A DNA stretch of 34,112 nucleotides from Zetaproteobacteria bacterium (GTDB taxonomy: Bacteria > Pseudomonadota > Zetaproteobacteria > Mariprofundales > Mariprofundaceae): positions 1 to 34,112 of the forward strand of contig QILF01000156.1 in NCBI GenBank assembly GCA_003233235.1, given 5' to 3'. The notes beneath the pieces are model-generated. The model did not search any database and had not been told where the DNA came from. It was given only the letters and a program-made list of their open reading frames with translations. Each line of letters starts with the position of its first letter. Position 1 is the stretch's first letter. The position numbers and the translations under genes were made by a program. Below, piece by piece: positions 1 to 34,112 of this stretch.

Positions 1-696
1 GATGCCAGCGTCCCAACATTCTTTTCCATCACAACAGCCAGTAAACATGACAGAAAGGCGGCTGAGAACATGCCGCTATTGGATGGTGCAACCTACGTTT
101 TCGATAGAGCCTACAACGATTACGGCTGGTATCATAATATGACCCTGCGCGACATCCGCTTTATTGGACGTATGAAAACCAATGCCAAGTTTGAAGTTCA
201 GGAAGACTTGCCAGTATCCGAGGACGGCGTACTGGAAGACCAGCTGATTCGCCTCTCATCGCCAAAAGCGAAGAAAGAGTGCCCGATTATTTTGAGGCGT
301 GTTCGTTTCAACAGAAAGGAAGATGGCAAGATGCTCACTTTCATTACCAACGACCTGAAACGTAGCGCAGGCAAAATAGCAGCCCTGTATAAGGAACGTT
401 GGCAGATTGAACTGTTCTTCAAATGGATTAAACAGAATCTGAAGATCAAGCGCTTCATCGGCACATCTGAAAATGCCGTCAAAATACAGATCATCATTGC
501 CATGATTGCTTACCTGTTACTGAAAATCGCCAACAAGATCATGCCTACAAAGAAATCGCTACAGCAACTCGCCAGATTGGTCTCTGTCAACATCATGCAG
601 CGAAGAGAATTGGCTGAACTTTTGACCAGTGCAGCTCCGCCACCTATACGAAAACCATCATCAAACCCGAGACAGTTGGCGTTGATCAATGCTTAA
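1..696 (+). CDS. IS4-family transposase, C-terminal part
   Basis: DDE transposase, cut off by the window start. The frame is open from base 1; the first internal Met is at 70, but homologous-looking residues (DASVPTFFSITTASKHD) precede it, so that Met is not the true start. Two features place it in the IS4 family: YVFDRAY, which carries the second catalytic Asp, and YKERWQIELFFKWIK, which fits the IS4 signature Y-x2-R-x3-E-x6-K with the catalytic Glu. The first Asp lies upstream of the window. The protein acts in cis on the element's ends. The 3' end is intact and the stop lies just before the presumed right inverted repeat. The transposase and the downstream RT fragment share a frame, with one stop codon between them. 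Confidence 0.85.
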   Translation, partial: DASVPTFFSITTASKHDRKAAENMPLLDGATYVFDRAYNDYGWYHNMTLRDIRFIGRMKTNAKFEVQEDLPVSEDGVLEDQLIRLSSPKAKKECPIILRRVRFNRKEDGKMLTFITNDLKRSAGKIAALYKERWQIELFFKWIKQNLKIKRFIGTSENAVKIQIIIAMIAYLLLKIANKIMPTKKSLQQLARLVSVNIMQRRELAELLTSAAPPPIRKPSSNPRQLALINA

Positions 697-709
697 CCGG
701 ACAGCAGTG
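1..709 (+). mobile_element. 3' end of an IS4-family insertion sequence (left end outside window)
   Basis: The window opens inside an insertion sequence: a transposase reading frame is open from base 1 and stops at 696. A short tail of about 13 bases, including CCGGACAGCAGTG, follows before sequence that reads as reverse transcriptase in frame. That places the right end of the element near 697-709. The exact end, its inverted repeat and the target duplication cannot be verified because the left end is missing. Confidence 0.7.
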
Positions 710-735
710 AAGATGGGAAGTATGCATGGAGACCA

Positions 736-1986
736 ATGCAGCTTATTCACCCAGTTTTGTACGTTTCATTAATTCACAAAATGACAGAGCAAGCTAGTTG
801 GCAACTTATCTGCGATAGGTTTGAAAAGTTCGCAGAAAATAAAAAAATTATGTGTCTTAGCTTACCTGTTGAATCAATGAGCAGTGAAACTGATAAAGCT
901 GAACAAGTAGCTGAGTGGTGGCTTGCAGTTGAACAGCAATCAATTGAATTAGCTCTTGAGTACGAACATTTGTTTCATACAGATATTGCTGATTGCTACG
1001 GCTCAATTTATACGCACTCAATTTCTTGGGCATTACATACAAAAGAAGAAGCTAAGAAACCTGAAAATAAAAACAACTCAGGACTTGTTGGGGTTGTTAT
1101 AGATAAAACCATTCAAGATATGAGTTATGGGCAGACAAATGGTATTCCTCAAGGTTCTGTATTAAGCGACTTTATTGCAGAAATGGTGTTGGGGTATGCT
1201 GATTTATTATTGTCAGAAAGAATCGGTGATTCAATAACAGACTATCAGATATTGCGTTACAGGGATGACTACCGAGTATTTGTTAATAACCCCCAAGACG
1301 GCGAGAAAATCATTAAGCTCCTAACTGAAGTTATGATTGAACTTGGCATGAAATTGAACCCATCTAAAACCAGCTTTAGCAACCAAGTCATTAGCTCATC
1401 GATTAAACAAGACAAATTAAGCTGGCTATATAGGAAGCATTCTTCAAAGAGCTTGCAGCAACACCTTTTGATTATCCATAACCACGCAGAAGACTTTCCA
1501 AATTCAGGGAGTTTAACGAAGGCACTTTTGAGTTTTCATAAACGTCTCTTAAAACTGGAGAAAGCAATTGACTCGTTGATGGTTCTAATAAGCATCTCAA
1601 TAGATATTGCTTACCATAACCCAAAAACTTACCCTGTTATTTCTGCCATATTAAGTAAGCTTATTGTCTTGCTGGATGATGAAAGCTTGCAACTTGAAGT
1701 GATTGGGAAAATTCAAAAACGATTTAGTCAAATACCAAACACGGGGTATATGGATGTTTGGCTGCAAAGGTTTAGCTGGTTTATAAAGAAAGATATTGAG
1801 TATTCAGAGCCTTTGTGCCAATTGATTACTGCCTCTCCAATAGAGATATGGAATATGGACTGGATTTCATGCAAAGAGTTGAAAGATATTATGAATCCAT
1901 CAAAAATCATTGATAGCTCTATACTGACTGAGCTTACGCCAATAATTGATATTGAAGAGATAGAGCTATTCGAGGGGTATCATTGA
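736..1986 (+). CDS. Reverse transcriptase of the defence-associated (UG/Abi-like) type, N-terminally truncated by an IS
   Basis: RNA-directed DNA polymerase, 416 residues from the first Met. Palm motifs are visible: HTDIADCYGS (motif A, about 81-90, Asp83), TNGIPQGSVLS (motif B, about 134-144), YRDDYRVF (motif C, Asp177/Asp178) and LGMKLNPSKT (motif D/E, about 203-212). Residues from about 225 on are predicted helical with no named domain. There is no maturase or endonuclease domain, so it is not a group II intron RT. The YRDD box and solo architecture resemble the 'unknown group' RTs used in phage defence (DRT); I cannot assign the group. Codons 709-735, upstream of the Met, read EDGKYAWRP in frame and look like the RT's own N-terminal motif, so the IS removed the real start. 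GGAG four bases before 736 could allow translation from there. The next gene starts 33 bases on. Confidence 0.8.
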   Translation: MQLIHPVLYVSLIHKMTEQASWQLICDRFEKFAENKKIMCLSLPVESMSSETDKAEQVAEWWLAVEQQSIELALEYEHLFHTDIADCYGSIYTHSISWALHTKEEAKKPENKNNSGLVGVVIDKTIQDMSYGQTNGIPQGSVLSDFIAEMVLGYADLLLSERIGDSITDYQILRYRDDYRVFVNNPQDGEKIIKLLTEVMIELGMKLNPSKTSFSNQVISSSIKQDKLSWLYRKHSSKSLQQHLLIIHNHAEDFPNSGSLTKALLSFHKRLLKLEKAIDSLMVLISISIDIAYHNPKTYPVISAILSKLIVLLDDESLQLEVIGKIQKRFSQIPNTGYMDVWLQRFSWFIKKDIEYSEPLCQLITASPIEIWNMDWISCKELKDIMNPSKIIDSSILTELTPIIDIEEIELFEGYH

Positions 1987-2019
1987 AATGCCTCATTTAA
2001 CTAAAAAAGGAAATCTTTT

Positions 2020-2574
2020 ATGAAGCTACGTTTTCCAATGGCAGTCATCATCTTTCTTAGTGCTTACTCTCCATTAGCTATTATTTTTGCTATTCAGGAT
2101 TTTGATTTTGAAGCATATTCATGGGAACACCCTTATCTGGTCAGTTGGATTTTTGCGGCTTCACTTATTAGCTGCATCATTGTTTGGGCATCAGTTAAGC
2201 TACTTAAAACTTCATCCCCACCTGTAAAGGTTATTCAAGTATCGAATAGGTCTGGAGAACTTATTAACTACAGTATCCCATATATGATTTCATTTTTTGT
2301 TATGGATTTAGGTGATATAAATATGCTCGTTAGCTTTGCATTCTTCATGTGTATAATGTTTTGGATGACACTTAAAACACATAATATTTTCATAAATCCT
2401 GTTTTGGCGATGTTAGGTTACAACCTTTATGATGTTCGGTATGAGTTGAATAAGAAGGAGTATGAAAATTTCTTTCTCATAAAAGGTGAACGCCTATCAT
2501 CTGGAGAACAATGTCGAATTATTGAAATTTCTGAACAACTCTATTTGGTTGCAGATAGAAACCCTGAGGTATAA
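2020..2574 (+). CDS. kwaA: KwaA-like membrane protein of a Kiwa-type defence pair
   Basis: Integral membrane protein of 184 residues. Hydrophobic segments lie at about 6-25, 40-60, 82-97 and 100-133, followed by a soluble tail from about 137 to 184. I recognise no enzymatic motif. The assignment rests on size, membrane topology and the DUF4868/KwaB-like gene 2 bases downstream; Kiwa is a two-gene system of a four-helix inner-membrane protein (KwaA) and KwaB. In the published E. coli system KwaA senses infection at the envelope and works with KwaB in a membrane complex. AAGGA sits about nine bases before the ATG. It follows the RT with a 33-base gap, so RT, this gene and kwaB look like one transcript. 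It could be another small membrane partner of a DUF4868 protein. Confidence 0.6.
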   Translation: MKLRFPMAVIIFLSAYSPLAIIFAIQDFDFEAYSWEHPYLVSWIFAASLISCIIVWASVKLLKTSSPPVKVIQVSNRSGELINYSIPYMISFFVMDLGDINMLVSFAFFMCIMFWMTLKTHNIFINPVLAMLGYNLYDVRYELNKKEYENFFLIKGERLSSGEQCRIIEISEQLYLVADRNPEV

Positions 2575-2576
2575 TA

Positions 2577-3518
2577 ATGGATAAGCTGCAAAAGGCATTT
2601 AAAGACGTGAAGTCTCAGGCCTGGAGTAAAGCTACTGTTTCATTTTATGTGGTGAACAGAAGGCTTGAAAATAGAAAAGCTCATTACTCTGTGAAACAAG
2701 TGAACTCAGATACAGATTTAAGGAAAAAACTAAGAGATACAGCGACAAAGAAAATAAACTCTGCCAATGCTGCCCAAAAGTATGACTTCACCAGTGCTGA
2801 CTTAAATGATGATGTATTAGCAATTGAGCTTTCGATGACAGACTTTCAATTAATAATTGAACAAATCACTAGTGATGAAGAGCTTGTTTTTGCAGAGAGC
2901 TATGAGGAATTGGTTAAAACATGGTTTTATGTCATTAGGCTCGAACTACCTGATAAGCCACTATTGTATGTAGTAAGAAAAGTACCTGGAGGCGCTTGGT
3001 CTGCAAAGAAAGTAAAACAGCTTATTAATATGGTATTTCAAAACAATATGCTGGTCGATTTGAAGCAAGAAGAAATATTTAGGATTGATGGACATGTTGA
3101 TTTCTTTGCTTTTGAAGATTCCCTTTTTATTGCTGAGAAAAATAATTTTGAGGCTGCTTTAAATTTCCGAGTTGGTATGGAAAATAACAGGGATGAAATT
3201 GTCGCTGAATTTAAAAAGTTGAAATTGTTTGCAGACGCTGACGAAGTTGGAAAGTTGGTTGGGGATAATATGCGTTTATTGCGACGCTTATCTCAGGTCA
3301 AGAATGCTGGGTATTATAGTAATACTGAATATATGAAAAAACTGAAAGCTGTGTCAGCTAAAGAAAGTTGGGGGCTGGAGTACAACACAGATAATGAGTT
3401 AATAGTTTCGGAAGAAAATATTGAGCTCGTTTTAAGATTGCTAAACAATGGCCGTCTAACATCGAAGGTGAATGCAGAGAACTTTGATGTTGATGTGAAG
3501 CATAAGCTTGGTACATGA
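2577..3518 (+). CDS. kwaB: DUF4868 / KwaB-like defence protein
   Basis: Soluble protein of 313 residues that I recognise as DUF4868, the family of KwaB from the Kiwa anti-phage system. The charged N-terminal half (1-130) leads into a stretch with conserved hydrophobic strands such as TWFYVIRLEL and KPLLYVVRK (about 120-145). The segment EIFRIDGHVDFFAFEDSLFIAEKNNFEAA (about 162-190; key residues D167, F171, F173, N185, F186) is typical of the family. KwaB is described as the DNA-binding effector that acts with KwaA to block late phage replication and transcription. The start is fixed by GAGG inside the end of kwaA and a 2-base gap. The stop overlaps the next start (ATGA). Length matches known KwaB (about 315). 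Confidence 0.75.
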   Translation: MDKLQKAFKDVKSQAWSKATVSFYVVNRRLENRKAHYSVKQVNSDTDLRKKLRDTATKKINSANAAQKYDFTSADLNDDVLAIELSMTDFQLIIEQITSDEELVFAESYEELVKTWFYVIRLELPDKPLLYVVRKVPGGAWSAKKVKQLINMVFQNNMLVDLKQEEIFRIDGHVDFFAFEDSLFIAEKNNFEAALNFRVGMENNRDEIVAEFKKLKLFADADEVGKLVGDNMRLLRRLSQVKNAGYYSNTEYMKKLKAVSAKESWGLEYNTDNELIVSEENIELVLRLLNNGRLTSKVNAENFDVDVKHKLGT

Positions 3519-4039
3519 TGTTCTTACTAGCTGAACCCTCTTTTGCTCAAAAGAATATAAACTTGCCGTCAGTATTGTCCTTTGGCATGACACTGGATGA
3601 TTTCAAAGCTGGTGTAAGCAGTGTGCGTAATATTGTTATTTCACGAGTACTGCACGAATTGGGATTGATGGAGCAGTGGGGTAGTGGTTATCAGCGTATC
3701 TCAAATGCTTGCAGGGAAGAAGGTTATCCTGAACCTGAATGGCAAGAGCTTGCTTCATGTGTGCGGGTGGTTTTTCATCCGCATCCTGATGTTCCTACAA
3801 ATGTCGGTGCAAATGTCGGTGCAAATGTCGGTGCAAATGATGCTGATTGGAATGAACGACGACAATGGTTTGTTCAGCAATTGGTGGCAGGTCGCGATGT
3901 GAAGAGTGAGGCGTTGAAAGAGCATTGGGGAATCACTACCCGAACAGCTGAGCGAGATATTGCAGATCTGCGGCGAAAAGAGGTGATTGAATTTATTGGG
4001 GCAGCTAAAACAGGTCGTTATCAGTTGAGGGGCAAATAA
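3515..4039 (+). CDS. C-terminal remnant of a RecG-like/AlbA-type ATP-binding transcriptional regulator
   Basis: 174 residues, much shorter than the family (about 450-500). From about residue 22 it matches the end of the 'ATP-dependent DNA helicase RecG-like' regulators: GMTLDDFKAGVSSVRN, then ELGLMEQWGSGYQRI (the C-terminal end of the HATPase_c_4 region), then a flexible linker with three VGAN repeats and a winged-helix domain (about 125-174, EHWGITTRTAERDIADLRR). The N-terminal AlbA_2 and most of the ATPase region are gone. The first 20 residues (MMFLLAEPSFAQKN...) look like novel sequence created at the join with the RT/Kiwa cassette. Such regulators often sit in type I restriction operons next to fic, as here. 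The frame is still open and coupled to kwaB (ATGA) and to the fic stub (TAATG). It is probably non-functional. Confidence 0.7.
   Translation: MMFLLAEPSFAQKNINLPSVLSFGMTLDDFKAGVSSVRNIVISRVLHELGLMEQWGSGYQRISNACREEGYPEPEWQELASCVRVVFHPHPDVPTNVGANVGANVGANDADWNERRQWFVQQLVAGRDVKSEALKEHWGITTRTAERDIADLRRKEVIEFIGAAKTGRYQLRGK
3800..3835 (+). repeat. Three tandem 12-bp units coding for a VGAN linker
   Basis: AATGTCGGTGCA occurs three times in a row, with the start of a fourth copy. It encodes NVGANVGANVGAN between the ATPase remnant and the winged helix. In-frame repeats of this kind are common in linkers of this regulator family and can change number by slippage without breaking the frame. Confidence 0.85.
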
Positions 4040-4125
4040 TGACCTACCAACCTCCCTTCACCATCACCACCGAAATCATTGATTTAATCAGTGTGGTAAG
4101 TGAGCAAGTCGGTTTTGTGCAGCGA
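4039..4125 (+). pseudogene. 5' stub of a fic gene (first copy)
   Basis: The first 29 codons of a Fic-family protein (MTYQPPFTITTEIIDLISVV...) are cut off where the Abi_2 module begins. The reading frame runs on to 4260, but only as filler. The stub repeats the start of the fic copy at 5153: the two 87-bp segments differ at seven positions and share a perfect 50-bp block (4072-4121 against 5186-5235). The start overlaps the stop of the preceding regulator (TAATG), the usual gene junction in such operons. Confidence 0.8.
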
Positions 4126-4172
4126 TATGTGTGTTCTGCAATATTTCACTTCTCAACAGGTGGTTTCTGGTT

Positions 4173-4240
4173 TATACTTCGGGTCAAGAAAACCCGTCAA
4201 AGGCCATGCGCGAAAGTGTATCCTTGGCGGGTTGCTTTGT
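4173..4240 (+). ncRNA. Candidate abiF-type structured RNA upstream of Abi_2
   Basis: A long hairpin lies just before the Abi_2 gene. AACCCG (4191-4196) pairs with CGGGTT (4228-4233). TCAA and GG (4197-4203, one A bulged) pair with CCTTGG (4222-4227). ATGCGC (4206-4211) pairs with GTGTAT (4216-4221) around a GAAA loop (4212-4215), with CC bulged on one side. That is 18 pairs, three of them G-U in the upper stem and lower joint. TATACT (4173-4178) is placed to start an RNA near 4185, just ahead of the stem; I see no good -35. Conserved RNAs (the abiF motif) are known upstream of Abi_2/AbiF genes and act as antitoxin-like partners. Assignment to that motif is inference from position and structure. 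Confidence 0.5.
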
Positions 4241-4256
4241 TTCAGGGGGCGGCTTT

Positions 4257-5156
4257 ATGAAGCACCCTTTTTCTAAAATGCCGACAACCCACCAGCAACA
4301 AGTGGAACTTCTTCAGCAACGCGGCATGGAAATCAACGATGTCCAATCTGCCCAATTCTATCTTCGACATCTCAATTACTATCGCCTTGCCGCTTATTGG
4401 CTTCCTTTTGAAGCAGATCATAAAAGTCACGCATTCAAAACTGGCACTTCTTTTGAGCAAGTGCTCAACCTATATGTGTTTGACCGCGAACTCCGCTTGC
4501 TTGTGCTGGATGCGGTGGAACGAATCGAAGTGTCTGTGCGCGCCCGTTGGGCTTATGAGTTTGCACATAAACATGGTCATCATGCGCACCTTAACCCTTC
4601 TTTTGCACGCAATCACCACCATTGGGAAAAAAACCGCAGTCAGCTAAAGAACGAGGTGGATAGAGCGGATGAAACTTTTATTCGCCATTTGTGCCGAGAA
4701 TATTCAGATGAGCTGCCGCCGCTTTGGGCTGTATGTGAAGTGATGTCGCTGGGTTTGCTATCGCGTTGGTATCAAAACATGAAACCTTTGGGAACGCGCA
4801 CAGCGATTGCAAAGACATATGGCGTGAATGAAAGAACGCTCCAGTCATGGCTACACCATTTATCAACGGTTCGAAATATTTGTGCACATCATTCAAGATT
4901 ATGGAATAGAGAGTTCACTGTCCTTCCCATGATACCTGACCCAGTACCCAAGCGGTTACAGGGGCAATTCATAAGTGAATCAAGGAAAAACTACAATTCA
5001 TTAACGATTATGTTGCACTTTATGAATATTATCGCGCCAGACCACCATTGGAGAGCTAGGCTGATAAGCTTGATAGATTCGCATCATATCCAAACTGCTG
5101 CAATGGGTTTTCCAAACGATTGGAAAACTCGGCGTATTTGGCAGGGCAAACAATGA
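4257..5156 (+). CDS. Abi_2 family (AbiD/AbiF-like) abortive-infection protein
   Basis: 299 residues from the Met at 4257. An upstream in-frame start at 4131 would read through the RNA hairpin and is less likely. The N-terminus KHPFSKMPTTHQQQVELL is the family's usual opening, followed by FYLRHLNYYRLAAYW (about 35-50) and YVFDRELRLLVLDAVERIEVS (about 72-92; key R77, L80, R88). The motif RNICAHHSRLWNR (about 206-218) contains R-x4-H, the HEPN ribonuclease signature. Members are toxic RNA-cleaving effectors that stop growth upon phage infection; some are kept in check by an upstream RNA, and Cas13 is proposed to descend from them. Its stop overlaps the next fic start (ATGA). The gene with its RNA sits between two copies of the fic 5' end. 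Confidence 0.85.
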   Translation: MKHPFSKMPTTHQQQVELLQQRGMEINDVQSAQFYLRHLNYYRLAAYWLPFEADHKSHAFKTGTSFEQVLNLYVFDRELRLLVLDAVERIEVSVRARWAYEFAHKHGHHAHLNPSFARNHHHWEKNRSQLKNEVDRADETFIRHLCREYSDELPPLWAVCEVMSLGLLSRWYQNMKPLGTRTAIAKTYGVNERTLQSWLHHLSTVRNICAHHSRLWNREFTVLPMIPDPVPKRLQGQFISESRKNYNSLTIMLHFMNIIAPDHHWRARLISLIDSHHIQTAAMGFPNDWKTRRIWQGKQ

Positions 5157-5493
5157 CCTATCACCCACCCTTCACTATCACCACAGAAATCATTGATTTA
5201 ATCAGTGTGGTAAGTGAGCAAGTCGGTTTTGTGCAACGGGACTTTCTTGATGCTTCGCCGCAGCTTCGCAAAGAAAACCGTATCAAAACGATTACAGGCA
5301 CATTGCAAATTGAAGGCAGTACACTCACGGAAGAGCAGGTGTCTGCCGTGCTGGATGGAAAACCTGATTGGCATCGGTGCGTGAGTTGGCAGAGGTGAAA
5401 GGTGCGATTGCGGCTTATGATAGGCTGAACGAACTCAATCCATACAAGCTGGATGATTTGCTGGAAGCGCATCGTTTGATGATGGGCGATGTG

Positions 5494-5523
5494 CCTGCCT
5501 GTGCGTGGTCGCACGCAGACAGG
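5494..5523. repeat. Small palindromic repeat inserted in fic (copy 1)
   Basis: CCTGCCTGTGCGTG and CACGCAGACAGG form an imperfect inverted repeat around GTCG. It interrupts the fic coding sequence between MMGDV and the AGSFRDKPVG segment. The same outer arms recur at 5982-6007. Confidence 0.65.
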
Positions 5524-5677
5524 TTGAAACAAGCAGGTTCATTCCGTGATAAACCTGTGGGGGTGTATAATGGGTAAAGAAGTGGTGCATGTTGCGCCAC
5601 CTGCACACAAAATATCAGGACTGATGGCGGAGCTATTGGCTTGGGCGAAACAATCCGATGCACACCCTTTGATTTTG

Positions 5678-5839
5678 GGGAGGGGTTAATCAACTCATGA
5701 ACTCGCATTTTTTATCCACAATGCGCCAACCCTGCGTTGCAACATTTCGCAATAGCCGTGCTATTACGCGCATGTTGCGCCTTGATTTAGCACATTCTGA
5801 ATTGCAACCTGCTTCGCACAGAGTTAATCAACACCTCCC
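5678..5839 (-). mobile_element. 162-bp MITE with IS5-like terminal inverted repeats, inserted in fic
   Basis: The ends are imperfect inverted repeats: GGGAGGGGTTAATCAACTC on the left against GGGAGGTGTTGATTAACTC on the right (read inward). The interior, read on the minus strand, closely matches bases 12,696-12,829, with shared blocks such as TAAATCAAGGCGCAA/CAAATCAAGGCGCAA and AGCACGGCTATTGCGAAA. It has no transposase gene. It splits fic between DAHPLI and SSVFHYEF. The right flank is CTAG-like, which suits the YTAR target of IS5 elements; the left flank is degenerate. It is probably mobilised by a related full-length IS elsewhere in the genome. Confidence 0.75.
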
Positions 5840-5981
5840 TAGCAGTGTGTTTCATTATGAGTTTGAATTTATTCATCCGTTTATTGATGGCAATGGGCGT
5901 ATGGGCAGTGCTGATGCAGCAGCCGATAGCACGGTGTTTATCACCTTTATGCTTAAATTCATTTTACAGACATTAGAAAAC

Positions 5982-6007
5982 GCCTGCCTGTGCCTTGGCA
6001 GACAGGC
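5982..6007. repeat. Small palindromic repeat inserted in fic (copy 2)
   Basis: GCCTGCCTGTGCC TT GGCAGACAGGC is an imperfect palindrome with the same arms as the repeat at 5494. It lies in the coding sequence for the linker between the Fic core and the winged helix, where intact relatives have NAPV-type repeats; one NAPVN survives just after it. Confidence 0.65.
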
Positions 6008-6229
6008 CTCTGTAAACGCCCTTCAAAACGCCCCTGTAAACATTGAAGGCATGCAAACACCCGATGCCATCATTGCTCTGGTTCAAGCGGATCGCTCAAT
6101 CACACGCAGCCAAATGGCAGGGCAGATTGGCAAAGATATTCGCACCATTGGTCGAGCTATTAAAAAGCTGCAAGATGAAGGGAAGCTACAACGCATTGGA
6201 TCGGATAAAGCCGCGCATTGGGAGTTATT

Positions 6230-7228
6230 ATGATAGAAAACAAACAATCCAATTTTCTTTTATACAAAGGCAGCAATGGAAACATCAATATAGATGTTTT
6301 GCTGGAAAATGAAACGGTGTGGTTATCACAACAACAAATATCTGAATTATTCCAGAAAGAGCGCAGCGTGATTACCAAGCATATCAACAATGTGTTCAAA
6401 GAAGGGGAGTTGGAAGAGCAAAGCAATGTGCAATTATTGCACATTGCTCAATCAGACAAACCTGTGAAATTCTATAATCTTGATGTCATTATATCTGTGG
6501 GCTATCGCGTAAAATCACAACAAGGCACACGATTCAGACAGTGGGCAACAGCCCAACTTAAAGAGTTTATCATTAAAGGTTTTGTGATGGATGATGAACG
6601 ACTGAAAAATCCTAAGCAGCCTTTTGGTACGGACTATTTTGATGAGCAATTAGAGCGTATTCGTGATATTCGCAGTAGTGAACGGCGGCTTTATCAAAAA
6701 ATTACGGATATTTATGCACAATGTAGTATTGATTATGATGTAAATAGTGAGGTGACCCAAACATTTTTTGCGACTGCTCAAAACAAGCTGCATTGGTCTA
6801 TTGTTGGAGAAACTGCGGCGGAAATTATTCATCATCGTGTGGATAGTGAAAAACCAAATATGGGACTTACCAGTTGGAAAAATGCTCCAACGGGGCGTAT
6901 TCGCAAGCATGATGTTGGTATTGCGAAAAACTATCTATCAGAAAAAGAGCTTAACTTTTTCAATCGCATTGTGACGATGTATCTGGATTATGCCGAGATG
7001 CAAGCACTCAATAAACGGGTGATGACGATGCAGGATTGGGTCGTGAAATTGGATGCTTTTTTAACATTTAATGAAAAGGATGTTTTACAGCATCAAGGCA
7101 AGGTATCCCATGATATTGCAGTGGCTCTGGCTCATCAGGAGTATGAAAAGTACAGGGTAATGGAAGATGCAAAATATATTTCTGATTTTGATAGGGTGGT
7201 TGCCAAGTTAGAGGGTAAGCATGAGTGA
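6230..7228 (+). CDS. RhuM family protein (virulence RhuM / DNA-binding)
   Basis: 332 residues from the Met at 6230, whose ATG overlaps the fic stop (ATGA). The N-terminal part has the family's pattern TVWLSQQQISELFQKERSVITKHINNVF (key W26, Q30, L33, F34, R38; about 25-52), which looks like a helix-turn-helix. FYNLDVIISVGYRVKS follows (about 82-97), then RQWATAQLKEFIIKGF (about 104-119). The C-terminal half is helical. The biochemical role of RhuM proteins is not established. They are frequent passengers in type I restriction operons together with fic and RecG-like genes, between hsdS and hsdR. The end overlaps hsdR by 8 bases, so the two are translationally coupled. No damage is visible. Confidence 0.85.
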   Translation: MIENKQSNFLLYKGSNGNINIDVLLENETVWLSQQQISELFQKERSVITKHINNVFKEGELEEQSNVQLLHIAQSDKPVKFYNLDVIISVGYRVKSQQGTRFRQWATAQLKEFIIKGFVMDDERLKNPKQPFGTDYFDEQLERIRDIRSSERRLYQKITDIYAQCSIDYDVNSEVTQTFFATAQNKLHWSIVGETAAEIIHHRVDSEKPNMGLTSWKNAPTGRIRKHDVGIAKNYLSEKELNFFNRIVTMYLDYAEMQALNKRVMTMQDWVVKLDAFLTFNEKDVLQHQGKVSHDIAVALAHQEYEKYRVMEDAKYISDFDRVVAKLEGKHE

Positions 7229-10200
7229 CTTAACCGAAGATGCCATTGAGCAAAACTTAATCGACCTGCTGCAAAAGCAGGGATATGTGTATTTCAATGA
7301 TGCAGACATCAACCCGACAAGCGATAACCCACAACGGGATGCCTTTGATAGCGTGGTATTAGAAAAACAATTTCAAGCTTGTTTGCAAAAGCTCAACCCT
7401 GAAATTCCTGAACCTGCCCTGCATGAAGCATTTCAGCATGTGCTACACCTTGGCACAAATGACATCATGACCAACAATGAGAAGTTCCACCAAATGCTTT
7501 GTGATGGTGTGACCGTTGAGCATTTTCAGGATGGGCAATCGGTTGGGTTGCAGGTGAAACTGGTTGATTTTGAGAACTTTGGAAATAATGAGCTTTGGGC
7601 AGTGAATCAGTTTGTGATTAAAGAGAATAACCAGTCCAAACGATTGGATGTAATCCTGTTTGTGAATGGTCTTCCCTTGGTGGTAATTGAGCTTAAAAGT
7701 GCCATTAGTGAAAAGGCGACACTGGAAAGAGCATATACGCAGATTCAGAACTATAAGGCTGCCATACCTTCAATCTTTAACTATAACGCGCTGTGCATCA
7801 TATCCGATGGCATAGATGCACGGGTAAGCTCTGTCTCTGCGCCATTTTCACGATATTTGGCATGGAAAAGCCCGAACAAGGAAGATAATAATGTTATTCC
7901 CGAACTGGAGGTTATGGCGAAGCAGATGCTCAAGTCTGATGTGTTATTAAAACTTGTTCGTTTTAATACTGTGTTTGAATCGGAAGAGGTGAAAGACGAA
8001 AAGACGGGTCTACTATCGTTGATTAAAATCAAAAAAGTGGCTGCTTATCATCAATATTACGTGGTTGAGAAAGCTGTTCAGTCCACTTTGCGAGCGATGA
8101 AACGTTCGGAGCATGAAGTGCAGGAAGACCCTGCTTCCTATGGTTTGAAATCTGTGCAAAGCCAACCTGTGGGCGACCGTAAAATTGGTGTGGTTTGGCA
8201 TACTCAAGGTAGTGGCAAATCGCTCTCGATGGTGTTTTATGCAGGGCAGTTGGTGGTTGAACCTGCCATGAAAAACCCAACGATTGTGATTCTTACAGAC
8301 AGGAATGATTTGGATGACCAACTCTTTGGCACATTTGGCAACTGCGTATCACTTCTAAGACAAACGCCTGTACAGGCAAATAATCGAAACCATCTAAAAG
8401 AGCTTTTGACCGTCAGTGGTGGTGGCATTGTGTTTACGACTATTCAGAAGTTTTACCCTGAAAATGGCAGTGACAGTTATGATGCACTTTCAGACCGAAC
8501 CAATATTGTTGTTGTGGCCGATGAAGCACACCGCAGCCAATATGGGTTTACAGGCAAGGTGGATGAGCAAGGCAATATTAAATACGGCAATGCCAAACAT
8601 TTAAGGGATGCACTTCCGCATGCTTCATTCATTGGCTTTACAGGCACACCGATTGAGAAAGAAGACAGGGATACGCAGCAGGTCTTTGGTGAATACATCG
8701 ATGTGTATGATATTGCTCAGGCTGTGAAAGACGGGGCGACTGTGCCATTGAGCTATGAAAGCCGATTGGTGAAAATTAAATTCAATGAGGGAATCAACAA
8801 AAAGGTTGATAAACTGGTGGAAGGTATTGAAGGCGCAACCGATGAGCAGCTTGAAAAGTCCAAAAAGAAGAATGCACAAATCAATGCCGTTGTGGGGCAT
8901 CCTGACCGACTCAAAGATATTGCCAGAGATATAGTCACTCACTTTGAAGCGAGGCAGGAAGTGTTTGAAGGCAAGGGCATGATTGTCTGCATGACTCGCC
9001 AGATTGCCGTTGATTTATATACTCAGATTATCGAACTGAAACCTGAATGGAATGAAGACGCTCTGGATAAGGGTGCAATCAAGGTTGTGATGACCAGCTC
9101 ATCGGATGACCCTGCAAGTTTCCAGCCTCACCACACCAACAAGAAAGACCGTAAAGCTTTGGCTATCAGGCTTAAGGATGCGCATGACTCATTAAAACTG
9201 GTGATTGTACAATCCATGTGGCTGACAGGCTTTGATGCTCCACCACTGCACACAATGTATATTGATAAGAAGATGCAAGGTGCAGCCTTGATGCAGGCCA
9301 TCGCAAGGGTGAATCGGGTGTATAAAGATAAGCCTGGTGGCTTGATTGTGGACTATATCGGCATTGGGCAAGACTTACGCTCTGCTATGCAGATGTACGT
9401 TGAGAGCGGGGGGCAAGGCGAAGTAGCTCCTGATATTAAAGAAGTCATTGCTGGCATGCTGGCTAAGTTTGAAATTGTGCAGCAGATGTTCCACCCGTCT
9501 GCTGTGGATGCACGGGCAGGTGGCTTTGATTATCAGGCTTATTTCAAGGCAGAGACTAGCGAGAAGCTGAAGCTCTTGCTCGCTGCTCAGAACTTTATTT
9601 TAAATGATGAAGAACTGAAAGACCGTTTCATGGCTGAAGTGATAGCATTATCTAAACTCTACGTGATGGCAGTGCCGAGTTATGAATCTGAGAAAATAAA
9701 AGATGATGTGGCTTTCTTTCAGGCAATCAATTCACGAATCAACAAGTTCACCCCATCTGGTGGCAAAACAGATACTCAAGTTGATTCAGCTATTAAGCAG
9801 ATTGTGGATGATGCTTTAGCCAGTGATGGCGTGGTTGATATTTTTGAGGCGGCTGGGGTTAAAGCTCCGTCACTGGATATTTTATCTGAAGAGTTCCTGC
9901 TTGAAGTCAAAAATATGGAGCATAAGAACCTTGCTTTCGAGTTGCTTCGCAAGTTGCTCAATGAGGAAGTGAAAGTCAGAAAGCAGAAGAATATGACTCA
10001 GGGTAAGAAGTTCTCTGAAATGCTTTCCAATGTGATTAAGCGTTATCACAACAATCAAATTGATACGGCTCAGGTGATTCAGGAATTGTCTGAAATCGCA
10101 AGAGATATGAAGCTGGAAGACAGCAAAGCCCACGAATTGGGTTTAACACCTGAGGAGTATGCCTTCTACTCTATCCTTGCCCAAAATGACTCCACTTCAT

Positions 10201-10427
10201 TCTTGGAAGACCACAAGATGAAAGAGCTGATTCATCGCATCGTGGAAATCATTCGCAAGAATGCGACGGTAGATTGGAACAGGCGTGATGACGTAAAAGC
10301 CAAGCTTCGCCTTTTGGTGAAAAAGGTGCTGATGCGTTATGGCTATCCGCCTGATTTAGCGAAGATAGAGGCAGACCGTGTGTTGGAGCAGAGTGACTTG
10401 TTGGCAAGTGAATTTTCTTCAGTCTGA
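7221..10427 (+). CDS. hsdR: Type I restriction enzyme, R subunit (HsdR)
   Basis: The motor and nuclease subunit of a type I restriction-modification complex, 1068 residues and full length. Nuclease domain: RLDVILFVNGLPLVVIELK, with Asp143 and E157-x-K159 of the PD-(D/E)xK core. Motor: HTQGSGKS (Walker A, 327-334), DEAH (434-437), FIGFTGTPIEKED (motif III) and TGFDAPPLHTMYIDK with ALMQAIARVNRVY (motifs V and VI). The C-terminal part matches the DUF3387-type helical region that docks on the methylase. It needs HsdM and HsdS to bind and modify DNA; neither is in the window. They may lie left of the IS or be lost. The start is fixed by an 8-base overlap with rhuM. No frameshift is visible, so the gene may still be functional. 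Confidence 0.95.
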   Translation: MSDLTEDAIEQNLIDLLQKQGYVYFNDADINPTSDNPQRDAFDSVVLEKQFQACLQKLNPEIPEPALHEAFQHVLHLGTNDIMTNNEKFHQMLCDGVTVEHFQDGQSVGLQVKLVDFENFGNNELWAVNQFVIKENNQSKRLDVILFVNGLPLVVIELKSAISEKATLERAYTQIQNYKAAIPSIFNYNALCIISDGIDARVSSVSAPFSRYLAWKSPNKEDNNVIPELEVMAKQMLKSDVLLKLVRFNTVFESEEVKDEKTGLLSLIKIKKVAAYHQYYVVEKAVQSTLRAMKRSEHEVQEDPASYGLKSVQSQPVGDRKIGVVWHTQGSGKSLSMVFYAGQLVVEPAMKNPTIVILTDRNDLDDQLFGTFGNCVSLLRQTPVQANNRNHLKELLTVSGGGIVFTTIQKFYPENGSDSYDALSDRTNIVVVADEAHRSQYGFTGKVDEQGNIKYGNAKHLRDALPHASFIGFTGTPIEKEDRDTQQVFGEYIDVYDIAQAVKDGATVPLSYESRLVKIKFNEGINKKVDKLVEGIEGATDEQLEKSKKKNAQINAVVGHPDRLKDIARDIVTHFEARQEVFEGKGMIVCMTRQIAVDLYTQIIELKPEWNEDALDKGAIKVVMTSSSDDPASFQPHHTNKKDRKALAIRLKDAHDSLKLVIVQSMWLTGFDAPPLHTMYIDKKMQGAALMQAIARVNRVYKDKPGGLIVDYIGIGQDLRSAMQMYVESGGQGEVAPDIKEVIAGMLAKFEIVQQMFHPSAVDARAGGFDYQAYFKAETSEKLKLLLAAQNFILNDEELKDRFMAEVIALSKLYVMAVPSYESEKIKDDVAFFQAINSRINKFTPSGGKTDTQVDSAIKQIVDDALASDGVVDIFEAAGVKAPSLDILSEEFLLEVKNMEHKNLAFELLRKLLNEEVKVRKQKNMTQGKKFSEMLSNVIKRYHNNQIDTAQVIQELSEIARDMKLEDSKAHELGLTPEEYAFYSILAQNDSTSFLEDHKMKELIHRIVEIIRKNATVDWNRRDDVKAKLRLLVKKVLMRYGYPPDLAKIEADRVLEQSDLLASEFSSV

Positions 10428-10501
10428 GCTTTGTGCTTTAATCGGTAATACGGCAATCCCCCCCAAAGACAACATATCAAGCATGCGCGCGAAATGCACG
10501 C

Positions 10502-10705
10502 CTAGTCCTTCTGCCCCCCTGCTGGATAAATAAGGGGCCAAACATCAATACGCAGCTCAGATATACCACCACCGACAGCCTTTACATCGCCGCAGTTACC
10601 AATGGACAACCTGCGAATGCGTGCAAGGATTTTCGCTTTTGCTCGTATATCCCGTAAACAGGAAAACCATCGTTGGAAGTTTCTAGTCTGGCGAATCTCG
10701 AACAC
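10502..10705 (-). pseudogene. Truncated type II addiction-module toxin (RelE/HigB-like killer protein)
   Basis: A 67-codon frame starting at GTG with the family's opening FEIRQTRNFQRWFSCLRD, then AKILARIRRLSIGNCGDV and GISELRIDV. This matches the 'putative addiction module killer protein' family, RelE-like ribosome-dependent mRNA interferases of about 95-100 residues. After SELRIDV the expected GPGYR...YF core is replaced by WPLIYPAGGQKD and a stop, so the catalytic C-terminus is lost. The antitoxin, normally next on the same strand, is not recognisable in the following bases (to 10428). It lies at the edge of the A+T-rich island and is probably dead. Confidence 0.65.
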
Positions 10706-10818
10706 AGTCTGCGTTGTATCTCAATGGATACAAAAGTCAACTTTACACGGACCTGCGAAGGCAAAATAGAGACACACAGCGCGCGCTGTGTAGGATGCGG
10801 CTGGCTATCGGAGGTAAG

Positions 10819-11379
10819 GTGATTCCCGACTGGTACAACGACATTGAAGCTTGGTTCGCCAGCCATCGTATTGTGGCCACAGCACCCGTTGCAGTGCTGC
10901 TGATTGTGCTTGCCGATCCTACACCGCTACTGCTAACCATCGGCGGCGCGATGGTGGTACTTGGCGAAGCCGGACGCATGTGGTCGAGCGGGCATATCGA
11001 CAAAAATCAGCAATTGGCGACTGCCGGACCTTATGCACATACGCGCAACCCGCTGTATGTGGCAAACTTATTACTACTCACCGGTTTCTGCGTGATGTCC
11101 GGTCATGCATGGCTCACCGCCCTCGCCCTGCTCGCTTTTGCGATGATTTATCGCCCGGTGATTCGCGAAGAAGCGCAGCATATGGATAAATTATTCGGCG
11201 ATGACTACCGCAAATGGTCTATCGACGTGCCGCTATTTTTTCCACGTTTAACACCTGCAAAAAATGCCGTCGGTTCATTCTCGTGGCCGCTGGTAATCCA
11301 GCATCGCGAACACAAAAATGCCGCCGCATTCCTGCTTGGTATTGTCATCTTCTGCGCCATTTATTTCTGGAGACACTGA
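10819..11379 (+). CDS. Isoprenylcysteine carboxyl methyltransferase-family (ICMT/PEMT-like) membrane methyltransferase
   Basis: About 186 residues. Hydrophobic helices lie at the start (VATAPVAVLLIVLADPTPLLLTIGGAMVV), in the middle and at the C-terminus (AAFLLGIVIFCAIYF). The family signature is clear: GPYAHTRNPLYVANLLLLTGF, the SAM-binding loop of the ICMT/PEMT fold, and REEAQHMDKLFGDDYRKW near the end. The substrate is unknown in bacteria; a lipid or envelope component is likely given the glycosyltransferase next door. I chose GTG at 10819 because GGAGG lies 4 bases upstream; ATG at 10795 or 10714 are alternatives in the same frame. The stop is 13 bases before the GT9 start, so the two are probably one operon. 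Confidence 0.75.
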   Translation: MIPDWYNDIEAWFASHRIVATAPVAVLLIVLADPTPLLLTIGGAMVVLGEAGRMWSSGHIDKNQQLATAGPYAHTRNPLYVANLLLLTGFCVMSGHAWLTALALLAFAMIYRPVIREEAQHMDKLFGDDYRKWSIDVPLFFPRLTPAKNAVGSFSWPLVIQHREHKNAAAFLLGIVIFCAIYFWRH

Positions 11380-11392
11380 CATCCGCGCCCTG

Positions 11393-12499
11393 ATGGTTGT
11401 CTGCCGGTATCTCGGTGATGTTTTATTGGCGACACCGCTGGCCCAATCGCTCAGCGAAGCCGGTTACAGCATAGATTGGCTGGTTGCTCCCGGAACCGAG
11501 AGCATCCTTGAAAATCAACCGTATGCGCAGCAGGTTTTTGTCGTCGATCAATCAACCCCGTGGCATCGGCAACTGGCCCTGTCCATTCGATTTTTCCGGA
11601 AATACGATAAAGCTTTCGCCCTGCCCTCCACGGATCGTGCCATGTTTTTCGCTTTGTCCGCATCCGCATCAACGCATGCACTGATTGCGGCTGATCGATC
11701 GCAGGATGCATGGAAACGACGCATGGCACGCACGTGGCTTGATTATATTCCCGGCAAACACATGGTCAGTCTTGCTTGCAAACTGGCCGAAACCGCTGCA
11801 CTGCCTGCATGTAGAAATGTGAAAATAACATGGTCGGAAGAAGATGCGCAGCAGGTTTTTTCGCTTCTCCCGTGGGACAAAGAAACGCCTTACATCCATA
11901 TCCATCCGTTTGCCCGCTGGCCGTACAAGTGGTGGCGTAGCGGAGAATGGAAAACGCTCATCGGACGGGCAGAAAAGAACGGGCTGCGCGTGGTCATTAC
12001 CGGCTCTCCGGCTGAAATAAATCAGGCAACGGTACTTGCGAAAAATTTCGCCGAAAACGCTGTTTGCATACTGGCCGGACAATTAAACTGGCGTCAACTG
12101 GCCTGTCTTTCACATACTGCACAGGCTTATATCGGCATGGACACCGCCAATACTCATCTGGCGGCGAGCACGGACACACCGGTTATCGCACTTTTCGGGC
12201 CAACCGATCCGCGCATCTGGGGTCCGTGGCCAAATGGTTTTAACGGCTTAACACCGTGGCAGGCATCCTCCGACGACGGCATTCAGCGGCAGGGTAATAT
12301 TTCGCTGTTACAGGGACAGCAGGATTGCGTTCCCTGCCAACTGGAAGGCTGCGAACACCGCCCGGATTCGGTCAGTTTATGCCTGAAAGAAATGCAAGCC
12401 GAATGGGTATGGCAGGAGGTCGAATTCCGGCTCCAGCATCGTTCGGTGGATATGAAAGCTGAAAGAAAAAAGCAAACCAGCCAAGGAGGTGCTGATTAA
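11393..12499 (+). CDS. Glycosyltransferase family 9 (heptosyltransferase-like)
   Basis: 368 residues, LPS-core type. The N-terminus MVVCRYLGDVLLATPLAQSL is the GT9 opening (usual form RLGD-LL-TP), and the C-terminal domain has IGMDTANTHLAASTDTPVIALFGPTDPR, the donor-site signature (Asp, His and the FGPTDP loop). Such enzymes add heptose from ADP-heptose to lipid A-core at the cytoplasmic face. The Met at 11393 leaves only one to five residues before the RYLGD motif; no good Shine-Dalgarno is visible, and RAL just before it reads well, so the true start could be a little upstream. The last codons (about QGGAD) and the stop lie inside the left end of the MITE at 12484, so the original C-terminus was replaced. 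Confidence 0.85.
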   Translation: MVVCRYLGDVLLATPLAQSLSEAGYSIDWLVAPGTESILENQPYAQQVFVVDQSTPWHRQLALSIRFFRKYDKAFALPSTDRAMFFALSASASTHALIAADRSQDAWKRRMARTWLDYIPGKHMVSLACKLAETAALPACRNVKITWSEEDAQQVFSLLPWDKETPYIHIHPFARWPYKWWRSGEWKTLIGRAEKNGLRVVITGSPAEINQATVLAKNFAENAVCILAGQLNWRQLACLSHTAQAYIGMDTANTHLAASTDTPVIALFGPTDPRIWGPWPNGFNGLTPWQASSDDGIQRQGNISLLQGQQDCVPCQLEGCEHRPDSVSLCLKEMQAEWVWQEVEFRLQHRSVDMKAERKKQTSQGGAD

Positions 12500-12514
12500 T
12501 TCTGGGTAAAGCAG

Positions 12515-12693
12515 AGCCACTTGCAAAAGTCCGGGTGGATGAGTTGCAATCCCACTTCGAGTGCGATTTTGAGTTGGAATGAGGTGAATGGTGGTTCCAT
12601 TTGGTGAATGGTGGTTCCATTTGCCGAAATTACAACTCAAAATCACGCCGCAGTGGGGAAGCAAATCGCCGCTCACGACTTTTGCAAGTGGCT
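12515..12693. repeat. Fold-back insert nested in the MITE
   Basis: AGCCACTTGCAAAAGTC (12,515-12,531) is the exact reverse complement of 12,677-12,693. An inner pair, GATTTTGAGTTG at about 12,564-12,575 and CAACTCAAAATC, is also exact. Between them the arms match only in part. The loop holds the 20-bp tandem duplication. AGCAG flanks the insert on both sides (12,510-12,514 and 12,695-12,699), as expected for a short target duplication. Confidence 0.75.
12583..12622. repeat. Two tandem copies of a 20-bp unit
   Basis: GGTGAATGGTGGTTCCATTT occurs twice without a gap in the loop of the fold-back insert. The copies are identical, which suggests a recent duplication. Confidence 0.95.
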
Positions 12694-12836
12694 CAGCAGA
12701 TTGCATTCAAGAATGTGCCAAATCAAGGCGCAATGTGCGCGTCACAGCACGGCTATTGCGAAAGGTTGCAACGCCGAGTTGGTGCATGATGAATGCAACA
12801 GCGAATTCATGAATTGATCAGCGCATCCCTAAGCAT

Positions 12837-13994
12837 TCAGCTCTTGCCAAGACGATGCGCAATCCAATGCATCAACTGCTGATGAATAACATAAAACATC
12901 TCGCCACTCTGCACCAGCCACTTTGGCAAAGCTCCCTGCTCGGCACGTCGCCACAGCAGTAATCCGAATATCAGAAAAGCCATCTGCCCGGCCCACATCG
13001 ACCATGCCGGAAACGACCCCAGACTCACTTGCCGGTGCAGCACCAGTTGCACGTTGTAGAGCAGAATCAGCAATCCGATACCGTAAAGAAAAGAACCCGT
13101 CCGACCCGAACGTTTGGGAGCCAGCGACAACGGCAACGCAAAAACACATAAAATCAGCACCGTGGTCGGCAAAATAAGTCGCCTGTTCCACTCGGCAACG
13201 GCATCGGGCGCGTGAAGCTGCTGAATCTTCTCCCACAACTGCGCCGGTGACATCATAATCACATGGTCCATTGAGCGTGACAGTCTAGCGGCCCCCAAAG
13301 GGCCAAAAGGAATATCCACATCGTAATTGGTAAAAGCCAGCATGCGCTGATTATCACCTTCACCTTCAAGGCGCGTTCCCTGATGCAAACGCAAGCGTAT
13401 TCCGCCTCTGCCCGGTGTCAATTCTGCCGTCTCGGCCAGATAAAAAACCGGCCCGCCCGGACGCCCGTCCTCCAGCATCACGCCGTGATAAAGCCCGTCA
13501 TCATCTTTCCCGTTGACATAAAAAGTAATGTTTTCAACGTCACGCGAAAACCGTTGCGGAGTGAACTCGGGAGAACCTTTAAGGTTGTAGAGCTGGCTCA
13601 ATACGTTATTAAATGCCAATTGTCCCTGTGGCAGGATATACATTGAGGTGTAAAACAGTGCCGCATACAATACAATCGCCATCACAATCACTGCCCGGCA
13701 AATGCGTGTATAAGACATTCCCGCCGAGCGCATCACGTCAATTTCACTACCCTGCTGCAACGCAGTAATCACATTCTGCATCGACAGGAAAAAAGCAATA
13801 GGTACAGTCAGCAGAATAAAATACGGTAACACAAACAGCATCAGTTCACCCAGCAAACCCCACGGCGCACCCGCATCAGTAATCAGCGACAGCAATTTCA
13901 GCGCGCGACCGAAAAGTAATACGCCCGTCGCCAGAATCAGCCCGGCGGCAAAGGGAACCAGCCACAATCTCAGCACATAACGATCCAATATCAT
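12837..13994 (-). CDS. lptF: LptF/LptG family LPS export permease (YjgP/YjgQ)
   Basis: 385 residues from the ATG at 13994; a TTG three codons upstream (14003) is an alternative. Layout is that of LptF/G: three N-terminal membrane helices (about 10-30, 50-75, 97-118), a periplasmic beta-jellyroll (about 130-265) and three C-terminal helices (about 270-365). LptF and LptG form the membrane part of the LptB2FG ABC transporter that lifts LPS from the inner membrane to the Lpt bridge. The opening MILDRYVLRLWLVPFAAGL and the segment QQGSEIDVMRSAGMS (the coupling helix that meets LptB) support it. Only one member is present here; whether it is F or G needs comparison. Last gene of the leftward operon, 43 bases after nagZ. 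Confidence 0.85.
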   Translation of the reverse strand: MILDRYVLRLWLVPFAAGLILATGVLLFGRALKLLSLITDAGAPWGLLGELMLFVLPYFILLTVPIAFFLSMQNVITALQQGSEIDVMRSAGMSYTRICRAVIVMAIVLYAALFYTSMYILPQGQLAFNNVLSQLYNLKGSPEFTPQRFSRDVENITFYVNGKDDDGLYHGVMLEDGRPGGPVFYLAETAELTPGRGGIRLRLHQGTRLEGEGDNQRMLAFTNYDVDIPFGPLGAARLSRSMDHVIMMSPAQLWEKIQQLHAPDAVAEWNRRLILPTTVLILCVFALPLSLAPKRSGRTGSFLYGIGLLILLYNVQLVLHRQVSLGSFPAWSMWAGQMAFLIFGLLLWRRAEQGALPKWLVQSGEMFYVIHQQLMHWIAHRLGKS

Positions 13995-14037
13995 GCCGCA
14001 CAACCTAGCATTTCACGCCACCCGGATGCACAAACCA

Positions 14038-14931
14038 TCACAAACCCTCAAATAGCGATGCATATAGCTGTCCGACCGCATCCGGCTCGCACACCGGCAA
14101 TACATCACAACCGGCAGCCCGTGCCGCATCCACAGCTTTGCAAACATCCCCGCCCGCGCCCTGCATGCATAAATCATCGCTCCATATTTTCCCGCAAAAA
14201 GCAAACCGCTCACGCAGTATCTTTTGCAACCAGAACGGGGAAAATGTCGCCGCCTGATAATCGGCAACAGTATAAACCACGTGCGCACTCATCACATGCC
14301 GCATGCCCTGATCAACCAAGCAGCGAAATGTCTCCGCCTCCGCCAGAATGCTCGCCAACGGTGCATCAACCTGCGGCAACGCCAAATGTGAATCGGCATT
14401 GGCACGTCCATGCCCGGGAAAATGTTTGCCGACCGCTTCAATGCCGGCATCGTGCAAACCACGCATACAGGCAGCGGCCAAACGGACAACAGCATCGATA
14501 TCCGCACCATAAGCACGTGCACCGATAATGCCGTGTCCATCGGCATGAAACACATCAAGTACCGGTGCACAATTATGGGTAAAACCGAGTTCAGCCAGCG
14601 CCTGTCCGACTTTCAGATTATCACGGTAAACCGCCGCTTCGGCAACATCCATATCCCGTTTCCGATTGGCAACATAATCGCCTGCGCTTTGTCGTCCTGA
14701 AAACGGCGGCCAGGACATGCGATGAACGCGACCGCCCTCTTCATCAATCGCCGCCCACGTCGCTTCGCCAGTGGATTGTCGTACCGCATCAAGCAACGCC
14801 TTGACCTGCTGCGGGTTTTCGCAATTGCGTGCAAACAGAATCACACCAAGTGGTGGATGTTCGTGCAGCAAACGTATTTCTTCGCTGCTCAGGCTCGCGC
14901 CCTGCAAACCAATCACCAGATGTCGGTTCAT
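14038..14931 (-). CDS. nagZ: Beta-N-acetylhexosaminidase NagZ (glycoside hydrolase 3)
   Basis: 297 residues of a GH3 TIM barrel. Substrate-binding motif KHFPGHGRANADSH (about 169-182) carries the conserved Lys-His and the flexible-loop Asp-x-His pair of NagZ. SDDLCM (about 251-256) carries the catalytic nucleophile Asp. NagZ works in the cytoplasm and removes GlcNAc from anhydro-muropeptides during peptidoglycan recycling. It is slightly shorter than the E. coli enzyme (341). The start overlaps the stop of the upstream permease gene (ATGA), so its translation is tied to the transporter. This is unusual company and suggests import of muropeptides. Followed by lptF. Confidence 0.92.
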   Translation of the reverse strand: MNRHLVIGLQGASLSSEEIRLLHEHPPLGVILFARNCENPQQVKALLDAVRQSTGEATWAAIDEEGGRVHRMSWPPFSGRQSAGDYVANRKRDMDVAEAAVYRDNLKVGQALAELGFTHNCAPVLDVFHADGHGIIGARAYGADIDAVVRLAAACMRGLHDAGIEAVGKHFPGHGRANADSHLALPQVDAPLASILAEAETFRCLVDQGMRHVMSAHVVYTVADYQAATFSPFWLQKILRERFAFCGKIWSDDLCMQGAGGDVCKAVDAARAAGCDVLPVCEPDAVGQLYASLFEGL

Positions 14932-15827
14932 GCCTGACTTCTCCCCTGCGAACGCACCCCTCTCCGAACATCACCACGTACATCGCTGCGTACATCCAAA
15001 CGGTCCCGCAACGCATCACCAAGCAGATTCACTGCCATAACCAGTAAAAACAGCACCACACCCGGCCACACAACCAATAACGGCGAAACCAGCATCAGCC
15101 GCGTTCCCTCACGTATCATGGTCCCCAAAGACGCATCCGGAGGCTGCACGCCAACACCAAGAAACGACAATCCCGCTTCGCCGATAATCACCGCTGCCAA
15201 ACCAAAACTCGCTTCAACCAGCAGCGGCGCAGCAATATTCGGAAGCAAATGCCGCATACCGATATAAAAAACACCCGACCCACTGGCAACCGCAGCATCG
15301 ACAAATGGCGTATTCTTCAAAGACAGCACCTGTGCCCGGGAAAGCCGCGCAAAACCCACCCAACCGACAGCAACCAGCGCCATGACCAGTTTATCCACAC
15401 CCGGCCCGAGCATCGCCGCTAACGCAATCGCCAATAAAATACCGGGAAAAGACAACACAATATCGGCCAAGCGCATCAGCAGGCTGTCCACATAACCACC
15501 AAACCACGCGGCGGCAAGTCCGATGCTGATTCCCAGCACAGCACCAATTGAAATCACTATAGCGCCGATACCAAGTGACAATTGCAAGCCTTCCGCCAGC
15601 CGTGCCAACACATCACGGCCCAGAGCATCGCAACCCAGCGGATGCGCACTGCTGATTCCGGCCAGCACCGCATCAAGATCGACAGCATGCCCATCCGCGC
15701 CGTGCAGCAAAGCCGCCAGTAGCACCAGAACAGGAATCCCCAGACAAACAAATGACAGCCTGACTGCAGGAGAACTTGATTTGAAAAGCAAGCCCAAAAC
15801 CGGTAGTAAACGCAACGCCGCCTTCAT
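14928..15827 (-). CDS. Dipeptide/oligopeptide ABC transporter permease (DppC/OppC-like)
   Basis: 299 residues from the ATG at 15827, chosen because it overlaps the upstream permease stop (ATGA); a start at 15854 is possible but would lie inside that gene. Typical DppC pattern: an N-terminal helix, the segment HPLGCDALGRDVLARLAEG (about 60-78), five more helices and the EAA loop near LSLKNTPFVDAAVASGSG...LLPNIAAPL, then GEAGLSFLGVGVQPPDASLG. The C-terminus is an Arg/Asp-rich tail of DVR repeats (DVRSDVRGDVRRGVR) not typical of the family. The partner is the DppB-like permease. No solute-binding protein or ATPases are adjacent, so these must be encoded elsewhere. Confidence 0.88.
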   Translation of the reverse strand: MKAALRLLPVLGLLFKSSSPAVRLSFVCLGIPVLVLLAALLHGADGHAVDLDAVLAGISSAHPLGCDALGRDVLARLAEGLQLSLGIGAIVISIGAVLGISIGLAAAWFGGYVDSLLMRLADIVLSFPGILLAIALAAMLGPGVDKLVMALVAVGWVGFARLSRAQVLSLKNTPFVDAAVASGSGVFYIGMRHLLPNIAAPLLVEASFGLAAVIIGEAGLSFLGVGVQPPDASLGTMIREGTRLMLVSPLLVVWPGVVLFLLVMAVNLLGDALRDRLDVRSDVRGDVRRGVRSQGRSQA

Positions 15828-16747
15828 GTACGCCGCTGCCTCGGGTCCAGCCACATGCCGAGCATGTCCGCAGCCAGATTGGCCAACACGTAAAAACCGG
15901 CAATGAGCAATACACAGCCCTGCACCAACGGATAATCACGTCGCTGAATCGCTTCTATGGTTAACAAACCCAGTCCCGGCCAGTCGAATACCGTTTCGGT
16001 AATCACCGCACCGCCAAGCACCGCACCCATTTGCAAGGCAAACATGGTCACCACCGGAATCGCCGCCAACCGTGCGGCGTGCCGCCACCACAAAAGCCCG
16101 TCGCCAACACCCATCGCCCGCGCCGTACGAATTGAATCGCTACCCATCGCCTCCAGCCAACTGGAACGCGCCATCCGCGAAAGTACCGCTGCCAGCGCCG
16201 TGCCGAGGGTGATTGCAGGCAGAATAATACTGCCCGGCTGATCCATGCCGGAAACCGGCAACCAGCCCAAAAACACCGAAAAGAACAACATCAGCATCGG
16301 CCCCAGCCAGAAATTCGGAATCGACACACCACACAGCGAAAAACCCATCGCAATAATATCCTGACCGCGCCCGGCATGCCGAGCCGCCCAGAAACCAAGC
16401 GGTAAAGCCAGCGCAACAGCCAGAACAAGACTGACTGCTGCCAGATGGACCGTCGCAGGCAGACGTTCCGCAATCAAGGCCAGAACAGGCCGCTGATCAA
16501 GCAGGCTGCGCCCCCAGTCACCGCTGATAATACCACCCATAAAATGAAAATACTGGCTGATAAGCGGCTCATCAAGGTGCATAGCATGACGCAACGCTTC
16601 CCTGTCCGTCGGCAGGGCCATTTCACCAAGCAGCGCGTCCACAGGATCGCCCGGAACCAGATGCAGCATCAGAAAAACCAGCGTCGCCACGCCAATCAAT
16701 GTTGGCACAGCCTGTAACAAGCGGTAAAGACAAACGCGCAAAAACAT
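15824..16747 (-). CDS. Dipeptide/oligopeptide ABC transporter permease (DppB/OppB-like)
   Basis: 307 residues. The opening RLLQAVPTLIGVATLVFLMLHLVPGDPVD is the classic DppB N-terminus. The middle has GDWGRSLLDQRPVLALIAERLPATV, and the EAA loop is at about 205-235 (SDSIRTARAMGVGDGLLWWRHAARLAAIPVV; key R207, A209, G212). Six membrane helices are predicted. With the following DppC-like protein it forms the channel of a peptide-type importer in the inner membrane. First gene of a leftward operon (dppB-like, dppC-like, nagZ, lptF). A terminator for the gene upstream lies 38 bases before its start, so it needs its own promoter, which I cannot place with confidence. Confidence 0.9.
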   Translation of the reverse strand: MFLRVCLYRLLQAVPTLIGVATLVFLMLHLVPGDPVDALLGEMALPTDREALRHAMHLDEPLISQYFHFMGGIISGDWGRSLLDQRPVLALIAERLPATVHLAAVSLVLAVALALPLGFWAARHAGRGQDIIAMGFSLCGVSIPNFWLGPMLMLFFSVFLGWLPVSGMDQPGSIILPAITLGTALAAVLSRMARSSWLEAMGSDSIRTARAMGVGDGLLWWRHAARLAAIPVVTMFALQMGAVLGGAVITETVFDWPGLGLLTIEAIQRRDYPLVQGCVLLIAGFYVLANLAADMLGMWLDPRQRRT

Positions 16748-16785
16748 GCCGTCAGACTAACCTGCTTTTTGCAGGATAACAGCGC

Positions 16786-16809
16786 AAAAAAGGAGGGCCG
16801 AAGCCCTCC
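16786..16809 (-). terminator. Rho-independent terminator of the DUF4399 gene
   Basis: On the minus strand GGAGGGC (16809-16803) pairs with GCCCTCC (16798-16792) around a TTCG loop, followed by six T. It lies 25 bases past the stop of the DUF4399 gene and before the dppB-like gene. Confidence 0.9.
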
Positions 16810-16833
16810 CTCTCAAACATTGCGGATTATCGC

Positions 16834-17256
16834 TTATTTGACCGTTACATGGATGGTCGTGCACAAGTCACGACCATAAGACTGATGATGCCCGTTGGCG
16901 AATTGCAGGGTCAACGTGTGCTTGCCGGGGGCAAGACCTAGCGTTGTTTCCGTCTGCCCTTTGCCGAAATGCAGGTGCGTTGCATCCTTGGGCACAACCT
17001 GACCCCTGGCAATGCAATCACCGTCAATAATCAGGTGATGATGGCCGGTTCCATCAATAATATTGCCTGCTTTGTGCACTTTCATGCCATCAACTTCCAT
17101 TTTTATCTTAAATTTACCATTCACCTCAGCGCCATTGTGCGGTTTTTCAAATCCCACTTCAGACGTTTCAGCAGCCTGAACAACGGCGACTCCCGCCAAA
17201 GGTGTTAGCACCATCGCCAACATCGTACAAACCATAAAACCCCATCGTTTCATCAT
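16834..17256 (-). CDS. DUF4399 periplasmic protein, His-rich
   Basis: 140 residues. A signal peptide (MMKRWGFMVCTMLAMVLTPLAGVAVVQA) ends near residue 28, so the mature protein is exported. The rest is a small beta-rich domain of DUF4399: VGFEKPHNGAEVNGKFKIKMEVDGM, then GTGHHHLIIDGDC and HLHFGKGQTETTLGL. The clustered His (HHH and HLHFGKGQ) suggest possible metal binding, which is inference; no function is established for the family. The start at 17256 is preceded by GGAG at a 6-base distance. It is a single-gene transcript ending in the terminator at 16786 and is divergent from the JAMM peptidase gene. Confidence 0.85.
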   Translation of the reverse strand: MMKRWGFMVCTMLAMVLTPLAGVAVVQAAETSEVGFEKPHNGAEVNGKFKIKMEVDGMKVHKAGNIIDGTGHHHLIIDGDCIARGQVVPKDATHLHFGKGQTETTLGLAPGKHTLTLQFANGHHQSYGRDLCTTIHVTVK

Positions 17257-17291
17257 GCCAATCTCCGGTTATCTTGAATAAATAAAGCCAT

Positions 17292-17316
17292 GCCTGCCAA
17301 AACTTGGCAAGCAGGC
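17292..17316. promoter_or_regulatory. Inverted repeat in the divergent DUF4399/JAMM promoter region
   Basis: GCCTGCCAA AAC TTGGCAAGCAGGC forms a nearly perfect dyad in the 105-base space between two divergent genes. It could be an operator or a hairpin near the 5' ends; no promoter could be placed with confidence around it. Confidence 0.35.
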
Positions 17317-17361
17317 TGCTTACGCTAGTGTTGCGCAGTAAAAATATAAACCGGAGAGAAA

Positions 17362-17895
17362 ATGCAGGAAACCCGAATCCCAGATATTCACATTCCTGAA
17401 CCGGAACGATTTCGCAGTCAGGCCTATCTTGATGTGCTGGACAAAAACAGCAGCGAACAAACATGCCAAATTGAAACAACGGCCATCAGCGCTATGCATG
17501 CCTCTGCTGAGCGTCATTACCCGTTGGAAGCGTGTGGCCTGCTGATTGGCCGCATGCAAACCGGTGTATGGCACATCGACGAGGCACGCGAAGTACCGAA
17601 TTTGAATAGCGAACGTGCCGCCGACCGCTTTATTCTCGATCCCGATGCCTACCGGAAAACGGACCGCGAACTGGTCGGCAGCGGACGCGAAATTATCGGT
17701 ATCTACCACAGCCATCCGGATTGTCCTGCCAAACCTTCGCCGACCGATTTGAGCGCAGCCTGGGACGGTTTCGCATATATTATCGTCAGCACTTGCAACG
17801 GCGCAGCGGCAGATACCCGCTGCTGGGCACTCAATGCATCCGGCGACCGTTTTCAACAGATAGACTTGCAAGATTCGCAAACGCGTGGAGACTGA
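17362..17895 (+). CDS. M67-family JAMM metallopeptidase
   Basis: 177 residues. The JAMM zinc site is complete: Glu56 (PLEACGLLIG), H116-x-H118 and D129 in HSHPDCPAKPSPTD, with the spacing HxHP-x7-S-x2-D. About 35 residues precede the domain and have no recognisable motif. Bacterial relatives cleave peptide or isopeptide bonds next to the C-terminus of small ubiquitin-like proteins, for example sulfur carriers such as CysO or ThiS; no such carrier or ThiF-type enzyme is nearby. GGAG six bases upstream supports the start. The stop overlaps the next start (TGATG), so it is cotranslated with the TPR lipoprotein. Confidence 0.88.
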   Translation: MQETRIPDIHIPEPERFRSQAYLDVLDKNSSEQTCQIETTAISAMHASAERHYPLEACGLLIGRMQTGVWHIDEAREVPNLNSERAADRFILDPDAYRKTDRELVGSGREIIGIYHSHPDCPAKPSPTDLSAAWDGFAYIIVSTCNGAAADTRCWALNASGDRFQQIDLQDSQTRGD

Positions 17896-19643
17896 TGGTT
17901 ATGTTGATTCACTTTAAATACACCCGTCTGCAACAAACCAGCACGTTATTCGCCATCATCATGCTGACCTCCTGCATGGCCACCGCGCAGGTCAAAGATG
18001 TAGCTAACGGCGATTCCGGCAAGAATTCCGCCAAAAACCATGCCCCGGCAATTTCGCACATGAGTCCCGAATTTCTGTATCTGGCAGCCTCTCAGGCTAT
18101 CGAAAACGGTAATCCGGCACTGGCTATCGGGTTTCTGAAAGCCGTGAGTGGTAAGGATGAGCAAGCCGTTCTGCCGCGTCTGCAACTGGCCGAGCTGCTG
18201 ATGCAAAGCCGACGCTTCGATGAAGCTAAAACGTATATCAACACATTACTCGCCATGCACGATCTGGCGATCAAACAACGCACCAAGGCGCAAATGCTAA
18301 ACGTGCAGTTGCTGGTGCAAAGCGGCAAGCAGGATAAGGCCATCAGCAATCTGTACAATATGCTGAAAAGCACGCCGACTTCTTATCCACTACGCCTGAT
18401 GCTGGTGCGCCTGCTAACCGGTGAGCACCGTCTTGCCGAAGCACACCGGGCTATTCAGGATGGATTGAAGGAGCAACAACATCCGCAGTTTTATCATATC
18501 GATGCGCAGATTTATATCCGTGAAGGCATGCTTAACAAAGCTGAAAAATCGCTGAAAGCACTCATTAAAATCGAACCGGATGCAAGCGGTCCGGTGCTGA
18601 TGTACAGCCAGCTGGTTTTGCGTCAGAAAAAACCGGTAAAATCCGAAAACATTCTCCGCCACTTCCTCGTTCGCCACCCCGAAGCACTCGGTGTTAGTAA
18701 CGCCCTCGGTCGATTACTGGTGGCACAGGGTCGCAGCAAGGAAGCCACCCGCGTATACGAGGATATTGCCGAACGCACCGGCGGTGACCCGGGGGTATTG
18801 ATTGCGTTAGGCCTGTTGCATTATCAACAAAAAGCCTTCGCCAAAGCGGCGGCCAACTTTCGTAAATTGCTATCACAACAAAAGGATGCGCGCGCTACCT
18901 TTTATCTGGCTGCCAGCCTTGAGTCACTTGGCAAACAGAAAGAACCACGCGAACTTTACCAGAGCATCGAACCCGGCGACGGCAACTACAGCGATGCGCA
19001 ATTGCGTCTGGCAGCATTGGACTTGCGCATCGACGACAGCGATAATGCCATCCGCATTCTGCATGCACTGATTCGCAGTAAACCGGAAACCAGTCAGGCC
19101 TACGGTCTGCTTTCCGCTGCTCTGATGCACAAAAAAGCCTACCGTCAACTGATTGAAGAGACTGAACCTGCACTCGGCTTGGCCAATATTCCGACACAAT
19201 TGTTGTTTAATCGCGCGGCTGCCTTTGAAGGACTAAAACAATATCCGCAGGCTACCGGACAAATTAAACAACTGTTCAACATTGAACCGGACAATATTGA
19301 AGCACTGAATTTCCTCGGTTATCTGTATGCCGAGCAGGGTATTCACCTCGACGAAGCCGAAACGCTTATTCGCCGCGCTCTCGATAAACGTCCCGATAAC
19401 GGTTACTACCTCGATTCGCTGGCTTGGGTGCATTTTCAGCGCGCCGAGTACGGCAAAGCACTGAATGTGCAAAATAAAGCCGTCGCTATCGTCCCCGATG
19501 ATCCGGTTATGCGCGAACATCTTGGCGATATTCTGTGGAAAAACGGCAAAACAGATGAAGCACGTTCAGCGTGGAAAGAAGCTGTAAAACTGGGCCACGA
19601 CTCCAGCCGCCGCATGCAACAAAAAATCAGCAAAGGGATGTAG
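17895..19643 (+). CDS. TPR lipoprotein, LbcA-like (context of PA4667)
   Basis: 582 residues from the ATG at 17895, which overlaps the JAMM stop; a longer frame upstream lies inside that gene. Lipobox LTSC at Cys27 after a hydrophobic stretch (TLFAIIMLTSC) predicts an outer-membrane lipoprotein. The rest is about ten tetratricopeptide repeats, for example EDIAERTGGDPGVLIALGLL and LDKRPDNGYYLDSLAWVHF. The place directly before lolB–ispE–tRNA-Gln–prs matches PA4667 (LbcA) of Pseudomonas, the TPR lipoprotein that binds the periplasmic protease CtpA and directs it against cell-wall hydrolases. Similarity of role is inference from order, length and architecture. Confidence 0.8.
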   Translation: MVMLIHFKYTRLQQTSTLFAIIMLTSCMATAQVKDVANGDSGKNSAKNHAPAISHMSPEFLYLAASQAIENGNPALAIGFLKAVSGKDEQAVLPRLQLAELLMQSRRFDEAKTYINTLLAMHDLAIKQRTKAQMLNVQLLVQSGKQDKAISNLYNMLKSTPTSYPLRLMLVRLLTGEHRLAEAHRAIQDGLKEQQHPQFYHIDAQIYIREGMLNKAEKSLKALIKIEPDASGPVLMYSQLVLRQKKPVKSENILRHFLVRHPEALGVSNALGRLLVAQGRSKEATRVYEDIAERTGGDPGVLIALGLLHYQQKAFAKAAANFRKLLSQQKDARATFYLAASLESLGKQKEPRELYQSIEPGDGNYSDAQLRLAALDLRIDDSDNAIRILHALIRSKPETSQAYGLLSAALMHKKAYRQLIEETEPALGLANIPTQLLFNRAAAFEGLKQYPQATGQIKQLFNIEPDNIEALNFLGYLYAEQGIHLDEAETLIRRALDKRPDNGYYLDSLAWVHFQRAEYGKALNVQNKAVAIVPDDPVMREHLGDILWKNGKTDEARSAWKEAVKLGHDSSRRMQQKISKGM

Positions 19644-19649
19644 CATCTG

Positions 19650-20222
19650 TTGACCGTGATTCGCGCGCGTTGCTTTTTCGCGTTTTCCACCTTCATATTA
19701 TTGTTTGTGACCGCCTGCGCCTCGCTGCCGTCACCCGCCGATGCACCTGGCATCGGCCCGTATCACGCTATTTCCGCCCGCCTGCTGGTCATCGAACCCA
19801 AGCGCCGCTGGCAGGTCGTGCTGGACTGGCAGGCAACGCAAACACAAGGCCACGCGCGACTGGTACATGCCGCCAGTGGTAATATTGTCGAATTGCGTTG
19901 GCAAAAGGATAACATTCAACTGCGTGACAACCACGCACCGGCTTGGCGGCGCGTGAATATGCAGCAATTGGGCAAGCGCGGTATTGTCGTCTCGCCATAC
20001 ACCCTTTCGCTCTTCTTGGCCGGGAAAATCCCGCCCGGATTTCATAAAAGCGGCTTGAACCGCTGGGAAAATCGCCAAAAGGGTACGTTGATTCGAGTGA
20101 CATGGCATAACGATAGCCGCCGTTTGATCCTCAGCGATATCAAGCATGGACGACGCGCCACGCTGATTATCATCAAAACAGACCCGCCGACGCATGCGAC
20201 TGGCGAAGAAAAACATGATTAA
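19650..20222 (+). CDS. lolB: Outer-membrane lipoprotein LolB
   Basis: 190 residues. A signal segment ends in a lipobox with Cys23 (LFVTACAS). LolB takes lipoproteins from the carrier LolA and inserts them into the outer membrane. The mature part follows the LolB pattern: RLLVIEPKRRWQVVLDWQ, then SPYTLSLFLAGKIPPGF and a strand-rich C-terminus. Divergence is high, and position between the TPR lipoprotein and ispE supports it. I take the TTG at 19650, six bases after the TPR gene's stop; GTG at 19656 is an alternative. The Shine-Dalgarno is weak. Its end overlaps ispE by 8 bases. Confidence 0.82.
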   Translation: MTVIRARCFFAFSTFILLFVTACASLPSPADAPGIGPYHAISARLLVIEPKRRWQVVLDWQATQTQGHARLVHAASGNIVELRWQKDNIQLRDNHAPAWRRVNMQQLGKRGIVVSPYTLSLFLAGKIPPGFHKSGLNRWENRQKGTLIRVTWHNDSRRLILSDIKHGRRATLIIIKTDPPTHATGEEKHD

Positions 20223-21150
20223 GGCACTCGCTCCGGCCAAAATCAACCTGCACCTGCGCATTACCGGCATCACGACGAACGGTTATCATCTGCTCGACAC
20301 CAGTTTCGCCTATACCGATGCCTGCGATGTCTTGCATATTGAAGCTGCGGAATATCTCGACATCACTTGCTCCGATTCGTCACTAAATGGCGAAAAGAAT
20401 CTGGTTTACCGCGTGCTTGATGCACTGCGTTGTAAATACCGGGTGAATCAGGGGCTGCATGTGCATATTGAAAAGCATATCCCATCGCAAGCGGGTCTTG
20501 GTGGCGGCTCATCCGATGCGGCGACAGCGTTGATTGCAGCCAATCACCTGTGGAAACTTAAACTTAGCAGCAACGAACTCATTACCTTTGCCGCTCCATT
20601 TGGTGCTGATATTCCCTGTTTTCTATTCGGCCAGCCAAGCCTCGCCAGAGGGATCGGTGAACAACTTGAGCCGCTCAATCCAACACCTGAAATCCACCAT
20701 ATCGTTCTCGCGCATCCCGGCATTGGCCTGTCCACCGCTGAAGTTTTCCGCCGGTTCGATGCTAAATCCGATGCTGATTTTGGACCGAAAACAGGAATGC
20801 GCAGCAGCCAATTGACCCCTTCGGAGGCGAAAGCTACCATCCGCGCCGGTTTGACGGGGGGCACGTTGCCAACAGGTGAAAATACACTGGAAGCCGTGTC
20901 CTGCGAGATGTCTGCTGAGCTTGTCGCTTTGCTTTCCGGCATGCGGCAAACGCATCCAAAAAGTTGGATGAGCGGTAGTGGAACGGCTTGTGTTTCACGT
21001 TGCGAAAACGCCGCAGATGCCGTTCGGCTTGCCGACAGGCTTGTCACAGAAGGCATTGCCGCATGGAGTCATGCAGGCAGTCTGCAATCCCGTCATCCCT
21101 TGTATGGCAGCGGCATGGAACCGCTAGACTGGGGCGTAGCCAAGCGGTAA
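20215..21150 (+). CDS. ispE: 4-diphosphocytidyl-2-C-methyl-D-erythritol kinase
   Basis: Fourth step of the MEP isoprenoid pathway: ATP-dependent phosphorylation of CDP-ME. 311 residues from 20215; a Met seven codons earlier lies inside lolB and is not needed. Opening APAKINLHLRITG with the catalytic Lys9, GHMP-kinase ATP loop PSQAGLGGGSSDAATAL (about 89-105), catalytic Asp in FGADIPCFL, and MSGSGTACVSRC near the C-terminus. Longer than E. coli IspE (283). The last seven codons run into the tRNA-Gln gene: the stop is at 21148-21150, in the D-loop region of the tRNA. No earlier stop exists, so the overlap is real for this frame. Confidence 0.93.
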   Translation: MIKALAPAKINLHLRITGITTNGYHLLDTSFAYTDACDVLHIEAAEYLDITCSDSSLNGEKNLVYRVLDALRCKYRVNQGLHVHIEKHIPSQAGLGGGSSDAATALIAANHLWKLKLSSNELITFAAPFGADIPCFLFGQPSLARGIGEQLEPLNPTPEIHHIVLAHPGIGLSTAEVFRRFDAKSDADFGPKTGMRSSQLTPSEAKATIRAGLTGGTLPTGENTLEAVSCEMSAELVALLSGMRQTHPKSWMSGSGTACVSRCENAADAVRLADRLVTEGIAAWSHAGSLQSRHPLYGSGMEPLDWGVAKR

Positions 21151-21204
21151 GGCAACGGGTTTTGATCCCGTCATGCGCAGGTTCGAATCCTGCCGCCCCA
21201 ACCA
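21130..21204 (+). tRNA. tRNA-Gln (anticodon TTG)
   Basis: 75 bases with encoded CCA. Acceptor TGGGGCG pairs with CGCCCCA, with discriminator A at 21201. The anticodon arm ACGGG-TTTTGAT-CCCGT gives anticodon TTG. The T-arm is GCAGG-TTCGAAT-CCTGC. It is encoded between ispE and prs, as in Pseudomonas. Its first 21 bases overlap the ispE coding sequence. Confidence 0.98.
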
Positions 21205-21248
21205 GATTGTTTGCTTTGCATTTAAAACCGCAAACAGGAGACTGAGCT

Positions 21249-22193
21249 ATGATGGAAGAACGCCTACGCCTATTCTCGGGCAGCGCCAATCCGGTGCTAG
21301 CAGGGGATATTGCCAGTTATTTGGGCATTAAATCCGCCAACATCGAAATGCAACGATTTTCCGATGGGGAAATTTTCCTGCAGATCAGCGACACCATCCG
21401 TGGCCTTGATGCATTTTTCATTCAAAGCACATCTTCGCCAACCAACGACAACCTGATGGAGCTGTTGATTTTCATTGATGCCGCCAAACGCGCCTCAGCC
21501 AAACACATCTGTGCCGTCATCCCATATTTCGGTTATGCCCGTCAGGAACGAAAAAGCAGCAGTCGCACGCCAATCACCGCCAAACTGGTCGCCGACATGA
21601 TTACCGCCGCCGGAGCAACACGCGTGCTGACCATGGATTTACATGCCGGAGCCATTCAGGGCTTTTTCAATATTCCAGTGGATAATATCTACGCCGCCCC
21701 CATCTTCCAGAAGGACATTAAATCAGGTCCACTTGATGATGTGGTTATCGTTTCCCCTGATGTCGGCGGCGTTGTGCGCGCCCGCGCGTTAGCCAAGCGA
21801 CTGGATGTCGAAATCGCCATTGTCGATAAACGTCGCCCCTCGCCGAACCGCTCGGAAGTTATGAATATAATTGGTGAAATTGAAGGCCGCCACTGCATTC
21901 TGATTGATGATATTGTCGATACCGCCGGAACCTTATGCGGAGCCTCGCGAGCGCTGTTGGATAACGGTGCAGCCAAGGTATCAGCTTATGCCACGCACGG
22001 CGTATTGTCCGGCCCTGCCGCCGAGCGTCTGGCTGCATCGCCCCTGCATGAACTGGTCATTACCGATACAATAGCCCAACCTGAAGCAATCATGAACACC
22101 GGAAAAGTACGTATCCTGACCGCCGCACCGCTGCTTGCCGAAGCCATCAGCCGCATCTATAGCGCCCGCTCAGTCAGTAGCCTGTATAACTAA
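21249..22193 (+). CDS. prs: Ribose-phosphate pyrophosphokinase
   Basis: Makes PRPP from ribose-5-phosphate and ATP; the product feeds purine, pyrimidine, His, Trp and NAD synthesis. 314 residues, the usual length. Motifs: RLFSGSANPVLAGDIASYLG at the start, FIQSTSSPTNDNLMELL, the metal/ribose motif MDLHAGAIQGFFNIPVDN and the PRPP loop CILIDDIVDTAGTLC. GGAG eight bases before the ATG at 21249; a second ATG follows at once. Sits between tRNA-Gln and the promoter of rplY. Confidence 0.97.
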   Translation: MMEERLRLFSGSANPVLAGDIASYLGIKSANIEMQRFSDGEIFLQISDTIRGLDAFFIQSTSSPTNDNLMELLIFIDAAKRASAKHICAVIPYFGYARQERKSSSRTPITAKLVADMITAAGATRVLTMDLHAGAIQGFFNIPVDNIYAAPIFQKDIKSGPLDDVVIVSPDVGGVVRARALAKRLDVEIAIVDKRRPSPNRSEVMNIIGEIEGRHCILIDDIVDTAGTLCGASRALLDNGAAKVSAYATHGVLSGPAAERLAASPLHELVITDTIAQPEAIMNTGKVRILTAAPLLAEAISRIYSARSVSSLYN

Positions 22194-22247
22194 ACACGCT
22201 CTGAACGGGATTTAAGGAAGCTCTGAGCAAGCTACACCTGAAACAGG

Positions 22248-22275
22248 TTGAGTTATCGGAACTGCGGGCTATAAT
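22248..22275 (+). promoter_or_regulatory. Sigma-70 promoter of rplY–pth–ychF
   Basis: TTGAGT (22248-22253), a 16-base spacer and a perfect TATAAT (22270-22275), followed by a G+C-rich start region (TCCGCGCCCG). That discriminator is typical of promoters shut down in the stringent response, fitting a ribosomal protein operon; the regulation is inference. Confidence 0.7.
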
Positions 22276-22350
22276 TCCGCGCCCGTCCCTAAGCTGATTT
22301 AATCTAAGTTGATTTAATTCGGGAGTTGATTGAATTCAGATTAACGGACA

Positions 22351-22376
22351 CGCCGCAACGGGTAGACCCGTCGGCG
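22351..22376 (+). promoter_or_regulatory. Hairpin in the rplY leader
   Basis: CGCCG (22351-22355) pairs with CGGCG (22372-22376) and ACGGG (22358-22362) with CCCGT (22367-22371) around TAGA, with CA bulged. It ends ten bases before the AGGAG of rplY. Leader position suggests feedback or stability control. Before it lie three imperfect copies of a GTTGATTTAATT-like sequence at about 22292-22340. Confidence 0.5.
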
Positions 22377-22397
22377 CACATCAAAAGGAGAATACCT

Positions 22398-23054
22398 GTG
22401 AGTGATTTTACTATTGAAGCTGAACTGAGAGAAACAACCGGTCGTGGCGAAGCCCGCCGCATGCGCCGCGTCGGCAAAATGCCTGCTGTCATTTATGGTG
22501 GTGATAAACCCGAATTGCCGATCACACTGGATGCCATGAGCACTGCCAAACTGCTTGATCAAGAAGCGTTTTACACCTCCATCGTAGAAATTAAAATCAA
22601 GGGCGCACGCGGCTCCAATAAAGGTCTGGTCAAAGATGTGCAGTGGCATCCGGTACGTGAAGAAGCTATGCATATTGATTTTCACCGGGTATCCGCCGCT
22701 GATATCGTACATGTCGAAGTTCCGATTAATGCCATCAATTTCGAAAAATGTCCCGGTGATATCAAGGGCGGCATTCTTGAAACCATCCGTCACTCCTTGG
22801 AAGTCGCCTGCCGCGCCGACAGTATTCCCGATTCGATTGACATCTTTTGTGCGCAAATGGACATCGGCGATGCCGTGCATGTCGAAGATATCGCCCTGCC
22901 GGACGGCGTTGAAATTCCGCACGATATAAATTTCACCGTGCTGTCCGTTGCCGCTCCGAAGGTCGAAGTTGAACCAAGCGAAGACGAAGCTGTCGAAGCC
23001 GTCGCGGATGAAACGACCGAAGGCGAAGCGGATTCTGAAAACGCTGATTCCTGA
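22398..23054 (+). CDS. rplY: 50S ribosomal protein L25, CTC/TL5 form
   Basis: 218 residues beginning at GTG 22398 with AAGGAG seven bases upstream; upstream frame to 22326 lacks homology. The N-terminal domain (SDFTIEAELRETTGRGEARRMRRVGKMPAVIYGG, key E10, G15, R19, R23, P29, Y33) binds 5S rRNA. The second domain (about 95-185: HVEVPINAINFEKCPGD, DIGDAVHVEDIALPDGVEI) identifies the long CTC type rather than the short E. coli L25. The last 30 residues are acidic. First gene of an operon with pth (gap 11 bases) and ychF. Confidence 0.95.
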   Translation: MSDFTIEAELRETTGRGEARRMRRVGKMPAVIYGGDKPELPITLDAMSTAKLLDQEAFYTSIVEIKIKGARGSNKGLVKDVQWHPVREEAMHIDFHRVSAADIVHVEVPINAINFEKCPGDIKGGILETIRHSLEVACRADSIPDSIDIFCAQMDIGDAVHVEDIALPDGVEIPHDINFTVLSVAAPKVEVEPSEDEAVEAVADETTEGEADSENADS

Positions 23055-23065
23055 CCGGAACGAGC

Positions 23066-23644
23066 ATGAAACTGCTTGTTGGTCTGGGCAATCCGGGCAA
23101 TAAGTACCAAAAAACGCGCCACAACATCGGTTTCCGCTTTGTTGATACACTGGCCGAAAAACAGGGGCTGCGCTTTGCCGCAGCCCCTCGTTTTCGTGCC
23201 GAAACCGCCGAATGGAATCGAAATGGCGACAAAGTACTATTGATTAAACCGCAAACCTTTATGAATAACTCCGGCGAAAGTATCGCGCCACTGGTGCGCT
23301 ACTACAGCATAACAACGGAAAATATCTTTGTTGTTTACGATGACCTTGATCTTGCTGCGGGAAAATTTCGTCTTAAGTCCGGTGGCGGCCACGGCGGCCA
23401 CAACGGCCTGCGTTCGCTTAATCAGCACCTGCCGGATACCGGCTACCAGCGCGTCAAAATCGGCATTGGCCGCCCGCCGGTTCATACCGATGTCACCGCA
23501 TGGGTGCTCGGTAAATCCAGCGCCGACGAACGTCAGCAGGAAGAACGGATTTTTTCAGCACTGAACCATGAAATTTCCACCCTGCTTGATGGCGAACTGG
23601 CACTGGCCAGCAACCACATGCATTTACACCTTCAGGAGCAATAA
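23066..23644 (+). CDS. pth: Peptidyl-tRNA hydrolase
   Basis: Releases tRNA from peptidyl-tRNAs that drop off the ribosome. 192 residues, normal length. The opening KLLVGLGNPGNKYQKTRHNIG carries the catalytic His19 and Asn9; TFMNNSGE and VVYDDLDLAAGKFRLKSGGGHGGHNGL carry the conserved Asn, Asp and Gly-rich loop. It follows rplY after 11 bases and is followed by ychF after 3, the common order in proteobacteria. Confidence 0.97.
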   Translation: MKLLVGLGNPGNKYQKTRHNIGFRFVDTLAEKQGLRFAAAPRFRAETAEWNRNGDKVLLIKPQTFMNNSGESIAPLVRYYSITTENIFVVYDDLDLAAGKFRLKSGGGHGGHNGLRSLNQHLPDTGYQRVKIGIGRPPVHTDVTAWVLGKSSADERQQEERIFSALNHEISTLLDGELALASNHMHLHLQEQ

Positions 23645-23647
23645 CCC

Positions 23648-24742
23648 ATGGCATTAAGTATCGGTATTGTAGGCCTTCCCAACGTTGGAAAATCAACGCT
23701 GTTTAACGCACTTAACGGCGGCGGCGCAGAAGCGGCCAATTATCCGTTTTGCACCATCGACCCGAATGTCGGCATCGTACCTGTACCCGATTCGCGTCTG
23801 GATGCGCTCGCCGAAATTGTTAAACCGCAGGCAATGCAGCATGCCGTGGTTGAATTTGTAGATATTGCCGGTCTGGTCGCAGGTGCTGCCAGCGGTGAAG
23901 GACTGGGCAATAAATTTCTTGCAAATATCCGCGAATGCTCGGCTATTGCACATGTCGTACGTTGTTTTGAAGATGACAATGTCACCCATGTTTCCGGTTC
24001 CGTCGATCCGCTGGCCGATATTGAAATCATTGACACCGAACTGATGCTCAAGGATATGGAAACCGTGGATAAAGCGGTGGAACGTGCACAAAAACAGACA
24101 AAAACCGGCGATAAGGACGCGCTGGCCTTGCTGGCGCTGCTGGAAAAACTTAAAAAAAATCTGGCAGATGGCCAAACCGTGCGCCGTCACGGCCTGAATG
24201 AAGACGAACGCGAATATATTAAAGAGCTTTGCCTGCTGACTGCCAAACCGGTGCTGTATATCGCCAATGTCGGCGATGATTCACTGCCCGACGGCAATGC
24301 ATTGGTCGATGCGGTGCGTGAGCACGCCGCAGGCGAGAATGCACGCGTCGCTGTGATTTCAGCACAAATCGAATCCGAGCTGGCCGAAATGGATGACGAA
24401 TCGAAAACGGAATTCCTTGCCGATTTGGGACTTTCAGAACCGGGGCTGAATACCGTCATTCGCGAGGCCTATACACTGCTTAAATTAATCACCTATTTTA
24501 CCGCCGGGGTCAAGGAGGTGCGCGCATGGACGATTCATCGCGGTGATACCGCGCCGCAGGCTGCAGCCGTCATCCACACCGATTTCGAGAAGGGTTTTAT
24601 CCGTGCCGAAACCATCGCCTATGATGATTTTGTCTCTCTCGGCGGCGAAACAAAATCCCGTGAAGCAGGTAAAATGCGACTGGAAGGCAAAGAATACGTC
24701 GTCCACGACGGCGACGTATTGCATTTCCGCTTTAACGTTTAA
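23648..24742 (+). CDS. ychF: Ribosome-binding ATPase YchF (Obg family)
   Basis: 364 residues. P-loop GLPNVGKST (9-17), switch and G3 DIAGLVAGA (about 75-83), a coiled-coil arm (about 130-200) and a C-terminal TGS domain. YchF prefers ATP because G4 lacks the NKxD of GTPases; here the position reads NVGD (IANVGDD) instead of the more usual NVxE. It acts in ribosome-linked stress and translation control. AGGAG nine bases before the ATG. Last gene of the rplY operon, convergent with apbE. Confidence 0.96.
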
Positions 24743-24775
24743 TCTGCGTTTTAATCACACCTTTCTTTCGCATAT

Positions 24776-24820
24776 CTAGGGAAGCTCTGAATAACTCCGG
24801 TTTGATGAGAGCTTCCCTAG
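24776..24820. repeat. 45-bp perfect inverted repeat between convergent genes (mini element or terminator)
   Basis: CTAGGGAAGCTCT (24776-24788) and AGAGCTTCCCTAG (24808-24820) are exact complements around a 19-base loop. Inside the CTAG flanks each arm reads GGGAAGCTCTGA, similar to the MITE ends at 5678 and 12484 (15 of 20 bases with the better end) and to IS5-type ends; CTAG suits the 4-bp target of that family. The position between ychF and apbE lets it act as a two-way terminator, though it lacks T runs. Confidence 0.7.
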
Positions 24821-24840
24821 CATAAAATGTAGATGGTGAA

Positions 24841-25872
24841 TCATTCTTCAACCGCTTTGCTATTTTCGAGATGAAAGGGAACCAGCGCAACGGAACCCGT
24901 ATAGATTTTCTGTCCGGCATCCATGACGATTCCCTGCATGCCTTTTGCATTCAGCAGTGGCAGTGCTTTAGCGCCTTGAACAAAAAGGGCCGTGCTCCAA
25001 GCATCGGCAAGGGTAGCGTTTTTGGCAATGACAGTGGCACTGATACTGCGCCTTGCGGGATGGCCGGACGCGGGATTGAGAATATGATGGTATCGTTTTC
25101 CGTTATACATGAAAAAGCGCTCGTAATCCCCTGAGGTTACAATACTTATATCGCCATGAACCTCCAGCCAGCCAAATATTTTTCCTGCCTGTCTTGGATG
25201 CCGTATACCGATACGCCATGGCTTGCCGTTGTGGCTGCCGATAGCGCGTAAATCACCGCCAGCATCGACAATAGCATTGCGAATACCGTGTTCCCTGAGC
25301 ACTTCAATACCACGGTCAATTGCATAACCCTTGGCAATGCCGCCGAAATCAAGTTTTGTTTCCGCATGCAGGCGTTTCCATGTTTTTCCGTCGAATTCAA
25401 TCAGGTCCGTATCCACACCACGCAGCGCGTGCTTAATAGCGGTTTCGGCGGGTGGTTGCACTGGCGGATTAGGCAACGAAAAACCCCATAACAGGGAAAG
25501 CGAACCGATAGCAGGCGTGAATGCACCACCGCTCTGTTTGGAAATGCGCAACGATGTTTGCAATACATCGCTCACCTCTTCCGGCAAAATCACGCGACTC
25601 CCCGGTTTCGAGGCGTTAAACGCTTTGACGGCATTGGCTTTATCGCCATAAATCGTAAATGCATCGGCCACGCGTTGCATTTCATCGGCAGCGGCATGAA
25701 TCGCATCCAGCGCCTTGTCCTTTTCTATATCGGCAAGGGTAAACTGCACCAGCGTACCCATCATAAAACGCGATTCGTGTACATCCGGTGTCTGCGACGT
25801 GCACGATACCGTCACAAGTACGGATGCAATGGCGAATAGAACGAGACGCAAAAGCAGAATCGGACGACTCAT
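24841..25872 (-). CDS. apbE: FAD:protein FMN transferase (lipoprotein)
   Basis: Attaches FMN to threonine in partner proteins, such as Na+-pumping NADH dehydrogenase and Rnf subunits, in the periplasm. 343 residues with a signal peptide and lipobox Cys24 (TVSC). Motifs: MMGTLVQFTLAD at the start, GGAFTPAIGSLSLLWGF, KLDFGGIAKGYAID, NAIVDAGGDLRAIG, HHILNPASGHPA and ATLADAWSTALFV with metal-binding Asp and Thr. Lies 41 bases after panD on the same strand, so it may share the pan transcript. No target flavoprotein is in the window. Confidence 0.95.
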   Translation of the reverse strand: MSRPILLLRLVLFAIASVLVTVSCTSQTPDVHESRFMMGTLVQFTLADIEKDKALDAIHAAADEMQRVADAFTIYGDKANAVKAFNASKPGSRVILPEEVSDVLQTSLRISKQSGGAFTPAIGSLSLLWGFSLPNPPVQPPAETAIKHALRGVDTDLIEFDGKTWKRLHAETKLDFGGIAKGYAIDRGIEVLREHGIRNAIVDAGGDLRAIGSHNGKPWRIGIRHPRQAGKIFGWLEVHGDISIVTSGDYERFFMYNGKRYHHILNPASGHPARRSISATVIAKNATLADAWSTALFVQGAKALPLLNAKGMQGIVMDAGQKIYTGSVALVPFHLENSKAVEE

Positions 25873-25913
25873 CTTAAAACAGCAGCCTATTTTTTAAGTA
25901 GCGGCCCATTTTG

Positions 25914-26291
25914 TTAAATAGCAACCCATTTGCCGTTGCTGCAATGCGCGATGGCGTTATCCGCATCGACATAAATCAGCACCGGACTGAAATTCCGCGC
26001 TGCACCCGCTTCCATCTCCGCATAGGTGCAAATAATCAGCAAATCACCGGCATTGGCCTTGTGCGCCGCTGCACCGTTGACGCCAATCGTACCGGATCCG
26101 CGCGGCGCTTCGATGGCATAGGTAGTAAAGCGTTCGCCGTTAGTCACGTTGTAAATGTGCAACTGCTCGAACGGCAAAATATTCGCCGCCTCCAGCAGGT
26201 CGAGATCAATGGCACAGGAGCCTTCGTAATCCAGCTCGGCATGGGTCACCGTAACCCGGTGGATTTTCGATTTCAGCATGGTGATATTCAT
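25914..26291 (-). CDS. panD: Aspartate 1-decarboxylase
   Basis: Converts L-aspartate to beta-alanine for pantothenate. 125 residues. The pyruvoyl cofactor arises by self-cleavage between Gly24 and Ser25, and [17 protein letters not shown] has this site in its exact usual place. [16 protein letters not shown] and [19 protein letters not shown] follow the family pattern. The ATG at 26291 overlaps the panC stop (ATGA). The 18 bases around its stop codon are repeated imperfectly just downstream. Confidence 0.97.
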
Positions 26292-27229
26292 GGCATCTCC
26301 GTCATTTTGTTCATTTTCAAAGAAATGGATGCATTAGAAATAGGCATATTATCAATCAGTCGCGCCGGACCGACTTGGCAGGCAATAAAGGCGCGTGCAA
26401 CGTGGTGTCCGATACGGGAAATCGGCGTTAAATCATCGGCATCACGAATTTCAAGGTACTCTGGCTGCAAACCGGCCCCGGCAAGCATGTTGCGGCCTAA
26501 CGAGATAAGAACTTCCGCATCAGATTCCCCTTCTGCCGCTTTCTTCCACATCGTGTTTAGCGCCTTATTCAAAACCAGCGCCTGCTGGCGCTCGGCATCC
26601 GATAAATAGCGGTTGCGACTACTCATCGCCAACCCGTTAGCCTCGCGTACGGTTTCTACGCCGATAATTTCAACGGGAAATTGCAAATCGCTGACCATGC
26701 GCCGAATCATGGCCAGTTGCTGCCAGTCTTTTTCACCGAATACCGCTACATCCGGCTGCACGGTGTTGAATAAAACCGCGACCGCCATTGCTACGCCATC
26801 GAAATGTCCCGGACGCTTTGCGCCGCACAAAGCATCGGCTAAACCGCCAGCCGCCAAACGTACCTGCGCTTCGCCGCCCGGATACAGCGTTTGCGGATGG
26901 AAAACAATATCCACCCCTGCCGATTCGCAAGCCGCACAATCCTGCTCAAAACTTCGCGGATAGGCATCGAAATCCTCATTCGGCCCAAATTGCAGCGGAT
27001 TTACATAAATACTGACCACCACAATATCGGCAAAATCTTTTGCCCTGCGCATCAGTGCCACATGCCCTTGGTGCAAACAACCCATCGTCGGCACCAGCGC
27101 AATACGATCCTTGCCGCGCGGCATGGCCAACAAACTGCGCAATTCGCCGGTCGTTGCGACTGTTTTCATGCTTTCAGCCATTCGATGGGAGGTTCGGGTG
27201 TTCATTCGGGCACTCGTTTGGACATTCAT
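26288..27229 (-). CDS. panC: Pantothenate synthetase
   Basis: Joins pantoate and beta-alanine using ATP. Motifs: [17 protein letters not shown] (HIGH-like ATP site), [43 protein letters not shown] and [12 protein letters not shown]. 313 residues from 27229, whose ATG overlaps the panB stop (ATGA). Similarity, however, begins only at the Met at 27169 ([14 protein letters not shown]); the first 20 residues ([20 protein letters not shown]) look like low-complexity filler, so the later start is possible. Between panB and panD in a compact pan operon. Confidence 0.95.
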
Positions 27230-28014
27230 TCGGAAATACGTCCCTGCCGCACATCTTCCGCCCAGCGGGAAATCGCCTCATCCATCACACCGCGCACATC
27301 GGCATAAGCCGGTGCAAATGGCGGGTTTTGTTCGGAAATCCCCAATAAATCGTGCCACACCAGCACCTGTGCATCACAATCCGGCCCCGCACCGATACCA
27401 ACCGTCGGAATTGGTGAGTTTCCGGTGATTACCCGCGCCAAATCGTGTGGGATATTCTCCAACACCACGGCCACCGCACCCGCCGCGTAAACCGCAGCCG
27501 CATCGCGTTTTAACTGTGCCTGTTCATCGGCACTTTTGCCGCGTTTACCGTAACCGCCGAATTTTTTCACTGATTGTGGTGTCAAACCGATATGCGCGAC
27601 CACCGCAATGCCTCTGTCCGCAAGAAAGCGAATCGTTTGCGCCATCGGTTCGCCGCCTTCCAGTTTAACTGCATCACAGCCACTTTCCTGCAACACACGA
27701 ACGGATGTCTCAAACGCCTGTTCGGGCGATTTCTGATAACTTCCGAACGGCAAATCGCACACCACCCATGCATTTTTCCGCCCGCGCACCACGGCAGCGG
27801 TATGATGAATCATCTGATTGAGGGTCACGGGAATGGTGGAATCAAGACCTAAACAAACCATGCCGAGCGAATCGCCGACCAGCAGCACATCCACACCTGC
27901 AGTTTCGGCAATCTTGGCAGCGACCGCATCGTAGGCGGTCAGCCATGTTGTTCGTTCGTTATGCTGCTTGGCGCGCAACAGCGTCGCCGCAGTCGTTGGT
28001 TTTTTCTCGTTCAT
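27226..28014 (-). CDS. panB: 3-methyl-2-oxobutanoate hydroxymethyltransferase
   Basis: First committed step to pantoate: transfer of a hydroxymethyl group from methylene-THF to alpha-ketoisovalerate. 262 residues from 28014, which has AAAGGA just upstream; a frame open to 28098 adds 28 residues without homology. Motifs: TAYDAVAAKIAETAGVDVLLVGDSLGM (metal Asp), DLPFGSYQKSPEQAF, AVKLEGGE, AHIGLTPQSVKKFGGYGKRG and the IGAGPDCDAQVLVWHD end. First gene of panB–panC–panD–apbE. Confidence 0.96.
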   Translation of the reverse strand: MNEKKPTTAATLLRAKQHNERTTWLTAYDAVAAKIAETAGVDVLLVGDSLGMVCLGLDSTIPVTLNQMIHHTAAVVRGRKNAWVVCDLPFGSYQKSPEQAFETSVRVLQESGCDAVKLEGGEPMAQTIRFLADRGIAVVAHIGLTPQSVKKFGGYGKRGKSADEQAQLKRDAAAVYAAGAVAVVLENIPHDLARVITGNSPIPTVGIGAGPDCDAQVLVWHDLLGISEQNPPFAPAYADVRGVMDEAISRWAEDVRQGRISE

Positions 28015-28045
28015 CGCTTCCTTTCCGCTTCGGTCCGCCTGCTTA

Positions 28046-28087
28046 CATCTGAACGTCTCCATCTGAACGTCTCCATCTGAACGCCCC
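28046..28087. repeat. Three tandem 14-bp units upstream of panB
   Basis: CATCTGAACGTCTC twice, then CATCTGAACGCCCC. The array lies 32 bases before the panB start, in its 5' leader or promoter region. No known regulator site was recognised in it. Confidence 0.85.
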
Positions 28088-28381
28088 GTTTGGAACAATC
28101 AGAAATGCAGCAGGAAAGGTACCGTCTTCAAGTTATGCGAAGTGTACATACTCACAAACATTTCCGCCATCCACGCAAGAAAACAGACTTTTCGCATGAT
28201 AAACCAGTTCGACCTACTGACCACAACAAGCCGGTAATTTCAACAGACTGGAGAAAACCGTCACTTTTCTATATATTGCGCACCCCGCAGCAGGAGGCAA
28301 AATTCGCCCCGCCGCACACGGAAACAGTTCAACTTCGATTGAATTATTTCCGAGCTTTACGCAAAGATTTAGGGAGTTTGC
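28088..28381. other. Divergent panB/gltB intergenic region
   Basis: 294 bases without a gene. It must hold the promoters of the pan and glt operons. TATATT at 28272-28277 could be a -10 for gltB but lacks a good -35. TATCAT on the minus strand at 28201-28196 is a weak -10 candidate for panB. TTCAA/TTGAA (28328-28343) is a short dyad ahead of gltB. No clear terminator or RNA. Confidence 0.4.
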
Positions 28382-31300
28382 ATGAACGATTGCACCGAAA
28401 AGATGCCAAGCAAGGCGATCGGTCTGCCACGAAAACAGGGCATGTACGACCCGGCGCGTGAGCACGATGCCTGCGGTGTCGGCTTTATTGCCAATATCCG
28501 CAATGAAAAGAGCCATGACATTGTGCAAAAAGGCTTGGAAATCCTGCTTCGTTTGACCCACCGTGGCGCTTCCGGTGCCGACCCGCGCGAAGGTGATGGC
28601 GCGGGTATTCTTACCCAGTTGCCGCATGATTTTTTTGCCGCGAAAACAACCGAACTCGGTATTCGTCTGCCGGAAAGCGGTAGTTATGGTGTCGGCATGG
28701 TTTTCTTTCCCAAAGAAGCCGAGCATCGTGACACCTGCAAATCAATTATCGAACAAACAATAAACGAAGAAGGTAATAAGGCGCTCGGTTGGCGCGAAGT
28801 TCCGGTGAATGCCGTTCGCGCCGATCTACCGGAAAGTGTGCTGGCCTGCGAGCCGGTAATTGAGCAGGTTATCATCGCTCGCGGTGAAGGTTTTGCCGAT
28901 CAGGATGCCTTTGAACGTAAGCTATTCGTCACTCGCAAGGTGATTAACAGCCGCATCGGCGCGCTTGGTTTCGATGATGCCGCCACCTTCTACATCACCT
29001 CGATGTCATCACGCACGATTGTGTATAAAGGCATGTTCCTGTCGCATCAGGTCGCCGCCTACTTTGAAGATTTGCAAGACACGCGTTTTACCAGTGCGCT
29101 GGCGCTGGTGCATCAGCGTTTTTCGACCAATACTTTCCCGGCATGGGAACTCGCCCACCCGTTCCGCATGGTTGCGCACAATGGCGAAATCAACACCCTG
29201 CGCGGCAATATCAACTGGATGAACGCGCGCCGTCATTCGATGCATTCCGACACGCTTGGTGACGATTTGAATCGTCTGTGGCCAATCATCAATGAAGGTC
29301 AATCGGATACTGCCAGTTTCGATAATGCGCTGGAACTGCTGTATATCGGCGGCTATTCACTGGCACATGCAGCCATGCTGATGATCCCCGAAGCATGGGC
29401 CGGCAATCAACTGATGGATGACGAGCGCAAAGCCTTCTACGAACACCATGCAGCCCTGATGGAACCGTGGGACGGTCCGGCAGCAGTCGCATTCACCGAT
29501 GGTCGCCAGATTGGTGCAACACTGGATCGCAATGGCCTGCGTCCGGCCCGCTACCTGATTACCGACGACGGACTGGTTGTCGGTGCATCCGAAATGGGTG
29601 TACTGGATATTCCGGAAGAAAAGATCGTCAAAAAATGGCGTTTACAACCCGGAAAAATGCTACTTATCGACCTCGAAGAAGGGCGTATCATTGATGACGA
29701 GGAAATCAAAAACACGTTGGCATCGGCCCTCCCGTACCGTAAAATCCTCGCCGAAACCCAGATTCAACTCGAAGACCTGCCGGAAGAAATTCCAACCATG
29801 CCGCACGATCACGATACGCTGCTGCAAAGCATGAAGGCCTACGGCTATTCGCAGGAAGATTTGAAATTTCTGATGACCCCGATGGCCGTTTCCGGTCAGG
29901 AAGCCACCGGTTCGATGGGCAATGATAACCCGCTGGCCGTGCTTTCCGGCAAACCACGCCATTTGAGCAATTATTTCCGCCAGCTATTCGCGCAGGTGAC
30001 CAATCCACCGATTGATCCGATTCGCGAAGAAATGGTTATGAGCCTGACTTCAATCATCGGTCCGCGCCCTAACCTGCTCGGTTTAAGCGAAACAACACCG
30101 CATCTGCGTCTGGAAGTACACCAACCGATACTCGACAACGTTGATTTGGAGAAAATTCGCCATATTGACCGCATCACCGACGGTAAGTTCCGCACCATCA
30201 CGCTGTCGATGTGTTATCCGGCCAGCGAAGGCGCAAACGGCATGCAAGCCGCCATTGATAAACTTTGCGCCGCAGCTGAAGAAGCAGTCAACGAACAGTA
30301 CAACATCATCATCCTATCGGATCGTGGTGTTGATGCCGACCATATTGCCATGCCATCGCTGCTCGGCACATCTGCCGTACACCAGCATCTGATTCGTCAG
30401 GGATTAAGAACCGAAACCGGTCTGGTCATCGAATCCGGAACGGCTCGCGAAGTGCATCATTTTGCAACGTTGGCCGGCTACGGTGCAGAAGCCATCAATC
30501 CCTACATGGCCTTTGAAGTACTCTACGACATGCAGCGTTGCGGCATGCTACCGGATGATATTCCACGCGAAGAAATCCGTACCCGTTACGTCAAAGCTAT
30601 TGGCAAGGGTCTCTATAAAGTGATGTCCAAAATGGGGATTTCCACTTACCAATCCTACTGCGGTGCGCAGATTTTTGAGGCTATCGGCCTGTCCAGCGAA
30701 TTTATCAGTGCCTATTTCACCGGCACGCCAACGCAGATTGAAGGCGCAGGCTTGGCCGAAATCGCCGAAGAAACCGTGCGCCTGCATCGCGCGGCGTTTG
30801 CGCAAACACCGGGTTATCGCAACGCCCTAGATGTCGGCGGTCAATACGCTTGGCGCAAGAATGGCGAAGAACACACACTCACGCCTGAAACGATTGCCAC
30901 TTTACAACATGCGGTACGCAGCAACGATTACAAACAGTACAAAGAGTACGCGCAAATGATTAACGACCAGAATGGTCGTCTGCTCACCCTGCGCGGCTTG
31001 TTTAAGTTCAAAAACGGTAATTCGATTCCGCTTGATGAGGTGGAAGCGGCGGGGAATATCGTCAAACGTTTCGCCACCGGTGCAATGAGTTTCGGTTCGA
31101 TTTCTCACGAAGCACACTCCACACTGGCCATTGCCATGAACCGGCTTGGCGGCAAATCCAATACTGGCGAAGGCGGCGAAGAAACCGAGCGCTTCACACC
31201 ACTGGAAAACGGCGACTCGATGCGCAGCGCCATTAAACAAGTCGCTTCCGGTCGTTTTGGCGTCACCGGCGAATATCTGGCCAATGCCGATCAGATTCAG

Positions 31301-33055
31301 ATTAAGATGGCGCAGGGCGCCAAACCCGGCGAAGGCGGCCAATTGCCCGGCCATAAAGTCGATCAACGCATCGGTCGTGTACGCCATTCCACACCCGGCG
31401 TCGGCCTGATTTCTCCGCCACCACATCATGATATTTATTCAATCGAAGATCTGGCCCAGCTGATTTTCGATTTGAAAAACACCAATACCGATGCTGATAT
31501 TTCGGTGAAACTCGTTTCCGAAATCGGCGTCGGCACCATTGCCGCAGGCGTAGTCAAAGCGCATGCCGATCATGTGGTGATTGCAGGCCACGACGGCGGC
31601 ACGGGAGCAAGCCCGCTGACCTCCATCAAGCATGCCGGTTCACCGTGGGAATTAGGGCTGGCCGAAACGCAGCAGACACTGGTGCTCAATCGCCTGCGTG
31701 GTCGCACAACACTGCAATCCGACGGCCAAATGCGCACCGGACGCGACGTGGTAATTGCCGGACTTCTCGGCGCAGATGAAATCGCATTCGGCACCATCGC
31801 ACTGATCGCCGAGGGTTGTATTATGATGCGCAAATGTCATCTCAACACCTGTCCTGTCGGTGTCGCTACGCAAGACCCGGAACTGCGTAAAAAATTCGTC
31901 GGAAAACCGGAAGATGTCGTCAATTTGTTCATGTTCATCGCTGAAGAAGCGCGTGAAATCATGGCTGAATTGGGTTTCCGCACCTTCAACGAACTTATCG
32001 GTCGCGTCGATATGCTGGATACCGAAGAAGCCATCAAACACTGGAAATCAGAAGGCCTAGATCTCTCGCCGCTGCTGCATCAAGTCGATGCCAAGGGAAC
32101 GGCGGTTTACCACTGCGAAAAACAGAACCACGGGCTGGATAAGTTGATTGATAACAAACTCATCGCACAGGCTAAACCGGCGCTGGAAGATGGCAAACCG
32201 GTAGTGATTGAAACGCCGATTTGTAATGTGGATCGCACCTTCGCAACCATGCTTTCCGGTAAAATAGCTAAAAAATTCGGCCAAACCGGCCTGCCGGAAG
32301 ACAGCATCGTCATTAAAGCCAAGGGAACCGCCGGGCAAAGCCTCGGCGCATGGCTGGCACGCGGGGTGACCATCGAACTATCCGGCGAAGGTAACGATTA
32401 TGTCGGTAAAGGCTTGTCCGGCGGACGTATTATCATCTATCCGCCCGCATCCTCATCGCTCGTCGCCGAAGAGAATATTATTGTCGGTAATACTGTGCTA
32501 TTCGGCGCGGTGGAAGGCGAATGCTATTTCCGTGGTGTTGCCGGTGAACGTTTTGCAGTAAGAAATTCCGGCGCATGTGCCGTGGTTGAAGGCGTTGGCG
32601 ATCACGGTTGTGAATACATGACCGGCGGCACGATTGTGGTGCTCGGCAATACCGGTCGCAACTTCGCTGCCGGTATGAGCGGCGGCGTGGCCTACGTGCT
32701 TGATGAAGACGGCAGTTTCGAAAGCCGCTGCAATATGGCACAGGTCGCACTCGAACCGGTTACTGCTGAAGCCGATGCGCTGGAAGCACTGGACCATCAG
32801 GGACCGGATATGGAAACACATGGTCGCGTGGATATTGAACACACCTTGAGCCAGAACGATCAGGCAATTTTGCGCATGCTGATTCAACGTCACATTCATT
32901 ATACGAACTCCCGAATCGGACAGCGCATATTGGACAACTGGAATGATTATTGCGGTAAATTCGTCAAGGTCATGCCTGTTGACTATCGTCGTGCACTGCA
33001 AGAAATGGCGACAGAAAAAGCCGCCGGAAAAGGTAAGGAGTTGACGCATGGGTAA
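28382..33055 (+). CDS. gltB: Glutamate synthase (NADPH) large subunit
   Basis: 1557 residues, full length for bacterial GltB. Makes glutamate from glutamine and 2-oxoglutarate. A 30-residue propeptide precedes Cys31 (HDACGVGF), the N-terminal nucleophile of the glutaminase domain (31 to about 430). The central linker follows (about 470-780), then the FMN/2-oxoglutarate barrel: [20 protein letters not shown] (about 900) and [17 protein letters not shown] (about 1069). The 3Fe-4S cysteines are in [19 protein letters not shown] (about 1146). The C-terminal GXGXG beta-helix domain contains [14 protein letters not shown] (about 1343). AGGGAG six bases before the ATG. It overlaps gltD by 8 bases. 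Confidence 0.98.
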
Positions 33056-34112
33056 ACCCACCGGATTCAAGGAATTTGAACGCGAGAACCTGAGCTATGC
33101 GCCGGTTGCTGATCGTATTACCCATTTCAAAGAGTTTTCCAGACTTCCCGAGGATATGAGCCGTCAGGGCGCGCGTTGCATGGATTGTGGCATTCCCTTC
33201 TGCCACAACGGTTGTCCGGTCAACAACCTGATTCCCGACTGGAATGACGCGGTTTATCGCGGCAATTGGCGCGAGGCGTTGGATATTCTGCATTCGACGA
33301 ATAATTTCCCGGAATTCACCGGTCGCATCTGCCCGGCACCGTGCGAGGAAGCGTGTACGGTTAATCTGATTGGCGATGCTGTCAGCATCAAGAATATCGA
33401 ACTGGCTATCATTGAAAAAGGTTGGGAGAACGACTGGATTGTCCCCGAAATCGCCGCCCATAAAACCGGCAAACGCATTGCTGTCGTCGGTTCAGGACCG
33501 GCAGGCATGGCCGCTGCCCAACAATTGGCGCGTGCCGGTCATGATGTGGTTTTATTCGAGAAAAGCGACCGTATCGGCGGCCTGATGCGCTATGGCATCC
33601 CGAATTTTAAATTCGAAAAGCAGGTGATTGATCGTCGATTGGCACAGATGCATGCCGAAGGGGTCGAATTTCGCACCAATACCCATATCGGTGTCGATAT
33701 ACCTGCCAAACAACTACTCGACGAATTCGATGCGGTGGTGCTTTCCGGCGGTGCCGAAAAATCGCGCGACCTCCCTGTGCCCGGGCGCGACTTAAACGGC
33801 ATCCATTTTGCGATGGATTTCCTGCCGATGAACACCCAACGCGCGCTCGGCGATAATATTCCTGACAGCGAATGGATTTCAGCCGAAGGCAAGCATGTCA
33901 TCGTAATTGGCGGCGGCGATACCGGCTCCGATTGCATCGGCACATCCAACCGTCACGGTGCAGAATCGGTGACCCAACTGGAAATCATGCCCATGCCGCC
34001 CGAAGTACCGAATAAACTGCTTACCTGGCCGAACTGGCCGATGAAAATGCGCACATCCACCTCGCAGGAAGAGGGCTGCGAGCGCGACTGGCAGATTTCG
34101 ACCAGACAATTC
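33048..34112 (+). CDS. gltD: Glutamate synthase small subunit, partial
   Basis: Open from ATG 33048 to the window end (355 codons; whole protein about 480). Feeds electrons from NADPH through FAD and Fe-S clusters to GltB. The N-terminal cysteines of two 4Fe-4S clusters are at 44, 47, 52, 56 ([13 protein letters not shown]) and 95, 99, 103 (CPAPCEEAC). The FAD fold is at [12 protein letters not shown] (about 145-156) and the NADPH fold at [13 protein letters not shown] (about 284-296). AGGAG eight bases upstream and the 8-base overlap with gltB fix the start. Confidence 0.97.

Follow-up and report, generated by a model that had tools for sequence, protein, structure and literature searches.

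A foldback MITE nested within a putative IS5-type MITE in a Zetaproteobacteria genome, and the hairpin of its family

Two miniature elements at one site

That one MITE has inserted into another is ordinary and not surprising, and by itself it yields the order of insertion only. The locus described here bears on a wider question: transposition should require no more than the ends of a bacterial MITE, yet long hairpins are kept. The window, which is the whole stretch of 34,112 nucleotides analysed, corresponds to contig C18 in a draft genome that comprises 157 contigs and 2.02 Mb. A preliminary description had placed a split MITE at 12484–12829, and this interval was nearly exact: the outer element occupies 12485–12828 on the forward strand. 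Its terminal inverted repeats (GGAGGTGCTGATTAATT / GGATGCGCTGATCAATT) are 17 bp long and imperfect, and without the insert and one AGCA it measures 159 bp, with other copies of the outer MITE ranging from 149 to 165 bp. The flanking CCAA (12481–12484) and CTAA (12829–12832), as read from the sequence, match at three of four bases and constitute an imperfect target duplication. YTAR is the target duplication of IS5, and several of the other outer copies have YTAR-like duplications, those seen being CTAG, TTAG, TTTA and CTAA, with CTAG/CCAA around the copy in the fic gene. No transposase with the ends of the outer element was found.

The outer element is located between a heptosyltransferase-like ORF with a Glyco_transf_9 domain match (11318–12499) and a convergent ORF (12837–14003), and its left end contributes the stop codon of the former (12497–12499). 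An uninterrupted outer copy, identified by reading the sequence and comparing outer copies, lies on the reverse strand at 5679–5838 and breaks the fic gene (5120–6233), the start region of which has a 95-bp near-repeat at 4030–4124. A defence island extends over 736–10427, where PADLOC models matched an AbiP2-type RT, KwaA/KwaB (Kiwa), AbiD, PDC-S05 and a type I restriction subunit; the RT is matched from profile position 83 and lies beside a cut-off IS4-like transposase. A tRNA at 21130–21201 is the sole Rfam match.

The insert that splits the outer element, put at about 180 bases beforehand, is 181 bp long (12514–12694, forward strand) and is flanked by AGCA on the left (12510–12513) and on the right (12695–12698), both read from the sequence. 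Its inverted ends are exact, as had been claimed, but they measure 18 bp and not 17, the left repeat GAGCCACTTGCAAAAGTC running from 12514 to 12531 and the right, its exact inverse on the reverse strand, from 12677 to 12694. The flanking repeat had been given as AGCAG, of which AGCA is the duplication; the additional G belongs to the inner element on the left-hand side and to the target on the right-hand side. The two identical 20-bp units reported in the loop (GGTGAATGGTGGTTCCATTT) are indeed present, in tandem at the tip of the hairpin (12583–12602 and 12603–12622, forward strand). The element scores 164.5 bits against R1, a covariance model built from 26 copies of the inner family. It had no match in the plasmid collection, and an Rfam 15 search of 12400–12900 gave no match up to E = 1.

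It had been proposed that a second, unrelated miniature element used the first as its target, and the inner and outer elements do differ both in their ends and in their type of duplication, which is NNNN between a C and a G for the inner family and YTAR-like for the outer. Thirteen other outer copies, including that in fic, were read across the site (the further outer matches on C71, C17 and C77 stand outside this count), and all 13 are uninterrupted there; the alternative raised at the outset, that every other outer copy would carry the inner part and the shorter copy in fic would be a deletion, therefore does not hold. At L015 we found the exact empty junction, AAAGCAGATTGCATT, that is left by removing the insert and one AGCA. 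Nesting and empty sites are thus shown, and they support insertion of the inner element into a pre-existing outer MITE. Two other inner copies (L008 and L093) are inserted at the edge of an outer-type end. One could still suppose that the uninterrupted outer copies are deletions from a longer ancestor that always held the inner part, and an exact loss of the inner element leaving one AGCA is possible in principle. Such a history is extremely improbable, however, as it would demand precise excision 13 times over, none of the 13 copies inspected has the inner element, and the inner element is found at many other sites, amid unrelated sequence and with 4-bp duplications.

We consider it highly probable that two unrelated MITEs inserted successively and that the inner one was moved in trans, most likely by an IS5/IS1182-like transposase. 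An IS5-type MITE would have inserted behind the heptosyltransferase-like gene, with its left end now providing the last codons and stop of that gene; a foldback MITE of the second family, in its usual form of 161 bp, would then have inserted at AGCA via a transposase acting in trans; and the inner copy would have gained its 20-bp tip duplication by slippage, after insertion or just before, with the slippage probably arising at the hairpin. Of the 50 copies tabulated from this genome, 6 have a tip duplication (10, 11, 12, 13, 19 or 20 bp); the window copy has the longest, and 5 of the other 49 have shorter ones. The 20-bp duplication is thus unique among the 50, and it may be as fresh as the preliminary description had called it.

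The inner family and its candidate mobiliser

When the genome was searched for the inverted end, the inner element proved to belong to a separate, dispersed family of high copy number. With at most two mismatches allowed, we counted 134 + 119 instances of the 18-mer end in the 2.02 Mb and 0 + 0 of its reversed control, which excludes chance and indicates about 125 copies. The 16-mer end has 134 + 124 occurrences against 2 + 3, and exact 16-mer pairs number 30 at the spacing of the long form and 11 at that of the short form. Perfect 4-bp duplications surround 36 of the 49 unique copies with both flanks (with shuffled flanks, 1.6 on average and at most 9), and the base before the duplication is C, and the base after it G, in 30 of 49 each. 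The copies are up to 186 bp long and usually 161 bp, with smaller ones of 89 bp and 61–63 bp and collapsed forms of 20–43 bp, and some of the shortest are still flanked by perfect duplications. By its ends, duplication, size, copy number and matching IS, the inner family is a MITE family: it is short (161 bp as the norm), without a transposase gene or conserved reading frame, and has exact 18-bp terminal inverted repeats, a fixed 4-bp duplication and many dispersed copies, while the complete IS with matching ends was found in a relative (G082) and not detected in this genome.

The family was also followed in relatives, namely Zetaproteobacteria, Mariprofundus sp. and Mariprofundaceae MAGs, the latter two of which we take to belong to the Zetaproteobacteria. 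With strict filters and a limited number of candidates scored per genome, R1 matched 15 of the 78 genomes of the class, leaving 63 with no match, and the same 15 were matched when 299 genomes of the phylum were searched in this manner. Copy number is highly uneven, from 2 to at least 37 per matched genome, and the three genomes of the same genus gave no R1 match. The end is present in five viral contigs, yet none of these five loci matches R1.

Some inner copies themselves contain or adjoin other sequences. A 29-base palindromic motif of the fic region (5495–5523) also lies within two inner copies of another genus (L173 and L176, G065), from which it seems that a further small palindrome inserts into inner-MITE elements. 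The loops of L150 and L156 (G074) are split by another element with the end CGACATTCCGCACCC, around which L150 has an apparent duplication, ATACACC. Two inner copies at different sites in G007 (L042 and L051) share nearly identical extra loop bases, about 69 in number, suggesting that the composite moved as one. In our own genome, the inner copy L113 (C16:22028–22133), truncated where the contig ends, lies within the relic of an IS4-like transposase and continues the frame of that relic for about 22 codons. L111 (C95, about 1013–1180), also in our own genome, is a further miniature element of IS5 type with CTAG on both flanks; adjoining it, at the edge of the contig, is an ORF for an IS5-like transposase.

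In the relatives G082 and G083 the ends occur at many contig edges and continue into an insertion sequence. A complete IS of 1458 bp with a 379-aa transposase and the right end GAGCCACTTGCAAAAGTC is found on contig C126 of G082. The transposase has the Pfam domains DUF772 and DDE_Tnp_1, and scores 103.7 bits against the NCBIfam IS1182 equivalog NF033551 (cut-off 270), the best among the models listed, and 62 bits against a cut-off of 140 for the IS5 model NF033581; being below all of the listed cut-offs, it is termed IS1182-like and not a member. For most copies listed, the MITE ends equal the right end of this IS over 20–22 bp (E ~1e-4 to 2e-7), while sequence comparison of the MITE interior with the IS gave nothing significant. 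Of 74 family genomes, 11 have matches to this transposase. Most are fragments, the full-length ones being that of G082, that of G083, which contains one stop, and four copies in G074; none was detected in this genome. G074 carries both IS and MITE, the ends of its IS differing at 4 of 18 positions. A 4-bp duplication, TATG, accompanies the related IS in G074, and a 377-bp derivative in G094 has the duplication AATA; the sole full copy in G082 has the flanks GTAT/ATAT, with three of four bases matching. G082 and G083, which have the IS with the exact ends, gave no MITE match with R1, which speaks against IS and MITE forming a simple donor-client pair within one cell. Judging from the shared 18-bp ends, the IS5/IS1182-like element that is complete in G082 is the likely mobiliser of the inner MITE.

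Two other candidates were rejected as partner. PF13546 loci, examined for IS701, were matched in 8 of 74 genomes, and 0 of the 30 fetched carry the end within three mismatches. Among the four DDE_Tnp_1 matches of our own genome, none is a full copy flanked by the inner end, and one, on C16, is the IS4-like relic entered by the inner MITE.

The hairpin and its strand

The whole 161-bp inner element forms a single long hairpin, and compensatory changes have kept this fold across species. The window element folds as RNA at -102.4 kcal/mol (z -11.6, with 0 of 200 shuffles as good) and has a z of -9.7 when folded as DNA. An alignment of 26 sequences has 60 pairs, with compensatory change in 24. Pairing cells make up 97.1% versus 90.4% in shuffles and double-change cells number 108 versus 26.7, counts that overstate the number of independent events because the cells, like those of the strand comparison, are related by descent; pairing falls to 39–47% when the partners are slid by 1–3 columns.

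The two strands are not alike in this respect. In 45 copies, the arms of which were aligned by Watson-Crick rules only and the cells of which are related by descent, G-T mismatches numbered 360 versus 42 for A-C, with G-T in excess in 12 of 12 genomes. The majority is G-U in 7 of 60 pairs and A-C in none, and within the Watson-Crick-majority pairs, at the genome level, there are 47 G-U versus 14 A-C. The consensus fold is -74.8 versus -44.9 kcal/mol on the other strand, and the mean single-copy energy -95.1 versus -72.5 kcal/mol, one of the 26 copies (G074_L151) having its strand energies the other way round. Some G-T excess is also found in the outer family (54 versus 19 A-C, 8 copies). Among sibling copies within genomes, changes from Watson-Crick to G-U numbered 71 versus 48 to A-C (p = 0.04, on non-independent cells), and in G039 the bias was reversed, at 2 versus 6. 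Relative to tandem neighbour genes, 18 inner copies have the same and 24 the opposite orientation, which is no bias. Together, the weak sibling bias and the lack of orientation bias lead us to place any constraint on the spreading form and not on resident copies.

As the hairpin is kept mainly in the form folded by one strand, we infer, with much less confidence than we have in the nesting account, that selection acts on the propagating inner element as folded RNA or single-stranded DNA. The fuller proposal, which we put forward tentatively and which may well be wrong, casts the inner family as a structured mobile element, of RNA or of single-stranded DNA, whose spread needs the 161-base hairpin of one strand, with G-U tolerated and A-C weeded out in spreading lineages, while landed copies decay freely. 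It is quite possible, if short of probable, that the family is instead a plain MITE in which neither strand nor structure serves a function; its long hairpin would then be a mere relic of a palindromic origin, tidied as repair switched templates from one arm to the other. Compensatory pairs can arise through template switching, and the near-symmetric decay within genomes and the unbiased orientation to neighbouring genes agree with such a relic; however, arm-to-arm repair would yield Watson-Crick pairs and both strands alike, which is at odds with the majority G-U pairs, with the absence of majority A-C pairs and with the G-U excess within Watson-Crick-majority pairs.

Near-symmetric decay and random orientation also tell against resident copies serving the host as RNA processing or termination sites of neighbouring genes, in the manner of ERIC or Correia elements, as do the 63 class genomes with no match; we regard this role as unlikely, although the strong RNA fold of the window element speaks for it, as does the finding that 93 of 95 classified copies do not interrupt a joined ORF of more than 150 aa. 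Scarcely any credence can be given to the idea that the left arm, which reads EPLAKVWVDELQSHFE..., is coding, as the tail or start of a transposase. In those own-genome copies that were translated, its frame stays open over about 22 codons, and in C16 it continues from the broken IS4-like transposase, but stop codons rule out a coding role, with an early TGA in the JAUZQI copies, the G033 copies and one of the two G007 copies aligned, and the complete partner IS is without the left-arm sequence. With variants from 15 genomes of one class, compensatory changes, a strand bias and a candidate mobiliser, the question of why the hairpin is kept, and with it our proposal of selection on a folded spreading form, is directly testable.

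Comparison with known elements

Our literature searches, for the terms used and in the collection searched, returned nothing on MITEs or insertion sequences of Zetaproteobacteria or Mariprofundus. Among known elements RUP, ERIC, Correia and BrickBuilt show partial parallels in how they work, as far as the available portions of the sources describe them. The Nezha MITE of cyanobacteria was assigned to an IS (an ISNpu3-like partner) by similarity to it, according to the part of the account available (PMC3049150), and the inner MITE is likewise tied to an IS by sequence similarity, though in another phylum and with another IS, the likeness being one of description and not of sequence. In the excerpted account of BrickBuilt, a MITE of Porphyromonas gingivalis (PMC4596501), a tandem repeat of 23-nt units stands within the element; the inner family shares tandem units inside a MITE, but as an occasional duplication of 10–20 bp in 6 of 50 copies and not as a standing array. 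ERIC and Correia/NEMIS are, on the portion available of PMC2229807, foldback MITEs of about 107–155 bp whose transcripts form long stem-loops, with orientation-dependent mRNA effects reported for ERIC. The inner family is a foldback MITE as well, set apart by description and not by sequence comparison, with other ends and hosts and no orientation bias. RUP of Streptococcus pneumoniae, as outlined in the same portion (PMC2229807), has about 100 copies of 107 bp with ends matching a complete IS (IS630-Spn1), and its mobilisation in trans has been proposed. Unlike RUP, with its TA target and IS630 partner, the inner family has a 4-bp duplication and an IS5/IS1182-like partner not found in the same genome, but like RUP it combines some 125 copies with ends that match those of a complete IS.
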